Positions 1 through 64,000 of a stretch of 64,000 nucleotides of DNA are shown here, piece by piece. The stretch is from Luteibacter sp. dw_328 (GTDB taxonomy: Bacteria > Pseudomonadota > Gammaproteobacteria > Xanthomonadales > Rhodanobacteraceae), in assembly GCF_018449605.1 (NCBI RefSeq), contig NZ_JAAVUW010000003.1:372001-436000 (forward strand), written 5' to 3'. The notes beneath the pieces are model-generated. The model saw only the letters and a program-made list of their open reading frames with translations, searched no databases and was not told the DNA's origin. Both the position numbers and the translations under genes were made by a program. Each line of letters starts with the position of its first letter. Positions within the stretch are counted from its first letter, which is position 1.

Positions 1-96
1 CAGGAGGTTGATCAACTCCGACGTGCTGCAGTCACTCATACCCTTGCGTACGAAATAGCGCGAGAGTTTCTCAGTTTCGTCGTCACTATCCAGCAT
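1..96 (-). CDS. Hypothetical protein, N-terminal part only
   Basis: An open frame starts at an ATG at 94-96 and runs out of the window after 32 codons. It is preceded by a good AAGGAG ribosome binding site (103-108, read on the minus strand). The visible part begins MLDSDDETEKLSRYFVRKG and is acidic and polar at first, with no signal peptide or recognised domain. It lies just downstream of proA in the same direction, so it may be a small last gene of the arg/pro cluster or an independent gene. I do not recognise the family. Confidence 0.5.
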   Translation of the reverse strand, partial: MLDSDDETEKLSRYFVRKGMSDCSTSELINLL

Positions 97-127
97 CTGA
101 TCGCTCCTTAAGTCTCACGTCAGCACC

Positions 128-1390
128 TCACTCTGAACGGGGATGCCGAACCTGCCCTACCCCACGGACTACGAAGCGCTCGACTGTCAACGACTCCGCA
201 CCCATCGGACCGTACGCATGCAAACGCGTCGTCGAAATGCCGATCTCCGTTCCGAGACCGAGTTCACCACCGTCACTGAAGCGCGAGGAAGCGTTGACCA
301 TGACGACTGCGGAGCGGATGGCACGGACGAACTTATCCGCTGCGTAGGAATCGCGTGTTGCAATCACTTCGGTGTGGTCCGAGCCATAGCGACGAATGTG
401 TTCAATGGCTTCGTCGAGACTGTCGACCACGCGCACGGCAATGATGAGATCGAGGAACTCCGCGGCGTAGTCGTCTTCGCTGGCGGGTTCGGCGTCGTCG
501 ATAAGCATGCGAGTCGCCTCGTCACCACGGATCTCGACACCCAGGTCGCGCAACTCCCTTGAGGCTCGCGGCAGGAAGCTCGCCGCGATGTCTTTATGCA
601 CGAGGAGCGTTTCCAGCGCATTGCAGACGCCAGGGCGGCTGGTCTTACCATCCACGAGAAGCCGCAGTGCAAGCTCCGGATCAGCATCGCGATCAACGTA
701 AAGGTGACAGACGCCCTTGTAATGCTTGATCACGGGCACACGCGCGTGCTCCGCGACGAATCGAATCAGGCCTTCGCCACCTCGCGGAATCGCGAGATCA
801 ACGATGTCGGTGAGCTGAAGTAGTTCGACCATTGTTTCGCGACGGGGATCATCGATCAGCGTCAGGGCCGCTTCGGGCACCCCGCTCGCCTTGAGCGCAC
901 GTCGCAGCGCGGCGGCAATCGCGACATTGGATTGCATGGCGTCGGAACCCCCGCGCAGGATCACCGCATTGCCCGCCATCAGGCACAACGCGGCGGCATC
1001 GGCGGTGACGTTCGGCCGTGCCTCATAGATCATCGCGATCACGCCGAGCGGAATGCGCACACGCTCAACGACGATACCGTTGGGGCGCGTCTCGCGTCGC
1101 GTCGTGATGCCAACGGGATCAGGCAGCGTCGCCACCTCGCAGATCGCAGCGACGATGCCGGCGATGCGCGAGGCATCCAGACGCAGGCGATCGAGCATCG
1201 CGTCACTGGTGCCATTCGCGCGGGCAGCATCCATGTCCCTTGCGTTGGCGTCGAGCACGACACTTTCGTCCGCGGCAAGTGCACTCGCCATGGCATGAAG
1301 GAGGCTTCGCTTGGCCTCGGTATCGAGGCTGGCGATTGCCGCCGCGGCGTCCCGGCAGGCAAGCGCCTTATCACGCAGGGAAGAAGTCAT
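128..1390 (-). CDS. proA: Gamma-glutamyl phosphate reductase
   Basis: ProA reduces gamma-glutamyl phosphate to glutamate 5-semialdehyde with NADPH, the second step of proline synthesis, in the cytosol. The 420-residue product has the usual length and an aldehyde-dehydrogenase-like fold. The catalytic cysteine is visible in [13 protein letters not shown] (about Cys256), and the N-terminal cofactor region holds [17 protein letters not shown]. The ATG at 1390 is preferred over an in-frame TTG at 1405 because GAGG lies 5 bases upstream of the ATG. It follows proB by 11 bases, so the two are almost certainly co-transcribed and form the usual glutamate kinase/reductase pair. Confidence 0.97.
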
Positions 1391-1401
1391 CGGGGCCTCG
1401 G

Positions 1402-2523
1402 TCAATGCGTCAGGGCGACGAGATCGTCGCGGTGGACGACGTTCTCACCGTAGCTATAACCGAGCGTCGTTTCGATATCGCGGGTGTGACGCCGCGCGAT
1501 GCGGCGCACGTCGGCGGCCGAGTACTGCGCGATGCCACGTGCAAAGGGTGCTTGTTCATCGGCGATATCAATCACGTCGCCACGGGCGAAGTCGCCTTCG
1601 GCCGCGACCACGCCACCAGGGAGCAACGAGGCGCCACGGGAGCGCAAGGCTTCGCCCGCGCCGGCATCGACCGTGATCTTGCCTGTTGGCGGCGCGTGGC
1701 GCAGCCAGTACTTGCGGGCCGCCAGTGGTGTCCTCGGCGCGCGCAGGCGCGTGCCGGTGAGGATCCCGTCCGCCAACTGCTCTATGCATGCCGCATCACG
1801 GCCGTCGAAAAGGAGGGTCTCGATGCCGGCCGCTGCGGCCTTCCCTGCCGCTTCGAGCTTCGTTCGCATACCGCCGGTGCCTGCCGCGCTACCGGCGCCG
1901 CCCGCGCTGGCCAGGTGTTGCTCGGTAACTTCCGCGACATCGTCGATGGGCTGTGCAAGCGAATCGGTACGGGGGTTCGCCGTGTACAAGCCTGCGACGT
2001 CGGAGGCAATGAAAAGCACGTCCGCATCGACGAGGGCTGCCACGATGGCGGCGAGGTTGTCGTTGTCGCCCAGCTTGAGCTCGTCGACCGCGACCGTATC
2101 GTTCTCGTTGATGACGGGAATGGCGCCGAGGGCGAGCAACTCGCGCAGCGTCGTGCGCGCATTGAGGTAACGGCGGCGATTGCGCAGGTCGTCGTGGGTG
2201 AGCAGGACCTGGGCGACCGGTGCGTCGAAGAACGTCTGCCAGAGGGCAATGAGGCGGGTCTGGCCGAGAGCGGCGAGTGCTTGCCGGCCGGTCAGTCCAG
2301 CGCCGCGCTCGGGCGTGGCGAGGCCACGCCCAGCCGCTACCGCGCCGGAGGAGACGATGACGACTTCGCGGCCGGCGCTGCGGCTGCGGGCGACGAAGGT
2401 GGCGAGGGCTTCGGCGTGGCGGCCGGTGAGGCCGCCCTCGGGGGTGGTGAGGAGGCTGCTGCCTACCTTGAGCACGGCGCGGTGCCATCGGGGAAGCGTT
2501 TGGGGGGCGAAGGCTTGGGGCAT
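1402..2523 (-). CDS. proB: Glutamate 5-kinase
   Basis: ProB phosphorylates the gamma-carboxylate of glutamate, the committed and normally proline-inhibited step of proline synthesis. The 373-residue protein has an amino-acid-kinase domain (KVGSSLL near residue 20, substrate region with VINENDTV, then the nucleotide site) followed by a C-terminal PUA domain of about 80 residues, the standard bacterial arrangement. The ATG at 2523 is chosen because AGGGAAA precedes it; an upstream in-frame ATG at 2553 would start inside a palindromic repeat. It lies 158 bases after argH, separated by REP-like repeats, so it may belong to the arg transcript or have its own promoter. Confidence 0.97.
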
Positions 2524-2550
2524 GGTTTTTCCCTGGTGTTGAGGTAATTC

Positions 2551-2658
2551 CATTCGCCGCTGAAGCGGCTCCCACAGAGAGCTTGAAGAGCTTCGCCGAT
2601 GAATCGGCTCCTACATGGAGCGGGGTGCGCTCTGTGTGGGAGCCGGTTCATCGCCGAT
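2551..2658. repeat. Three REP-like palindromic units between argH and proB
   Basis: Three related palindromic units lie at 2551-2577, 2593-2615 and 2635-2658. The core reads GGAGCCGATTCATCGGCGAT or its complement. The first two units point one way and the third the opposite way. The first is a variant with GCCGCTGAAGCGGC in the arms. The group fills most of the argH-proB gap. Units of the same family recur throughout this window, nearly always just after a gene. Confidence 0.85.
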
Positions 2659-2697
2659 CAGCCCGTCAGGGCTGGCAACCATCAGCCCGTCAGGGCT
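2657..2697. repeat. Short tandem duplication at the argH 3' end
   Basis: A 17-base unit, ATCAGCCCGTCAGGGCT, occurs at 2657-2673 and again at 2681-2697, a period of 24 bases. Each copy contains the small hairpin AGCCC-GTCA-GGGCT. The second copy encodes the last residues and stop codon of argH; the first lies just beyond the stop. It looks like a local duplication of the end of argH. Confidence 0.8.
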
Positions 2698-3977
2698 ACC
2701 AGTCTCGCACGCAGCGTATCCAGCATAAGGTCGTTACCGGCGCCCGGCGAGGTGCGCGCGGCCAGGCTCGATTCGGGTGTCCGCCCTTCGCCTGACGAGG
2801 CGGCCGTCTCCGCTGCCGCACGGTAGGCATCGCGGAACGGCACACCTGCCACGGCCGCCTCGATGGCGACGTCCGTCGCGTACATCGCCGGCTCGATCGC
2901 AGCGCGCATCTTCTCCGCCTTCCAGCTGAAACGCGCCAGAAGGTCGGGAAGGAGCTCGAGCGCGCCAAGGCCCATGGAGAAGCCGTGGAACAGCGAACCC
3001 TTGGAGAACTGCAGATCGCGCTGATAGCCCGAGGGTAAGGAGAGCAGCTGCTCGATCTCGGTGCGCGCGGCCGCCACGCTGGCGTAGCTTGCACGCAAGA
3101 GTTCGACCACATCCGGATTGCGCTTGTTCGGCATGATCGACGAACCGGTGGTGTACTCGCCCGGCAGGCTGACGAAGTCGAACTCAGCCGTGGTGAACAA
3201 CGAGAGGTCCCAGGCCAGGCGGCGCGTGTCGAGCAGTGCCGTACCGACGGCATCGAGTGCAGCCATCTCGAACTTGCCGCGCGAGAGCTGGGCATAGATC
3301 GGCGAGACCTGCATACGACCGAAGCCGAGCGCTGCCGTGGTGTGTGCGCGATCAAGGGCCACGTTGACACCATAGCCGGCTGCCGTGCCCAGTGGATTGG
3401 CATCGATCAGCTCGAGCGCCTGGCGGGCGCGCAGCGTGTTGTCGATGAAAGCCTCGGCAAACGCGGCGAACCACATGCCCGTCGACGAGACCACGGCACG
3501 CTGGATATGCGTATAGCCAGGCATCGGCACGGAATCACCGGCGGCCCGCTGCAGGCACACGTCGGCGATCTGCCGACACAATGTCTCCAGCGTCGACAGC
3601 TTCTCCTTCAGCCACAACCGCGTGGCAACAAGGATCTGGTCGTTGCGGCTACGGCCGGTATGCACACGCCGACCGGCGTCACCGAGGCGCTCGGTAAGGC
3701 GGGCCTCGATAGCGGAGTGCCCGTCTTCGAAGCGATCGTCGAGCACGAACAGGCCGGCCGAGAAGTCAGCGGCCAGCACGTCGAGCTCGCGAAGCAGTGC
3801 ATCGCGCTCGTCACCGGAGACCACGCCGATATTGGCAAGGCCTTCGACATGCGCCTTGCTCGCGGTGATGTCGTGCAGGAAGAACTCGCGATCGAGCACC
3901 ACATCGTTACCGGCGAGGAAACGCATGATGCGCGCGTCTACCTGCGTGTCGGATTTCTGCCAGAGCGGCTGGGTCAT
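2682..3977 (-). CDS. argH: Argininosuccinate lyase
   Basis: ArgH splits argininosuccinate into arginine and fumarate, the last step of arginine synthesis. The family signature [12 protein letters not shown], which carries the flexible catalytic-serine loop, is present, as are the TGRSRNDQ and TAAGYG regions of the fumarase/aspartase superfamily. The start is the ATG at 3977, giving [10 protein letters not shown] and 431 residues, with AAAGGA upstream; an open extension upstream lies inside argC and has no homologous look. The protein is somewhat shorter at its C-terminus than the roughly 460-residue enterobacterial enzyme. It follows argC by 16 bases. Confidence 0.96.
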
Positions 3978-3993
3978 CGTAAGGTCCTTTCGC

Positions 3994-4941
3994 TCAGAGC
4001 GGGATGGCGGTGAGCTCGTCGAAGCCGAGCGCACGATTGACGTTCTGCATCGCCTGGGAGGCGGCGCCCTTGAGCAGGTTATCCAGTGTCGCGACGACGA
4101 CCACGCGACGGCCGTCGGCCGACATGGTGAAGCCACCGATATCCAGGTGGTGCTTATGCGCCACCTGGCTCACCCACGGCGCCTCATCGACGATGTGGAT
4201 CAGCTTGTCCTTGTCGAAGCGTGCTTCGAAGCGAAGGACAATCTCCTCCCGCTTGGCCGGCTTCGCCAGATACAGGTTGGTCGTGACCGTGAGGCCGCGG
4301 AAATGCGGTGCGACGTGCGGCATGAACTCAACCGGCAGACCGAGATGGCGGCTCGCTTCCTTCTCGTGCATGTGCCCGGTGAGGGCGTACGGCATGAGGT
4401 TGTCGCGAAGCTTTTCCGGGTCGTTGCGGTCAGACGGCGTCGTGCCGGCACCCGAGTACCCGGAAACACCGAACGACACCGGCGGCGCCGCAAGCAAGTC
4501 CTTGATAGGGGCGATCGAGACCTGGATCGCCGTCGCATAGCAACCTGGGTTGCTGATGCGCTTCTCGCCGCGCCAGCGGTCACGGTAGAGCTCGGGCAGG
4601 CCGTAGTACCAGCGCTCGTCGAAACGATAGTCCGCCGAGAGGTCGACAATCACCGTGGACCCGGCGGCCTTGTCGATGGCCTCGACGTACGGCGCCGCCT
4701 TGCCATTTGGCAAGGCGAGGATCACCACGTCGACGGCCTGCGCGGCCACCGCCTCCGGGTCGAGATTCGTATAGGTGAGTTCACCGCGGTAGGCATCGCT
4801 GTGATCGGCCAGGCGCTGCCCGTCCAGCTCGCGCGAGGAAACGAAGGCGAGCTCGAGCTGTGGGTGGTTCGCAATGAGCTTGATCAGCTCGGCGCCCGTA
4901 TGGCCACGCGCGCCGACGATGCCGATGGTCTTGTTTGCCAT
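3994..4941 (-). CDS. argC: N-acetyl-gamma-glutamyl-phosphate reductase
   Basis: ArgC reduces N-acetylglutamyl phosphate to N-acetylglutamate semialdehyde with NADPH. The 315-residue product starts with a Rossmann NADP-binding motif ([13 protein letters not shown], residues 7-19) and has the catalytic cysteine in SNPGCYAT (Cys134). It lies 6 bases after the argB/A gene and 16 before argH. Together these enzymes make N-acetylornithine and then process it without an ornithine intermediate (see argF'). Confidence 0.96.
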
Positions 4942-4947
4942 GACCGG

Positions 4948-6264
4948 TCAGTCCTGCAAGGTGGGGATGCGCGTGGCGCAATGCGCCACACAGCGTTCGA
5001 TATCCGCGAAGTTGTCCAGGCCGTACCAGAACACCTTCCAGCGCGACTGCTTGAAGCAGCCGTCCGACTCCGCGTAGTAGAAGTGATTGATCGCGTTGCC
5101 GTGGCGTGAGCGCCAGAACAACTTGGGGTTCTCGTCGCGCATGACCTGCCAGACCGCACGGCCGAGACCTTCGCCCTGCGCTTCGTCGAGCACGGCAAAC
5201 TTGTCCAGATACGCGAAGCCTTCGTCCTCGGTGAGCACCATCGCCGCGCGATAGTTCTCGGAGACGTAGAGGCGATACAGGTTCGTGCGCTCGAAATAAT
5301 CAGGCACGACCGGGCGTCCGAAACTGGATTCGATCAGCTCACGAAGGCGCTCCTTGTCCACGCCCTCCCACGAGTCGTAACGCAACACGCGCTCGCCGCG
5401 CCGCACCAGCGTGCCCGATCCCTTGTGCGTGAAGAGTTCCTTGGCCAGCTCGGCGGGCCGGGTGATCGACACCGACGTGGTCAGCGGCAGGTCGTCGAGA
5501 AGATCCTTGATCTGCTCGATCTTCAGGCGCATACCCGAATGCAACCAGGGCTGCTTGAGCAGCTGGTCGTACTCGGTCGACAGGTTGATCGAATCGATGA
5601 CCTTGCCATCGCCGTCGAGCAGGCCGCCCGTGCCGGTTAGGAAGACGATCTTGTACGGCTGCAGGACGCGCACGAGCTCGTTCGCGGCGAAGTCGGCATT
5701 GATGTTGAGGATCTGCCCCGAGTCCGTCTCGCCAAGGCTGGCGATGACCGGAATGGATCCCGCACGCAGGCTGGCTTCGATCGGTGCGAGGTTGATCTCG
5801 CGTACCTTGCCGACCAGGCCGAACACGTCCTGGTCGAGGAAGTCGGCCGCGAACACGCCCGAGGGCACCGACGTGGCACGCGTATCGACTTCTTGCAGCG
5901 CCTCGACAAGGCGCAGGTTCTGCGCCTGGAAGACGCGGCGGACGATCGCCAACGCCTCCGGCGACGTCACGCGCAGACCATCGACCGTCTTCTTCACGAT
6001 GCCGGCTGCCGAGAGTTCCTCATCGAGCTGCGGACCAGCGCCGTGCAGCACGATAGGGGTCAGGCCGACCTGCTGCAGGAACGACAGCGACGAGACGAGC
6101 GCCGGGAGGTCGTCGCGCAACACGGCGCCACCGACCTTGACCACGGCGAAGCGCGCTGCGTCCAGCTGCGAGAAGCGCTTGAGGTATTGCTGGATCTCAC
6201 GCGCACTGCCCATCGAAGACAGCAGGCGCACGATCGTTTTGCGGGTGTGCTTGTTAGAGTCCAC
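4948..6264 (-). CDS. argB: Bifunctional N-acetylglutamate kinase/synthase (NAGK-GNAT fusion)
   Basis: The protein joins an N-terminal amino-acid-kinase domain (about residues 1-280, with [12 protein letters not shown] and the GAGPQL loop) to a C-terminal GNAT acetyltransferase domain (about 285-438, with [17 protein letters not shown]). This is the Xanthomonadales-type fusion that both makes N-acetylglutamate and phosphorylates it, replacing separate argA and argB. I start it at the GTG at 6264 ([10 protein letters not shown]), which resembles the family N-terminus. This gives 438 residues and an 11-base overlap with argE. An ATG further upstream lies inside argE in another frame. Translation is probably coupled to argE. 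Confidence 0.93.
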
Positions 6265-7351
6265 TGTCCACGATCCGATGGATGGTCTTTGCGTAATGCG
6301 CGAGCTGGTCCAGGAGGACCCATTCGTCGGCGCTGTGTGCCTGGGCGATGTCGCCGGGACCGTAGACGAAGGTGGTGTAGCCCGCCTTCGAGAACAGCGC
6401 CGCCTCGGTCCAGAAGTCGACGGCATTGCCGACGGGGATACCTAGTTCGTCCGCGAGGTCGCGAGCGGCGAGACGGCGGCTTTCCGCCGTCGCGGTGTCA
6501 CCTGCCGGCAGCGAATCGCCGCGGAAGGTTTCGCCGTACTCGACCGGGGCCGGCTCGACCAGCGTGCGGAAGGTTTCGAGCAGTTTGTCAGCGTCCATCG
6601 ACGGCAACGGACGGAAACCGAAGCGGATATCCGCCGTTGGCGCGATCACGTTGGCCTTGATGCCACCCTCGACCTTGCCGATGTTGAAGCGCAGCCCGGT
6701 GAGACCGCCGAAACGCTCATGCGACAGCTTCTGGACGTGGTCCAGCGCGGCGGCGCCCCAGCGAATGCCCTGGTGAACGGCGCTGTCCGACGGCTTCTGC
6801 TCGCCGGATGCGTGCCCTGCCCTGCCCTGGAAACGCATCTGCACCGAATGGATGCCCCGGTGCGCGAGCACCGCTTCACCCTTGGTCGGCTCGGCCACGA
6901 TGATCGCCTCGTAGTCGCGCGGCGTCGCAAGGAAACCGTCGATACAGCGCGCGTCGTTGGCTTCCTCGTCCGTCGACAACAGCAAGGCCATATCGCCCTG
7001 CGTCGCGTTGGCCACGGCGACCAGTGCCGCGGCAGCGCCCTTGATGTCGCACGCACCGAGGCCGATCGCACGGTCTTCCGTCACCCGCAGCTGATGCGGG
7101 TCCGCGGTCCAGTGCGGCGAATCCGGCACCGTGTCCATGTGCACATTGAAAAGGTACTTCGGCTTGCCGCGCACCGCGTAGAGATTCACGGCACCGGCGC
7201 CGAAATCGGTCACCTGCACGTCGAACCCCGGAAGGTTCGCGCGCAGGTAATCGAAGATACCGTCCGTGCCGATCTCTCGCGGCGGATTACGCGTGTCGAA
7301 ACCGACCAGCGCGCGCAGATGGGTCAGGGTGTCCTCGAGAAGCTTGTCCAT
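6254..7351 (-). CDS. argE: Acetylcitrulline/acetylornithine deacetylase (M20 family)
   Basis: This 365-residue zinc peptidase-family protein carries the M20 metal-site motifs HMDTVP (near residue 96), GACDIKG and STDEEAND. In organisms with N-acetylornithine carbamoyltransferase the physiological substrate is N-acetylcitrulline, which is deacetylated to citrulline for ArgG; the adjacent argF' supports that reading here. It follows argG by 9 bases and overlaps the argB/A start. Substrate preference is inferred from context, since M20 deacetylases are promiscuous. Confidence 0.93.
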
Positions 7352-7360
7352 GGTCCCGGA

Positions 7361-8566
7361 TCAGTTCCCGTTCGCGCGGTCGACTTCCGCCCAGATCGTC
7401 GAGCTCATGCCGTAGAGCTTGATGAAGCCTTCGGCTTCGGCAACGCCCCAGTCGGCGGCCTGCGCATACGTGGCCTTGGACGAATGCAGGAGGTTCTTCG
7501 ACTCCACCTTGATCGCGTACACCGAACCCCCGCGGGTTTCGATGATGACCTTGCCGTCCACCTTGCGCTGCGTTGAAACGAGGTAGGCCTCGAGGTCAGC
7601 CTTGATCGGATCGTTGAAGAAGCCTTCGTAGGCCACTTCGGTCCACTTGCGGCCGATTTCCGGCTTGAAGCGGTTCTGCTGCTTGGACAGCACGGTTTCT
7701 TCGAGTGCGCGGTGTGCGGTGAGCAGGGCGGTCAGCGCAGGTGCCTCGAACACGATGCGGCCCTTCAGGCCGATATTGGTGTCGCCCGTGTACAAGCTGC
7801 GACCCACCCCGTACTTCGCCAGTTCGCGGTTGAGGAAGGCGAGGATTTCCGGACCCGAGGCCGGCTTGCCGTTGAGCGACACCGCCGTGCCCTTCTCGAA
7901 GCCAAGCTCGACACGCAGCGCTTCGGACGGCCATTCGGCGCGCGGCGCACACCAGCCGATCGCACCTTCGCCCGGGATTTCCCAGGCGTCGATCTCGCCG
8001 CCGGAAATCGTCACGCCGAGCACGTTTTCGTTGATCGTGTAGTGCTTGGTCTTGGCGCGGACTTCGAAGCCCTTGTCTTCGAGGTACGTCTGCTCATAGG
8101 CACGCACCTGGGTGTGTTCGCGCTGGATCTCGCGGACCGGCGCGATGATCGTGTAATCGCCCAGCGCGCGCACGGTCAGGTCGAAGCGCACCTGGTCGTT
8201 GCCCATGCCCGTGCAGCCGTGCGCGAAGAACTTCGTGCCCAGCTCGTCGCAGCGCTCCAGCGAGGCCTTGACGATGAGGTAGCGGTCGGACACGAGCAGC
8301 GGGTACTGGCCCTGGTAGAACTCACCGGCCCAGATCAACGGCGTGACGAAGCTGTCCCAGATCGCCTGCGACGCATCCACCGTGCGATGCGAGGCGGCGC
8401 CTAGCTCATGCGCACGCTGCTCGATGTACTCGCGCTCCTCGGCCGAGACGCCACCGGTGTCGACGAACACGGTATGCACGGCATAGCCGCGCTCCATCAG
8501 GTAGGGCACGCAGAAGCTGGTGTCGAGGCCGCCGGAAAAGGCGAGAACGATATCTTGGCTGGACAT
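7361..8566 (-). CDS. argG: Argininosuccinate synthase
   Basis: ArgG condenses citrulline and aspartate to argininosuccinate, using ATP. The 401-residue protein has the N-type PP-loop [10 protein letters not shown] (residues 9-18) and the citrulline/aspartate-binding region around [17 protein letters not shown] sits 6 bases before the ATG. It is the second gene of the cluster, 53 bases after argF' and 9 before argE. Confidence 0.97.
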
Positions 8567-8619
8567 GAAGGCTCCGAAGGAAAGGGCTTGAGTAAAAGGC
8601 GTTTACAAAGGAAGGCGAA

Positions 8620-9654
8620 TCAGAAACCGAGGCCGGACTTCTCGCCCGACGACTGCGAAATGAGCGAAGCCATCACCGCTTTCTGCACGTGCAGGCGGTT
8701 CTCGGCTTCATCGATGGCGATGCAGGCCGGCGAATCCATCACCGCATCCGTCGCCTTGATATTCCGGCGCAACGGGAGGCAGTGGCTGAAGAGACCATTG
8801 TTGGTCAGGGCCATCTTGGCCTCATCGACGATGAAGTGCTTGTTTGCTTCGCGGATCGCCTTCTCTTCGTCCCAGCGGCCGAAGTAAGGGATGGCGCCCC
8901 AGCTCTTGGCGTAGATCACGTCCGCGCCGCTGTAAGCCGACTCGATGTCATGCGATACCTGGAGCGAACCGCCGTTCTCTTTCGCGTTGGCCTTGGCAAA
9001 GTCCATGTAGCGCTCGTCGAGGATATATTCCGGCGTCGGGCACAGCAGGGTCACGTCCATGCCCATCTTCGTCGCGATCAACAGCGCGGAGTTGGCGACC
9101 GCGGTATTCAGCGGCTTCGGGTGATACGTCCAGGTCAGCACGTACTTCTTGTTCTGCAGGCTGCCCAGGTGCTCCTGCAGCGCCATGGCGTGCGCCAGTT
9201 CCTGGCAGGGGTGGGTGATGGTCTCGAGATTGATGACCGGCACCGTGGCGAACTTCGCGAAGGACTCGAGCACCTTGTCCTGGCGATCCACCTGCCAGTC
9301 GACGAACTTGGGGAAGGCGCGCACAGCGATGATGTCCACGTAACGCGACAGCACCCGGGCCACCTCGGCGATGTGCTCTTCGGTATCGCCGTCCATCACC
9401 GTGCCCATCTCGAACTCGATCGGCCATGCGTCCTTGCCCGGCGAGAGCACGATGGCATGGCCACCCAACTGGAAGGCACCCAGCTCGAAGCTGGTACGCG
9501 TGCGCATGGACGGATTGAAGAACATCAGCGCGATGGACTTACCGGCCATCTGCTGGCCCTGCCGCGAACGCTTGAACTCCGCCGCCTGCGCGAGCAGGGC
9601 GTCGATCTCGGCGCGGCTGTAATCCTGGGTGGAGAGGAAGTGGCGAACGGTCAT
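8620..9654 (-). CDS. argF': N-acetylornithine carbamoyltransferase (AOTCase)
   Basis: This enzyme transfers the carbamoyl group to N-acetylornithine, giving N-acetylcitrulline; it is not a classical ornithine carbamoyltransferase. The 344-residue protein has the carbamoyl-phosphate motif SMRTRTSFE (49-57) and HPCQELAHA (148-156). It also shows residues described for the Xanthomonas campestris enzyme: Trp77, Glu92 (in GDTEEH), Glu144, a lysine at 250, and HCLPLRRNIKATD, whose lysine (300 here, 302 there by recollection) is reported to be carboxylated. The 'HCLP' region differs from ornithine carbamoyltransferase HCLPA. It is the first gene of the cluster. Confidence 0.93.
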   Translation of the reverse strand: MTVRHFLSTQDYSRAEIDALLAQAAEFKRSRQGQQMAGKSIALMFFNPSMRTRTSFELGAFQLGGHAIVLSPGKDAWPIEFEMGTVMDGDTEEHIAEVARVLSRYVDIIAVRAFPKFVDWQVDRQDKVLESFAKFATVPVINLETITHPCQELAHAMALQEHLGSLQNKKYVLTWTYHPKPLNTAVANSALLIATKMGMDVTLLCPTPEYILDERYMDFAKANAKENGGSLQVSHDIESAYSGADVIYAKSWGAIPYFGRWDEEKAIREANKHFIVDEAKMALTNNGLFSHCLPLRRNIKATDAVMDSPACIAIDEAENRLHVQKAVMASLISQSSGEKSGLGF

Positions 9655-10007
9655 GGCGGTCCAGATCGGTCGGTGGCCTTGGGGGCCGTGGAGGAAGTGA
9701 AGAATCAGGAGTCAGGAATTGGAAACGAAAAAACCCGGCGCATGGCCGGGTTTTTTAGTCGTTGCGTATGAAAAGCGCGCGACAGCCTACCCGGCCGAGT
9801 ATCCGATGTACGGTCGACGAGCACGCGACGTCATCCCTGCGGCCATTCGGGCGCTGGTGAAGACGACGGCGGTGTAGACGGTATGGGACACGGCAAGGTC
9901 TGGAAAAGTGGAACCGCGATGATGCCGGGATTTGGTGCGGCGCGCAAGAAGGGCCCGATGCGCCAGAACCACGACTGACAGGCGCCTCAGGGACATTGTC
10001 GCTGTGC
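9655..10007. other. Intergenic leader upstream of the arginine cluster
   Basis: These 353 bases between the secreted repeat protein and argF' contain one strong symmetric hairpin (9728-9756) and no convincing gene. A 31-codon plus-strand frame at 9883-9978 (starting MGHGKVWKSG) is open but has no clear ribosome binding site. The promoter of the argF' cluster must lie here, but I could not pick a convincing -35/-10 pair. Confidence 0.6.
9728..9756. terminator. Symmetric terminator-like hairpin upstream of argF'
   Basis: A perfect 12-bp inverted repeat has arms AAAAAACCCGGC and GCCGGGTTTTTT and a 5-base loop. The A and T tracts make it work in both directions. On the minus strand it lies about 75-100 bases before the argF' start. 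It could terminate transcription from the gene ending at 10008, or sit inside the arg leader as an attenuator. Confidence 0.75.
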
Positions 10008-11264
10008 TCATGGCAGCGATGTCACGACCGGATCGGCGACATGCGCGCTGTCCTCGACCACACCCGCAGCCTGGTTACCGCTTTTCGACACGGCTAACAA
10101 GGCATTGCTCGGCCCGCCACCGGAAAAGGGCGGAACAGGTGACAACACGGCAGGGAACACCGGATTCCACACGGCTGACTGCATGTGGTCGTCCGCGTTG
10201 TGCCCGACCACGACGACCAGATCGGAGGCTCCAAAGCCCGTCGCGTGGACCGTCCTCCCCGTCGCAAGCACAGGTATTGCGTCAATGGCGGTTACCGTTC
10301 CGCCGGCATTGATAGCCATATAGGCGGCGTTCGACTTGCCGTCGACGGTCTGAAATTCGAAGACGATGTTTCCGAGGTCGTTCAGGAACGCTCCCGAGGT
10401 GTTTACGGCAACGCCGTTATAGGTGATCGACAGCGCAACGGCCGTGGTGCTTGGTGGCTGCCAGAAGGCCACTCGCGAGGTGGGAGCCGTGGGGAAGATG
10501 CACGAGCCCATGATCCTGAGAGAGACGTTGATGGATTGCGCCACGCAATAGGACGCACCGGGTGCCGGGGCTAGCGTGGTCATCAGGTACGCGCCAAGCA
10601 GACCGGTCGGCGTGGCAACGACTGCCTTGGTCACGCCGGTGCCGTTTGGACAGTCGAGGACCACCTCGGGATTCGCCGTCCCGACGGGCTCCGCGATGTC
10701 CACCGGTACGCAGTTGTCCCCCGGACTGGACACCGTGACAGGGGTCGTCGATCCCGCCTTCCAGATGACGGACGTCGAGTTGCCTCCGCCCGAGATGCTG
10801 CTTCCGGCCAGATCACCATGCTCATTGAAAGCCTCCAGATCGGTGCTGACATCCGCACCGAGGCCGAGCAGACCAGATAGCGGCAGCAGCTTCACCACCG
10901 TCGTCCCTGGCGCGGTCCAGGTCACGGCGAAGCCGACACCGCTCGCATCGACGCAGCCACCGATGACCAGCCCGTTGTTGCTGATGCCGCTGGCGGAGCA
11001 CGAACGGCCCGTTGCGAGGGGTGCGAGGGCAAACTCACCTCCCGATCCGTTGGCCACCCAAGCGACCGTTGGCCCCGTGCCGTTCGGTGCACTGCAGGCG
11101 CCAGCGGCGATCCCGCTATCGTTCACATCCGACGCCACGCATTGGGCGCCTGCGTTATGGCCAAGATTGGTGAGCGAAGCGGCGGCAGCGCCTGGCGCGT
11201 GAATCGAGGCAGCGAACAGCGCCACGGCCGGTAAAAAAGATCCCTTTCGAATGAACGCATTCAT
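10008..11264 (-). CDS. Secreted HAF-type repeat protein, function unknown
   Basis: The 418-residue protein starts with a signal peptide (MNAFIRKGSF, a hydrophobic stretch, then an Ala-rich cleavage region near residue 29). The rest is a series of loosely repeated 40-60 residue units holding short motifs such as DVNDSGIAAG, ISNNGLVIGG and FNEHGDLAGS. These resemble the 'HAF' extracellular repeats that form beta-propeller-like folds. Paired cysteines recur (about 8 in the mature part), which suggests export and disulfides. GAGGGAA precedes the ATG. Its neighbours are unrelated in function. The repeat assignment is by eye and no enzymatic role can be given. Confidence 0.75.
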   Translation of the reverse strand: MNAFIRKGSFLPAVALFAASIHAPGAAAASLTNLGHNAGAQCVASDVNDSGIAAGACSAPNGTGPTVAWVANGSGGEFALAPLATGRSCSASGISNNGLVIGGCVDASGVGFAVTWTAPGTTVVKLLPLSGLLGLGADVSTDLEAFNEHGDLAGSSISGGGNSTSVIWKAGSTTPVTVSSPGDNCVPVDIAEPVGTANPEVVLDCPNGTGVTKAVVATPTGLLGAYLMTTLAPAPGASYCVAQSINVSLRIMGSCIFPTAPTSRVAFWQPPSTTAVALSITYNGVAVNTSGAFLNDLGNIVFEFQTVDGKSNAAYMAINAGGTVTAIDAIPVLATGRTVHATGFGASDLVVVVGHNADDHMQSAVWNPVFPAVLSPVPPFSGGGPSNALLAVSKSGNQAAGVVEDSAHVADPVVTSLP

Positions 11265-11439
11265 CTCGCTTCCCTCGGATGGCGTCGGTGATGCAACGCG
11301 TCTTAACCTAGACCCCCGTCAAGAAGCGTGGAATGGCGCCTTGGATATAGAGGCCCGAGTGCGTCTCCATGGACTTCAATCGACTGGATTCACGGCGTCC
11401 GTTTTTGCGCCCACCTTTCATCCGGGACGCGGCAGCCCC

Positions 11440-11463
11440 ATCGCCGCTGAAGCGGCTCCCACA
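11440..11463. repeat. REP-like unit, single copy
   Basis: One palindromic unit of the window-wide family, in the GCCGCTGAAGCGGC variant, ending CTCCCACA. It lies between two minus-strand genes and just beyond the terminator of the downstream one. Confidence 0.75.
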
Positions 11464-11470
11464 GCCAGCA

Positions 11471-11498
11471 AAAAAAGGCCGCGATTCCTCGCGGCCTT
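11471..11498 (-). terminator. Rho-independent terminator of the glycine-zipper gene
   Basis: Read on the minus strand, AAGGCCGCGAGGAATCGCGG and CCTT form a GC-rich stem followed by a run of seven T. It begins about 28 bases after the stop codon of the gene at 11526-12092. Confidence 0.85.
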
Positions 11499-11525
11499 CC
11501 TGGGGGATCGCAGCGCGAAACCGGC

Positions 11526-12092
11526 TCAGTCAGCCGGCGCCACGCTCACGCGGACGCGAAGACGCTCGCCCGGGTCGTAGTTCAGACGCGAGACGTAGAC
11601 CTCACCGCGGTAGCGGTATTCGACGTCGTAACCGGCGATACGGCGCTGCTCGGAGACCGAGCTGACGTCGCGGCAGCGGGTTTCCGTGCCCTGGTAGGTG
11701 CGGTCGCCCTGGTGGGAGATGTTGTTGCCGACGGCGCCGCCAGCAACCGCACCGACCACGGTGGCGGCCTTGCGGCCATCGCCCTTGCCGATGGTATTGC
11801 CGAGCACGCCGCCGACCACGGCGCCGAGAATGGTGCCGGCCGCGGAATTACCGCTGGACTCCTGTCGGACGACAGGCTGGTCGTAGCATTCCTGTCGGGG
11901 TGTCTCGACGCGCGCGACGCCGTAGACCGGATCGACGCGCAGGACGTCGGCCCAACCGAAGTGGGTATTGTCGTCCGGACCCTGGGCGGGACCGGGCGGC
12001 GGACCCGGGGGCGGGCCGTAACGACCGTCCTGGGCACTGGCACCGGTAGCGAAAACCGCGAGGATGAGCGCGGGGATAAGCAGGCGAGACAT
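11526..12092 (-). CDS. Glycine-zipper (17 kDa antigen/SlyB-like) envelope protein
   Basis: The 188-residue protein has a signal peptide (MSRLLIPALILAVFATGASA, cleavage before QDGRYG), a proline/glycine-rich stretch (PPPGPPPGPAQGP), and then a glycine-zipper segment of about 45 residues (GAVVGGVLGNTIGKGDGR and a second VGAVAGGAVG) typical of 2TM glycine-zipper outer-membrane proteins. The C-terminal part (VEYRYRGEVYVSRLNYDPG) is a small beta domain seen in this family. There is no lipobox, so it is probably periplasmic or an integral outer-membrane protein. GGAGG is 9 bases upstream of the ATG and a strong terminator follows. Confidence 0.85.
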   Translation of the reverse strand: MSRLLIPALILAVFATGASAQDGRYGPPPGPPPGPAQGPDDNTHFGWADVLRVDPVYGVARVETPRQECYDQPVVRQESSGNSAAGTILGAVVGGVLGNTIGKGDGRKAATVVGAVAGGAVGNNISHQGDRTYQGTETRCRDVSSVSEQRRIAGYDVEYRYRGEVYVSRLNYDPGERLRVRVSVAPAD

Positions 12093-12293
12093 TTAGGAGA
12101 ACCTCCAGCCAGGCGCACAAAACGCCTACCGGTGCATTTCATCAAGTTCACGCTGAATCCACGCTTAGAGGCGCGGGGATGACCTTCACATAGTCATGTC
12201 AACCGAATTCCGAGCCGCGCGTGTGCCGCACGCCGGGCCGGGCTTGCTAATATCTCCGACCGGCCGCCCGCCGCGCCCGTCCACGGATCCCCG

Positions 12294-13673
12294 ATGCCGA
12301 TCTCGCTCTACAACACCCTGTCGCGCCGCACGGAAGCGTTCAGCCCGCTCGATCCGCAGCGGGTGACCATGTATGTCTGCGGGCCCACCGTCTACAACTA
12401 CATCCACATCGGCAACGCCCGGCCGCCGGTCGTCTTCGATGTGCTGGCACGCCTCATCCGGCGCCATTACCCGAAGCTGGTCTACGCCCGGAACATCACC
12501 GACGTGGATGACAAGATCAACAACGCGGCGGCGGCGGCGGGTGTACCGATCGGGCAGATCACCAGCCGCTACGCCAAGGCCTACAACGAGGACCTGGCGC
12601 GTCTCGGCGTGGCTCCGCCGGATGTCGAGCCCTACGCGACGGATCACATTCCTCAGATCATCCGCATGATCGAGCGGCTGATCGCCAGCGGACACGCTTA
12701 CGAAGCCGAAGGCCACGTCCTGTTCAACGTCGAGTCCTTCCCCGCCTACGGCGCGCTTTCCGGTCGCGACCCGGACGAGCTGCTCGCTGGCGCGCGTGTC
12801 GAAGTGGCGCCCTACAAGAACAGTCCGGGCGACTTCGTGCTGTGGAAGCCTTCTGACGAGACGCTGCCTGGCTGGGACAGCCCCTGGGGTCGGGGTCGCC
12901 CCGGCTGGCACATCGAGTGCTCCGCCATGAGCGAGGCCCATCTGGGGGACACCATCGACATTCACGCGGGTGGCGTCGATCTCACCTTCCCCCATCACGA
13001 AAACGAGATCGCCCAGAGCGTCTGCGCGCACGGCGGCAAGCCATTCGCACGATTCTGGATGCACAACGGGATGCTCACCTTTGACGGTCGCAAGATGTCG
13101 AAGTCGCTGGGCAACGTGCTCCAGTTGCATCAGCTGCTGGACAAGCACCCCGCCGAGGCGCTTCGCCTGATGCTGCTTCGCGGCCACTACCGCCAGCCGT
13201 TGGACTGGTCCGATACCGCCATGACGCAGGCCGTGCGCACCCTCGACGGCTGGTACGGCGTGCTGCGCGACATGGCCGACGTGGATGCCGGTACGCCGGT
13301 GATACCGCCGGCTGTCGAGGCCGCGCTATGCGACGACCTCAATACGCCCCAGGCCCTGGCCGAGATATCGCAGCTGGCCGACCATGCGCGCCGCGCCACC
13401 GGTGAGGAGCGCGCCTCGGCGAAGGCCGCCCTGCTTGGCGGTGCCGCCCTGCTCGGCCTGCTCGCCGAAGACCCCGAAGCCTGGTTCCGCCAGGGCAACC
13501 CAGGCGAAGCGATCGATGCAGGAGCCATCGAGGCCCTGCTCGAGGAACGCCGCGCCGCCCGCGCCGCGAAGGATTTCGCCCGCTCCGATGCCATTCGCGA
13601 TCAGCTCAAGGACCTGGGCATCGCGATCGAAGACAGCGCACAAGGCACGCGCTGGAGTGTGGTGAAGGCATGA
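12294..13673 (+). CDS. cysS: Cysteinyl-tRNA synthetase
   Basis: CysS charges tRNA-Cys in the cytosol. The 459-residue class I synthetase has the zinc cysteine of MYVCGPTVY (Cys29), HIGN (38-41), GWHIECS with a further zinc ligand near residue 208, and KMSKS near residue 267, then the C-terminal helical anticodon domain. It overlaps sufE by 4 bases (ATGA). Since SufE accepts sulfur from cysteine, the pairing joins two cysteine-related functions in one transcript. Confidence 0.97.
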
Positions 13674-14104
13674 ACGAACCCCGGGAAGCCACGGCTGCAG
13701 AAGCCCAGGCCGCGATCGCCGAGGAATTCGCCTTCTTCAGCGACTGGACCGAGCGCTATCAGTACCTGATCGACCTCGGCCGACAGCTGGCGCCCTTCCC
13801 GGACGCCAGCAAGACCGAAGAGAACCGCGTGCACGGGTGTCAGTCGATGGTCTGGCTGATTCCGTCGGGGGATGCGTCGAAGATGTATTTCGACGCCGCC
13901 AGCGACTCGGCCATCGTTTCCGGACTGATCGCGCTGATGCTTCGCGTCTACTCCGGCCGTTCGGCGCGAGAGATCGTCGATACGGAACCGGCGTTCGTCC
14001 AGGAGATCGGGCTGGCGAAGCACCTCTCCCCTACCCGCTCCAACGGCCTGTCGGCCATGCTGGCCAAGGCCAAGGCCTACGCTGCCGCGACCCTGGCGGA
14101 CTGA
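13670..14104 (+). CDS. sufE: SufE-family sulfur acceptor
   Basis: SufE accepts persulfide sulfur from a cysteine desulfurase (SufS) and passes it to the SufBCD scaffold for Fe-S cluster assembly. The 144-residue protein has the usual length and the active cysteine in VHGCQS (Cys57). No suf operon is nearby. The ATGA overlap with cysS indicates translational coupling. A repeat pair and a bidirectional terminator follow. Confidence 0.93.
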
Positions 14105-14123
14105 GATCCGGTTGCGCTGACCC

Positions 14124-14205
14124 TGTGGGAGCCGCTTCAGCGGCGATGGGTGCTCGCGTCGAACTGGCCCGCTGCCGCGGGATCGCCGATGAATCGGCTC
14201 CTACA
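14124..14205. repeat. Inverted pair of REP-like units after sufE
   Basis: A forward unit (14124-14148, arms GCCGCTTCAGCGGC) and a reverse unit (14182-14205, arms CCGATGAATCGG) flank a spacer that contains GGCCCGCTGCCGCGGG. The same spacer motif occurs in the pairs at 26735, 31302 and 39355, so the whole pair is the repeated unit. Confidence 0.85.
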
Positions 14206-14218
14206 ACGGCCGGCTACA

Positions 14219-14252
14219 AAAAAGCCCCGTCATCGCTGGCGGGGCTTTTTTG
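14219..14252. terminator. Bidirectional terminator between sufE and dksA
   Basis: AAAAAAGCCCCG and CGGGGCTTTTTT flank a short loop (CATCGCTGG region). The hairpin serves the convergent cysS-sufE and dksA transcripts. Confidence 0.9.
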
Positions 14253-14274
14253 TTTGCCGAAGCGAGAGGGACGA

Positions 14275-15387
14275 TCAGTCGCCCATCTGCTTCTGCAGGT
14301 GCTCGCGGCGCTCCTGCGCGTCGAGCGTCAACGTGGCGATCGGGCGGGCGTCGAGGCGCTCCACACCGATTTCCTCGTCGGTCTCTTCGCAGAAACCGTA
14401 GCGGCCTTCCTCGATCCGGCGCAGGGCCTTGTCGATCTTGGAGATCAGCTTGCGGTAGCGATCGCGGGTACGCAGCTCGAGCGAGTTTTCGGTCTCGCGC
14501 GTAGCGCGCTCGGCCTCGTCACCCACATCACGGACTTCCTCGCGGAGGTTGTCCATGGTCTGGCGGGACTCCTCGACGAGCTGGTCGCGCCAGTCCTTGA
14601 GCTTGTTGCGGAAGTAAGCGAGGTGACGAGGACTCATGTACTCCTCGTCACTGCCCGGCTTGTAGCCCTTGGGCAGGTCGATGACAGTCGAAGCGGGCAG
14701 CGCATAGCGGCCGTCTTCGCGCGTGATGCCGTTATCGGCGGTATTGGAAGCTGTGCTGTTCATGCTGGATTGAGCGGACTTCTCGTTTCTGGATGAGGTA
14801 GCGCTGCCCACCGCGGACGCTGTCCGGGGTGCCACAGCAGCAACGGCCGATGCCGTGCGACCCTTGACGGGCGACGCGACATCGTTGGCCGGGGTGACTT
14901 TCTTCACCACCGGCGCGGGTGCGGATGCGGCGCTCTTGACCGGCGCCGCAGTTGTCTTCTTGGCCGCCGCCGCGGTCACTGCGGGCGCTGCGGCTTTCGT
15001 TGGCGCGGCGGAAACCGCCTTCTTGGCAGGCGCCTTCGCCACCGGCTTCGTGTCGGGCTTTGCAGCCGCCTTCGTTGTCGGCCTGGTGGCCACCTTGGGA
15101 GCTGCCTTGACCGGCTCGGCCTTGGCGGGCGCCTTTTTGGCGGCAACCTTGGCTACCGGTTTCGCGGGAACACTCTTTACAGGCGCGGACTTCACCGGTG
15201 CTCCCTTCTTCGGAGCCGTCTTGGCCGAAGTCTTCGTCGCGGGCTTAGCCGCGGCACTGACTGCGGTCTTCGCCGGCGTCTTTGTTTTCACCACGGCCGT
15301 AGCCGTCCTGGCCTTACTCACATCACCGGCTCCGCCCTTTTTGGCGGCGCCCTTGGCAGTTGCGGAACTACGAGCGATTTTCGCCAT
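14275..15387 (-). CDS. dksA: DksA-family RNA polymerase regulator with long basic N-terminal extension
   Basis: The C-terminal 125 residues are a DksA: EEYMSPRHLAYFRNKL, a coiled coil, then RLDARP and REHLQKQMGD. DksA binds the RNA polymerase secondary channel and acts with ppGpp. Two features are unusual. First, about 245 residues precede the core; most are a low-complexity Lys/Ala/Pro/Thr-rich stretch like histone H1 or AlgP tails. Second, the zinc finger reads YGFCEET and ATLTLDAQ, so only one of four canonical cysteines remains. The coil-tip DxxDxA reads DEAERA. The ATG at 15387 is chosen because GAGG lies 8 bases upstream; an in-frame GTG at 15396 has no suitable site. Length 370 residues. 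Confidence 0.92.
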   Translation of the reverse strand: MAKIARSSATAKGAAKKGGAGDVSKARTATAVVKTKTPAKTAVSAAAKPATKTSAKTAPKKGAPVKSAPVKSVPAKPVAKVAAKKAPAKAEPVKAAPKVATRPTTKAAAKPDTKPVAKAPAKKAVSAAPTKAAAPAVTAAAAKKTTAAPVKSAASAPAPVVKKVTPANDVASPVKGRTASAVAAVAPRTASAVGSATSSRNEKSAQSSMNSTASNTADNGITREDGRYALPASTVIDLPKGYKPGSDEEYMSPRHLAYFRNKLKDWRDQLVEESRQTMDNLREEVRDVGDEAERATRETENSLELRTRDRYRKLISKIDKALRRIEEGRYGFCEETDEEIGVERLDARPIATLTLDAQERREHLQKQMGD

Positions 15388-15419
15388 TTCCTTCACCTCG
15401 GTGGCCGTGGCGGCGGGGT

Positions 15420-15448
15420 GTTATAGCCCAGATGCGTTAGCCCAGCAA
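15420..15448 (-). promoter_or_regulatory. Predicted sigma-70 promoter of dksA
   Basis: On the minus strand TTGCTG (15443-15448) and TATAAC (15420-15425) are separated by 17 bases. Transcription would begin about 25 bases before the dksA ATG. Confidence 0.6.
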
Positions 15449-15503
15449 CCTATCTTCTGGGATACTGTCGGCTGGCTGACGCCGGTCGACCCCGGACTGA
15501 AAA

Positions 15504-15764
15504 GTGACCCGCCTCCTACTATTCCTTCTGTCCCTCTATAAACGATGGCTGAGCCCCCTTCTAGGGACGCGCTGCCGGTTCCATCCATCCTGTTCCGATT
15601 ATGCACGGGTTGCCATAGCCCGCTTCGGTCCGGTGCGCGGCTCCGTGCTTGGCGCCTGGCGCATCTGCCGTTGCCAGCCCTTTTGCGAAGGTGGCATGGA
15701 CCCCGTACCCGATCATTTCGTCCTGCGCCGATGTGGCGCCCAAGGAGCACATATCCATGACTGA
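15504..15764 (+). CDS. yidD: YidD-type membrane protein insertion efficiency factor
   Basis: This 86-residue protein shows the YidD pattern: an amphipathic N-terminus ([18 protein letters not shown]), then [20 protein letters not shown] and [10 protein letters not shown]. YidD is a peripheral inner-membrane protein that assists YidC-dependent insertion. It begins with GTG at 15504, and the ribosome binding site is weak. It overlaps the pyrC start by 8 bases. In many bacteria yidD sits with rnpA-yidC; here it is detached and linked to pyrC. The last dozen residues diverge from the family core. Confidence 0.9.
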
Positions 15765-17094
15765 CGCCTGGCTCATCAAGAACGCCGAACTGATCAACGA
15801 AAATCGCCGTTTCACTGCCGACGTACGTTTGCGCGATGGAAAAATCGCGACCATCGCTCAAGGCCTGGAAAAAGAGCGTGACGAACAGGTGATCGACGCG
15901 TCGGGCCTGTGGCTACTCCCGGGGATGATCGACGACCAGGTGCACTTCCGCGAACCGGGCCTCACCCAGAAGGCCGATATCGCCACTGAGTCCACCGCGT
16001 GCGCGGCCGGCGGTATCACCAGCTTCATGGAAATGCCGAACACCAAGCCGCCGGCGCTCGACCGCGATTCACTGGAAGCCAAGTACACCCGGGCCTCCGA
16101 AACATCTCGGGTCAACTATGCCTTCTACATGGGCGCCAGCAACGACAACCTCGAAGCCATCCGTGCCCTAGACCCCAAGGCCGCTCCGGGCATCAAGGTA
16201 TTCATGGGTGCCTCGACCGGCAACATGCTGGTCGACAATCCGGAAACCCTCGACCACATCTTCCGCGACGCGCCCACGCCGATCATCACGCACTGCGAAG
16301 ACACGCCGATGATCGACGTGAACCTTGCCAAGGCCCATGAGGTCTACGGCGAGGACATCCCCGCCCGCGAGCATCCGCTCATCCGTTCGCGCGAGGCCTG
16401 CATCAAGTCCACGAAGCTGGCGATTTCGCTCGCTAAGAAACATGGCACCCGCCTGCATGTGCTGCACATCTCGACCGCCGACGAACTGGCCCTGTTCGAG
16501 CCGGGCCCGATCGAAGGCAAGAAGATCACTGCGGAAACCTGCGTGCACTTCCTGCATTTCGCGGCGCCGGACTACGAACGCCTCGGGTTCCTGATCAAGT
16601 GCAATCCGGCGATCAAGGACGAATCGGACCGCGAGGCCATCACCAAGGCGCTCGCCGAAGGTCGCCTGGATGTTCTGGCCACCGACCACGCACCGCATCT
16701 TCTCGAAGAAAAAGCGCAGAAATATGACAAGGCGCCATCCGGCCTGCCCCTGGTTCAATACGCCTTGCAGGCGGCGCTCGAGCGAGTCTTCGAAGGCAAG
16801 CTGACCCTGGAGCGCGTCGTCGAGGCGGTCTGCCATGCGCCGGCCAAGCTGTTCGACGTGGAAAACCGCGGTTTCCTGCGTGAAGGCTATGCCGCCGACC
16901 TCGTCCTGGTCGACCCCAAGCGCAAGCACACTGTCGTTCGCGAGGAAGTGCTGTCCAAATGTGGCTGGTCGCCGTTCGAGGGCGAAACCTTCAGCAGCAG
17001 CATCGCCTCGACCTTCGTCAACGGCCAGCGCGTGTGGGACGGCAAGACCGTGGATGAGAGCGTCCGCGGCCAGCGACTGACGTTCGATCGATGA
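15757..17094 (+). CDS. pyrC: Dihydroorotase, class I
   Basis: The 445-residue amidohydrolase cyclises carbamoyl aspartate to dihydroorotate in pyrimidine synthesis. It has the metal-site region [15 protein letters not shown], a second motif [14 protein letters not shown], and the catalytic-aspartate motif ATDHAPH. The first His of the usual HxH is Gln (QVH). The start at 15757 has AAGGAG 9 bases upstream; the open frame extends further upstream but lies within yidD. The stop overlaps the next gene by 4 bases. Confidence 0.92.
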
Positions 17095-17882
17095 GGAAAT
17101 TCGTAAGTGCGGTGGCGGCACTGATCCTCTCCACCACGGCCGCTGCCGCTATCACCGACCTGCCCTCCAGCGTGTCGCAAGGTGGTCTCGTGATCGGCCA
17201 TGCCGCGCCGGGATCCCGGGTCACCGTGGCCGGCAAGCCCGTCCATGTCGGTGCCGATGGCATCTTCGTGTTCGGCGCCGGCCGCGATGAGCAAGGCCCC
17301 ATCGACGTCGTGGTCGGCGGTACCAGACACAGCCTCAACGTGACGCCGCGCGACTGGCCGATCGAGCGCGTCGAAGGCGTGCCGCCGGCGACGGTGAATC
17401 CGCCACCGGAGATCGCGGCGCGCATCCAACGCGAACAAGCCGAAGTGGTCGCCGCACGAAATCGCGACGATGCCCGAGAGGACTTCGCGCATGGTTTCAT
17501 CTGGCCGGTCACCGGCCGGATCAGTGGGCGCTTTGGCAACCAGCGGATCTACAACGGCGACCCTAAGGCCCCGCATTCGGGCATGGACATCGCCGTACCG
17601 CAGGGCACACCGGTCAAGGCACCGGCCGACGGCATCATCACCTTCGCCAAACCCGACCTGTATCTCACCGGCGGCACCGTGCTGCTCGACCACGGCTTCG
17701 GACTGTCCTCGAACTTCCTGCACCTGTCGCGGATCGACGTGAAGGTGGGACAGCACGTGCAGCAGGGCGACGTGATCGGCGCAGCCGGCATGACCGGCCG
17801 GGCGACCGGGCCTCATGTGCACTGGGGATTCAACTGGTTCGGCGTGCGGCTCGATCCACTGCTGTTGCCGGGCATCCAGTAA
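17091..17882 (+). CDS. M23 (LytM/NlpD-like) family peptidase
   Basis: The 263-residue exported protein has a signal peptide ([20 protein letters not shown]), an N-terminal beta domain of about 100 residues, a short helical linker (RIQREQAEVVAARNRDD) and a C-terminal M23 endopeptidase domain. The zinc ligands are visible: HSGMD, and HVHW near the end, with the glycine-rich fold between. An active enzyme would cut peptidoglycan cross-links in the periplasm. It overlaps pyrC by ATGA and is followed by a strong terminator, so it ends the yidD-pyrC transcript. Confidence 0.92.
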   Translation: MRKFVSAVAALILSTTAAAAITDLPSSVSQGGLVIGHAAPGSRVTVAGKPVHVGADGIFVFGAGRDEQGPIDVVVGGTRHSLNVTPRDWPIERVEGVPPATVNPPPEIAARIQREQAEVVAARNRDDAREDFAHGFIWPVTGRISGRFGNQRIYNGDPKAPHSGMDIAVPQGTPVKAPADGIITFAKPDLYLTGGTVLLDHGFGLSSNFLHLSRIDVKVGQHVQQGDVIGAAGMTGRATGPHVHWGFNWFGVRLDPLLLPGIQ

Positions 17883-17887
17883 CGAAA

Positions 17888-17913
17888 AGGCCCGCCTGAC
17901 GGCGGGCCTTTTT
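17888..17913 (+). terminator. Rho-independent terminator after the M23 peptidase
   Basis: AAGGCCCGCC-TGAC-GGCGGGCCTT followed by TTT, 6 bases after the stop codon. Confidence 0.9.
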
Positions 17914-17934
17914 CCGACAACATCCCGCAACCCT

Positions 17935-18858
17935 TCAGCGAACCTTTGAAGCGAACGCCACGGCGTCGTGCGGGTGCAGGCTTTCGTGGTGTGCCACGCG
18001 CACGTGGAAGTCGGCGACACGCTCGTCGGCATCGAGGGTCTTCTGGATGCGACGGGCGGCATCCTCGCAGAACATCAGGTTGCTGCCATTGGCGAGCGCG
18101 AAGGCCTGCTCGTCCGCGCGCTTGACCGCCGTCTGCACCGGCGTGCCGAGCGCGGCCTCGACGTTGTCGATCATGTCGATCAGCGGGAACACGCCTTCGC
18201 CCAGGGGACGCACGCGAATCGTGGCCGTGCTGCGCTGCGCGTGCGGGGTGGCGATGATGCCCTGCTCCGTGCCCAGCCAGGCGAGGATGGTGTCGCGGTC
18301 GAGGGCGTTATCGGCGGAGAACGTCTTCGCGAAGTTGTCCTGGATGAGCTGGCGCGAGAGGGCCGCCGACGCCGGGCAGGTCGACGAATAGACCACGTCT
18401 GTCGTGATCTCGATCGTGAATTTGCCGTCGCTCAGGTTCGCACAGATGGTGATCGGGTAGGAGCGCCAGCCGCTGTTGTCGCTGCGCAACGCGCGACGGC
18501 GAACCAGATGCTCAAAGCCGATGGTGATCTTCGCGTGGTCGGACAGACCCTCGTGCGAGCTGAGGAACGAACCGAGAAGGCCGCGAACGCCTTCGATGGT
18601 CAGCGGGCCGGCCGAGAGAGCCTCCGACACCAGCAGGTAAAGGCGCGACATGTGAATGCCGCGGACCTCCGGCTTGTTCAGGTTGACGAAGGCACCCACG
18701 CGCGCGCCGGTCGACCGGACATCGCCGTCACCGGCGTCGAACTGCACCGGCATTTCCATGCCATCCATGCCGACCCAGTCGAGGGTTCCAATGGCAAGGG
18801 CATGCTCCTGGGACGCAACATCGGGCAGCAGGCGGGTCGGGGAATCTTGGATATACAT
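17935..18858 (-). CDS. folE2: GTP cyclohydrolase FolE2 (type IB)
   Basis: FolE2 converts GTP to dihydroneopterin triphosphate, the first step of folate (and tetrahydropterin) synthesis, and can use metals other than zinc. The 307-residue protein has the family features VGAFVNLNKPEVRGIHMSR, the catalytic-cysteine motif YSSTCPASAALSRQL, and FCEDAARR. The type IB enzyme is often favoured under zinc limitation. I see no Zur site that I would trust. It is transcribed toward the terminator of the pyrC cluster. Confidence 0.95.
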   Translation of the reverse strand: MYIQDSPTRLLPDVASQEHALAIGTLDWVGMDGMEMPVQFDAGDGDVRSTGARVGAFVNLNKPEVRGIHMSRLYLLVSEALSAGPLTIEGVRGLLGSFLSSHEGLSDHAKITIGFEHLVRRRALRSDNSGWRSYPITICANLSDGKFTIEITTDVVYSSTCPASAALSRQLIQDNFAKTFSADNALDRDTILAWLGTEQGIIATPHAQRSTATIRVRPLGEGVFPLIDMIDNVEAALGTPVQTAVKRADEQAFALANGSNLMFCEDAARRIQKTLDADERVADFHVRVAHHESLHPHDAVAFASKVR

Positions 18859-18955
18859 CGGGTGATCCTAAGGGGACGTGCCGTTTCCGGCTTACCGTGA
18901 CCGAAATGGGGATGTTGAGGATTGGCTCAATGGTCCGCGCATGGAAACGGTCCGT

Positions 18956-19792
18956 TCAGCCGAACCGCCCCGCATGTCGGGCGGCCAGCCAGGCCCGGAT
19001 GGCCGTGGCCGGTCCGCTGCGCGACTGCCGTAAGTGCAGTTCACGGAAGGGTTCGGTTGCCTTGGCCGCCGCACGCGCCGTCGAAAGTGCTGTACGGCCC
19101 TCCAGACCACGAAACGTGCTGAGGGGTTCACCCAGCGCCAGGGCCTCGCGCAGGCCCGCCGCAAGCTCGCCCAACTGGGCTTTGAGGGCTTCACGCCGCG
19201 CCGGCGTGTCGTCCTTCAGCTGGCCACGCGACAGGCCGTGCCGGGCCAGCCGCGACATGGGCAGCGGCAGTCGCTCACGCTCGGCATCGAGTTCCAGGCG
19301 CGACAACGCGAAGACCAGGTGCGACAACGTGGCGATGCGCGATGCGGCCTCCACCGGTGCGTCCGCCCCGAACCACCAGGCGTTCTCCAGCGCGGCCAGC
19401 GCCCCGTGCATCCCGCGAGAGGCCGTGACCTGGGCGTTGAAGTCGGACGGCGTCCCCTGCTCCAGCTGGGCCATCGCGGCGAGCACCGGCGCCAGCCAGC
19501 GATCGGCCGGAATGCGACGTGCACGCTCGTCGGCGAACAGCTGCTTGGTCAGCGGATGCCGCCCACCACTGGCAGCGGCACCGGACAATTCTTCGGCCCA
19601 CCACTGAAGTTTCGCCGCGGCGACCTGCGGCTCGCGCACGCCGTAGGCCGAGGCGATCAGTTCCTGCTCGAACGCGGCCAGCGCCACATGAGCGTCGCGC
19701 ACGGACACGTCGACGAAGGGCAAGGCCACCCGCTGCTGGGGCTGCACTGCCAGCCATTTGTCGACAAAGCTCTGGGTTGCACCGTCGGTCAC
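18956..19792 (-). CDS. Squalene/phytoene synthase-like protein
   Basis: The 278-residue protein resembles the isoprenoid synthase SQS/PSY superfamily in AAKLQWWAEELSG, HPLTKQLFAD and all-alpha composition. The Asp-rich catalytic motifs of true squalene and phytoene synthases (DxxxD) are not evident, so it may be a non-catalytic relative of the kind seen beside ubiG in xanthomonads and of NDUFAF6-like assembly factors. It overlaps the HAD phosphatase gene by ATGA. Confidence is moderate for the fold and low for any function. Confidence 0.65.
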   Translation of the reverse strand: MTDGATQSFVDKWLAVQPQQRVALPFVDVSVRDAHVALAAFEQELIASAYGVREPQVAAAKLQWWAEELSGAAASGGRHPLTKQLFADERARRIPADRWLAPVLAAMAQLEQGTPSDFNAQVTASRGMHGALAALENAWWFGADAPVEAASRIATLSHLVFALSRLELDAERERLPLPMSRLARHGLSRGQLKDDTPARREALKAQLGELAAGLREALALGEPLSTFRGLEGRTALSTARAAAKATEPFRELHLRQSRSGPATAIRAWLAARHAGRFG

Positions 19793-20469
19793 GCAGGAAT
19801 CTCCCGCACACCCAGCAGGGCAGCCAGTTCGTCCACGCGGTCAAGCACGACATCGGCACCCCAGGTGTCCGGGTCGCCGCCGTCGAGATAGCCCCAGCGA
19901 ACGGCTACGGTGAACAGACCGGCGGCGTGGCCGGCTTCGATGTCGCGACGATCGTCGCCGACGAAAACCGAGCGCGCCGGATCGCATCCCGCGAGAGCAC
20001 ACGCGTGGAGGACGGGTGCCGGGTCCGGCTTCTTCACTGGCAAGGTGTCGCCGGAGACCACCGCGGCGGGATTCCAGTGCGGCACAGCCCGCGGCAGCAA
20101 TCCGTCGGTCAGGAAGCCTGGCTTGTTGGTGACGATGCCCCAGCGACGGCCAGCGGCGTCCAGCCCGGAGAGCATGGCTTCGACACCGTCGAATGGCACG
20201 GTGTGCCGGGCCATGGTCGCTTCGTAGATGTCGAGGTAGCGCGGGACCAGCGCCAGCACGCGCTCGGCATCGATACCGGGAAAGCCCACCGCGATGATCG
20301 CGCGCGAACCGCGCGAGACCACCGGTCGCACCTGCTCGTAAGGGGGCGGTGCGATGCCCTGCTCCGCACATAGGTCGACCAGGGCCCCATGCAGGTCGAG
20401 GGCACTATCGAGCAGGGTCCCGTCGAGGTCGAAGAACACCCCGTCCAGCGTGAACGGCAAGCGCTTCAC
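19789..20469 (-). CDS. mupP: HAD phosphatase, MupP/Gph type
   Basis: The 226-residue HAD hydrolase has motif I FFDLDGTLLDS (12-22), motif II VTNKP, motif III lysine in VKKPDP, and motif IV VGDDRRDIEAG. Homologues are usually named phosphoglycolate phosphatase. Its position next to ubiG, the internal VVSRGSRA and the WGADVV near the end match Pseudomonas MupP, the N-acetylmuramic acid 6-phosphate phosphatase of cell-wall recycling, at least as well. It overlaps both neighbours by 4 bases. The choice between MupP and Gph is an inference from context and recollection. Confidence 0.85.
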   Translation of the reverse strand: MKRLPFTLDGVFFDLDGTLLDSALDLHGALVDLCAEQGIAPPPYEQVRPVVSRGSRAIIAVGFPGIDAERVLALVPRYLDIYEATMARHTVPFDGVEAMLSGLDAAGRRWGIVTNKPGFLTDGLLPRAVPHWNPAAVVSGDTLPVKKPDPAPVLHACALAGCDPARSVFVGDDRRDIEAGHAAGLFTVAVRWGYLDGGDPDTWGADVVLDRVDELAALLGVREIPA

Positions 20470-21173
20470 CCGAGCTTCCTCGCGCTGAGGACGTAGTTCA
20501 CCGCCGTATTCGACGACAGGCTCGCGTTGCGCGTGAGCGGGTTGTAGGCAAGGCCCTTGATGTCCTCGAGCTCGAGGTCGAAGCGACGCAACATGCCGGC
20601 CACTTCCGAGGGCTTGAGGAACTGCGCGTAGTGATGGGTGCCGCGCGGCAGCAGGCGCATCAGGTACTCGGCACCAAGGATGGCAGCGCCGAAAGCGGCC
20701 GGGGTGCGGTTGAGCGTCGACAGGAACAGCTGGCCGCCCGGCTTCAGCAGGCCGGCGAGGTCACCGATCAGGGCGGCCGGATCGGGCACGTGTTCGATCA
20801 TCTCCATGCAGCAGACCGCATCGAACGACGCCGGCTCGGCCTCCGCCAGCTCCGTCGACGACTGCACGCGGTAGTCCACCTGCAGGTTCGATTCGAAAAG
20901 GTGCAGCTTGGCGATCTCGATCAGCTTGGCGCCGAGATCGATGGCGGTCACCTGGGCGCCGGCACGCGCGAGCGCTTCGCTCAACAGGCCACCACCACAA
21001 CCGACATCGACCACCCTGGCGCCGCGCAGGTTCACGCGAGCGGAAACGTAAGCCGCGCGCACCGGGTTCAGGTCGTGCAGCGGACGGGACTCACCATCGG
21101 GATCCCACCAGCGCGCGGCGAGTTTCTCGAAGCGCGCGATCTCTTCCGCGCTGACATTGGCGTTGGTTTGCAT
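20466..21173 (-). CDS. ubiG: 3-demethylubiquinol/2-polyprenyl-6-hydroxyphenol O-methyltransferase
   Basis: UbiG carries out both O-methylations of ubiquinone synthesis. The 235-residue protein has the SAM motif VVDVGCGGGLLSEALARAGA, then CMEMIEHVPDP and the family's FLSTLNRTP, with the N-terminal KLAARWWDPDGE that marks UbiG. It lies 3 bases after the YciI gene and overlaps the phosphatase gene. Confidence 0.96.
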   Translation of the reverse strand: MQTNANVSAEEIARFEKLAARWWDPDGESRPLHDLNPVRAAYVSARVNLRGARVVDVGCGGGLLSEALARAGAQVTAIDLGAKLIEIAKLHLFESNLQVDYRVQSSTELAEAEPASFDAVCCMEMIEHVPDPAALIGDLAGLLKPGGQLFLSTLNRTPAAFGAAILGAEYLMRLLPRGTHHYAQFLKPSEVAGMLRRFDLELEDIKGLAYNPLTRNASLSSNTAVNYVLSARKLG

Positions 21174-21176
21174 GGT

Positions 21177-21461
21177 TCAGCCCTCGGGCGCGAAGCGACG
21201 CACGCGCCATTCGTGAACAGTGAGCGTGGACGATCCACTGGAGTGCAGGGGATCGCTGTGCGCGAGCGCGGTCGCCGCGGCCAGGTCGGGGGCACGCACG
21301 ATGTATGCGCCGCCCGTACCGTCGGTGAACGGGCCGGTCATCTCAAGCTGATGCTTTGCGATAAGGCCGGCGAGAAAAGCCTGGTGCGCGTCCCCCGCGG
21401 CCGCCTGGAAGGCCGGCGTCCGCATGACGAGTACGAGGTACAGGTGCTCTGAATCGCTCAC
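21177..21461 (-). CDS. YciI-family protein
   Basis: A 94-residue protein of the YciI/dimeric ferredoxin-like fold: LYLVLVMRTPAFQAAA near the start, HQAFLAGLIAKHQLEMTGPF, and a C-terminal strand VHEWRVRRF. The conserved His of LxxRxxxRxxHxxFL-type YciI proteins is present (AHQAFLAG). It overlaps the amidohydrolase gene by 4 bases and precedes ubiG by 3. No function is established for this placement. Confidence 0.85.
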   Translation of the reverse strand: MSDSEHLYLVLVMRTPAFQAAAGDAHQAFLAGLIAKHQLEMTGPFTDGTGGAYIVRAPDLAAATALAHSDPLHSSGSSTLTVHEWRVRRFAPEG

Positions 21462-22795
21462 GCTTCCTCCTCGGAGGCAATGATCTCGCGCCAGGCGCGC
21501 GCCTTGGAGAGGATGCGCGCCTTGTCGATGCCGACCAGTTCACCATCGGCGAGTTTGCGCTTGCCATCGATCCACACATCGCTGACCTGATGACGGCCCG
21601 TGGCATACACCAGTTGCGACGCGACATGATAGAGCGGCTGCGTTTCGAGCGCGTCGAGACGCACGGCGGTCAGGTCGGCGCGCTTGCCCGGCTCGATGGA
21701 GCCGATGCGGTCGCCCAGGCCAATCGCCTTCGCGCCATTGAGCGTGGCGGCGCGCAGGGCAAACGCGGCGTCGAACGCCGCCGCGTCCCCGGCGACGGCC
21801 TTGGCCAGGAGCGCTGCCGTGCGCATCTCGCCGAACATGTCCAGATCGTTGTTCGACGCACAGCCATCGGTGCCGATGCAGACATTGACGCCCGCAGCGC
21901 GCAGCTTTTCCGCCGGGCAGAAGCCGGAGGCCAGCTTGAGGTTGGATTCCGGGCAATGCACTACCGACACGCCGGCCGCCGCGCAGGCGGCGATTTCGTC
22001 GTCGTTGAGCTGGGTCATGTGCACGGCGACCAGACGGTCGGTCACGATACCAAGCTTCTGCAGCCGCTCGAACGGACGCACGCCGTCCTTGTCCTTGCCC
22101 TGCTGCACTTCCAGCGCGGTCTCGTGCGTGTGCAGGTGGATGGGGATGTCGAGCTCGTTGGCCAGGTCGCGGATGCGCACGAAGTTCTCGTCGGAAACGG
22201 TGTACGGCGCATGCGGCACGAAGGCCGTGGTCAGCAGCGGCTCGGCCTTGAGCGACTCGTGCACTTCGAGCGCGCGGCTGAAGTATTCGTCGGAGGTCTT
22301 CGCCCACGGCGTGGGGAAGTCGATCACCGGCAGGCCGATCACCGCGCGAAAACCCATGTGCTTGTAGGTCGCGGCGATGACGTCGGGGAAGAAGTAATTT
22401 TCATTCGCACAGGTGGTACCGCCGCGGATCATCTCAGCTACCGCGAGTTCGACGCCATCGCGGATGAAGTCCGGACCCATCACGCGTGCCTCGGCCGGCC
22501 AGATGTGCTCCTGCAACCAGGTCATCAGCGGCAAGTCGTCCGCGAGACCCCGCAGCAGGGTCATCGGATTGTGTGTGTGGGCGTTGATCAGGCCCGGCAT
22601 GAGTGCATGCTCAGGCAGCTCGATGCGCTCGCGGGGTGCGTAAGCCGCACGCGCGTCGGCAATCGGCAGGATCGCCAGGATTTCGCCGCCGTTGATAGCA
22701 ACCGCGTGCTCGTCGAGGACCACGGCGTGTGGTTCGATGGGGACGACCCAGCGGGCTTCGATGAGGAGGTCGATGTCAGTAGGGCTGGAAGTCAT
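21458..22795 (-). CDS. mtaD: TRZ/ATZ-family amidohydrolase, probable MTA/SAH deaminase
   Basis: The 445-residue amidohydrolase has metal ligands in INAHTHNPM, HLHTHE, HCPESNLKLASG and IGTDGCASNND. This fits the 5-methylthioadenosine/S-adenosylhomocysteine deaminase group and guanine-deaminase-like enzymes. In Pseudomonas and xanthomonads this protein sits next to ubiG, whose reaction releases SAH, so deamination or salvage of SAH/MTA is plausible. The start at 22795 has GAGG 6 bases upstream; the frame extends slightly further but only into non-conserved sequence. Exact substrate not provable here. Confidence 0.85.
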   Translation of the reverse strand: MTSSPTDIDLLIEARWVVPIEPHAVVLDEHAVAINGGEILAILPIADARAAYAPRERIELPEHALMPGLINAHTHNPMTLLRGLADDLPLMTWLQEHIWPAEARVMGPDFIRDGVELAVAEMIRGGTTCANENYFFPDVIAATYKHMGFRAVIGLPVIDFPTPWAKTSDEYFSRALEVHESLKAEPLLTTAFVPHAPYTVSDENFVRIRDLANELDIPIHLHTHETALEVQQGKDKDGVRPFERLQKLGIVTDRLVAVHMTQLNDDEIAACAAAGVSVVHCPESNLKLASGFCPAEKLRAAGVNVCIGTDGCASNNDLDMFGEMRTAALLAKAVAGDAAAFDAAFALRAATLNGAKAIGLGDRIGSIEPGKRADLTAVRLDALETQPLYHVASQLVYATGRHQVSDVWIDGKRKLADGELVGIDKARILSKARAWREIIASEEEA

Positions 22796-22814
22796 TGCTG
22801 CCTCAGGGAAGCGT

Positions 22815-22853
22815 AAAAAAAACGGCACGGCGCCCGGGAGGGCAGCCGTGCCG
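22815..22853 (-). terminator. Rho-independent terminator of efp
   Basis: On the minus strand GGCACGGC ... GCCGTGCC forms the stem, followed by eight T. It starts about 24 bases after the efp stop codon. Confidence 0.9.
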
Positions 22854-22876
22854 ATCGATGCATCAGACGCTGCGCC

Positions 22877-23455
22877 TTACTTGACGCGGCTGTCGTACTC
22901 GCCAGTGCGCGTATCGACCTTGATGATTTCGTCCTGGTTGACGAAGAGCGGAACGCGAACCACGGCGCCGGTTTCCAGGGTAGCTGGCTTGCCGCCACCG
23001 CCCGAGGTGTCGCCACGCACGCCCGGATCGGTCTCGGTGATCTTGAGCTCGACGAACTTCGGCGCCTGCACAGCGATGATGTTGCCGTTGAACAGGGTGA
23101 CGACGCACTCTTCCTCGCCCTTCAGCCACTTCCAGGCATCGCCCATGGCGGCGAGGCTGGCACGGTGCTGCTCGAACGTTTCGCTCTGCATGAAGATCCA
23201 CTCGCGCTCGTTGCCGGTGCCTTCCACGTACGAGAAGTTGGCATCGGTGTCGACGGCGTCGGCCTCTTCATACGAATCGCTCGACTTGAGCGTCTGCTCG
23301 GTCGTGCGGCCGTCCTTGAGGTTACGGATACGAATGCGCGTGAACGCCTGGCCCTTGCCCGGCTTGACGAACTCCGCTTCGGTGATGATCCAGGGATCGC
23401 CGTTGTGGATGATCTTCTTGCCCGTTTTGACGTCGTTGAGGCCAAGCATGCCCAT
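22877..23455 (-). CDS. efp: Elongation factor P
   Basis: EF-P relieves ribosome stalling at polyproline. The protein has three beta-barrel domains; 192 residues is slightly longer than E. coli. The modified lysine is in VKPGKGQAF (Lys34), so this is the lysine-type EF-P that is beta-lysylated by EpmA/EpmB. It is divergent from epmB, with 87 bases between. A short insertion ([10 protein letters not shown]) lies in the third domain. Confidence 0.96.
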
Positions 23456-23542
23456 CTGTATCTGCTCCAGAGTTATATCCGCCCCGCTGGGCGGCTAAAA
23501 TAGGGTCTGTCACGGGCTGCAGAGCCCGATCCAAGGTCCGCA

Positions 23543-24568
23543 ATGATAACCGCAAGCCCTACTTCCCGCCTATCGTCGCCCGTTACGGGGTGGCGCGAGC
23601 TATGGCGGGACGCCATTACGGACGCGCGAGAACTGCTGCAGGCCGTAGGTCTCGGCCATCGGACCGACCTCCTGCCGCCGGACGATGCTGGCTTTCCGCT
23701 GCGCGTCCCGCGGGGTTTCGTGGCCCGCATGCGCCACAGCGACCCCACCGACCCCCTGCTCCTCCAGGTGCTGCCGCGCCGTGCCGAGCACGACGTGGTC
23801 GCGGGCTTCACGGTGGACGCCGTGGGCGACATGGCCTCGCGGGCCGGCCACGGCCTGCTCCACAAGTACGACGGCCGCGCCCTGCTGATCGCCAGCGGCA
23901 GCTGCGCCGTCAACTGCCGTTACTGCTTCCGCCGCCATTTTCCCTACGGCGAGGAAATCGCGGCAGCAGCCCAGTGGCGTGACGCCCTGGCCCATGTCAA
24001 GGCGGACCCAAGCATCCGGGAACTGATCCTGTCGGGCGGGGACCCGCTATCGCTGGCCACGCACAAGCTCGCGGAACTCACGCGTGGGCTGGCGGACATG
24101 CCGCACGTGATCCGCCTGCGCATCCACACCCGGCTGCCGGTGGTGCTGCCCGAGCGCATCGACAACGACTTCACGGACTGGCTGGCCGCCCTACCCCTGC
24201 AGAAGGTGGTCGTTCTGCATGCCAATCACGCCAACGAGTTCGATGCCACGGTGGATGCCGCCTGCGCCCGCCTCCGGGCGGCAGGCGCCACCCTGCTCAA
24301 CCAGTCGGTGCTGCTAAAGGAAGTGAACGACAACGCCGATACCCTCGTTGCGTTGTGCGAGCGGTCGTTCGCTGCCGGCGTGCTGCCCTACTACCTGCAC
24401 CAGTTGGACAAGGTCGCCGGGGCCGCGCATTTCGAGGTATCCGACGAACGCGCCCTGGCGCTCATGGAAGTGCTTCGGGGCAAGCTTCCTGGCTACCTCG
24501 TCCCAAAACTGGTGCGTGAACTGCAGGGTGATCCTTCCAAACGCCCCGTTGCCGAATTCGCGCGCTAG
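23543..24568 (+). CDS. epmB: EF-P (R)-beta-lysine synthesis aminomutase EpmB
   Basis: EpmB is a lysine 2,3-aminomutase-like radical-SAM, PLP enzyme that makes (R)-beta-lysine for EF-P modification. The 341-residue protein has the radical-SAM cluster CAVNCRYC (Cys121, 125, 128) followed by FRRHFPY, and SGGDPLSLA. It is short at the C-terminus compared with true lysine aminomutases, as expected for EpmB. Its divergent pairing with efp supports the role. EpmA is not in this window. Confidence 0.93.
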   Translation: MITASPTSRLSSPVTGWRELWRDAITDARELLQAVGLGHRTDLLPPDDAGFPLRVPRGFVARMRHSDPTDPLLLQVLPRRAEHDVVAGFTVDAVGDMASRAGHGLLHKYDGRALLIASGSCAVNCRYCFRRHFPYGEEIAAAAQWRDALAHVKADPSIRELILSGGDPLSLATHKLAELTRGLADMPHVIRLRIHTRLPVVLPERIDNDFTDWLAALPLQKVVVLHANHANEFDATVDAACARLRAAGATLLNQSVLLKEVNDNADTLVALCERSFAAGVLPYYLHQLDKVAGAAHFEVSDERALALMEVLRGKLPGYLVPKLVRELQGDPSKRPVAEFAR

Positions 24569-24664
24569 TATGGGCATCATCCGACCAGCATGACCTGGCC
24601 GGACCGCGTTGGGGGGAGCGGGCCGTCACGGTTCGCGGGGTAGCAAGCGGCTTTTCGGAACGGC

Positions 24665-26728
24665 ATGAAACACGACAACGTCATCAGGATTCTCTTCATC
24701 GAAGACTCGGTGGAAGACGCCGAGCTTTTGATCAACGTACTGCGCAATGGCGGTATCGCCGTGCGTCCCGCACGCGCGACGAGCACGGCGGAAATCCAGG
24801 CCGCCCTGGACGAACTGGTGCCGGACCTGGTGCTGATGAATCCCGGCGTGCCGGGCATCGACGCCGGGGCGGTCGCCCGCCAGCTGGACGCGAGCGGACG
24901 CGACCTCGCACTCATCGCCGTGGTCAACAGCCTCAGCGACGACAGCGTGGCCGACCTCTTCGCCGGTGGCACGCGTGGCGTGGCGCTGCGCAAACGCTCC
25001 GACCAGGTCCTGGCCGTGGTCCTGCGCGAGTTCGAGGCACTTTCCACCCGGCGCCAGGTGCGCCGTCTGGAAACCTCGCTGCGCGAGACCGAGCGCCGGT
25101 GCGACTCCCTGCTCGATTCCTCGCGTGACGCCATTGCCTATGTCCACGAGGGCATGCACGTCCGCGTGAACCAGGCCTACCTCGAAGCCTTCGGCTTCGC
25201 CGAGTTCGACGACATCCTCGGCCTGCCGATCCTGGACCTGATTGCCGGGACCCACGCCGACGACTTCAAAGGCGTGTTGCGCGGCCTGTCCAAGGGCGAG
25301 AAAGCACCGCCTCCGCTGGAGCTGTTGGCCCGTCGCGACGACGGGGGTACGTTCAAGGCCCTGGTCGACTTCGCACACGCCACGTTCGAAGGCGAAGCCT
25401 GCCTACAGATCGTGTTCCGCCAGCAGATGGTAGACGCTGCCCTCGTGGCGCAGTTGCAGCGGGACTCGGTAACCGGCCTGTTCAATCGCGCGCGCACGCT
25501 CGAGCACATCGACGAGGCCGTGGCTGCCGCGGCCGCCGGGCGCGAGGGGCAGGCCATGCTCCTGCTCGAGCCGGACAACTGGAAAGAAATCGTCGGCAGC
25601 GCGGGTATCGGCAATGCGGACAAGCTGCTTGCTGCGATCGCCGCAAAGATCAACGAATCCATCGATGAGGAAGACGTTGCCGGCGTGCTGGGCGACCATA
25701 CCCTTGGCCTGATCCTGGCGCCGCGGGGCGACCTCGAGCACGCCGCGCTCACCGAGCGCCTGCGCACCAGCATCGCCGAGCACATCATCGACGCGGGCAC
25801 GCGCTCGCTCAACGTGACGATCACCATCGGCGGCACGCTGATAGCCGAGAAGAATGCCAGCACCGAGGCGGTGCTCGAACAGGCCAGCGCGGCGCTGCGC
25901 AACGCCCAGAACCAGGGCGGCAATCGCGTCGAGCTGCACGATCCCAGCGCCCGCGAAAAGGCGGACGCCGAGCGCGAGCAGTACTGGCTCGACCTCGTTC
26001 GCCATGCGCTGTCGACCGATGGCCTGCGGCTGTACCACCAGCAGATCATCAGCCTGCAGGATGCCGCCGGCGAGTTCTACGAGATCCTGGTGCGCATGCG
26101 CGGTCCGAAGGGCGATGTCCTGCCCTCGTACTTCTTCCCCGTGGCCGAGCGCAACGGCCTCCTCCCGGCGATCGACCGCTGGGTGCTGGGCCATGCCATC
26201 GATGCGCTGGCACACCGCGAAAACGACGGGCTCACCACGACCTACTTCGTGAAGATGACCCTGCAGTCGCTGGAAGATCCGGACCTGTTGCCGTGGCTCT
26301 GCCGTCGCCTCGAAACCGCCAAGCTGCGTCGCAGCACCCTGGTCATCGAGATGCCGGAGTCCAAGGTACTGACCAGCCTGCGGCCCACCCAGGAGTTCGT
26401 GGCCGGCTGGCGCAAGGCGGGCGGCGCGTTCGCCATCGAGCAGTTTGGCTCGGGCCTCAACTCGTTCCAGATGCTCAACCACGTCGAGGCCGACTTCCTG
26501 AAGATCGACCGCAGCTTCATGACCGACCTGCCGCAGCACCCGGAAAACCAGAAGAAAATCGCTGAGATCTGCAAGGAAGGCCACGCGTCGGGCAAGCAGA
26601 CCGTCGCCGAATGGGTCGAGGACGCCGTGAGTACGTCGCTGCTGTTCGCCTGCGGCGTGGACTTCGTGCAGGGCAACTTCCTGCAGGAGCCGGCCAAGGT
26701 GCTGGCCGAGGAATACATGCCCGTATAA
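24665..26728 (+). CDS. fimX: FimX-like REC-PAS-GGDEF-EAL protein, catalytically degenerate
   Basis: The 687-residue protein has REC (about 5-125), PAS (about 130-255), GGDEF-like (about 265-430) and EAL-like (about 435-687) domains, the order of FimX, which controls type IV pilus assembly through c-di-GMP binding. All active sites are altered. The REC phospho-acceptor position is Asn59 (VLMNPGVPG). The GGDEF loop reads VLGDHT. EAL reads YEILVRM, DDFG reads EQFGSG, and EGVE reads EWVED. KIDRSFM and QGNFLQEP persist, consistent with ligand binding without turnover. An upstream gap of 96 bases separates it from epmB. Confidence 0.88.
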   Translation: MKHDNVIRILFIEDSVEDAELLINVLRNGGIAVRPARATSTAEIQAALDELVPDLVLMNPGVPGIDAGAVARQLDASGRDLALIAVVNSLSDDSVADLFAGGTRGVALRKRSDQVLAVVLREFEALSTRRQVRRLETSLRETERRCDSLLDSSRDAIAYVHEGMHVRVNQAYLEAFGFAEFDDILGLPILDLIAGTHADDFKGVLRGLSKGEKAPPPLELLARRDDGGTFKALVDFAHATFEGEACLQIVFRQQMVDAALVAQLQRDSVTGLFNRARTLEHIDEAVAAAAAGREGQAMLLLEPDNWKEIVGSAGIGNADKLLAAIAAKINESIDEEDVAGVLGDHTLGLILAPRGDLEHAALTERLRTSIAEHIIDAGTRSLNVTITIGGTLIAEKNASTEAVLEQASAALRNAQNQGGNRVELHDPSAREKADAEREQYWLDLVRHALSTDGLRLYHQQIISLQDAAGEFYEILVRMRGPKGDVLPSYFFPVAERNGLLPAIDRWVLGHAIDALAHRENDGLTTTYFVKMTLQSLEDPDLLPWLCRRLETAKLRRSTLVIEMPESKVLTSLRPTQEFVAGWRKAGGAFAIEQFGSGLNSFQMLNHVEADFLKIDRSFMTDLPQHPENQKKIAEICKEGHASGKQTVAEWVEDAVSTSLLFACGVDFVQGNFLQEPAKVLAEEYMPV

Positions 26729-26734
26729 GGCCCA

Positions 26735-26814
26735 TGTGGGAGCCGATTCATCGGCGATGGGCCTGCGATAACCTGGCCCGCTGCCGCGGGATCGCCGATG
26801 AATCGGCTCCTACA
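26735..26814. repeat. Inverted pair of REP-like units after fimX
   Basis: Forward unit 26735-26759 (GGAGCCGATTCATCGGCGAT core) and reverse unit 26791-26814, with the shared spacer motif GGCCCGCTGCCGCGGG. The pair begins 7 bases after the fimX stop. Confidence 0.9.
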
Positions 26815-26850
26815 GAAAAGCACCCTGCCCGCCACCGGCGGGCAGACAAC

Positions 26851-26881
26851 AAAAAAGCCCGCGATTGCTCGCGGGCTTTTT
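26851..26881 (-). terminator. Rho-independent terminator of the rpsP-rplS operon
   Basis: On the minus strand AAAGCCCGCGAGCAATCGCG and GGCTTTTTT form a stem with a T-tract, 22 bases after the rplS stop. Symmetric A and T tracts could also stop fimX transcription. A second small hairpin (CTGCCCGCC-ACC-GGCGGGCAG) lies at 26824-26844. Confidence 0.9.
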
Positions 26882-26903
26882 CTTGGCGCGTACTGCAACC
26901 CGA

Positions 26904-27302
26904 TTACTGGGCGGCGGCAGCGGCAGCCTTCTTCGCGACCTTGGCGGCAGCGGCGGCGGCGACGTCTTCCTTGATGCGGGCAGCCTTACCTTCCAGACCA
27001 CGGAGGTAGTACAGCTTGGCGCCGCGGACCTTGCCCTTGCGCTTGACTTCGACCGAGTCGATAGCGTGGCTGTGCGACTGGAAAACGCGCTCGACACCGG
27101 TGCCGTGCGAGATCTTGCGCACGGTAAAGGCGGAGTGCAGGCCGCGGCTACGCTTGGCGATAACGATGCCTTCGAACGCCTGGACGCGCTCGCGGGCGCC
27201 TTCCTTAACCTTGACGTTGACGACCACGGTGTCGCCAGGACCGAAATCCGGCAGCTGGCGGATGATCTGCTCGGCTTCGAACTGTTGGAGAAGTTTGTTC
27301 AT
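26904..27302 (-). CDS. rplS: 50S ribosomal protein L19
   Basis: L19 sits at the 30S-50S interface. The protein has the family sequence [25 protein letters not shown] and [15 protein letters not shown]. The start at 27302 ([12 protein letters not shown]) gives 132 residues with AGGTG upstream. The C-terminus carries an Ala/Lys-rich tail ([12 protein letters not shown]) beyond the usual end. It is the last gene of rpsP-rimM-trmD-rplS. Confidence 0.97.
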
Positions 27303-27350
27303 GGCACACCTGTCAATTTCAGTTACGGCGGTCGATATCGGCCGCACCGT

Positions 27351-28097
27351 TTAGCCGTGTGAGTATTCACGGCGGAATTCATCCAGCAATGCCCTCGATT
27401 CATCATCGAGCGCACGCTGCGTTAGCAAGTCCGGCCGGCGCAGCCAGGTACGACCCAGCGACTGCTTGCGACGCCAGCGGCGAATAGCCGCGTGATCGCC
27501 GGAAAGCAGCACCTCCGGCACGCCGCCCCAAACATCGTGATGCTCGGGACGGGTGTAATGCGGGCAATCCAGCAGGCCATCCGAGAAGGAGTCCTGTTGG
27601 GCGGACTGCGCGTCGTTCAACGCACCGTCCTGAAGACGACCCACCGCATCGATAATCACCGCTGCGGCAAGCTCCCCGCCAGACAGCACATAATCGCCGA
27701 TTGAGAGCTCCTCGTCGACCTCATGCTGCAGCAGGCGTTCGTCCACGCCTTCGTAACGTCCGCAGACCAGGGCGATTCGCGGCATGTTTGCCAGCGCCTC
27801 GACCTTACCCTGCGTCAGCCGCGCACCTTGCGGGCTGAGGTAAATCACGTGCACCGGTTCCGGTGCCGCCTCACGAACCGCCGCGAGCGCCGCTCGCAAA
27901 GGGTCGATCAGCATCACCATGCCCGGCCCACCGCCAAAGGGGCGACCGTCCACGGTGCGATGCCTGTCGGGAGCGAAGTCGCGGGGGTTCCAGGTTTCCA
28001 CCTGTAACAACTCGCGCTGCTGCGCCCTGCCGACCACCCCGACCTCGGCCGACTGGCGGACGAAATCGGGAAACAACGAGACCACATCGATACGCAT
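27351..28097 (-). CDS. trmD: tRNA (guanine-N1)-methyltransferase
   Basis: TrmD makes m1G37 in tRNAs that read CUN, CCN and CGG, preventing frameshifts. The 248-residue SPOUT enzyme has the trefoil-knot motifs [12 protein letters not shown] and [14 protein letters not shown], and the C-terminal DCPHYTRP tRNA-binding motif. It lies 17 bases after rimM and 48 before rplS. Confidence 0.97.
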
Positions 28098-28114
28098 GAC
28101 TTGGAATCGTTGCT

Positions 28115-28630
28115 CTAGAACTCGGGGTCCCAGTCCACCACGATGCGCTGGCCATCGAAATCGATGGAGTGCACGTAGGGGCCCTGGACAAACGGGATAA
28201 GTCGCTCCCTTTCACCGTCCTTCACCACCATGACGTCATTGGCGCCGGTGGCGAAAAGATGGTTCACCCGTCCCAGGACGACATTCTCCGTGGTAACGAC
28301 CTCGAGACCCTCGAGATCGGTCCAGTAGAACTCGCCCGGTGCGGGCGGCGGCAGCACGTCACGCGAAACCGTAATTTCGCAGCCGATCAGTGCGGTCGCC
28401 TGGTCGCGATCCTCGATGCCCGGAAGGGTGGCCACGAGGCCCTTACCTTGCGCGCGTCCGCGGATCCCGTCGATCTCCTTTTCCACGCCCGGCGCGGTCA
28501 GCAGCCATGGCTGGTATTGGAAGATCTGAATACGGGGTTCGGTCCAGCTCTCGAGCTTGACCTGACCCTGCACGCCGTAGAGCCCGACAATGCGTCCGAG
28601 CCGGACGCGCTTACCGAGCCCTGTCGACAT
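28115..28630 (-). CDS. rimM: 16S rRNA processing protein RimM
   Basis: RimM assists 30S maturation and binds S19. The 171-residue protein has the N-terminal RimM beta-barrel ([19 protein letters not shown]) and the C-terminal PRC-barrel domain ([11 protein letters not shown] and a final VVDWDPEF). The ATG at 28630 overlaps the rpsP stop (TGATG). A TTG one codon upstream is less likely. Confidence 0.95.
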
Positions 28631-28881
28631 CAAGCAGCCAGCTTGCCGGCTTCCTTCACGAGAGCACGCACCTTATCGGTCAGCTGTGCACCCTTCGCCA
28701 CCCAGGCCTGGACCTTGGCAACGTCGAGCTCGAGACGCTTATCAGCGCCCGAAGCGACCGGGTTGTAGTAGCCCACGCGCTCGATGTTGCGACCATCGCG
28801 CTTGTTGCGCTGGTCGGTCACGACGACGTGATAAAACGGACGGCCCTTGGCGCCACCGCGCGAAAGACGAATCTTAACCAT
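28630..28881 (-). CDS. rpsP: 30S ribosomal protein S16
   Basis: The 83-residue protein begins [17 protein letters not shown] and contains [11 protein letters not shown], both standard S16 features. GGAG precedes the ATG at 28881. An upstream open extension is not conserved. It is the first gene of the operon; a TAAAAT -10-like sequence lies within the 100 bases upstream. Confidence 0.97.
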
Positions 28882-28981
28882 ATTACGAGCTCCAGAATTG
28901 CCGATATGCCGGCAGGCGCGCGCTAGATGCGGGCGCGGTAAACCCGGCATTTTAGCGAAAGTTGTAGAAAATGGAAGGGGT

Positions 28982-30373
28982 TCAGCGCATCGGCGGCATA
29001 CCGCCGCCCATTCCGCCCATACCACCCATGCCCTTCATGGCGCCACGCATCTGGCGCATGAGGCCTTTGCTGCCGCCCTTGGACAGCTTGGACATCATTT
29101 TTTCCATCTGCATGAACTGCTTGAGCAGACGATTGACGTCGGCGGGCTGGGTGCCGGAACCACGGGCCACACGGGCCTTGCGTGAACCGTTGAGGAGATC
29201 CGGGTGCCGGCGCTCCTTCTTGGTCATCGACCCGATGATCGCGACCATGCGCTTCAATTCGTTGTCGTTGACCTTGGATTTGACGTTGTCAGGGAGGTTA
29301 CCCATGCCCGGCAACTTGTCCATGAGACCGGCCAGACCGCCCATGTTGGACATCTGCTCGAGCTGATCTCGCATATCGTTGAGATCGAACCGCTTACCCT
29401 TCATGACCTTTTCGGCCAGCTTCTGGGCTTTCTCCTGATCGACCTTGCGCTCGACTTCCTCGACGAGCGACAGGACGTCACCCATGCCAAGGATGCGCTG
29501 AGCAAGACGATCGGGATGGAACGGCTCGAGGGCGTCGGTCTTTTCGCCGGCACCCATGAACTTGATCGGACGACCGGTGATGTAGCGCACCGACAGCGCG
29601 GCGCCGCCACGGGCGTCGCCGTCGGTCTTGGTCAGGATCACGCCGGTGAGCGGGATCGCGTCGGAGAAGGCCTTAGCCGTCGTGGCCGCGTCCTGACCGG
29701 TCATGGAATCGACCACGAAAAGCGTTTCGATGGGATTGAGCGCGGCGTGTATCGCCTTGATCTCATCCATCATCGCTTCGTCGATATGCAGGCGACCTGC
29801 GGTATCGACGAGCAGTACGTCCATCACCTCGCGACGGGCGGCGGCGACCGCGGCCTTTGCGATGTCGACCGGATTCTGACCCGCTTCCGAGGGGAAGAAG
29901 GTGACATCGACCTGCTCGGCCAACGTGCGCATCTGCTCGATGGCGGCCGGACGATACACGTCGCAGCTGACGACCATGACGCGCTTTTTCTTCCGCTCCT
30001 TGAGGAAACGGGCGAGCTTGGCGACCGTGGTCGTCTTGCCCGCGCCCTGCAGACCCGCCATCAGCACGATGGCCGGCGGCGTGGCGGCGAGGTTCAGCTC
30101 GGTATTGGCCACACCCATGACGGTGGTCAGCTCGTCGCTGACGACCTTGACCAGTGCCTGGCCCGGCGACAGGCTCTTGAGGACTTCCTGGCCGACGGCG
30201 CGGACCTTCACGCGCTCGATCAGCGCCTTCACCACCGGCAAGGCCACGTCGGCCTCGAGCAGGGCGATACGGACTTCGCGCAGGGTCTCGCGGATGTTTT
30301 CTTCGGTCAGCCGGCCGCGACCACGCAGGCGGTTGACGGTATCGGAGAGGCGGTTGCTGAGCGATTCGAACAT
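28982..30373 (-). CDS. ffh: Signal recognition particle protein Ffh
   Basis: Ffh binds signal sequences and 4.5S RNA and targets membrane proteins to FtsY/SecYEG. The 463-residue GTPase has an N domain, the P-loop [11 protein letters not shown] (106-116), [22 protein letters not shown], and a Met-rich M domain ending in repeated GMGGMGG motifs. A consensus -10 (TATAAT) lies upstream. The CcsA-like gene is divergent, the arrangement found near ffh in many proteobacteria. Confidence 0.97.
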
Positions 30374-30402
30374 GGCGAGTCGATGAATGCTGTAAACGAC
30401 GG

Positions 30403-30408
30403 ATTATA
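30403..30408 (-). promoter_or_regulatory. Predicted -10 element of ffh
   Basis: TATAAT on the minus strand, 30 bases upstream of the ffh ATG. No good -35 hexamer is seen at 16-18 bases. Confidence 0.5.
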
Positions 30409-30474
30409 GCCGGACTGGACCGCTGCCGTACGACGGGCAATGCCAACGTGTCGCATTCACGATACAGGGCCGCT

Positions 30475-31290
30475 ATGCCACACTGCGCGTCCATGATCGT
30501 CGCCATCCTCGCGCTCGCCGCCATTGCCCTCTACCTGTCCGCTGCAGGCGTGCTCGCACGACCGCTGATGACGGGTGGCCAGCCGCTGGCGCGCATCGGC
30601 ATGACCATGGCGACTCTGGCCGCGCTGGCCCACGCCGGACTCCTGCTGAGCGCCCACCGGGGTACCCTGGACCTGCATTTCTTCGCCGCCCTGTCCCTGG
30701 TGGCCTGGATTGCCTCGGCACTCACGCTGGTGGTGAACCTGTCGCGCCCTGTGGCGGGGCTTGGCATCCTGATCTTCCCGCTGTCGGCGGTATTCCTCGC
30801 AATGGACGCGTTCATCGCGCCGAGTACCGCGCCGGAAGCCATGACCTGGCAGATCGAGTTGCACGTGACGATTGCGGTGCTCGCATTTGGCATCCTCTCG
30901 ATCGCCGCAGCCCTGGCGATCCTCCTGGCTATCCAGGAACGTGCCTTGCGGCGGAGCAAGTTCGGCCACTGGCTGCGCGCCCTGCCCCCGCTCACCCTCA
31001 CCGAAGTACTGCTGTTCCGCCTCATCGCGGTGGGCTTCGTGCTGCTTACGCTGACCCTGGTGACCGGCACGCTGTTCGTCGGCAACCTGTTCAGCCAGCA
31101 CCTGGTGCATAAGACCGTGCTGTCGATCGTCGCCTGGATCGTCTTCAGCGTCCTGCTCTGGGGCCGCTGGCGTCACGGCTGGCGTGGGACGCGCGCGGTG
31201 AACCTCACCCTTATCGGCATGGGTGTGCTGCTACTGGCCTTCTTCGGTACCAAGCTGGTGCTGGAGTTGATCCTGCACCGCACCGGCTAA
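30475..31290 (+). CDS. CcsA-family (YpjD/CorE-like) inner-membrane protein
   Basis: The roughly 271-residue protein has eight likely membrane helices and the cytochrome c assembly CcsA/CcmC-type architecture, including LLWGRWRHGWRGTRAV near the C-terminus, which resembles YpjD. YpjD/CorE genes lie next to ffh in many gammaproteobacteria, as here. It is therefore probably not a dedicated cytochrome c maturation factor. The start is uncertain: the ATG at 30475 has AGGG 5 bases upstream; GTG 30448 and ATG 30493 are alternatives. Confidence 0.88.
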   Translation: MPHCASMIVAILALAAIALYLSAAGVLARPLMTGGQPLARIGMTMATLAALAHAGLLLSAHRGTLDLHFFAALSLVAWIASALTLVVNLSRPVAGLGILIFPLSAVFLAMDAFIAPSTAPEAMTWQIELHVTIAVLAFGILSIAAALAILLAIQERALRRSKFGHWLRALPPLTLTEVLLFRLIAVGFVLLTLTLVTGTLFVGNLFSQHLVHKTVLSIVAWIVFSVLLWGRWRHGWRGTRAVNLTLIGMGVLLLAFFGTKLVLELILHRTG

Positions 31291-31302
31291 CGCCGGCTTT
31301 TT
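31283..31302 (+). terminator. Short terminator after the CcsA-like gene
   Basis: CCGGC-TAAC-GCCGG followed by CTTTTT. The loop contains the stop codon of the gene. Confidence 0.65.
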
Positions 31303-31383
31303 GTAGGAGCCGATTCATCGGCGATCCCGCGGCAGCGGGCCAGTTTGCCGCTAACACCCATCGCCGATGAATCGGCTCCTACA
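31302..31383. repeat. Inverted pair of REP-like units between ccsA-like gene and radA
   Basis: Forward unit 31302-31325 and reverse unit 31360-31383, with the spacer starting CCCGCGGCAGCGGGCCAG. It occupies nearly all the space between two convergent genes. Confidence 0.9.
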
Positions 31384-31392
31384 GAAGCGTGG

Positions 31393-32784
31393 TTATTCGC
31401 GGCAGGCGTCGATGGCCTGCGACAGGCGTTCTACGCCGATGACCTCCATGTCGCCCACACGCCCTTTCTTCGGCGCGTTCGCCGCGGGCACAACGGCGCG
31501 GCGAAAACCGTGCGTGGCCGCTTCCTTGAGGCGTTCCTCGCCATTGGGCACGGGACGGATTTCGCCTGAGAGACCGACCTCGCCAAAGGCGATGGATTTC
31601 TCCGGTAGCGCGCGATCACGCAGGCTCGAAAGCACGGCCATCAGCACGGGCACGTCGGATGCGGTTTCCTGCACGCGGATGCCACCGACCACATTGACGA
31701 AGACGTCCTGGTCGTACGCCGCAATACCGCCATGCCGATGCAGTACCGCCAGCAGCATGGCCAGACGGTTCTGCTCGAGACCGAGCACGACGCGACGCGG
31801 ATTGCCCAACGAGGATTGGTCGACCAGTGCCTGCACTTCGACCAGCAACGGACGCGTGCCTTCACGGGTCACCATGACGGCGCTGCCCGGCGTGGGACCG
31901 GCGTGCGATGAAAGAAAGATGGCCGACGGATTCGACACTTCGCGCAGGCCCTTCTCGGACATGGCGAAGACGCCGAGCTCATTCACCGCACCAAAGCGGT
32001 TCTTAAAGGCGCGCAGCACGCGAAAACGACTACCGGATTCGCCTTCGAAATAGAGCACTGCATCGACCATGTGCTCGAGTACGCGCGGGCCGGCGATGCC
32101 GCCGTCCTTGGTGACGTGGCCGACCAGGAAAACGGACGTGCCGGTTTCCTTGGCGAAACGCGTGAGCTTTGCCGCCGATTCGCGCACCTGGCTCACCGAG
32201 CCCGGCGCCGCGGTAAGCATTTCGGTCCAGATCGTCTGGATGGAGTCGATCACGAGCACACGCGGTCGCGCGGTCATCGCCTGCTCAAGGATGCGTTCGA
32301 TGCAGGTCTCCGCCAGCGCATGTAACGGGGCGAGCGGCAGGTCGAGGCGTTGGGCGCGAGCGGCCACCTGGGAAAGGGATTCTTCGCCGGTGACGTACAG
32401 GCTGGGCAATACCGCACCCAGGGTGCCAAGCATCTGCAGCAGCAAGGTGGATTTACCGATGCCGGGGTCACCGCCGATGAGGACGACGGAGCCTTCCACC
32501 AGCCCACCGCCAAGCACGCGATCGAGCTCGCCGATGCCGGTGTGCGTGCGCGCCTCCGCCGTGAGCAGCACCTCGGTCAGCGCCGTGATCTTCGGTGACC
32601 CGGCGGCGGCGCCGGCGTAGCCACCCCGCTGGGCACCGATCGACACCACGGCCGCAGGCTTGGCCGATTCAACCACGAAGGCGGAGAGGACATTCCACAC
32701 GCCGCATTCGGCGCACTGGCCTTGCCACTTGCTGTGCTCGGCGCCGCATTCGGTACAAACGTAGGCGGTCTTGGCCTTGGCCAT
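31393..32784 (-). CDS. radA: DNA repair protein RadA
   Basis: RadA is a DnaB-like/RecA-like helicase that promotes branch migration in recombination repair. The 463-residue protein has the zinc finger CTECG/CAECG (Cys10, 13, 24, 27), Walker A GGDPGIGKST (104-113), the RadA-specific KNRFG motif, and a C-terminal Lon-like domain (FGEVGLSGEIRPV). It precedes no obvious operon partner; alr lies 71 bases upstream in the same direction. Confidence 0.97.
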   Translation of the reverse strand: MAKAKTAYVCTECGAEHSKWQGQCAECGVWNVLSAFVVESAKPAAVVSIGAQRGGYAGAAAGSPKITALTEVLLTAEARTHTGIGELDRVLGGGLVEGSVVLIGGDPGIGKSTLLLQMLGTLGAVLPSLYVTGEESLSQVAARAQRLDLPLAPLHALAETCIERILEQAMTARPRVLVIDSIQTIWTEMLTAAPGSVSQVRESAAKLTRFAKETGTSVFLVGHVTKDGGIAGPRVLEHMVDAVLYFEGESGSRFRVLRAFKNRFGAVNELGVFAMSEKGLREVSNPSAIFLSSHAGPTPGSAVMVTREGTRPLLVEVQALVDQSSLGNPRRVVLGLEQNRLAMLLAVLHRHGGIAAYDQDVFVNVVGGIRVQETASDVPVLMAVLSSLRDRALPEKSIAFGEVGLSGEIRPVPNGEERLKEAATHGFRRAVVPAANAPKKGRVGDMEVIGVERLSQAIDACRE

Positions 32785-32855
32785 CGTGTCGTGATCTTCC
32801 GGAAGTGAGGGAGCTATATAGCGCGACCGTGTCGCACGGAGCGATACGCGAACGC

Positions 32856-33944
32856 TCAGCTTTCGTCTTCGACGAAGAGTACGCGACGCGTCATGCCACA
32901 GGTCAGGTCATATGAAATCGTACCCGCCGCGGCCGCCACCGTCTCGACGGGCAGGTCTTCGCCCCAGAGGGTTACGCGGTCGCCGGTGCGGGCATCGGGC
33001 ACGCCACGTAGATCGATCGTGATGAGATCCATCGAGACGCGGCCGACGAGCGGCGCCTGTCGTCCGTTCACCAACACGGGCGTACCCGCCGCGGCACTGC
33101 GCGGGTAGCCATCGCCGTAGCCGATGGCGGCCACACCGATGGCCATATCTTCAGGGCATTCGTACGTGCCGTTGTAGCCGACCCGTTCGCCCTTCGCGAG
33201 ATGGTTGATCGCGACCAGACGTGTCGACAGGGTCATCGCCGGGCGAAACCCGAAATCCGCGCCGGAGCGCCCTTCCACCACGGAAAGTCCGTAGAGCAAA
33301 CCGCCCGTACGCACCCAGTCCCCACGGGCATCCGGCCAGCCCAGCACCGCCGCGGAGTTCGAAAGCGCACGCGGACCGTCGAGTCCGGCGGTTGCCTCCC
33401 TGAAGCGCTGGATCTGCAAGGCCGTGTCGCGCCCTTCGAACTCTTCTGACGAGGCGAAATGCGTCATGAGTCCGATCTCGCCATCGATCGCGGGCATCGC
33501 CAACAAAGCGGCATGGACTTCGCGGGCACGCGCCGGCGCGAAGCCCAGCCGGTGCATGCCGGTGTCAACCTTTATCCATACACGCAAGGGCCCGCGCGCC
33601 GGCTCGGCCCGGGCCAGCCAGGGCAACTGGGCGTCGTGGTGGATCAGTGCTTCCAGCCGGAGGCGCTGCATTTCCGCAATGTCGGAAGGGGTATCGGGAC
33701 CGGAGAGCACGACGATGCGCTGCCGGTGACCGGCCGCACGGAGGCGCAGACCATCGGCGATGGCCGCCACGGCAAAGGCTTCCGCGTCGCCTTCGAGCGC
33801 CCGGGCCACGCGCTCCAGGCCATGCCCATACGCATCGGCCTTCACCACGGCCATGACCCTGGCATCCCCTGCCAGGGCGCGGACACGGGCGAGGTTATGG
33901 CGCAGGGCACCCAGGTGAATGGTGGCGACAGTGGTACGGCTCAT
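32856..33944 (-). CDS. alr: Alanine racemase
   Basis: Alr makes D-alanine for peptidoglycan. The 362-residue PLP enzyme has the cofactor lysine in AVVKADAYGHG (Lys35), the catalytic tyrosine region VGYNGTY, YGDGYPR, and the VSMDLITID strand. The radA-alr-dnaB order over 8 kb resembles the dnaB-alr-radA neighbourhood of other xanthomonads, here interrupted by five genes. Confidence 0.96.
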   Translation of the reverse strand: MSRTTVATIHLGALRHNLARVRALAGDARVMAVVKADAYGHGLERVARALEGDAEAFAVAAIADGLRLRAAGHRQRIVVLSGPDTPSDIAEMQRLRLEALIHHDAQLPWLARAEPARGPLRVWIKVDTGMHRLGFAPARAREVHAALLAMPAIDGEIGLMTHFASSEEFEGRDTALQIQRFREATAGLDGPRALSNSAAVLGWPDARGDWVRTGGLLYGLSVVEGRSGADFGFRPAMTLSTRLVAINHLAKGERVGYNGTYECPEDMAIGVAAIGYGDGYPRSAAAGTPVLVNGRQAPLVGRVSMDLITIDLRGVPDARTGDRVTLWGEDLPVETVAAAAGTISYDLTCGMTRRVLFVEDES

Positions 33945-34023
33945 GAGCTTGGTGGCGGACGACGCTGCGGTGGCTGACCGCGCAGTCTAGCCGCATCCAG
34001 CGGGCAACCGTGTGGCGCAGGGG

Positions 34024-34063
34024 TGGCGATGACGGGCCGCATGAGAGGCGCCCGTCATCGCCA
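34024..34063 (-). terminator. Long hairpin after the first CsgG-like gene
   Basis: A perfect 14-bp inverted repeat (TGGCGATGACGGGC and its complement) with a 12-base loop begins 6 bases after the stop codon of the gene at 34069-35031. It lacks a clear T-tract, so it may stabilise the 3' end or need Rho. Confidence 0.6.
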
Positions 34064-34068
34064 CGATG

Positions 34069-35031
34069 TTACTTGGACAGCTCGATCAGCGCCGAGGAGA
34101 CCCAGCCCTTGTTGCCCAGTTCGTCCTGCACTTCCCACATCATGCCGTCCTTGGTGCCGGTGGGATAAAGCATCATGCCCGGGTCCAGCGTGCGCACGGC
34201 CGTTCCGGTCCCCTTCGCATTCGCCAGCAGGCGACCCGGCTTGGTCACGGTGACAGCCTGCTGGGCGTTGCTCGCCGAAGCGTTGCCGTTGAGGCCGCCA
34301 AGCTGGCCGACCAGATCCGTATACGCCTGGAGGTAAGCCATCGTGATCAGCTGGCCCATCTCGGTGTTCGCGTAACCGCCCACCCCCGCGCCGCCGACGC
34401 CGGAGTTGCCGAACAGCGCACCGGAGGCGTTGATGCCGAGGTCGGTCTTCTTGGCCTGGCCCTGCGCCAGGGCGACCTGCTCGCTGGAACGCACGTCGGT
34501 GATGGCCAGGGTGACGTCAGCGGTCTTCGTCTTGAAGCTCACATTGCTGGCGATGCGGCCGACCTTGCTGCCCATCAGGCCACCCAGGACACCACCCACG
34601 CCGCCACCGGCTGCGTCGTCATTCTTCGACACGAGGTCGGGAACCATGACGTAATCGGCAGCCTTGATCTGGCCCTTGCCGACGTTGGACTGGACGCGAA
34701 GCTCACCGCTCGCGCCAAGCTCGCGCTCCTTCATGGCCTGGTTCAGGCCCGCGCCGCGGTCCACCAGCGTGAAGCAATGCGACTTGGCCACGAAAACCTT
34801 GATGAGCTTCGACGGCGCCGGCAGCTGCTGCGCGGTCCACCAACTCACACCACCTTCCGGCTCTTCCACCGCCAGCGTGCCGAGCGGCTTCGCGCAGGTC
34901 GGGATTTCGGTCATCTTCTCGTCGCGCAGGGTCTGCGCGCTCTTGATCTGCGCCTGGGCAGCCGGAACCGCCAACGCCATCGTCACCAACGCCATTACAC
35001 CGGCGATACGCCGAGTTCTCGTGCCTTCCAT
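34069..35031 (-). CDS. CsgG-like secreted protein with C-terminal SH3-like domain (copy 1)
   Basis: The 320-residue protein has a signal peptide (VMALVTMALAVPAAQAQ), then a CsgG/HfaB-like region: SKLIKVFVAKSHCFTLVDRG, KAADYVMVPDLVS, LAITDVRSSEQVALAQG and YANTEMGQLITMAYL. The last 60 residues (TLDPGMMLYPTG, GNKGWVSSALIELSK) look like a bacterial SH3 domain. There is no lipobox here. It is a tandem paralogue of the gene at 35386. No curli subunit or CsgE/CsgF gene is nearby, so a role in curli export is not supported; an envelope-stress or surface role is possible. Confidence 0.8.
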   Translation of the reverse strand: MEGTRTRRIAGVMALVTMALAVPAAQAQIKSAQTLRDEKMTEIPTCAKPLGTLAVEEPEGGVSWWTAQQLPAPSKLIKVFVAKSHCFTLVDRGAGLNQAMKERELGASGELRVQSNVGKGQIKAADYVMVPDLVSKNDDAAGGGVGGVLGGLMGSKVGRIASNVSFKTKTADVTLAITDVRSSEQVALAQGQAKKTDLGINASGALFGNSGVGGAGVGGYANTEMGQLITMAYLQAYTDLVGQLGGLNGNASASNAQQAVTVTKPGRLLANAKGTGTAVRTLDPGMMLYPTGTKDGMMWEVQDELGNKGWVSSALIELSK

Positions 35032-35385
35032 ATCATCAAGCCCCTAAGTGATCCGGTGAGTCGAACGAACGCCACTCTCCCCGGACCGGGACGAAGAGCA
35101 GCCGCAAGACCACGACAGGCACGACGAAGGGACAGGCCTTCGCGGCGCTCGTGGACGAAACGTGGTTTGAAGATCTGCGGATTCGGACTGCAAGCTGCGC
35201 CATGTGGACATCCCCTGTCATGAAGCCGGTCGATTCACGGCAACGCGTCGTATCCCTGATGCTCCCCTGTCGAGCCGCCCCCCCTGCGAGCGCAACCCTT
35301 ACGTGCCAAATGGTAGCAAGGGATGATGACATGTTCCACCTCGCCCCCGTACCGAGGTGCGAACGAATCGTCCGCACCTCGGGCG
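35032..35385. other. 354-base spacer between the two CsgG-like genes
   Basis: I see no convincing gene, terminator or repeat. Open frames here lack ribosome binding sites and recognisable products. It probably holds the promoter of the downstream CsgG-like gene. Confidence 0.5.
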
Positions 35386-36354
35386 TCACCTTGCCAGGTC
35401 GAAGTTCTCCGACGAGATCCAGCCGCGGTTGCCGTGCTCGTCTTCGATTTCCCAGATGACGCCGACCTTGTCGCCGGTCGGATACACCGTCATGCCGGGA
35501 TCGAGTGAGCGTACCGCCTTGCCCTTCATGCTGGAGCTCGGAAACATCCGCGTGGCGACGCGGACCGTGCCGGACTGACGCGAGTTCGCCGCCGACGCGT
35601 TGCCAGGCATCCCGCCCATTTCGTTGACCAGCTTCGTGTAGGCGTCGAGGTAGGCCATGCTGATGACCTGTCCGATCGTGGTGTTGGCATATGCGCCGAT
35701 GCCCGCGCCGCCCAGGCCCTGACTGCCAAAGAACGCACCACTCGCACCGAGACCGATATCGTTCTTCTCACCGTGGCCTTCGGTCATCGCGACCTGCTCG
35801 GACGAACGGACGTCGGTCACGGTGAGTACGACATCGGAGGTCTTCGAGCTGATATTGATGGCACCGACGAGGCGGCCGGCGCCGCCGCCGATCAGACCGC
35901 CTGCCAGGGCGCTTAGCGCGCTACCTCCTGCGTTGGCATTGGTCGAGACGAGGTCGGGAACCATGACATAGTCCGCTGCCTTGACCTGGCCTTTGCCGAT
36001 GTTGGCTCCGCCGCGCAGCTCACCGCCCGCGGCGAGCGCGCGCTCGCGCATGGCAGCGTTCATGCCCATGCCTCGATCCAGCAGTGTGAAGCAGCCGGAC
36101 TTATTGACGAACACTTTGATCAGCTTGGTCGGCGACGGCAACTGCTGCTGCGTCCACCAATGGATGTCGCCTTCCGGCTCGATGACCGAAATCGTCCCGA
36201 GCTTGCGCGCACACTTCGGGATCGCGGCGACCTTCGCCTCATGCGCCTTCTGCGTTCGGGTAACGAGAGGATTCGCGGCGGTACATGCTGTCAACGAAAA
36301 GATAGCGCCAAGCGCAAGCGACGCCTGCGCGGCGTGCCTGAAGGAAATTTCCAT
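35386..36354 (-). CDS. CsgG-like lipoprotein with C-terminal SH3-like domain (copy 2)
   Basis: This 322-residue protein aligns with the previous gene along its whole length (shared LPxPxKLIKVFV, KAADYVMVPDLVS, DVRSSEQVA, RSLDPGMTVYPTGDK, GWISSENF). Unlike copy 1 it has a lipobox (FSLTAC) at about Cys24, so it should be lipid-anchored, as true CsgG is. The C-terminal SH3-like region is also present. The gene pair arose by tandem duplication and diverged in anchoring. Confidence 0.8.
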   Translation of the reverse strand: MEISFRHAAQASLALGAIFSLTACTAANPLVTRTQKAHEAKVAAIPKCARKLGTISVIEPEGDIHWWTQQQLPSPTKLIKVFVNKSGCFTLLDRGMGMNAAMRERALAAGGELRGGANIGKGQVKAADYVMVPDLVSTNANAGGSALSALAGGLIGGGAGRLVGAINISSKTSDVVLTVTDVRSSEQVAMTEGHGEKNDIGLGASGAFFGSQGLGGAGIGAYANTTIGQVISMAYLDAYTKLVNEMGGMPGNASAANSRQSGTVRVATRMFPSSSMKGKAVRSLDPGMTVYPTGDKVGVIWEIEDEHGNRGWISSENFDLAR

Positions 36355-36553
36355 GGTCGATCCTGTCCTGATACGTCCGGCCCTGAACGACCCTCGCCCA
36401 GCCCGGACGTACGCGGGAGAAGGCGATCGAATGAGCCAACGATGCTATGGACAGCCATAAGACAGGTCTGTCGGGCCTTGCCAGGACGAATTGCCCGCTC
36501 GCCCAACAAGGCAACGTGGTCTCGCCCTGACACGCTGTAAGGCGAGCCCTCGC

Positions 36554-37318
36554 TCAGCGTCTGCCTTTCACGAGCGCCGCCTGAATGGCGCGTTGGGCAA
36601 GCGGCGCCATCACGGCGTAGCCCTGTGCATTCGGATGCAGTCCATCGTCGGTGAGTTCTGTCTTCAGCGCGGCGCTCGCATCGACCATGGCAGGGTAATA
36701 GTCGACAAGCACCAGGTGCTCGCGCTCCGCGTATCCACGAATCCAGTCGTTGAGCGCACGAATCCGGGGTGGCGGGCGCCGCCTCGACTGCATCGGGTCC
36801 ACGTAGTCGCTCACCGGCAGGAGGGTAGCCATGACGACCCGGATGCCATGGACGCGCGCCAGCTCGGTCATCGAGGAAAGGTTGTCCTCGATCATCTCGA
36901 TGGACGATGCGCCGGTATTGCCCGAGATGTCGTTCGTGCCAGCGAGGATAACGACGACCGCCGGCTTCAGTGCGATGACATCCGCGCGAAAGCGCACGAG
37001 CATCTGCGCCGTCGTCTGCCCGCTAATACCGCGATTGATGTAGTTCTTGCCGGGGAAGAACTCACCGACCCGCCTTCCCCAGAAATCGGTGATCGAGTCG
37101 CCGAAGAAGACGACGCGCTTTTCGCCTGGCTTCGGCGGCGGATACGTGGCGTTATCCTTTGCGAAGCGCGCGAGCAAAGGCCAGTCATTCAGACGCTGCT
37201 CGATGTCGGCGCGCTGGTCGGGCGTCGGGTTGTCAGGTAGCGAGATCCGAGCCTGCTGCGGCGCCGAGAGCGCGGACCCCGCCAAGCACATCGCCGCGAG
37301 GAACATCACCATACGCAT
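36554..37318 (-). CDS. Secreted SGNH/GDSL hydrolase
   Basis: The protein (254 residues from ATG 37318) has a signal peptide (MVMFLAAMCLAGSALSA) and the SGNH blocks: block I FFGDSITDFWG, block II Gly in NRGISGQT, block III GTNDISGN, block V DGLHPNAQGY. It is likely an exported lipase/esterase or carbohydrate esterase such as an acetylxylan-esterase relative. The ATG at 37318 has GAGG 8 bases upstream; the upstream ATG at 37324 is only 2 bases from it, and the longer frame lacks a signal peptide at its start. Confidence 0.88.
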   Translation of the reverse strand: MRMVMFLAAMCLAGSALSAPQQARISLPDNPTPDQRADIEQRLNDWPLLARFAKDNATYPPPKPGEKRVVFFGDSITDFWGRRVGEFFPGKNYINRGISGQTTAQMLVRFRADVIALKPAVVVILAGTNDISGNTGASSIEMIEDNLSSMTELARVHGIRVVMATLLPVSDYVDPMQSRRRPPPRIRALNDWIRGYAEREHLVLVDYYPAMVDASAALKTELTDDGLHPNAQGYAVMAPLAQRAIQAALVKGRR

Positions 37319-37488
37319 CGTCATTACCTCGCTAGCGGCCCGTTCGTAAGGAAGGTGGCCTTTCAGGCGGCACGACGACGACGCGCAAAACAGCGCATGG
37401 TTCCATCCCCTGAAGATAAAATCACCCCGCGCCGATAGTCGGCGAAACGACCCGCCGCCTGCAACCCTCCAGAGTGGACGCACCAGCC

Positions 37489-37818
37489 ATGACGCGAGTT
37501 CTCTTTATCTGCGCGAAGAACAGGCTGCGCAGCCCGACGGCAGAGCACGTCTTTGCGACGTATGCCGGCGTGGAAACCGACTCCGCCGGCGTAAACCAGG
37601 ACGCCGAGGTGCCAGTCTCGGCGGAACAGTTGCGCTGGGCCGACGTCATCGTCGTCATGGAAAGCCGCCACCAGGCGAAACTGCGTAACGGCTTCGGTCA
37701 GGCACTGAAGGGAAAACGCGTCGTTTGCCTGGATATCCCCGACGACTACGACTATATGGCTCCAGAACTGGTCACTCTGCTTCAGAAGCGCGCAGGCCGT
37801 TTCCTAGCGAAACCGTGA
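37489..37818 (+). CDS. Low-molecular-weight phosphatase-like protein
   Basis: The 109-residue protein begins MTRVLFICAKNRLRSPTAE. This contains a CX5R loop (Cys8 to Arg14) followed by SPTAE, as in LMW protein tyrosine phosphatases and the small COG4551 family. It is shorter than classical LMW-PTPs (about 150 residues) and the loop is CAKNRLR rather than CxGNxCR. A D-rich segment (CLDIPDDYDYM) may provide the general acid. The start at 37489 is preferred over a GTG at 37474; no strong ribosome binding site is seen. Confidence 0.8.
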   Translation: MTRVLFICAKNRLRSPTAEHVFATYAGVETDSAGVNQDAEVPVSAEQLRWADVIVVMESRHQAKLRNGFGQALKGKRVVCLDIPDDYDYMAPELVTLLQKRAGRFLAKP

Positions 37819-37846
37819 CGGCTATCAAAATCATGGTCACGAAGCC

Positions 37847-39295
37847 TCAGGACATCTCGAGCCAAGCATCGTCGACCGGGTCCTCCAGCAGCACACGTCG
37901 GTCGACTTCATAGCGGTGTGTGACGCGCCACGGGGCATCCCTGCCCTGCCTGGGCAACGTACCCTCTCCCCGAGTTACATAACCCGATGTAAGCGCGTCA
38001 AGGATGCACACATCCAGCGCCTGTCCTGGCGGCGCCCGCGGCACGACGACATCGACGGCACGTTCGTCCATGCGCTGAATCAGCCGGCAGACATATTGCG
38101 CGGCGAGGTCCACCTTCAACGTCCACGACGCATTGATGTAACCGAACAACACGGCGGCATTGGGAATGCCATCAAGCAGCACTCCTTTGTATGTCATCAG
38201 CGTGCCCGGATCGCGGGCAATACCGTCCACATCGAGCGTCATGCCGCCGAGCACCTGTAAGTGAAATCCCGTCGCAGAGATGACGATGTCGGCTTCGATG
38301 CTCGCTCCCGACGATAAGCGCACACCGGTCTCGGTGAACCCGGCGATCGAATCGGTCCACACCGATGCCCTGCCCGCGCGCAACGCGTCGAACAGATCGT
38401 TGTCGGGAACGACACAGAGCCGCTGCGTCCACGGGTCGTACGCGGGCGAGAAATCGGCAAGCGTGGCTGCGCCGTCGAGGCGTCGACGCACACCGGCCAG
38501 CAGTAGCGCGCGCACCCGCTTCGGCCAGCGCATCGCCGCGCGATAAAGCAGCCGTTGAAGGGCGATGTTGCGCTGGCGCGCCATCGCGTAGACCACGCGT
38601 TCCGGCAGTACGCGCAACAACGCGGCCGAGATGGCATCACGCGAAGGCACGGAAAACACGTAGCCCGGCGAGCGCTGGAGCATGGTGACATGCGCCGCTT
38701 TCGCCGCAAGCGCAGGGACGAGGGTGATGGCCGTCGCGCCGCTGCCGATGACGAGCACGCGCTTGCCTTCCCAGTTGAGATCCTCCGGCCACTGCTGCGG
38801 GTGGACGAAACGTCCCTGGTAGCGGTCGAGATCGGGAAAGGCCGGAATGTAGCCACGGTCGTACGCGTAATAGCCTGTGCATCCGATAAGGAAGCCGGTG
38901 GTGAACACCTGCTTCTCGCCAAGCTCGTCGACGGCGGTCACGGTCCAACGAGAGTCGACGGAAGACCATGACGCATGAGTCGTGCTCAGACCGAACCGGA
39001 TCTTGCCTTCGATGCCGTATTCGCGCGCGGTCGCCACGACGTAGTCGCGGATCGACGGGCCATCGGCCAGCACCTTCAGTTCGTTCCACGGCCGGAAGGC
39101 GTAGCCGAAGGTGAACATGTCCGAGTCCGAACGAACGCCCGGGTAGCGGAACAAGTCCCACGTGCCGCCGATGGCGTGGCGTCGCTCGATGATGCCGACG
39201 CGCTTTTCTGGGCAAGCCGTAGCCAGCCGGCAGGCCATCCCGATACCGGAAAGCCCCGCACCAATGATCAGGACATCGTAGTGGTCGGTGTTCAA
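37847..39295 (-). CDS. Baeyer-Villiger-type flavin monooxygenase
   Basis: The 482-residue protein has two Rossmann motifs, GAGLSGIG (12-19) for FAD and GSGATAITL for NADPH. Between them lies a Baeyer-Villiger fingerprint, YQGRFVHPQQWP, which fits [FY]xGxxxHxxxWP. Such enzymes insert oxygen into ketones to give esters or lactones. No pathway genes flank it, so the substrate is unknown. It is convergent with the phosphatase-like gene. Confidence 0.9.
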   Translation of the reverse strand: MNTDHYDVLIIGAGLSGIGMACRLATACPEKRVGIIERRHAIGGTWDLFRYPGVRSDSDMFTFGYAFRPWNELKVLADGPSIRDYVVATAREYGIEGKIRFGLSTTHASWSSVDSRWTVTAVDELGEKQVFTTGFLIGCTGYYAYDRGYIPAFPDLDRYQGRFVHPQQWPEDLNWEGKRVLVIGSGATAITLVPALAAKAAHVTMLQRSPGYVFSVPSRDAISAALLRVLPERVVYAMARQRNIALQRLLYRAAMRWPKRVRALLLAGVRRRLDGAATLADFSPAYDPWTQRLCVVPDNDLFDALRAGRASVWTDSIAGFTETGVRLSSGASIEADIVISATGFHLQVLGGMTLDVDGIARDPGTLMTYKGVLLDGIPNAAVLFGYINASWTLKVDLAAQYVCRLIQRMDERAVDVVVPRAPPGQALDVCILDALTSGYVTRGEGTLPRQGRDAPWRVTHRYEVDRRVLLEDPVDDAWLEMS

Positions 39296-39354
39296 TGCGC
39301 ACCCCCGCTTCGGCAGGGAAAGCGTACGCCTAACCGAGCAAACTCGCCGCTTTT

Positions 39355-39437
39355 TGTAGGAGCCGATTCATCGGCGATCCCGCGGCAGCGGGCCAGGGTG
39401 CCGCGAGCACCCGTTCGCCGATGAATCGGCTCCTACA
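39355..39437. repeat. Inverted pair of REP-like units upstream of the monooxygenase and downstream of dnaB
   Basis: Forward unit 39355-39378 and reverse unit 39415-39437 with the CCCGCGGCAGCGGGCCAG spacer. It is nearly identical to the pair at 31302-31383. Confidence 0.9.
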
Positions 39438-39459
39438 GAGATCGGAGCCGAGGCGACGC

Positions 39460-40875
<1,416 letters not shown>

Positions 40876-40971
40876 GGAATACCTCGTGTTGCTGACGGCG
40901 CCCCTGGCCGGGACAGCCTGGCCGTGTGGCCATGATACGCGGGGATGTCTCACCCGGTGAGAGGATAAGTC

Positions 40972-40980
40972 TGTGGATAA
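40972..40980 (-). promoter_or_regulatory. DnaA-box match upstream of dnaB
   Basis: TTATCCACA on the minus strand equals the E. coli R1 consensus DnaA box. It lies 97 bases upstream of the dnaB start. A partial second copy (CTTATCC) follows within 10 bases. Confidence 0.6.
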
Positions 40981-40990
40981 CCTGTGGGCG

Positions 40991-41019
40991 AAACGAAAAC
41001 GGGCGCCTTTCGGCGCCCG
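40991..41019 (-). terminator. Terminator-like hairpin between rplI and dnaB
   Basis: On the minus strand GGGCGCC-GAAA-GGCGCCC is followed by GTTTTCGTTT, 30 bases after the rplI stop. The broken T-tract suggests partial termination with some read-through into dnaB. Confidence 0.7.
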
Positions 41020-41048
41020 CTTCCGAGGATCTCAGGGGGTTTCGGAGC

Positions 41049-41495
41049 TTACGCGCCGACCACCTTGACCTTGACCGTCTGCTGGATGTCGGCGTGGAGC
41101 ACGACAACTGCATCGTACTCACCGACATTGCGGTACGGGCCTTCGGCCTGGATCACTTCGCTCTTGTCGACTTCCAGACCCTTCGCGGTCAGGGCTTCGG
41201 CAACGTCACGCGGCGTGACCGAGCCGAACAGCTTGCCTTCCGGCGAAGCGTTGACTTCGATCGTGACCTCGGCGCCGTCGAGCTTGGCGGCACGAGCCTC
41301 GGCACCGGAGAGATGCTCCTTGGCCTTTGCTTCGTACTCGGCACGACGTGCTTCGAACGCTTCGAGGTTGGCGGCGGTCGCGCGAGCGGCCTTGCCAGTC
41401 GGAAGGAGGAAGTTACGACCGTAACCCGGCTTGACGCTGACCTTGTCGCCGAGGTCACCGAGGTTCTTCACCTTCTGGAGGAGGATGAGTTCCAT
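41049..41495 (-). CDS. rplI: 50S ribosomal protein L9
   Basis: The 148-residue protein starts [17 protein letters not shown] and continues [18 protein letters not shown], the L9 signature, with a long connecting helix ([15 protein letters not shown]) and a C-terminal domain. It is the third gene of rpsF-rpsR-rplI, 110 bases after rpsR. Confidence 0.97.
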
Positions 41496-41605
41496 GGTAT
41501 TTCCTTACTTTTCGTTAGCACGGAATGGGCCCCGTGCAGCCAGGACGGTTGTCCGAAATGCCTGAACCCGGGCGCCCTCACCGATAACGGGAGGGCGCAG
41601 GGTGA

Positions 41606-41836
41606 TCAGACGTCGTGGTTGTCGGTGTACGGCAGCAGCGAGAGGAAGCGAGCGCGCTTGATCGCGGTCGCCAGCTGACGCTGGTAGCGTGCCTTCGTGC
41701 CCGTGATGCGGCTCGGGACGATCTTGCCGTTCTCCGTGACGTACTGACGAAGGGTGTTGAGATCCTTGTAATCGATCTCTTTGACGCCTTCGGCGGTGAA
41801 ACGGCAGAACTTGCGGCGGCGGAAGAATTTAGACAT
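41606..41836 (-). CDS. rpsR: 30S ribosomal protein S18
   Basis: The 76-residue protein has the S18 features [27 protein letters not shown] and [19 protein letters not shown]. The single cysteine in KFCRF is of the zinc-independent type. S18 forms a heterodimer with S6, encoded just upstream. Confidence 0.97.
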
Positions 41837-41851
41837 GGCTGTGATCCCCGA

Positions 41852-42274
41852 TTAGTCGTCGCTGTCGCGATCGTTGTCGTTATCGCGACCGCCGCGGCGA
41901 TCGTCGCTGCCGTCGTCGTCGTCACGGCGACGCGAACCCTTCTGCTCGTCCTTTTCCTTGCTCTTAAGGATGAAGGACGGCTCGAGGTCGGCTTCGTCGC
42001 GGCGAACCACGAGGTGGCGCAGGACGGCGTCGTTGAAGCGGAAGCCCGTCTCGAGCTCGTTCAGGGCGTTCTGCGAAACCTCGATGTTCAGCATCACGTA
42101 GTGAGCTTTGGCGAGGTTGGCGATCGGGTAAGCCAGCTGACGGCGGCCCCAGTCTTCGAGGCGGTGGATCTTGCCGTTGTCGCCTTCGATCAGCGCTTTG
42201 TAGCGCTCAATCATGGCAGGCACCTGTTCGCTCTGGTCCGGGTGGACCATGAACACAACTTCATAATGACGCAT
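41852..42274 (-). CDS. rpsF: 30S ribosomal protein S6
   Basis: S6 binds S18 and 16S rRNA. The protein begins [20 protein letters not shown] and contains [12 protein letters not shown], the family marks. AAGGAG precedes the ATG at 42274. At 140 residues it is longer than the S6 core. The last 35 residues are a disordered, highly charged tail ([18 protein letters not shown], then DNDRDSDD). Long acidic tails are a known feature of S6, where E. coli adds glutamates by RimK; the mixed Arg/Asp tail here is unlike that. Confidence 0.96.
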
Positions 42275-42312
42275 GGTGACTCCTTGTGGATGCACCCCTT
42301 GCGGGGATGGCA

Positions 42313-42336
42313 GCCTCCCGCAACGTGCGGTGAGGC
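42313..42336 (-). promoter_or_regulatory. Hairpin in the rpsF leader
   Basis: On the minus strand a hairpin is formed by GCCTCACCGCACG TTGCGG GAGGC: arms GCCTC/GAGGC and CCGCA/TGCGG with unpaired CA and G. It lies about 40 bases before the rpsF start. Leaders of rpsF in many bacteria carry an S6:S18-binding hairpin used for autoregulation; this could be one, but I could not test the fit. Confidence 0.4.
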
Positions 42337-42370
42337 AAGAAGACCCTCCTTTGGGGAGAGCCAGCCGCGC

Positions 42371-42400
42371 ATTGTAAGGAGAAACCGGGGGTTGCCGCAA
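42371..42400 (-). promoter_or_regulatory. Predicted sigma-70 promoter of rpsF-rpsR-rplI
   Basis: On the minus strand TTGCGG (42395-42400) and TACAAT (42371-42376) are 18 bases apart. Transcription would start near 42364, giving a leader of about 90 bases that includes the hairpin. Confidence 0.6.
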
Positions 42401-42426
42401 GGGTGCAGGGCTTGGAGGCGGCTCTT

Positions 42427-42504
42427 TGTGGGAGCCGGCTATGCCGGCGATGGCGCGCGGCTATACCGCTTCGTAGGCTTTTCGCCGATGAATCGGCTCC
42501 CACA
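42427..42504. repeat. Divergent inverted pair of REP-like units upstream of rpsF
   Basis: A forward variant with GCCGGCTATGCCGGC arms (42427-42451) and a reverse standard unit (42482-42504). The spacer differs from the common one. It separates the Fe-S carrier gene from the rpsF promoter. Confidence 0.85.
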
Positions 42505-42513
42505 TGTCCCTAT

Positions 42514-42840
42514 TCAGGCGACGGTGAAAGATTCGCCGCAGCCGCACTCACCCGTGGCGTTGGGGTTGTGGAAGACGAAGGAAGCGTTGAGGCCCTGGCG
42601 CTGGAAGTCGATCAGGGTGCCCTCGACCAGGGGCAGGCTCTTGGGGTCGACCACCACGCGGATACCGTCGATATCCATGACCTGGTCGTCCGCGGCGATG
42701 GCGCCGGCCAGATCGACCACGTAGCCGAAGCCCGAGCAGCCCATCCGCTTGACGGAAAAGCGCACGCCCGCGGCCTCGGGGGCCTTGTCGAGGAAGGCGC
42801 GCATGCGGTCGGAAGCGGCGGGAGTGATCTGAATGCTCAT
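42514..42840 (-). CDS. A-type iron-sulfur carrier (IscA/SufA/ErpA family)
   Basis: The 108-residue protein has the three conserved cysteines, one in KRMGCSGFGY (Cys35) and two in GECGCGESF near the C-terminus, with FVFHNPNA before them. A-type carriers deliver Fe-S clusters to target proteins. It is a single gene between asnS (divergent) and the rpsF operon, not part of an isc or suf cluster. Which of IscA, SufA or ErpA it represents cannot be settled by eye. Confidence 0.93.
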   Translation of the reverse strand: MSIQITPAASDRMRAFLDKAPEAAGVRFSVKRMGCSGFGYVVDLAGAIAADDQVMDIDGIRVVVDPKSLPLVEGTLIDFQRQGLNASFVFHNPNATGECGCGESFTVA

Positions 42841-42966
42841 GAAGACGTTTTTTTACCGTGGTATATCGGGAGAACGCTGCCGTTCACGTGGCCCTTACAT
42901 TATCATGCAGGGTCGCGTCCCATGCGCCCTCATTAATGTGCGGTGCCTTTTCTGGAGTTTCAATCG

Positions 42967-44370
42967 ATGACGGTGGTAAGCGTCAAGCAGGCCCTCGCTG
43001 GCGGCACGACCGCAGCGGAGCACGAAGTCACTGTACGCGGCTGGGTCCGCACCCTGCGTGAATCCAAGGGCGGCCTGTCCTTCGTGAACGTGAGCGACGG
43101 CTCCTGCTTCGCCCCGATCCAGGTGGTCGCCACCGCCGACCTGGCCAACTACGAGACGGACGTGAAACGCCTCTCGGCCGGCGCCGGCATCATCGCCACG
43201 GGCAAGCTCGTCCCTTCCCAGGGCAAGGGCCAGGCCTACGAAATTCAGGCCACCCGCATCGAGGTGACCGGCTTCGTCGAGAATCCGCTCACCTATCCCA
43301 TCCAGCCCAAGCAGCACTCCATGGAGTTCCTGCGCGAGGTCGCCCACCTGCGCCCGCGCACCAACCTCTTCGGTGCCGTGACCCGTGTACGCCACACCAT
43401 GATGATGGCGATCCACCGCCTGCTCACCGAGCAGGGCTTTTTCTGGATCAATACGCCGATCATCACCACCTCGGACGCCGAAGGCGCCGGTGACATGTTC
43501 CGCCTGTCCACCCTGGACCTGGCCAATCTTCCGCGCGACGACAAGGGCGGCATCGACTGGCGCAAGGATTTCTTCGGCCGCGAAGCGTTCCTGACCGTCT
43601 CCGGCCAGCTCAACGTCGAGGCCTACGCCCTGTCGATGAGCAAGGTCTACACCTTCGGCCCCACCTTCCGCGCCGAGAACTCGAATACCACCCGCCACCT
43701 GGCCGAGTTCTGGATGGTGGAGCCCGAGGTCGCGTTCGCCGACCTCAACGACATGGCCGACCTGGCCGAGCTGTTCCTCAAGGGCATCTTCAAGGCGGTG
43801 CTCGACGAGCGCGCCGACGATATGGCCTTCTTCGCCGAGCGCATCCAGCCGGACGCGATCTCGCGCCTGGAAGCGTTCATCGCCAAGCCGTTCGAGCGCA
43901 TCCAGTACACCGAGGCCGTCGAGATCCTGCAGAAGTCGGGCAAGAAGTTCGAACACCCGGTCGCCTGGGGCATCGACCTGCAGACCGAGCACGAGCGCTA
44001 CCTCGCCGAGGAACATATCGGCCGCCCCGTGGTCGTCATGAACTACCCCGAAGAGATCAAGGCGTTCTATATGCGCCTCAACGACGACGGCAAGACCGTG
44101 GCGGCCATGGACGTCCTCGCGCCCGGCATCGGCGAGATCATCGGCGGTGCGCAACGTGAAGAGCGCCTGGACTACCTCGACCGCCGCATGGACCAGTTCG
44201 GCCTCGATAAGGAGGTCTACAACTGGTACCGCGACCTGCGCCGCTACGGCACCGTGCCGCATGCCGGCTTCGGCCTTGGCTTCGAGCGCCTGCTCGTCTA
44301 CGTCTGCGGCCTCGCAAATATTCGCGACGCCATCCCCTATCCCCGCGCGGCAGGGAGTGCCGAGTTCTAA
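42967..44370 (+). CDS. asnS: Asparaginyl-tRNA synthetase
   Basis: AsnS charges tRNA-Asn. The 467-residue class IIb synthetase has an OB-fold anticodon domain at residues 1-110 ([19 protein letters not shown]), class II motif 2 ([21 protein letters not shown]) split over two strands, and motif 3 [12 protein letters not shown]. The ENSNTTRH sequence marks AsnRS, not AspRS. The start at 42967 has GGAG 10 bases upstream. Confidence 0.97.
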
Positions 44371-44384
44371 GAACCACAACCCTT

Positions 44385-45197
44385 ATGCCCCCTTCCCTGC
44401 TCCGTTCCCTGCTCCTCGCCGCCGCGATGCTCACGCTCGCGGCCTGCCATACGATGAAAGCCATCGTGCCGCCGAACTTCCGTCCGCCGGAAAACCCGTC
44501 GAACGCGGTCGATGTCGCACGCAAGGCACTCGACAACGCCACGCCCTGTTGCGGCAGCTTTGCCGACCTGTCCTATCAGGACATGCTGCCCTGGCAGCCG
44601 CAGCGCTTCTCGCTGGACAAAGACAGCCCGGTCGCCAACCTCAACGGCGACCGCAGCTACTTCCTGGCGTTCCGCCTGCCGGCAGGCGCGCAGATGCCTT
44701 ATACCGTCGCGATGAAGGCCGAACTCAACGGCCGCTGGCTGAGCTCGAGCTACCTGTTCGCGCCCACGGTCGTGGTGCTCGACGACGCGTTCCAGCCGCT
44801 CCATGCCGAAGACATCCAGCTCTGCGAATACATGGGCTGGACCAACGAGACGACGGGCGCCTTCGGCAAGTTCAAGGTCGAGGACGACAAGGCGCGGTAC
44901 ATCGTGGTTTATTCGTCGGCCAAGCAGCAGAAGAGCCAGACCTACTGGGAGCAATCGCCCAGCAACTTCTCGGCGGAGGCGCCGGTGAAGATGGCCGCAG
45001 CGGGCAGCTTCAAGATTCCACACGGCCCGGACGGCGTGCTGTTCGTCGGCATGCAGAACGATACCTACAAGAAAGCCATCAGCAACGCCGTCTGCGACAA
45101 GGCCCAGCCGGGCAATGGCGTGATTTCCACGATCCGCCAGGTGGTCACGACCGATATCCTCGGCCAGGACCAGAAGAAGAAAGAAAAGGACAGCTGA
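44385..45197 (+). CDS. MalM-like lipoprotein
   Basis: The 270-residue protein is a predicted lipoprotein (MPPSLLRSLLLAAAMLTLAAC, Cys21). Similarity to MalM, the periplasmic protein of the maltose operon, shows in SYLFAPTVVVLDDAFQPL and YIVVYSSAKQQKSQTYW. It also has TPCCGSFADL, found in this wider family. No maltose genes are present, so the name reflects fold, not function. It follows asnS by 14 bases and is followed by the next gene after 6. Confidence 0.7.
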   Translation: MPPSLLRSLLLAAAMLTLAACHTMKAIVPPNFRPPENPSNAVDVARKALDNATPCCGSFADLSYQDMLPWQPQRFSLDKDSPVANLNGDRSYFLAFRLPAGAQMPYTVAMKAELNGRWLSSSYLFAPTVVVLDDAFQPLHAEDIQLCEYMGWTNETTGAFGKFKVEDDKARYIVVYSSAKQQKSQTYWEQSPSNFSAEAPVKMAAAGSFKIPHGPDGVLFVGMQNDTYKKAISNAVCDKAQPGNGVISTIRQVVTTDILGQDQKKKEKDS

Positions 45198-45203
45198 GCC
45201 AGC

Positions 45204-45536
45204 ATGCAGACCGCCGTCCTTCTGTATCTCCTCTTGCTGCTCGGCGCCGTGGCCGCTTTCGTCTTCCACTTCATCGCGCAGTGGCGTTTCACGTCACTGC
45301 TGCGGCAGCGCTATCCGGACCAGTGGAAGACCATCACCGAGGCCGACACCGGCCGGCCGAACGGCATGGCCAACTGGCTGCGCATGCGACGCGTGCTGCG
45401 CTCCGACGCACCTGCCTTGTTCAACGACGACGACCTCAACCGCTGGCAGCGCTGGTGGCGTCGTGCGCCCTGGTTCGCCTGGCCGTGCTGGTTCGCCGCG
45501 ATGGCGCTACAGTGGTGGGCGATGAGACAGGCCTGA
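45204..45536 (+). CDS. Small inner-membrane protein, unknown function
   Basis: The 110-residue protein has an N-terminal helix (LLYLLLLLGAVAAFVFHFIA), a polar middle with FNDDDLNRWQRWWRRAP, and a C-terminal Trp-rich helix (WFAWPCWFAAMALQWWAM). The two-helix arrangement is loosely like UspB, but I see no convincing sequence match. It is 6 bases after the MalM-like gene and likely co-transcribed. Confidence 0.75.
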   Translation: MQTAVLLYLLLLLGAVAAFVFHFIAQWRFTSLLRQRYPDQWKTITEADTGRPNGMANWLRMRRVLRSDAPALFNDDDLNRWQRWWRRAPWFAWPCWFAAMALQWWAMRQA

Positions 45537-45564
45537 AAGGCCGCCACCCAACCAGGGAGCACGC

Positions 45565-46353
45565 ATGGATCTTCGCCTCACCGGTCGTCACGCGCTGGTC
45601 TGCGGCGCCTCCCAGGGCATCGGCCGCGCCACCGCTTTCGAGCTGGCCGAGCTCGGCGCGAGCGTCACGCTGCTCTCCCGCTCCGCCGATGCATTGATCG
45701 CACTGGCGGCCGAATTGCCGGCGACTCACCCCGGCCAGAAACATCGCCACATCGCCGTCGACATGCTCGACACCGAAGCCCTGACCGCGGCCGTCACCGA
45801 GGCGGCGCATCTCAACGCCGTGCACGTGCTGGTCAATAACAGTGGCGGCCCGCCGCCCGGTCCGGCATGGAATGCCGAGCCCGAGGCCTTCCTGGTGGCC
45901 TTCCGCCAACACCTCCTCGGCGCGCAGGTCGTCACGCGGGCCTGCCTGCCCGGCATGCGTGCCGCGCACTACGGGCGCATCGTCAACGTCATCTCCACCT
46001 CGGTGAAAGAGCCGATTCCCAACCTCGGCGTTTCCAATACGGTCCGCGCCGCGGTGGCTGGCTGGGCCAAGACCCTCTCGGCCGAAGTCGCACCCGACGG
46101 CATCACCGTCAACAATGTGCTTCCCGGCTACACGCGTACGCCGCGCCTGGAGGCGTTGGTCGAGGCGAGCGTCAAGGCCGGGCGCGGCCGTGATGAAGTC
46201 GAGCGCGGCCTGCTCGCCAGCGTGCCAGCGGCGCGCTTCGGCGATCCCGCGGAAGTGGCGGCCGTCATCGCCTTCCTCGCCAGCCCTGCCGCCGGCTATG
46301 TCAACGGAGTGAGCCTCGCCGTCGATGGCGGGCGCACGCGCAGCCTCAACTGA
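45565..46353 (+). CDS. Short-chain dehydrogenase/reductase with altered active site
   Basis: The 262-residue SDR has the nucleotide motif GASQGIGRA (14-22) and NNSGG (91-95, usually NNAG). The catalytic serine is near residue 144 (VISTSVKE), but the expected YxxxK is SNTVR (157-161), so both catalytic Tyr and Lys are replaced. A branch of SDRs with this pattern occurs in aminomuconate and kynurenine catabolic clusters. It lies 8 bases before the aldehyde dehydrogenase gene. Confidence 0.88.
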   Translation: MDLRLTGRHALVCGASQGIGRATAFELAELGASVTLLSRSADALIALAAELPATHPGQKHRHIAVDMLDTEALTAAVTEAAHLNAVHVLVNNSGGPPPGPAWNAEPEAFLVAFRQHLLGAQVVTRACLPGMRAAHYGRIVNVISTSVKEPIPNLGVSNTVRAAVAGWAKTLSAEVAPDGITVNNVLPGYTRTPRLEALVEASVKAGRGRDEVERGLLASVPAARFGDPAEVAAVIAFLASPAAGYVNGVSLAVDGGRTRSLN

Positions 46354-46361
46354 AGCGCAGC

Positions 46362-47813
46362 ATGCATATCCTCGCCAACCTCATCGATGGCCAGTCGCGC
46401 GCGCCGCGTGCCGGCCGTTACCTCGACAGCGTCGACCCTGCCATCGGCCAGCCGTTCGCCCAGTGCCCGGACTCCGATGCCGCCGATGTCGCGGAGGCCG
46501 TGACAGCCGCCTCCCGCGCCGCGCCGGGCTGGGCGCAAACGCCTGCCGAAGCACGCGGACGATGCCTGCACCGACTGGCCGACCTCATCGAAGCCCGCCT
46601 GGCGTCGTTCGCCGAAGCCGAATCGCAGGACAGCGGGAAGCCACTCGCCCTCGCCCGCTCCCTCGATATCCCCCGCGCCATCGCCAACCTGCGATTCTTC
46701 GCGGCGGCCGCTGGCCAGTGGAGCGGTGAATCCCACGCGATGGAGCATGGCGCGATCAACTACACCCTGCGCTTGCCGCTCGGCGTCGTCGGCTGCATCA
46801 GTCCGTGGAACCTGCCGCTCTATCTCTTCACCTGGAAGATTGCACCCGCCCTCGCCGCCGGCAACACCGTCGTCGCCAAGCCGTCCGAGGTCACGCCGTA
46901 TACGGCATGGCTTCTCGGCACGCTGGTCAGCGAGGCCGGCTTTCCGCCGGGCGTCCTCAACATCGTCCACGGCAGTGGCCCCGCCGTCGGTGAGGCCATC
47001 GTCACGAACGAGACGGTGAAGGCCATTTCATTCACAGGCAGCACCCGGACGGGCATTGCCATCGCGAGCGCCGCGGCACCGCAACTGAAAAAAGTGTCGC
47101 TCGAACTGGGTGGCAAGAACCCGGCCATCGTTTTCGACGACTTCGATTTCTCCGAGGCATCGCTTGCCACGATCGTGCGCTCCGGCTTTGCCAACCAGGG
47201 CGAGATCTGCCTGTGCGGCTCCCGCCTGCTTGTCCAACGCGGCATCTACGATCGCTTTCGCGAGGCCTATCTCGAGCGCGTTCGCGCCTTGCGCGTCGGT
47301 GACCCGAAGGACGCCTCGATCCAGCTCGGCGCCCTGGTCTCCAAGGCACATTTCGACAAGGTCATCGGCTGCATCGCGCGCGCGGTGGATGAAGGCGGCA
47401 CGCTATTGACGGGCGGCGAACGCGTCGTCGTCGAGGGCCGCTGCGCCGAAGGCTGGTTCGTCCAGCCGACCGTCATCGAAGGACTGGCACCCGAAGCGGC
47501 GACGAACCAGGAAGAGATCTTCGGACCCGTCGTCACGCTGATTCCTTTCGACACCGAAGCGGATGCCCTGGCCATCGCGAACGGTACGCCTTACGGGCTG
47601 GCCGCCTCGGTGTGGACGCGCGACGTGTCACGTGCCCACCGGTTCTCGGCGAAGCTCGACTTCGGCATCGTATGGGTCAACTGCTGGATGCTGCGCGACC
47701 TGCGCACGCCGTTCGGCGGCACGAAGCAATCGGGCGTCGGCCGCGAAGGCGGTTTCGAAGCCATGCGTTTCTTTACCGAGGCCAGGAATGTCTGCATCGA
47801 CCATGGGCAATGA
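46362..47813 (+). CDS. 2-aminomuconic 6-semialdehyde dehydrogenase-like aldehyde dehydrogenase
   Basis: The 483-residue ALDH has the catalytic Glu in LELGGKNPA and the catalytic Cys in NQGEICLCGSR (Cys283), plus NCWMLRDLRTPFGGTKQSG. The C-L-C pattern and the RDLRTPFGG end are typical of ALDH8A1/AMSDH enzymes that oxidise 2-aminomuconic or hydroxymuconic semialdehyde. The neighbouring RidA-family deaminase gene supports AMSDH. Confidence 0.87.
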   Translation: MHILANLIDGQSRAPRAGRYLDSVDPAIGQPFAQCPDSDAADVAEAVTAASRAAPGWAQTPAEARGRCLHRLADLIEARLASFAEAESQDSGKPLALARSLDIPRAIANLRFFAAAAGQWSGESHAMEHGAINYTLRLPLGVVGCISPWNLPLYLFTWKIAPALAAGNTVVAKPSEVTPYTAWLLGTLVSEAGFPPGVLNIVHGSGPAVGEAIVTNETVKAISFTGSTRTGIAIASAAAPQLKKVSLELGGKNPAIVFDDFDFSEASLATIVRSGFANQGEICLCGSRLLVQRGIYDRFREAYLERVRALRVGDPKDASIQLGALVSKAHFDKVIGCIARAVDEGGTLLTGGERVVVEGRCAEGWFVQPTVIEGLAPEAATNQEEIFGPVVTLIPFDTEADALAIANGTPYGLAASVWTRDVSRAHRFSAKLDFGIVWVNCWMLRDLRTPFGGTKQSGVGREGGFEAMRFFTEARNVCIDHGQ

Positions 47814-48243
47814 TGTCATCCGCGCCGAAGGCGCACCGGCTCCCGTAGGTGCCTATCCGCACGCGCGACGCGTGGGCGACCTGCTCTTCCTGTCTGGCGT
47901 GGGTCCGCGCATCCCCGCCACCAACGCGGTGCCAGGCAACGTCGTCGATGCCGACGGCAAGTTGGTGTCCTACGACATCGAGGCGCAGTGCCGGCAGGTG
48001 TTCGCGAATGTGCGCGCCGTGTTGCATGCCAGCGGTTCGCGCTTTGAGGATCTGGTGGATGTGACGGTGTATCTCACCGACATGGCGCGTGACTTCGCTA
48101 CATATAATCGGCTTTACGCCGAGGCGTTCGCGGGGGTCGATGCGTGTCGTACGACGCTGGGGATCACAGCCCTGCCGACACCGATTGCGATCGAACTGAA
48201 GTGCGTTGCGCATGCACCGCAGCCAGCACCCTCCGCTCGGTAA
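47788..48243 (+). CDS. RidA-family protein, probable 2-aminomuconate deaminase
   Basis: The protein (151 residues from ATG 47788, or 146 from ATG 47803) is of the RidA/YjgF family: GAYPHARRVGDLLFLSG, DIEAQCRQVFANVRAVL, FEDLVDVTVYLTDM and TLGITALPTPIAIELKC. It overlaps the aldehyde dehydrogenase gene, a pairing seen in 2-aminomuconate pathways where this protein deaminates the product of AMSDH. The 47788 start has GAGG 6 bases upstream. The C-terminus runs into a short tandem repeat. Confidence 0.82.
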   Translation: MSASTMGNDVIRAEGAPAPVGAYPHARRVGDLLFLSGVGPRIPATNAVPGNVVDADGKLVSYDIEAQCRQVFANVRAVLHASGSRFEDLVDVTVYLTDMARDFATYNRLYAEAFAGVDACRTTLGITALPTPIAIELKCVAHAPQPAPSAR

Positions 48244-48283
48244 CCTGCACCCTCTGCTCGGCAACCCGCCCCCGCTCGGTAGG
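48225..48283. repeat. Degenerate tandem repeat at the end of the RidA gene
   Basis: Three degenerate copies of a roughly 20-base unit (GCACCCTCCGCTCGGTAAC, GCACCCTCTGCTCGGCAAC, then a shorter CGCTCGGTAGG copy) begin in the last codons of the gene and extend past its stop. Confidence 0.6.
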
Positions 48284-48313
48284 AGGGACCGGGGCTAGGA
48301 CCCTTGGTGAGCC

Positions 48314-49123
48314 CTATCGGGCATCATCGGCCACTGGGCGGCGAGCGCCCTCGAGGCACACCCTTAGCATGTCGCCGATCAGCACCTGCACCTGTGCGGC
48401 CTTCTTCGGTAAATACTCGAACGAATCTTCGTTCATGTAGTTGAGCTGGGCGAGCTCGAGCTGGATGGCGTCCACGCCTTCGGCCGGGCGGCCGTAATGG
48501 CGGGTGATGTAGCCGCCCTTGAAGCGGCCGTTCACGGCGAACGAATAGTCTTCCTGACGCTCCAGCACGGCGGCAACGCGCGCCTGCAGGCCAGGTGAGC
48601 AGCTGGCGCCATCGGCGGTGCCGAGGTTGAAGTCGGGCAGGCGTCCGTCGAAGAGCATGGGCACTTCGCTGCGGATCGAATGGCCCTCCCACAAAACGAC
48701 ATGCCCGAACTCGGCCTTGAGGCGGGCCAGCTCACCGGCCAGGGCCTGGTGATACGGCTTCCACCAGCGCTCGACGCGGTCGGCAATGTCGGCGGCATCG
48801 GGTTCGGCGCCGGGCCGGTAGATCTCGCGACCGTCGAACAGCACCGTGGGAACCAGGCCGGTCTCGTTCTTTCCCGGATAAAGCAGGTGGCCATCGGCCG
48901 GGCGGTTCAGGTCCACCACGAAACGGGAGGCGAAGGGCTTGATCACGCTCGCCCCCATTTCGCGGGCGAAGTCGTAAAGCTCGGCAACATGCCAGTCGGT
49001 GTCCACCGAACCCCGCGCCCGGCGCTTCATGCGGGCGGCCATGTCATCGGGAATAGCGCTACCGTTGTGCGGCAGGCTGACCAGGAGCGGCGCGGTGCCG
49101 CGATGAAGGGTGTAGGGAATCAT
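48314..49123 (-). CDS. hutG: N-formylglutamate deformylase (HutG-type)
   Basis: The 269-residue protein matches the N-formylglutamate amidohydrolase family: SLPHNGSAIPDD near the start, VDTDWHV, VDLNRPADG and LWEGHSIRSEVP. It hydrolyses N-formylglutamate to formate and glutamate, the last step of the five-step histidine degradation route. No other hut genes are in the window, so it may also serve general N-formyl amino acid hydrolysis. It lies 16 bases after gor. Confidence 0.88.
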   Translation of the reverse strand: MIPYTLHRGTAPLLVSLPHNGSAIPDDMAARMKRRARGSVDTDWHVAELYDFAREMGASVIKPFASRFVVDLNRPADGHLLYPGKNETGLVPTVLFDGREIYRPGAEPDAADIADRVERWWKPYHQALAGELARLKAEFGHVVLWEGHSIRSEVPMLFDGRLPDFNLGTADGASCSPGLQARVAAVLERQEDYSFAVNGRFKGGYITRHYGRPAEGVDAIQLELAQLNYMNEDSFEYLPKKAAQVQVLIGDMLRVCLEGARRPVADDAR

Positions 49124-49139
49124 GGGCAGAGTGTAACGC

Positions 49140-50504
49140 TCATCCGGGGACCCGATCGCCCATCAGCACCATCTCTTCGGCCGATGTCGGATGGACTGCC
49201 AGGGTATCGTCGAAGTCGGATTTACAGGCGCCCATCTTGATCGCCACGGCAAAGCCCTGGAGGATCTCGTCGACGCCCGGGCCCAGCATCTGCATGCCGA
49301 CGATCCGCGATTCCTTGCCCACGCAGATCAGCTTGAACCGCGTGGTGATAGGCCGTCGGGCCAGTGCCAGCTGCATCGGTACGAAAGACTGCTTGTAGAG
49401 GTGCACATCGGCGCCGTAGGCCTCGCGAGCCTGCTGCTCCGACATGCCGATCGTGCCCAGGGGCGGGTGGGAGAAGACCACGCTGGGAATGTTCTGGTAG
49501 TCGAGCTTCGATTCCGGCTTGCCGCCGAACAGGCGGTCGACGAGCTTACGCGCCGCCGCCACAGCCACCGGGGTCAGCGCCATCCGTTCGGTCACATCGC
49601 CGACGGCATAAACCCCTTCGACGTTGGTGTTCTGCCAGTCGTCGATCGCGATGTGTCCGTCCACCCCGGTGGTGGCCAGGCCAATGGTCCCGATGTCGAG
49701 CGCCGCGGTATTCGCCTCGCGGCCGATGGCGACAATGAGGGCCTCGAAGGGTCCAGGATGATCCCCGCGATCGCAGTCGAGAAGGATCATGCCATCGGCC
49801 TCGTGCGCTGCCACGATCTGACACTCGTAGTGAACGCGAATACCGTGCTGCTCCATCTCCTCGCCAAGGCCGTACGCCATCTCCTCGTCGAAGCCTCCCA
49901 TGAGGCGGCCGCGAACGTACATGTGCACGTCGCAGCCGAGCGCACGAAGCACGCCCGCCAGCTCGACGGCGATGTAACCACCGCCGATGATGGCGGCGCG
50001 GCGCGGGCAGGCTCGCAGGTCGAAGAAGCCGTCCGAGTCCATGGCGAGGTGGAAGCCCGGTTTGTCGAGGTGCTTCGCTTTCGATCCCGTCGAAATGATG
50101 ATGTGCGGTGCTGTCAGTTCACGTGCGCCCGCACGCACCCTTCCCTTGCCGACGAAACGCCCGGTCTCTCGCACGACGGTAACGTGACCCAGGTCGAGCG
50201 CCTGCTGGTACTTGCCGTGGATGCGGTCGATGTATTCCTGGCGCCGCTCGATGAAGCGTGGCCAGTCCAGGCTGCCAGGCGTGTCGTGAAAGCCGTAGTC
50301 CATCGCGATGTACTGCGCTTCGGCCATCTGGGCCGCGTACCACATGGCCTTCTTCGGGACGCAGCCAACGTTCACGCAGGTGCCACCGAGTTCGCCTGGC
50401 TCGATTAGCGCGACCTTCACACCGAGCTTCGAGGCGCGGATCGCGGCGGCGAGACCACCCGAGCCACCGCCAATCACGATGAGGTCGAAGGCTTCCACGG
50501 TCAT
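49140..50504 (-). CDS. gor: Glutathione-disulfide reductase
   Basis: Gor reduces glutathione disulfide with NADPH. The 454-residue flavoprotein has FAD motif GGGSGGLAAA, the redox disulfide GGTCVNVGCVPKK (Cys43 and Cys48), an NADPH Rossmann motif GGGYIAVELAG, and the C-terminal catalytic His/Glu in HPTSAEE. The start at 50504 has GGAG 6 bases upstream. An Arg pair that favours NADPH follows near VRGR. Confidence 0.94.
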   Translation of the reverse strand: MTVEAFDLIVIGGGSGGLAAAIRASKLGVKVALIEPGELGGTCVNVGCVPKKAMWYAAQMAEAQYIAMDYGFHDTPGSLDWPRFIERRQEYIDRIHGKYQQALDLGHVTVVRETGRFVGKGRVRAGARELTAPHIIISTGSKAKHLDKPGFHLAMDSDGFFDLRACPRRAAIIGGGYIAVELAGVLRALGCDVHMYVRGRLMGGFDEEMAYGLGEEMEQHGIRVHYECQIVAAHEADGMILLDCDRGDHPGPFEALIVAIGREANTAALDIGTIGLATTGVDGHIAIDDWQNTNVEGVYAVGDVTERMALTPVAVAAARKLVDRLFGGKPESKLDYQNIPSVVFSHPPLGTIGMSEQQAREAYGADVHLYKQSFVPMQLALARRPITTRFKLICVGKESRIVGMQMLGPGVDEILQGFAVAIKMGACKSDFDDTLAVHPTSAEEMVLMGDRVPG

Positions 50505-50556
50505 GCATCGCTCCAGCAGGGTCAATGCGCCACCGTAGCAAACACGCGGCCGCTGT

Positions 50557-50580
50557 TATAGGAGCCGATTCATCGGCGAA
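50557..50580. repeat. REP-like unit, single copy
   Basis: A forward unit, GGAGCCGATTCATCGGCGAA core, lies between gor and the D-amino acid dehydrogenase-like gene. Confidence 0.8.
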
Positions 50581-50588
50581 GCGGGCGA

Positions 50589-51848
50589 TCAGAGGCCGAA
50601 GCGGGCTGGCGAATAGGGCGTGGGGTCGAGAACCGGCGCAGGCCCGGACAGCAGGCTCGCCACCAGCTCACCGGTGGCGGCGGACATGCTGATGCCGAGC
50701 ATGCCGTGGGCGGTGGCATAGGTGAGATTCGACCAGTGCGCGCTCGGACCGATGATCGGCAGCTCGTCCACACTCATCGGCCGCCAGCCCCACCAGGGCA
50801 CGATCTCGCCACGCCCTTCGGGTTCGTGCAGGTAAGTCGCGGCACCGCGCCGCAGCGCATCCAGGCGAACAGGGTTGAGCCCTTCCGAGAAGCCGGAGAA
50901 TTCCATGGTGCTGCCGAGGCGGAAGCCGGACGCCCATGGCGTGACGCAGACAGCAGCCTCACGAAGGACCAGCGAGTGCGTCGGCACGCGCTCGGGCGGC
51001 TGGTCCCAGGTGAGCGAATAGCCTTTGCCCGGCTGCATCGGCAGGCGGATGTCGAGCAGCTTGCCGACCAGGGGAGACCATGCGCCGAGCGCCATCACCA
51101 CGCGGTCTCCGCTGAACACGCCGCCGGTCGTACGCACGTGCGAAATGCGTGTGCCTTCCAGGACGAACTCGTCCACGCGCGCGCCGGTTTCGATCGCTCC
51201 GCCGAGCTCACGCACCCGCCGGGCCAGTTCGGCCACGTAGCGATCCGGGCGCAGCCGGGCATCACCGGGGTGGAGCAGGCCGCCCACCACGCCTTCGCGC
51301 AGGGCGGGCTCGAGCGTGAGTACGTCATCGCCTGCCAGGACCTGCACATCCATCCCAAGGCGGCGCAGGAGTTCCACGTGCGGGCGGTCATCCTGCATCG
51401 TCCGGGCGTCGCGGTAAACGTATAGCTCCCCCACTTCCTCGAATTCGCAAACGATGCCTTCGTCGGCGATGAGCTCGCCGAGCAAGGCCCGTGAACGGTT
51501 GAGAATCGCGCCTCGTGCCTCGCCTGCGTAGTGGTAATCGCGCCAGGTGCAGTGACGGGCGAAGTCGAGCAGCCAGCGTGCCCGGGCCGGGTCCGGGCGG
51601 GGATTCACGTAAAGAGGCGCATCACGGCGCAGCAGCGAGCGGAGCGCCGTACCAATCATGCCCGGCATGGTCAGCGGGCCCGCGTGACTGGGCGTGATCG
51701 TGCCGCAGTTGCCATGCGAGGCGCCGTTACCGGGCAAGCCCTGCTCCAACACCCGCACGCTCGCTCCCGCCTTGAGCAGGTACAGCGCGCAGGCCAGGCC
51801 AATCACTCCCCCGCCCATGATCAGAACGTCGCTTCGGGATCTATCCAT
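50589..51848 (-). CDS. FAD-dependent D-amino acid dehydrogenase-like oxidoreductase
   Basis: The 419-residue DAO-family flavoprotein has the FAD motif MGGGVIGLACALYLLKAG (11-28), a GNCGTITPSH region, and C-terminal motifs WWGWRPMSVDELPIIGPS and YATAHGMLGISMSAATGEL. It resembles DadA, which oxidises D-amino acids to keto acids and feeds the respiratory chain, and D-hydroxyproline dehydrogenases. DadA-type genes usually pair with alr; here alr is 17 kb away. Substrate cannot be assigned. Confidence 0.87.
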   Translation of the reverse strand: MDRSRSDVLIMGGGVIGLACALYLLKAGASVRVLEQGLPGNGASHGNCGTITPSHAGPLTMPGMIGTALRSLLRRDAPLYVNPRPDPARARWLLDFARHCTWRDYHYAGEARGAILNRSRALLGELIADEGIVCEFEEVGELYVYRDARTMQDDRPHVELLRRLGMDVQVLAGDDVLTLEPALREGVVGGLLHPGDARLRPDRYVAELARRVRELGGAIETGARVDEFVLEGTRISHVRTTGGVFSGDRVVMALGAWSPLVGKLLDIRLPMQPGKGYSLTWDQPPERVPTHSLVLREAAVCVTPWASGFRLGSTMEFSGFSEGLNPVRLDALRRGAATYLHEPEGRGEIVPWWGWRPMSVDELPIIGPSAHWSNLTYATAHGMLGISMSAATGELVASLLSGPAPVLDPTPYSPARFGL

Positions 51849-51980
51849 GCACGAAGTTTAACGGCCGGCTGCGGCCCCGCGGCCTGTCCGCCGGATGAAT
51901 TCGTGCTCTTTGCGAGGTATTCCACGCAACCTATTGATTTGATAACCTCGACGCGCTGCTCCTACAGGGGGAAACGCCCG

Positions 51981-52559
51981 ATGTTCGCCGCTGCTCCACT
52001 TCCTTCGCTCCGCCCCGCCCGCTTCCTCGCCCCGTTCGCGCTCGCGGTGGCGATGAGCCTCCTGGTGGCATGCAGCAGTGCGCCGCCCAGGCGTTCATCG
52101 TCACAGCAGCGAAATCCGGCCTCCGCCGTGCCCCTGGCCAAGAATCTTTCCTGGTCCAACCGCCCGGCCGAGGCGCCGCCCGCCGACGCGGCCAATGACG
52201 TTCTGTTTCGTGCGATCGGCCTCGTTGGCACACCGTATCGCTGGGGCGGGAACACACCGCAGGGCGGCTTCGACTGCAGCGGTCTGATCAACTACATCTA
52301 CCTGACGTCGACCGGCGTGCGCCTCCCGCGGACCTCCGGCGAGATGGCCGCGCTGGACAAACCCAAGGTCGACGAGTCGCAGCTCGCCAGTGGCGACCTG
52401 GTCTTCTTCGGCCGCGGACATGTGACCCACGTGGGGGTCTATGTGGGCAAGGGCCGCTTCGTGCACGCACCCAATTCCGGCGGTACCGTACGTCTCGACG
52501 ACCTCGACGGCGCGTACTGGAAGGAAAACTTCGTCTACGGTCGCCGCGTCCTAAACTGA
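51981..52559 (+). CDS. NlpC/P60 family lipoprotein (endopeptidase)
   Basis: The 192-residue protein is a lipoprotein (ALAVAMSLLVAC, about Cys31) with a C-terminal NlpC/P60 domain. Its catalytic Cys is in GGFDCSGLINYIY and its His in HVTHVGVYVG, followed by HAPNSGG. Such proteins cut peptide stems of peptidoglycan (Spr/MepS-like). The start at 51981 has AGGGGGAA upstream; a long open frame further upstream is antisense to the D-amino acid dehydrogenase-like gene and is rejected. Confidence 0.93.
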   Translation: MFAAAPLPSLRPARFLAPFALAVAMSLLVACSSAPPRRSSSQQRNPASAVPLAKNLSWSNRPAEAPPADAANDVLFRAIGLVGTPYRWGGNTPQGGFDCSGLINYIYLTSTGVRLPRTSGEMAALDKPKVDESQLASGDLVFFGRGHVTHVGVYVGKGRFVHAPNSGGTVRLDDLDGAYWKENFVYGRRVLN

Positions 52560-52594
52560 ACGGACGGCAACGAGAACCCATTCTTCACGTGATT

Positions 52595-52612
52595 TAAATT
52601 GCGCGCTATTTA
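52595..52612. promoter_or_regulatory. Palindromic operator candidate upstream of ohr
   Basis: TAAATTGCGCGCTATTTA is an 18-base palindrome with one mismatched pair. A direct partial repeat (TTTAATTGCG) follows immediately. MarR-family OhrR repressors bind AT-flanked palindromes in ohr promoters, so this is a plausible OhrR site. No ohrR gene is in the window. Confidence 0.5.
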
Positions 52613-52687
52613 ATTGCGTGCTTAACTATCTCTCGTGGCCCGGCAACCCGGCGCCCTCTCCCATCACGAACGCCAAGGACATTGATC

Positions 52688-53140
52688 ATGAGCAACCTCT
52701 CGAACCTCAAAGAAGTCCTCTACACCGCCCACGCCAAGGTCGCCGGTGGCCGCGAAGGTCACGTCGAAAGCGACGACGGCCTGATCAAGCTCGACCTGCG
52801 CCTGCCGAAGGAAATGGGTGGCAATGGCGGTGGCAGCAATCCCGAACAGCTCTTTGCCGCTGGCTACGCCGCCTGCTTCGAAGGTGCCGTGCGCTTCGTC
52901 GCCGGCCAGCAGAAGGTCAAGGTCGACGGCGCCTCGGTCGCCAGCTCGGTCGGTATCGGCCCGCGCAACGACTCCGGCTTCGGCATCAAGGTGAAGCTCG
53001 AAGTGAGCCTGCCGGGTGTCGACGACGCCACCGCGCTGGAGATCGTCAAGACCGCTCATGAGAAGGTCTGCCCCTACTCCCACGCCACCCGCGGCAATGT
53101 CGATGTCGATATCTCGGTGAACGGCAAGACGGTCGCCTAA
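52688..53140 (+). CDS. ohr: Organic hydroperoxide resistance protein
   Basis: Ohr is a thiol peroxidase that reduces organic hydroperoxides. The 150-residue protein has the two redox cysteines in YAACFEGAV (Cys63) and EKVCPYSHATRGN (Cys128). AAGGA precedes the ATG. Expression is likely controlled by organic peroxide through the palindrome upstream. A terminator follows 28 bases after the stop. Confidence 0.95.
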   Translation: MSNLSNLKEVLYTAHAKVAGGREGHVESDDGLIKLDLRLPKEMGGNGGGSNPEQLFAAGYAACFEGAVRFVAGQQKVKVDGASVASSVGIGPRNDSGFGIKVKLEVSLPGVDDATALEIVKTAHEKVCPYSHATRGNVDVDISVNGKTVA

Positions 53141-53168
53141 GCGCTCCTTCTGCCAAGCGATTCAACGG

Positions 53169-53193
53169 ACGGCGCCTTCGGGCGCCGTTTTCG
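53169..53193 (+). terminator. Rho-independent terminator of ohr
   Basis: ACGGCGCC-TTCG-GGCGCCGT followed by TTTCGTT. Confidence 0.85.
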
Positions 53194-53280
53194 TTATCTG
53201 GCACGACTTCCGGCACGTGGCAGCAACGTCAGACGAGCGCACCTTCCCTTGGTCGGACCACCGTCGCGAAGGGGATCGCC

Positions 53281-53985
53281 ATGACACCGCTCAACAGGGA
53301 CGCTCGCCTGGCCGGATTCACGTACCTGCTGATCTGCCTGGTGGGTCCGCTCCGCCTCATCTATATACCGAGCGCGCTCCTGGTGAGCGGTAACCCGGCT
53401 GAAACCGCTACGAACATCGCCGCGCACGAGACGCTGTTTCGCTGGGGCATGTTTGGCGACCTGTTCATCGGAACCATGCTGATTTTCGTTGTGCTGGCGC
53501 TCCACCGATTGCTCAAGTCCGCGGGGCCTACGCTAGCCGTGACGATGGTGATCTTCGGCGGCCTGCTGCCGTCGGCTATCTATTTCATCAACACCGCCAA
53601 CGATGCCGCGGCTCTGGTCCTGGTACGCGGGGCCCCCTTCCTCGATGCCTTCAGCCAGGCGCAGCGCGAATCGCTGGCCATGCTGTTCCTGCGCGTGCAC
53701 CGCGAAGTCATCACCGCTGCCGAAATGTTGTGGGGACTGTGGCTCATACCCCTGGCCATCCTTGTCTGGCGCTGTGGTTTCCTTCCGCGCGTACTGGCCG
53801 TGTGGCTGATGCTGAATGCGTTTGCCTACGTTGCACAGAGCTTCGCGGGTTTCGTCATGCCGCAGCTCTCGGACAGCCTCGACACGGCGTGCTTCCCCCT
53901 CCAGCTGGGCGAAGTCGCCTTCATGCTCTGGCTGCTCGTCTTCGGCGCGCGGCGTTTCATCCTGACCGGGAACAAAACCCAATGA
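53281..53985 (+). CDS. DUF4386-family membrane protein
   Basis: The 234-residue protein has about six membrane helices and the DUF4386 pattern: RDARLAGFTYLLICLVGPL at the start, RWGMFGDLFIGTMLI, and ending FMLWLLVFGAR. The function of this family is unknown. It overlaps the next gene by ATGA, so the two are translationally coupled. Confidence 0.85.
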   Translation: MTPLNRDARLAGFTYLLICLVGPLRLIYIPSALLVSGNPAETATNIAAHETLFRWGMFGDLFIGTMLIFVVLALHRLLKSAGPTLAVTMVIFGGLLPSAIYFINTANDAAALVLVRGAPFLDAFSQAQRESLAMLFLRVHREVITAAEMLWGLWLIPLAILVWRCGFLPRVLAVWLMLNAFAYVAQSFAGFVMPQLSDSLDTACFPLQLGEVAFMLWLLVFGARRFILTGNKTQ

Positions 53986-54386
53986 GTATGTTGCAAGACG
54001 CCAAACCCTCTGTACGAATCAAGCTGGCCGGCCTATGGGCCTCGTTGATGTCCTGCTACATCTACGGTGACTACTTCGGCCTGTTCGCCGCCGGCCGGAT
54101 TCAGGACATGATCGCCGGCAACTTCGGCCCGTTAGGGCCGACGACACCGGGCATCCTGGTGGGCGTCAGCCTGCTGATGGCGGTCCCGGCGCTGATGATC
54201 TTCGGGTCCCTGGCGCTGCCAGCCAGCCTCTGCCGCTGGGCGAACGTCGTCTTGGGCCTGTTTTATACGCTGATCATGCTGCTGACCATGCCCGGGGCGC
54301 CGGCGTTCTACCTCGTTCTTGGTGTCATCGAGGTGCTGCTGACCGCTGCCGTGGTCGTACACGCATGGCGGTGGCCGAAGGTCTAG
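53982..54386 (+). CDS. Small four-helix membrane protein (DUF6326-like)
   Basis: The 134-residue protein has an N-terminal helix (LWASLMSCYIYGDYFGLF), a loop (GRIQDMIAGNFGPLGPTTPG) and three more helices. It resembles a family often encoded next to DUF4386 proteins; I recall it as DUF6326 but cannot confirm. The start overlaps the previous stop. Confidence 0.75.
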   Translation: MSMLQDAKPSVRIKLAGLWASLMSCYIYGDYFGLFAAGRIQDMIAGNFGPLGPTTPGILVGVSLLMAVPALMIFGSLALPASLCRWANVVLGLFYTLIMLLTMPGAPAFYLVLGVIEVLLTAAVVVHAWRWPKV

Positions 54387-54543
54387 GATGATGTAAATTC
54401 GGCAATCGGGGGGAATTGTCGCCGGGCGGCCTTCCCATTCCCTCCGCGCGCCCACATCATGCGGCATGACGCGGGCCGGCAGCGCCCGGGGCTGGGTATT
54501 TCGAATTAACGACGTGAGAGGACATCGCTGGGGAGCGAGCAGA

Positions 54544-55470
54544 ATGCAGGGAGCCACGAGCGAGCGAGCATCATGGGGACAGATCCTGGCCGTGGCCGCC
54601 GCGTATGCCGCGTGCTACGAGGTGACCCGGTATTTCTCCTATTCGCATTGGATTCTCACCGCCGGGCTTCGCCTGGGCTGTCTGCTGCTCGTCCCTTACC
54701 GGTTCTGGCCCGCCCTGATTCTCGGGGAGTCCCTGCCGGTCGTGCAGAATGCCCTCCTCCACGAAGCAGACTTCGGCTGGGCGTGGACCTGCGTCTCCTC
54801 CATCCCCTTCATCCCGCTGTGCATGCCTTTCGTCAAGGCCATTCGCGAGAAGATGCCGCTCTATGACGCCAACGGGCAGCTCAACGCGACCACGATCCTG
54901 TTCGCCACCCTCGTCTGCGCCCTGATTACCGCGGTGCGAACCGATCTGGCCGTGTTCGCCGCGCTGATCGTGACCCCGGATGGGTGGGACGCATGGCGTT
55001 CCGAAGCCTTGATCGATCTTCTGGCGTACGTCCTCGGCGCCTACCTCGGGGCGCTCAGCCTGGCACCGATGCTCCTGGTTCTCAGGGAAGGGTTCCGCGA
55101 GAACCTTTCCTGGAAACGCTTCTTCGAAAGCAGACTGACCCGCGACGTCGCCCTGGGTGCGCTGCCGCTGCTGCTCGTCTTTGCGGCGGTCGCTTCCGTG
55201 TCGTCCGGCCTCAGCCTGGATGTACTGCGCCTCGGCATGGCTGTCCCGGTCATCGCGCTGACGGCCCGGCATGGCTGGAAGGGAACGGCGATCACAGGAA
55301 TGCTCAGCAGCATCGCCCTGGCCACGACATCGGCGACGCTCCTGGATCCGGCGATGATCCGTACCCAGGTGATCCTTGCCCTGGTGATCTCTGGCAGCCT
55401 GATCGTGGGAATCAAGAGGTCGCACACGGCTTTGGATCGAAGCCTGTCGCACCCTTCGATCAAGCGGTAA
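54544..55470 (+). CDS. MASE1-like membrane sensor domain without output domain
   Basis: The 308-residue protein consists almost entirely of about eight membrane helices, resembling the MASE1 sensory domain normally found at the N-terminus of histidine kinases and GGDEF proteins (LRLGCLLLVPYRFWPALILGE-like block around residues 50-70). It stops shortly after the last helix (KRSHTALDRSLSHPSIKR), with no kinase, GGDEF or EAL domain. The start at 54544 has GGGGAGC upstream. No frameshift remnant of an output domain is visible downstream. Family assignment is moderate. Confidence 0.65.
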   Translation: MQGATSERASWGQILAVAAAYAACYEVTRYFSYSHWILTAGLRLGCLLLVPYRFWPALILGESLPVVQNALLHEADFGWAWTCVSSIPFIPLCMPFVKAIREKMPLYDANGQLNATTILFATLVCALITAVRTDLAVFAALIVTPDGWDAWRSEALIDLLAYVLGAYLGALSLAPMLLVLREGFRENLSWKRFFESRLTRDVALGALPLLLVFAAVASVSSGLSLDVLRLGMAVPVIALTARHGWKGTAITGMLSSIALATTSATLLDPAMIRTQVILALVISGSLIVGIKRSHTALDRSLSHPSIKR

Positions 55471-55477
55471 ACGCCGG

Positions 55478-55520
55478 AAAATAAGCGGCGCGACCCAGAT
55501 TCAGGGTGGGTCGCGCCGCT
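55478..55520 (-). terminator. Hairpin terminator between convergent genes
   Basis: A perfect 14-bp inverted repeat (AGCGGCGCGACCCA and its complement) with a 9-base loop. On the minus strand it is followed by TATTTT, so it serves the small secreted protein gene; it also faces the end of the MASE1-like gene. Confidence 0.8.
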
Positions 55521-55534
55521 CGACGACCTGACGC

Positions 55535-55735
55535 TCAGCCCACGCTGCACTCGCGCGGATTGGTGCACTTCACGAGAACCGCCGGGGCGGTGCGGCCCGA
55601 CGGCTGCGCTGCCTGCGCGGCCACGCTGGCGTTCTGGATGCGCTGGGCTGTGGAGGACGGAGCGCCGGCTGCGAAGGCGGACGTAGCGGCGAAGGAGACG
55701 ACGACGAGCGATACAACGCGCAGGATGCTTTTCAT
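55535..55735 (-). CDS. Small secreted protein, unknown function
   Basis: A 66-residue protein with a clear signal peptide (MKSILRVVSLVVVSFAATSA, cleavage near AFA/AG) and a mature part of about 44 residues that ends in KCTNPRECSVG, whose two cysteines could form one disulfide. AAAGGA precedes the ATG. I recognise no family. It is followed by a good terminator, which supports it as a real gene. Confidence 0.75.
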   Translation of the reverse strand: MKSILRVVSLVVVSFAATSAFAAGAPSSTAQRIQNASVAAQAAQPSGRTAPAVLVKCTNPRECSVG

Positions 55736-55905
55736 GGGAGTGTCCTTTGTCTGAGGGATATGCCCGCGGGATTCCGCGTGCAGCGCGATAATCGCACCCG
55801 TTTGACTGAAGAAAGGGCCGATTCGGCACCGATCGGGCTCCTTTGCCGAATACGTTCACTCCCAACCCGTAGGCAGAAAAAAAGGTTCTTCGCGGCATGC
55901 CGGGG

Positions 55906-55968
55906 ACGCCGAAGACGGTGAGGCGCAGAGCCTTCGGCGTGCAGACGTGGAGGCGCAGAGCCTTCGGT
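55906..55968. repeat. Hairpin and 30-base-period direct repeats
   Basis: AGGCGCAGAGCCTTCGG occurs at 55921-55937 and 55951-55967, a period of 30 bases. The first copy also pairs with ACGCCGAAG at 55906-55914 to form a 9-bp perfect stem (partner CTTCGGCGT at 55932-55940). The second copy runs into the terminal repeat of element A. Confidence 0.75.
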
Positions 55969-56095
55969 GCCCACCCTCGCTGCTCAGACACGTCCTCCGC
56001 GTTTCGTACCGGAAAGGCCGCTGCGCGGCCCGTGTTCTTATTGGCCTACGGCCGCTCCACTTGTGCGGAACTCGCCTCGAGGGTGGGCACCGAAG
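55962..56095 (+). repeat. Palindrome-ended element, copy A
   Basis: A 134-base element bounded by perfect 18-base inverted repeats, CTTCGGTGCCCACCCTCG (55962-55979) and its complement (56078-56095). Inside are the conserved CTGCTCAGACACGTCCTCCG, a small hairpin GGCCGC-TGC-GCGGCC, and CTCCACTTGTGCGGAACTCG. It is matched in the opposite orientation by copy B. Confidence 0.85.
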
Positions 56096-56121
56096 ACTCT
56101 CCCCATCCCTGAGGTTCGTGC

Positions 56122-56193
56122 GGGTCGAGCCGACAAAGCAGCGCCGCTTCGGCTGCTGGCTCGTCGCCATCGCCATCGCCAAACGTTCGACCC
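56122..56193. other. Structured stretch between the element copies
   Basis: CGAGCC (56126-56131) pairs with GGCTCG (56158-56163), and inside it AGCAGC (56137-56142) with GCTGCT (56152-56157). An alternative outer pairing is GGGTCGA (56122-56128) with TCGACCC (56187-56193). No gene fits. It may be part of a non-coding RNA or of a composite element. Confidence 0.4.
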
Positions 56194-56352
56194 CCAGCGC
56201 GCCCGTCGAGATCGTCCGCGCGAGGCAGCGCAGCGGCGAGGAAAACGCGCGCCGCGCCGGGAATGACTTATCTGCACGACCGCCGTAACGGTCCGAGTTG
56301 GCGGCCACACGCACTCCAGCGGCTCTCCTTCCCGCTGACCGTATCGTCGTGA

Positions 56353-56494
56353 GAGACCTTGGTGTCCACCCTCGAGGCGAGTTCCGCACAAGTGGAGCCG
56401 CCGTAGGCCAGTAGGTACATGGGCCGCGTGAGCGGCCTTTCCTTGTCGAACGCGGAGGACGTGTCTGAGCAGCGAGGGTGGACACCAAGGTCTC
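56353..56494 (-). repeat. Palindrome-ended element, copy B
   Basis: A 142-base copy of element A on the opposite strand. It is bounded by perfect 22-base inverted repeats whose inner part is CTTGGTGTCCACCCTCG and its complement. Read in the same sense as copy A, the interior is mostly identical, with GGCCGC-TCAC-GCGGCC in place of the A hairpin. Confidence 0.85.
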
Positions 56495-56642
56495 CCCGCG
56501 AGACGCCCAAGTGTACGAAGCGACGGCGAAGCCAAGCCCGCGAGGCCGAAGGCGAGCCATGCGCGAGGTGCGAGGTGCGCGGTGCGAAAGATGCCCCGCC
56601 CGAAACTCGAGCGCCCGGGCCCCGGTAGTCCGCGAAGAGCCC

Positions 56643-56671
56643 AAAAAAAAGGCACCCGAAGGTGCCTTTCG
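56643..56671 (-). terminator. Rho-independent terminator of slyD
   Basis: On the minus strand GGCACC-TTCG-GGTGCC is followed by eight T, about 22 bases after the slyD stop. Confidence 0.9.
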
Positions 56672-56691
56672 TGTTGCGCTGAGCGAGTCGA

Positions 56692-57180
56692 TCAGTGCGC
56701 AGCGTCGCCGTTCGGATGCGCGTGGCCGTGCTCGATCTCTTCCGGCGTCGCGTCACGGACGCTCTGAACGTCGACGTGGAAGGTCAGGGTCTTGCCGGCC
56801 ATCGGGTGGTTGAGGTCGACGTCGACGACGCTCGAGCCGATCTTCTGCACGACGACGACGCGGCTGCCGCCTTCCTTCAGCGAGAGGACGGTCGACGCAC
56901 CCGCCTTGAGGCCCTTGCCCTGCTGCGGGAAGTACTTCTTCGGGACGCGCTGGGTCAGGCCGTCCTGGCGCGGACCGTAGCCCTGCTCCGGCTCGATCGT
57001 GACGTCGAAGGTGTCACCGACGGACTTGCCCTCGAGGCCGGCTTCCAGGCCCGGGATCAGCTGGCCGTGACCGAGCAGGATCCAGAGCGGCTCACCACCC
57101 TCCACCGAGCTTTCGACCTGCTCACCATTGACGGTGAGGGTGTAGTGGAACGAGATGACCTTGTCCTTGCCAGCCTGCAT
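56692..57180 (-). CDS. slyD: FKBP-type peptidyl-prolyl isomerase SlyD
   Basis: The 162-residue protein has the SlyD arrangement: an FKBP core (VISFHYTLTVNGEQVESS, LIPGLEAGLEGKSVGD), an inserted IF chaperone domain (RVPKKYFPQQGKGLKAGA), and the FKBP end HPMAGKTLTFHVDV. It has a short His-containing tail (EHGHAHPNGDAAH), much shorter than the metal-binding tail of E. coli SlyD. The start at 57180 (MQAGKDKV) fits the family; the longer frame does not. Confidence 0.93.
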   Translation of the reverse strand: MQAGKDKVISFHYTLTVNGEQVESSVEGGEPLWILLGHGQLIPGLEAGLEGKSVGDTFDVTIEPEQGYGPRQDGLTQRVPKKYFPQQGKGLKAGASTVLSLKEGGSRVVVVQKIGSSVVDVDLNHPMAGKTLTFHVDVQSVRDATPEEIEHGHAHPNGDAAH

Positions 57181-57254
57181 GATCGTTTCTACCGGATGAA
57201 AACCGGGCATTTTACCGGCCGCGAGGCCCGGCGTCACGCCGGATCACGCTTCTT

Positions 57255-58469
57255 TCAGAATCCCACGCCACGGGCCTCCGGCCCCAGCCAGGTGAGGAGC
57301 GCCAGCAGTAGCGCCACCACGCCGATCCAGGTGGACATGGCGAATGCGAAATCACCGCCACGCTGGCCCGCTATCCAGGTCTGGGCGGTCGCCGTGATGG
57401 CCGCCAAAAGGTTGCCCATCTGGTAGGCGAAGCCGGGCAAGGTGCCGCGCACGGCGTCCGGCGAGAGCTCGTTGAGGTGGGTGGGCACGACGCCCCAGGC
57501 GCCCTGCACCATGACCTGGATGAGAAACGCACCCAGGCCCAGGAAGAGCAACGAACCGCCGTAGGTCCACAGAGGGATCACGGGGATAGCCAACAGGGCA
57601 GCGATGATGATGGCCTTGCGCCGGCCAATGCGCTCGGAGAGGGAGCCGAAGGTCAGGCCGCCGAACAACGCGCCGAGGTTGAGCAGCGCGGTGAGCATGA
57701 AGGCCGTACCTGAGCCAGCCGGGATCTTCAGCGTCTCCTGCACGAAGGTCGGGTACATGTCCTGCGAGCCGTGGCTGAACATGTTGAAGGCCGCCATCAG
57801 CAGCATCATGTAGACGAACCGCTTCCAGTTGCCCCGCATGGAGACGAACACGCTTTCGCGGGCCTCGGTACGCCGACCTTCCCATACCGGCGATTCGGGC
57901 ACCTTGCGGCGGATGTACAGCACGAGCAGCGCGGGCGCGGCACCGACAATGAAAAGGCCACGCCAGCCGATGTGGTCGACCAGCAACCAGTTGGCCAGGG
58001 CGGCGAGGAAAAAGCCGCAGGGGTAGCCGCTCTGCAGCAGGCCCGACACGAAACCCCGCGATTTAGCCGAAATGGACTCCATCGCCAGCGACGCGCCGAT
58101 ACCCCACTCACCGCCCATGGCGATGCCAAAGAGGAAACGCAGGCCAAGCAGGACACCAAGCGTCGGCGCGAACGCGCAGGCTACCTCGAGCACCGAGAAC
58201 AGCACGATGTCGAACATGAGCACGGGGCGGCGGCCGTAGCGGTCGGCAAGCCGGCCGAAAAGGAGCGCACCGATCGGCCGGGCGGCCAGGGTCAGGAACA
58301 GGCCGTAGGTGACCTCCTGCTTGGAGACATGGAACTCCGTCGCCACGGCGAGGATGACGAAGGTCAGCAGGAAGTAATCGAACGCGTCGAGGGTCCAGCC
58401 AAGAAAGCTGGCGATGACGGTGTGCCGCTGGGTCGAATCGAGTTCGCGCAGCGCGGCGGGAAGCGGCAT
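57255..58469 (-). CDS. MFS transporter, metabolite:H+ symporter type
   Basis: The 404-residue protein has 12 predicted membrane helices and the MFS loop motif GRLADRYGRRPV between helices 2 and 3, repeated as GSLSERIGRRKA in the second half. LGWTLDAFDYFLLTFV and GGEWGIGASLAMESI match the sialate/lactate/aromatic-acid symporter group. The substrate is unknown. The start at 58469 has GAGGAA upstream. It is 74 bases upstream of slyD in the same direction. Confidence 0.88.
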   Translation of the reverse strand: MPLPAALRELDSTQRHTVIASFLGWTLDAFDYFLLTFVILAVATEFHVSKQEVTYGLFLTLAARPIGALLFGRLADRYGRRPVLMFDIVLFSVLEVACAFAPTLGVLLGLRFLFGIAMGGEWGIGASLAMESISAKSRGFVSGLLQSGYPCGFFLAALANWLLVDHIGWRGLFIVGAAPALLVLYIRRKVPESPVWEGRRTEARESVFVSMRGNWKRFVYMMLLMAAFNMFSHGSQDMYPTFVQETLKIPAGSGTAFMLTALLNLGALFGGLTFGSLSERIGRRKAIIIAALLAIPVIPLWTYGGSLLFLGLGAFLIQVMVQGAWGVVPTHLNELSPDAVRGTLPGFAYQMGNLLAAITATAQTWIAGQRGGDFAFAMSTWIGVVALLLALLTWLGPEARGVGF

Positions 58470-58619
58470 CAGATATTCCTCAACGCGGATTCGGGCGGCG
58501 CCGAAGTTAACACAGCGGGCGAAAATCCAACGACCGCTTGACGACGGGACCACGAGGCGTGGTTACACTGGGGCGCGTCGTCCCTCGACGGACGCCTTTC
58601 CACGACAGACGGAGGACTC

Positions 58620-58901
58620 ATGAAGTTTTCGTACTCGCTCGTTTCATTCGCCCTGATCGCCGGCCTCGGCATCGGCACCGCCATTGCGCAGGACACCGCC
58701 GGCCCCAACGATGCGCCAGCGTTCTCGGATATCTCCAAGGACGGCAAGTACATCACGCGCGGCGATATCCCCAAGGATAACGAGCGCCTGAAGCAGCTTC
58801 GCATGCACATCGGCGACAACGACATGGACCACAACGGGAAGATCGACGAGAAGGAATACAACGCGTATCTGTCGAAGGATAATCCGCTTCAGAAGCACTA
58901 G
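58620..58901 (+). CDS. Small secreted EF-hand protein
   Basis: The 93-residue protein has a signal peptide (SLVSFALIAGLGIGTAIA, cleavage near AQ/DT), a degenerate first EF-hand (DISKDGKYITRGDI) and a canonical second EF-hand loop (DNDMDHNGKIDE). It probably binds calcium in the periplasm or outside the cell. GGAGG lies just before the ATG. Confidence 0.9.
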   Translation: MKFSYSLVSFALIAGLGIGTAIAQDTAGPNDAPAFSDISKDGKYITRGDIPKDNERLKQLRMHIGDNDMDHNGKIDEKEYNAYLSKDNPLQKH

Positions 58902-58964
58902 TTATTCCGAATCGGCCGGGTACGGCACACGTGCCCGGCTCTTTCCAGGACGGAAATTACGCTT

Positions 58965-59627
58965 ATGACTCCTGAAAGCCGCACACGGCGACGCATCGCC
59001 TCGCGGTTCAGTCGCCGCCGCGACCGGATCTACATCCACGGCAAACTGGCCACCGACCCCGTCTATGCCGCCACGGCGACCGCCATCGCCGGTCGGCGCC
59101 TGCCCCTGCTGGACATCGGCTGCGGCCTGGGCATCCTCGGCCACTACCTGCATGCCTGCGACGCGCTGGATGGCTACCTCGGGCTCGATCACGACCCCGA
59201 CAAGATCGCCATGGGGCGGGCTGCCGCGGACCGGGCAGGATTGGGTGCGAGCATTTCCCTCAGCGAGGTGGATGCCACCACGCCCCAGGCCATCCGCGGG
59301 CACGTGGCCATGCTCGATGTCCTGCATTACCTGCCAGAGGACCGCCAGGCGGATCTGCTGGCCTACGCCGTGGACCACCTTGCCGACGACGGCGTACTGA
59401 TCCTGCGCAACGTGATCCGGGACGGTACCTGGCGCTATCGGGCCACCGTGTGGGAGGAGAAATTCATCGAGGCGGTGGGCTGGATCCCTGGCGGGGCCCA
59501 GTATTTTCCGACCGAAGACGATATTCGCGGGGTGCTGGAGCCGCGGGGGATCCGGGTGGATTTCCGGCCGCTGTTCGGGCGGACGCCTTATAACAGCTAC
59601 CTGATGACGGCTTCCCGGCAGAACTGA
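58965..59627 (+). CDS. Class I SAM-dependent methyltransferase
   Basis: The 220-residue protein has a Rossmann SAM motif LLDIGCGLGILGHYL (48-62), the acidic strand GLDHDPDKI, and LDVLHYLPEDRQ. The start follows a short Arg-rich region (RTRRRIASRFSRRRDR). The family acts on small molecules or lipids; nothing in the context gives a substrate. Confidence 0.85.
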   Translation: MTPESRTRRRIASRFSRRRDRIYIHGKLATDPVYAATATAIAGRRLPLLDIGCGLGILGHYLHACDALDGYLGLDHDPDKIAMGRAAADRAGLGASISLSEVDATTPQAIRGHVAMLDVLHYLPEDRQADLLAYAVDHLADDGVLILRNVIRDGTWRYRATVWEEKFIEAVGWIPGGAQYFPTEDDIRGVLEPRGIRVDFRPLFGRTPYNSYLMTASRQN

Positions 59628-59645
59628 TCGGGCGGTCAGCCGCCA

Positions 59646-59676
59646 TTGGGCATTGTGCGCCGCAATAAGGTATACT
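59646..59676 (+). promoter_or_regulatory. Predicted promoter of rhlE
   Basis: TATACT at 59671-59676 with a weak TTGGGC 19 bases upstream. Transcription would give a leader of about 185 bases before rhlE; long leaders are common for cold-inducible DEAD-box genes. Confidence 0.45.
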
Positions 59677-59867
59677 CGGCGGGTCGTGCTTGCGCTCCGA
59701 CTCCCTTGCGGACCCCCGGCGTGGAGAATCTCCCGCCCGTTCCCCCACCCTCGGAAGCGCGCTCGACACCGGCCAGCCTGCTGTCTTCGTCATGGTTAGC
59801 GGCCGCCAATCCATCGACTCGTAGTGCGGTTCCAGGGAACGCTCGAGTCACGCAGGAGCTTCACTCC

Positions 59868-61310
59868 ATGTCTTTCGATTCGCTGGGCCTTGCGCCCGCG
59901 TTGCTGCGCGCCCTTTCCGAAGCCGGCTATGAAAAGCCGACCCCGATCCAGTCCGCAGCGATCCCGCTTGTCCTCGCCGGCAACGACCTCATGGCCGCCG
60001 CCCAGACGGGTACCGGCAAAACCGCCGCGTTCGCACTGCCGCTGTTGCAGCTGCTTTCCAAAGATGACCGTGGCGACACGCGTCGCCCGATCCGCGCGCT
60101 GATCCTCACCCCGACCCGCGAGCTTGCCGCCCAGGTGCAGGAAAACCTGCGCGACTACGGCAAGTACGTGCGCCTCTCCAGCACCGTCATCTTCGGCGGC
60201 GTTGGCATGGGCAACCAGCTGCAGGCACTGCGCCGCGGTGTCGACGTTGTCGTCGCTACGCCGGGCCGCCTGATCGACCATATGCAGCAGCGCTCGGTAG
60301 ACCTTTCCAAGGTCGACATCCTGGTGCTCGACGAAGCCGACCGCATGCTCGACATGGGCTTCCTGCCGGCACTCAAGCGCATCCTCGCCGCCGTGCCGCG
60401 CCAGCGTCAGACGCTGCTGTTCTCGGCTACGTTCGCGCCGGAAATCAAGGCACTTGCGCAGCAGTTCATGCGCGACCCGAAAGAAGTGTCGACCACGCCG
60501 GCCAACTCCGTCGCGACCCTGGTCACGCACCGCGTGCACCCGGTCGATGCGGCGAACAAGCGCGACCTGCTCCTGCACATCCTGTCGCAGGACAGCCGCC
60601 GCCAGACGCTCGTCTTCGGCCGCACCAAGCACGGCGCCGACAAGCTCGTACGCCACCTGGAACAGGCCGGCATCAAGGCCGCTGCCATCCATGGCAACAA
60701 GAGCCAGAACGCCCGTACGCGCGCCCTGTCCGACTTCAAGACCGGCCGCGTCACCGTGCTCGTGGCGACCGATATCGCCGCGCGCGGTATCGACATCGAC
60801 CAGCTGCCGGTCGTGATCAACTTCGACCTGCCGATGGTGGCCGAGGACTACGTGCATCGCATCGGCCGGACCGGCCGCGCGGGCGCTGAAGGCCAGGCCA
60901 TCTCGCTGGTCAGCCATGACGAGTCGGGCCTGCTCCGCGACATCGGTCGTCTGCTCAAGACCGATCTCGAAGTCAGCAACGTCCCCGGCTTCGAGCCGAG
61001 CACGCCGCTGCGCATGGATTCCGGTGCGCCGCGTCCAAAGCAGCAGCCGCGCCAGCCGCAGGCCTCGCGCAACCAGGTCGGCCAGGGCCGCTCGGGTGGT
61101 GGTCAGGGTCGCTCGGCAGGCGGCCAGGGCCGTTCGCCGTCGAACGGTCAGGGTCGCCAGGGCGCAGCCGGTGGTGGCAGCGCGGGTGGCACGGCCGGCC
61201 GGCCGTCGTCGCACCGTCCGCACAGCCATTCGCCCGCAGGTACCGGCGAGAACACCGGCAACCACAAGCGTCGTCGTCAGCGTACGGGTCCGGCCACCAA
61301 CAAGGCCTGA
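59868..61310 (+). CDS. rhlE: DEAD-box RNA helicase, RhlE type
   Basis: The 480-residue helicase has FDSLGLAPALLRALSEAGY (Q-motif region), [31 protein letters not shown] and [10 protein letters not shown] in order. FDSLGL with the [12 protein letters not shown] block fits RhlE. The last 100 residues are a basic, disordered Gly/Arg/Gln/Ser tail with repeated GQGRS units (GQGRSGGGQGRSAGGQGRS). The start at 59868 has AGGAG 10 bases upstream. It probably acts in RNA decay or ribosome assembly at low temperature. Confidence 0.92.
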   Translation: MSFDSLGLAPALLRALSEAGYEKPTPIQSAAIPLVLAGNDLMAAAQTGTGKTAAFALPLLQLLSKDDRGDTRRPIRALILTPTRELAAQVQENLRDYGKYVRLSSTVIFGGVGMGNQLQALRRGVDVVVATPGRLIDHMQQRSVDLSKVDILVLDEADRMLDMGFLPALKRILAAVPRQRQTLLFSATFAPEIKALAQQFMRDPKEVSTTPANSVATLVTHRVHPVDAANKRDLLLHILSQDSRRQTLVFGRTKHGADKLVRHLEQAGIKAAAIHGNKSQNARTRALSDFKTGRVTVLVATDIAARGIDIDQLPVVINFDLPMVAEDYVHRIGRTGRAGAEGQAISLVSHDESGLLRDIGRLLKTDLEVSNVPGFEPSTPLRMDSGAPRPKQQPRQPQASRNQVGQGRSGGGQGRSAGGQGRSPSNGQGRQGAAGGGSAGGTAGRPSSHRPHSHSPAGTGENTGNHKRRRQRTGPATNKA

Positions 61311-61318
61311 TCGTTCGC

Positions 61319-61873
61319 TCAGCCCTGCGCCCTGATCTTCGCGGTAAGCACGTGGTCTTCCCACAGCCCCTCGATCTTCAGGTAGCGCTTGGCATAGCCT
61401 TCCTTCTCGAAGCCTAAACGCGCGAGAAGGCGGCCACTCCGGTCATTGCGCGGCATGTAATTCGCCATCACGCGATGGAAGTCCAGAGGGCCGAACGCAT
61501 AACGGATCGCGGCGTCCAGGGCTTCGACCATGAGGCCCTGGCCTTCGTGCTTTCGCGCGATGCCGTAGCCGAGATGGCAGGCCTGGAAGACGCCACGGAC
61601 GACGTTGGCAAGTGTGAATGTCGCGATGATTTCGCTGCCGTCGGGCGTCAGTACGACGAACGGAAATCCGCGATCCGCCCTCGCCGCTTCGAGGCCCGCC
61701 TCGATGGCGAGCCGGCAGCCTTCCGCGGTGTAGTGCGTTTCGGTCCGCAAGGGCTCCCACGGTCGCAGGTGCTCGCGATTCTCCACACGGTAGCGGCGCA
61801 ATAATTCGGCCTCTTCCGGATCGAGAAGGCGGATCACCGTTCTTGGCGTCCGCATGCGGATGGGTTCGCTCAT
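61319..61873 (-). CDS. rimJ: RimJ-type GNAT N-acetyltransferase
   Basis: The 184-residue acetyltransferase has the RimJ/RimL features NREHLRPWEPLR, LGYGIARKHEGQGLMVEAL (acetyl-CoA site) and HRVMANYMPRNDRSGRLL. RimJ acetylates the N-terminus of ribosomal protein S5; the family also has other substrates. It overlaps fghA by 4 bases and converges with rhlE at an 8-base gap. Confidence 0.88.
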   Translation of the reverse strand: MSEPIRMRTPRTVIRLLDPEEAELLRRYRVENREHLRPWEPLRTETHYTAEGCRLAIEAGLEAARADRGFPFVVLTPDGSEIIATFTLANVVRGVFQACHLGYGIARKHEGQGLMVEALDAAIRYAFGPLDFHRVMANYMPRNDRSGRLLARLGFEKEGYAKRYLKIEGLWEDHVLTAKIRAQG

Positions 61874-62718
61874 GCAGCGAGCGCCTTCGCGTGGTGGCGC
61901 AGGTGGTCTTCCACGAAGGTCTGGATGAAGTAGTAGCTGTGGTCGTAGCCAGGCTGCATGCGCAACTGGAGCAGCTGGCCCGCTTCTTCGCAGGCCGCCT
62001 CGAATCGCTGGGGCTGCAGTTGCTTCGTCAGGAAGCCGTCCGCTTCACCCTGGTCGATCAGGATCCGGCCGTCGAAACGGGCGCCGTCCCTGATTAACTG
62101 GGTGGCATCGTGCAGGGCCCAGCCCTTGCGATCCTCACCGAGATAGCGCGGGAATGCCTTCTCGCCCCACGGCACGCTGGCGGGCGCGACGATAGGTGCG
62201 AACGCTGACACCGAACGGTAACGGCCGGGATTGCGCAGTGCGATGGTCAATGCACCGTGTCCGCCCATGGAATGGCCAAAAATGCCCTGCCGGCTCATGT
62301 CCAATGCGAATCGTTCCGCCACCACGCGGGGCAGTTCGTCGACGACGTAGCTGTACATGCGAAAACGTGAAGACCACGGTGCTTCGGTGGCGTCCAGGTA
62401 AAAGCCTGCGCCCTCACCGAATTCCCAGTCGCCGGTGGCGCCGGGGAAGCCCGTATCCCGCGGGCTCGTATCCGGCATCACTAGCGCGATGCCGAGCTCC
62501 GCAGCGATTCGCTGCGCGCCGGCCTTGATCGTAAAAGTTTCAGCGGTACACGTCAGACCGGCGAGGTACCACAGGACAGGAACAGGCCCGTTTTCGGCCG
62601 CAGGAGGCATGAAAACCGCAAAACGCATCGTACCGCCGCACGCTTCGGATGCATGGGAATAGAACCCCTGGATGCCGCCGAAGCAGCGTTGTTCCGAGAC
62701 CGTCTCGATCGTCGTCAT
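61870..62718 (-). CDS. fghA: S-formylglutathione hydrolase
   Basis: FghA hydrolyses S-formylglutathione in glutathione-dependent formaldehyde detoxification. The 282-residue esterase-D-type alpha/beta hydrolase has the nucleophile motif FGHSMGGHGA (Ser150), LAGLTCTAETF, and the catalytic His in PGYDHSYYFI. The start at 62718 has GAGAAGGG upstream. The usual partner, a glutathione-dependent formaldehyde dehydrogenase (adhC), is not in the window; here fghA pairs with rimJ. Confidence 0.93.
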   Translation of the reverse strand: MTTIETVSEQRCFGGIQGFYSHASEACGGTMRFAVFMPPAAENGPVPVLWYLAGLTCTAETFTIKAGAQRIAAELGIALVMPDTSPRDTGFPGATGDWEFGEGAGFYLDATEAPWSSRFRMYSYVVDELPRVVAERFALDMSRQGIFGHSMGGHGALTIALRNPGRYRSVSAFAPIVAPASVPWGEKAFPRYLGEDRKGWALHDATQLIRDGARFDGRILIDQGEADGFLTKQLQPQRFEAACEEAGQLLQLRMQPGYDHSYYFIQTFVEDHLRHHAKALAA

Positions 62719-62807
62719 GCCCTTCTCTCCGTACGAAAGCTGACCGGGAAGTGTAACGCCGACGCAACAAGTGGCTATGGCCCGCCTCACCGGGCGCCCA
62801 TCGCTGC

Positions 62808-62813
62808 TACAAT
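62808..62813 (+). promoter_or_regulatory. Predicted -10 element of deaD
   Basis: TACAAT, 53 bases upstream of the deaD ATG. No good -35 hexamer is apparent. Confidence 0.35.
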
Positions 62814-62866
62814 ACCGCTACTGCCCGGCGCCGCTTCCGCCGCCGCGCCCCCTCTTCGAGGTCGCC

Positions 62867-64000
62867 ATGTCATCCCCCGATACAGATAACGCTCCGGCTC
62901 AGCCCGGCTTTAGCGCGCTCGCGCTCGACGAAAAAGTGATGCGCGTTTTGGCCGAAGTCGGCTACGAAGTGCCGTCGCCGATCCAGGCCGCCACCATTCC
63001 GCCGCTGCTCGAAGGCCGCGACGTCATCGGCCAGGCGCAGACCGGCACCGGCAAGACCGCTGCCTTCGCGCTGCCCGTGCTGTCGCGCATCGACCTGAAA
63101 CCCGGCAAGCCGCAGGCGCTGGTTCTCGCGCCCACCCGCGAGCTCGCCATTCAGGTCGCCGAAGCCTTCCAGAAATACGCCACCTATATGCCCGGCTTCC
63201 AGGTCCTGCCGATCTACGGCGGCCAGAGCTACGGCCCGCAGCTGCAGGGTCTCAAGCGCGGCGCGCAGGTCATCGTCGGCACGCCGGGTCGCGTCATCGA
63301 CCACCTGGACAAGGGCACGCTGGACCTTTCCGGCCTGCGCTTCCTGGTGCTTGACGAAGCCGATGAAATGCTTCGCATGGGCTTCATCGACGACGTCGAA
63401 AAGCTGCTGCAGGCCACGCCGAAAACCCGTCAGGTCGCCCTGTTCTCCGCGACCATGCCGGCGCCGATTCGTCGCATCGCGCAGACCTACCTGAAAGACC
63501 CGATCGAGATCACGATCAAGAACAAGACCACGACCGCGGCGAACATTCGCCAGCGTTACTGGTTCGTCAGCGGCATACACAAGCTCGACGCGCTGACCCG
63601 CATCCTCGAAGCCGAAAGCTTCGACGCGATGATCGTGTTCACCCGTACCAAGCAGGCCACCGAAGAACTCGCCAGCAAGCTGCAGGCAAGGGGCTTCCTG
63701 GCCGCCGCGATCAACGGTGACATCGCCCAGGCGCAGCGTGAGCGCGTGATCGACAACCTGAAGTCCGGCAAGCTCGACATCCTCATCGCGACCGACGTTG
63801 CCGCTCGCGGCCTCGACGTCGAGCGCATCAGCCACGTGCTGAACTACGACATCCCGCACGACACCGAGTCGTACGTGCACCGTATCGGCCGTACCGGCCG
63901 CGCCGGTCGCAGTGGTGAGGCGATCCTCTTCGTCACCCCGCGCGAGAAGAACCTGCTCCGCCAGATCGAGCGCGCCACGCGTCAGCCGATCGAACAGATG
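62867..64000 (+). CDS. deaD: DEAD-box RNA helicase DeaD/CsdA, 3' end beyond the window
   Basis: The frame is open from ATG 62867 (GAGG 6 bases upstream) to the window end, 378 codons. Motifs appear in order: [83 protein letters not shown] and [32 protein letters not shown] and RMGFIDDVE fit DeaD/CsdA, the cold-shock helicase for 50S assembly. The C-terminal RNA-binding region should lie beyond 64000. Confidence 0.95.

Follow-up and report, generated by a model that had tools for sequence, protein, structure and literature searches.

A MITE-like unit of Luteibacter that probably carries a divergent pair of structured-RNA elements of an Rsm-type family

Two palindrome-ended elements, A and B, face away from each other in the window (the whole stretch of 64,000 nucleotides of Luteibacter sp. 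dw_328 analysed here, contig NZ_JAAVUW010000003.1, positions 372,001 to 436,000), and they raise the question of whether the paired differences between their arms reflect a folded RNA, a folded DNA or the ends of a mobile element.

55957..56100, minus strand: element A, a putative structured-RNA element of ~144 nt; closing stem 55957-55979 / 56078-56100
56352..56495, plus strand: element B, a putative structured-RNA element of ~144 nt; perfect 22-bp closing-stem arms 56353-56374 / 56473-56494

As the original prediction had it, elements of 134 and 142 bases were found here in opposite orientation and 257 bases apart, with perfect arms of 18 bp in A (55962-55979 / 56078-56095) and 22 bp in B. 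The stem of A is longer than its perfect arms and includes one mismatch, read as C.A on the plus and as G.U on the minus strand. At their full 23 nt the arms of the two elements (AGAGCCTTCGGTGCCCACCCTCG versus AGAGACCTTGGTGTCCACCCTCG) are equal in length and four substitutions apart, and the C-G pair that had seemed to be missing from the arms of B is an alignment slip. The paired arm changes that had been reported are real in that all four substitutions stay paired, one of them in A only as C.A / G.U. Similarly, the internal hairpin GGCCGC/GCGGCC keeps its stem and changes its loop (TGC in A; TCAC in B, in A's direction), just as described.

A against B is a single comparison, because the A-spacer-B pair is itself repeated, and the case for covariation rests on many copies. 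A search of the genome returned 40 long matches of the element, and the long-form model placed it at 65 sites (79 match rows minus 14 second-strand matches at the same place), a recurrence that excludes chance and disposes of the possibility, raised at the outset, that no other copies exist. These 65 places hold 28 neighbour pairs, the window pair among them, all 28 divergent and separated by 202-264 bases, in addition to 9 single copies, two of which stand at contig starts. Among 30 fetched loci of this genome, 26 had a nearby inverted second copy, 86.7-93.0% identical to A of the window. Neighbours in all fetched loci, nearly all of them from Luteibacter, were divergent in 118 cases, tandem in 20 (14 of these from G008 and G011, in which fragments of a single longer element may have been scored as neighbours) and convergent in 1, and a pattern scan of the named genomes found 79 stretches, all in Luteibacter. 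A and B are divergent halves of one repeated unit, at 55884-56641 in the window, and two independent insertions of one element are ruled out, the A-spacer-B pair being what is repeated.

55884..56641, no strand: whole composite unit, MITE-like, 758 bp, no transposase gene inside; inverted ends, many genome sites, empty site in a relative
55884..55905, plus strand: left terminal inverted repeat GGTTCTTCGCGGCATGCCGGGG, ISL3 type; 46 genome matches, like the ends of ISL3 insertion sequences
56620..56641, minus strand: right terminal inverted repeat GGCTCTTCGCGGACTACCGGGG (minus-strand reading); inverted partner of the left end
55877..55883, no strand: target-site duplication, left copy, A7; single A9 at the empty site of L297
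56643..56650, no strand: target-site duplication, right copy, A8; one extra C at 56642
56651..56669, minus strand: intrinsic terminator hairpin GGCACCTTCGGGTGCC of an FKBP-type gene, the unit being inserted in its T-tract
55913..55967, no strand: tandem repeats of ~30 bp that copy the outer end of the A stem (..AGAGCCTTCGG), variable in number among units, between the left end and A
56101..56351, no strand: spacer between the divergent elements; middle less conserved than most of A and B, both ends conserved
56101..56131, minus strand: conserved block upstream of the RNA 5' end of A, GGCTCGACC...CCTCA; possible promoter or binding site
56321..56351, plus strand: counterpart of this block on the B side, GGCTCTCC...ACCGTA, likewise conserved and upstream of the element

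Conservation per 20-base bin across 26 aligned units of this genome was 0.94-1.0 in most bins of A and B and 0.77-0.90 in the lower ones, which cover the variable loops and the edge of A, while the spacer scored 0.65-0.87 in its middle and 0.89-0.96 at its two ends. Some spacer frame is often open, as is usual at this G+C; each frame was free of stops in at most 14 of the genome's 25 divergent spacers, and spacer lengths cover all three residues modulo 3. A conserved protein encoded in the spacer is thus unlikely. The composite had no match in plasmid or phage collections, and carriage by either was dropped as a reading. No paper describing this repeat was found in a literature search whose scope lay mostly outside subscription journals.

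The ends of the unit (GGTTCTTCGCGGA.., pattern GGTTC(T/A)TCGCGGA..) lie outside A and B, and the pattern had 46 matches in the genome at ≤3 mismatches compared with 0 for the reversed control. In the fetched loci, nearly all from Luteibacter, 118 of 148 distinct ends (sought with ≤1 mismatch, so that more diverged ends are left out) touch a run of ≥5 T or A, as against 114 of 20,000 random 10-mers. A hairpin foot of ≥5 bp, terminator-like, stands at the run in 73 of 84 T-run ends; for the remaining T-runs in these loci the figure is 261 of 749. Units with two recognised ends (n = 32, 308-819 bp) contain no transposase; the type of run is the same on both sides in 28 of them, and 18 are flanked by an exact duplication of ≥7 bp, where 500 rounds of partner shuffling gave 5.3 on average and never more than 13. 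Duplications that are not homopolymers read TTTAATAA, CTTTTTTA, AAACAAAAA and TTATTTT. The exceptions among the 32 are one unit with a T-run on its left and an A-run on its right and three in which the test used detected no duplication.

The target of the window unit can be seen in its relatives. The FKBP-type gene on its right is present in 23 of 23 genomes of the genus, and in one of these (G010, locus L297, ~91% identical) the site is empty, with a single A9, no insert and a left flank that is alike by eye, whereas the window genome has 7 A to the left and 8 A to the right of the 758-bp unit. Most of the relatives read have a terminator-like hairpin at the same FKBP place, mostly without an insert. 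By eye, this terminator carries a unit in two further species (G006, L296; G022, L303), which, set against the empty site of G010, looks like recurrent insertion or loss.

Ends and targets of this kind also belong to ISL3 insertion sequences. For example, in another genome of the genus (G014) a gene for an ISL3-family transposase (the L059 protein; NF033550, E 8.5e-88) lies behind GGTTCATCGCTGAT, directly after the T-run of a terminator, and in G020 a decayed ISL3 relic (L060) sits between GGTTCTTCGCGGAA and its partner, with T8/T7 flanks. Ends and duplications of this kind also mark ISL3 elements of other Rhodanobacteraceae genera, and in some of these elements the frame is full length; the 8-bp duplication TTTTCTTT flanks the L322 element on both sides, L341 has TAAAAAAA and L320 has CAAAAAAA if the terminal C is assigned to the element. 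The target-site duplication of ISL3 elements is 8 bp, which fits the L322-type loci. Other ISL3 loci in the same comparison had no such pair of ends. Because ISL3 insertion sequences of the same bacterial family share its ends and target, the unit is best classed, from sequence comparison, as a MITE-like ISL3 passenger. It combines ISL3-type terminal inverted repeats and a target duplication of ~8 bp with multiple copies that hold no transposase; an autonomous partner was not found in the same genome, the ISL3 gene with such an end being that of G014 in the same genus. In the window genome (G000) the L059 protein had no match at 1e-30, and the sole PF01610 hit was weak (1.1e-4). A weak PF01610 hit occurs in every one of the 23 Luteibacter genomes. 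Such hits were set aside as transposase candidates, since according to NCBIfam a tail domain is common to ISL3 transposases and DesA-type desaturases, a possible cause of the hits. The unit may now be immobile in this genome. Separately, ISL3-type ends or pieces of transposase occur at contig borders in G014, G027 and G103, suggesting insertion-sequence copies that collapsed in the assemblies.

The palindromic arms have a different character from these ends. A repeat of REP/ERIC type whose mobile ends would be the 22-bp arms was ruled out, as the arms vary among species yet stay paired and the ends of the unit lie elsewhere. Nor do the arms of A and B resemble recognised terminal repeats, being helices whose sequence shifts from species to species without loss of pairing. 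The suggestion of a small mobile element was therefore right in that a mobile element is involved and wrong in its extent, the mobile unit being the 758-bp composite with its separate ISL3-type ends and not the elements of 134 and 142 bp. It could still be that the unit is purely selfish, with A and B serving as inner inverted repeats for transposition (sites for a transposase or a host factor) and their structure a by-product. The ISL3-type ends and duplications would suit such a unit, as would the single copies of the type end-A-end (308-364 bp), but RNA pairs also occur in Luteibacter loci that lack these ends and in other genera, the arms vary among species and remain paired, unlike binding sites, and fetched G020 loci, including the decayed ISL3 copy L060, had no match to A or B with the short-form profile. 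We consider a purely selfish unit distinctly improbable.

The reading that we prefer, of a MITE-like shell around an RNA pair, has to reckon with seven loci with flanks read in G001, G003, G008 and G011, in which the RNA elements are present and the ISL3-type end is absent; the shell is thus not essential to the pair, and the RNA pair is probably older than its ISL3-type shell. Other repeats are found nearby. A palindrome GGTTCATTCGC..GCGAATG stands beside RNA pairs that lack the ISL3-type end (flanks of L102, L108 and L118 in G003, G008 and G011), similar GGTTCACTCGC stretches occur inside some units of the window genome (L018, L020), and REP-like sequences of the GTAGGAGC..GCTCCTAC type lie beside or inside units (left flanks of L003, L010 and L024; spacers of G001, G003 and G011).

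The structure of the short form was assessed over many copies. Merging of fetched copies with identical context reduced 276 to 271 places, 217 of them full length, and from 36 representatives 30 diverse copies were aligned (A1, strand opposite the window's A) to give the covariance model R1. The best 150 of 212 R1 matches, a few of them long or fused, formed the short-form alignment (A2) with 145 distinct copies. In these 145 copies 99.1% of pair cells were standard, 15 of 36 pairs had changed on both sides, and double-changed cells numbered 318, where shuffling gave 68.6 on average and sliding of the partners no more than 27, cell counts that overstate the number of independent events since copies of the same genome share ancestry. 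Arm changes across these copies are compensated, and the uncompensated changes that would have spoken against a conserved fold did not appear.

The closing stem, being an inverted repeat on both strands, provides a fair test of the strand. Its mismatches, read on the modelled strand of the short forms, were G.U in 133 cases, C.A in 9 and other in 17; counted once per genome and pair, G.U stood at 40 and C.A at 9 (one-sided binomial 4.6e-6). This bias would fit a minus-strand RNA for A and a plus-strand RNA for B. The initial proposal of selection on a folded structure is therefore strongly supported by covariation over many copies, and the G.U bias of the short forms favours RNA over DNA as the folded molecule.

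Sequence upstream of the predicted RNAs is conserved as well. On both sides of the spacer a block GGCTC(T/G).., followed by CCTCA, lies at a near-constant distance from the RNA 5' end, with CCTCA 6-16 nt before that end in 141 of 281 copies compared with 7 in one flank shuffle (648 arm pairs found, 374 sense-oriented pairs kept, 281 after removal of duplicates and short flanks). The block resembled no known promoter type that we recognised and is possibly a promoter or a binding site.

Some Luteibacter species carry a form of ~240 nt that has the same two molecule ends and an extra domain of ~100 nt, and A and B are short forms of this predicted RNA. In 13 long copies picked by hand from six genomes (A3), 35 of 73 pairs were double-changed, with 97 double-changed cells compared with 21.6 in shuffles, and 9 of the 13 had at least two GGA hairpin loops. 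In G001 several pairs join a short member to a long one. A single long pair exists in the window genome (C20:4796-5465), and by eye its two members each show GGA in both hairpin loops. Hairpin loops with GGA are much rarer in the short form: among the 145 short copies, 99 have none, 44 have one and 2 have two, while a GAGGA stretch is kept in 138. Binding of RsmA by A and B is doubtful because of the 99 copies that lack a GGA hairpin loop; the GAGGA stretch may be a remaining contact.

With the long-form model (R2) the family proved far wider than the genus. Matches were found in at least 91 of 147 genomes of the Rhodanobacteraceae at E 0.01, from at least 21 of 26 genera (14 candidates scored per genome), and across the order in at least 60 of 250 genomes at E 1e-6, 40 of its own family and 20 of one second family (8 candidates scored per genome); at this threshold and scoring depth no third family was represented among the 60. 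A restriction of the RNA to Luteibacter, to which the short model had pointed (R1; 8 of 117 genomes), was overturned by R2 and reflects a limit of the short model. Copy number can be as high in other genera, a less strict search giving 60 matches in G024 (another genus), 64 in G084 and none in G028. Pairs are again divergent, in 11 of 11 neighbour pairs of G024 (among 59 listed places) and 5 of 5 of G032 (14 places). The covariance model and the count of copies per genome that had been proposed as a check thus gave 65 places in this genome and relatives in other genera.

In an alignment of all 40 matches from 28 chosen loci of other genera (A4), which was fitted to the model and includes a wrong-strand match (L386, minus) and one cut match, 66 of 73 pairs were double-changed. 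GGA stands in both hairpin loops of 36 of these 40 copies, mostly as CANGGAUG or CAGGA with stems varying; the four exceptions are two G032 copies, the wrong-strand match and the cut match, and one of the two loop-less G032 copies is paired with a member that has the loops. A strong hairpin GGTTACTTTTCTTTG..CAAAGAAAAGTGAC was seen by eye just downstream of the RNA core in L362, L363, L368 and other loci of several genera outside Luteibacter (L361, L370 and L371, which are cut by contig ends, were left out of this reading), and may be a terminator or a further repeat.

These alignments also bear on whether A and B might act as DNA, through single-stranded or cruciform arms, or as palindromes kept perfect by template-switch correction, with no transcript at all. 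Both strands fold well, the long set shows a weak strand bias (GU 19, CA 11), correction of palindromes can keep arms paired without selection, and G.T is milder than A.C in single-stranded DNA too. On the other hand, the closing stem of the short form accepts G.U and rarely C.A (133 versus 9, or 40 versus 9 genome-by-pair states), there is covariation in many of the short inner helices, and in copies from other genera GGA is kept in the loops while the stems change, which is typical of protein-binding RNA. A role as DNA is accordingly improbable in our estimation. Much the same standing applies to the view that the long RNA left the short forms behind as dead remnants, which the MITE amplified and which are drifting today. 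Short forms mostly lack GGA hairpins, and 63 of the 65 copies in the genome lie outside the long pair, as expected of remnants; against this, within one genome conservation over most of A and B exceeds that of the spacer middle and the flanks in the same units, and the near-complete set of intact pair cells comes with compensation, so that drift is an unlikely account.

Comparison with Rfam places the family near a known one. Over A and B of the window there was no match at the gathering cut-off, and at E ≤5 only weak matches appeared, at 56607-56700, outside both elements. The RNA core of L358, from another genus, matched RF01731 (TwoAYGGAY) at 43.8 bits (cut-off 43), and L362 and L363 scored 40.6 and 40.4 bits over the full model, just below the cut-off. 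Long Luteibacter forms fell below the TwoAYGGAY cut-off or gave no match: six loci with longer forms gave no TwoAYGGAY match, and L350, one of seven more Luteibacter loci, scored 33 bits. The claim that no named family matches consequently stands for A and B, with no Rfam match over them, and falls for their longer relatives, which are close to TwoAYGGAY. A match to an already named element was found only among these relatives. An additional Rfam match, to Xoo8 sRNA (E 1.5e-13, 56.3 bits, cut-off 90), was seen at 2694-3100 of L353 on the minus strand, in the window's own genome (C20). TwoAYGGAY is predicted in one published account to bind CsrA (PMC4333381), and a 2010 listing gives it from human gut, gamma-Proteobacteria and Clostridiales.

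Taken together, the best explanation, and a probable one, is that a MITE-like unit of Luteibacter carries a divergent pair of structured RNAs of an Rsm-type family. An ISL3-family transposase would move the unit, judging by its ISL3-type ends, and comparison of sites shows insertion into T-tracts, typically those of intrinsic terminators, with a 7-8-bp duplication. Its cargo is A on the minus and B on the plus strand, structured-RNA elements of ~144 nt each, in which a closing helix of ~23 bp is kept by compensatory change. Each element is probably transcribed outward, from the conserved sequence at its own end of the spacer. Both belong to a large predicted RNA family that the Rhodanobacteraceae share with one further family of the order and that is frequently arranged in divergent pairs. 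The full form of ~240 nt, with two GGA-loop hairpins of the type bound by CsrA/RsmA, is by its anatomy most likely an RsmA sponge, and the short form of the window has lost the GGA-hairpin domain and retained the scaffold and the GAGGA stretch. It is a tentative suggestion that the short form still has a trans-acting role, either as an Rsm-circuit small RNA or as a decoy partner, and that it was multiplied by riding on the MITE. More speculative is the notion of an RNA-cargo transposable unit, in which insertion-sequence ends captured a divergent pair of RsmA-circuit RNAs and spread it to dozens of terminator-proximal sites, with copy number setting the dose of the sponge and of a GGA-less tuning partner, the family extending over two bacterial families with divergent pairing as a feature common to the genomes examined; we think it rather doubtful.

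The locus brings together three things rarely found in one place, namely a mobile unit that targets terminator T-tracts, a covarying structured RNA at 65 places of a single genome and a likely link to CsrA/RsmA. A terminator T-tract is a target that spares coding sequence. A and B themselves are shortened relatives of RNAs for which sequestration of a global gene regulator is predicted. The full-length relatives, in the Rhodanobacteraceae and the second family, have two near-ideal GGA hairpins, many copies and divergent pairs, and they make the old prediction that TwoAYGGAY binds CsrA directly testable in harmless soil bacteria. They also raise the questions of why a genome should hold dozens of copies of a sponge RNA and why in some pairs the binding loops are present in one member and absent from the other.

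Several known systems resemble parts of this arrangement. REP/BIME, REPIN and ERIC sequences are palindromic intergenic repeats with many copies, some of them in inverted pairs, like the elements described here, but the unit differs from them in size, in its ISL3-type ends and in its target duplications. ISL3 insertion sequences and their MITEs share with the unit terminal repeats of the same kind, 7-8-bp duplications and insertion into T-tracts; in contrast to them, the unit holds a predicted structured RNA pair and no transposase, and its partner was not found in this genome. TwoAYGGAY (Rfam RF01731, clan CL00106) has, like the relatives of A and B, an outer stem and a junction with two GGA-loop hairpins, whereas A and B had no Rfam match and the short forms mostly lack both hairpins, and the RNA described here occurs in divergent pairs at up to 65 places per genome. 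The short forms of the window have the outer closing stem of TwoAYGGAY without its gathering score or its two AYGGAY-type loops, and A and B should not be filed under that name because its defining loop feature fails (99 of 145 copies without a GGA hairpin loop). Finally, the sequestering small RNAs of the CsrB / RsmX,Y,Z type carry GGA hairpin loops, as do the full forms here with two. RNAs of that type come from few dedicated genes with many sites each, in contrast to the many copies with two predicted sites described here, and by its anatomy the full-form family would resemble a CsrA/RsmA sponge distributed over many loci.
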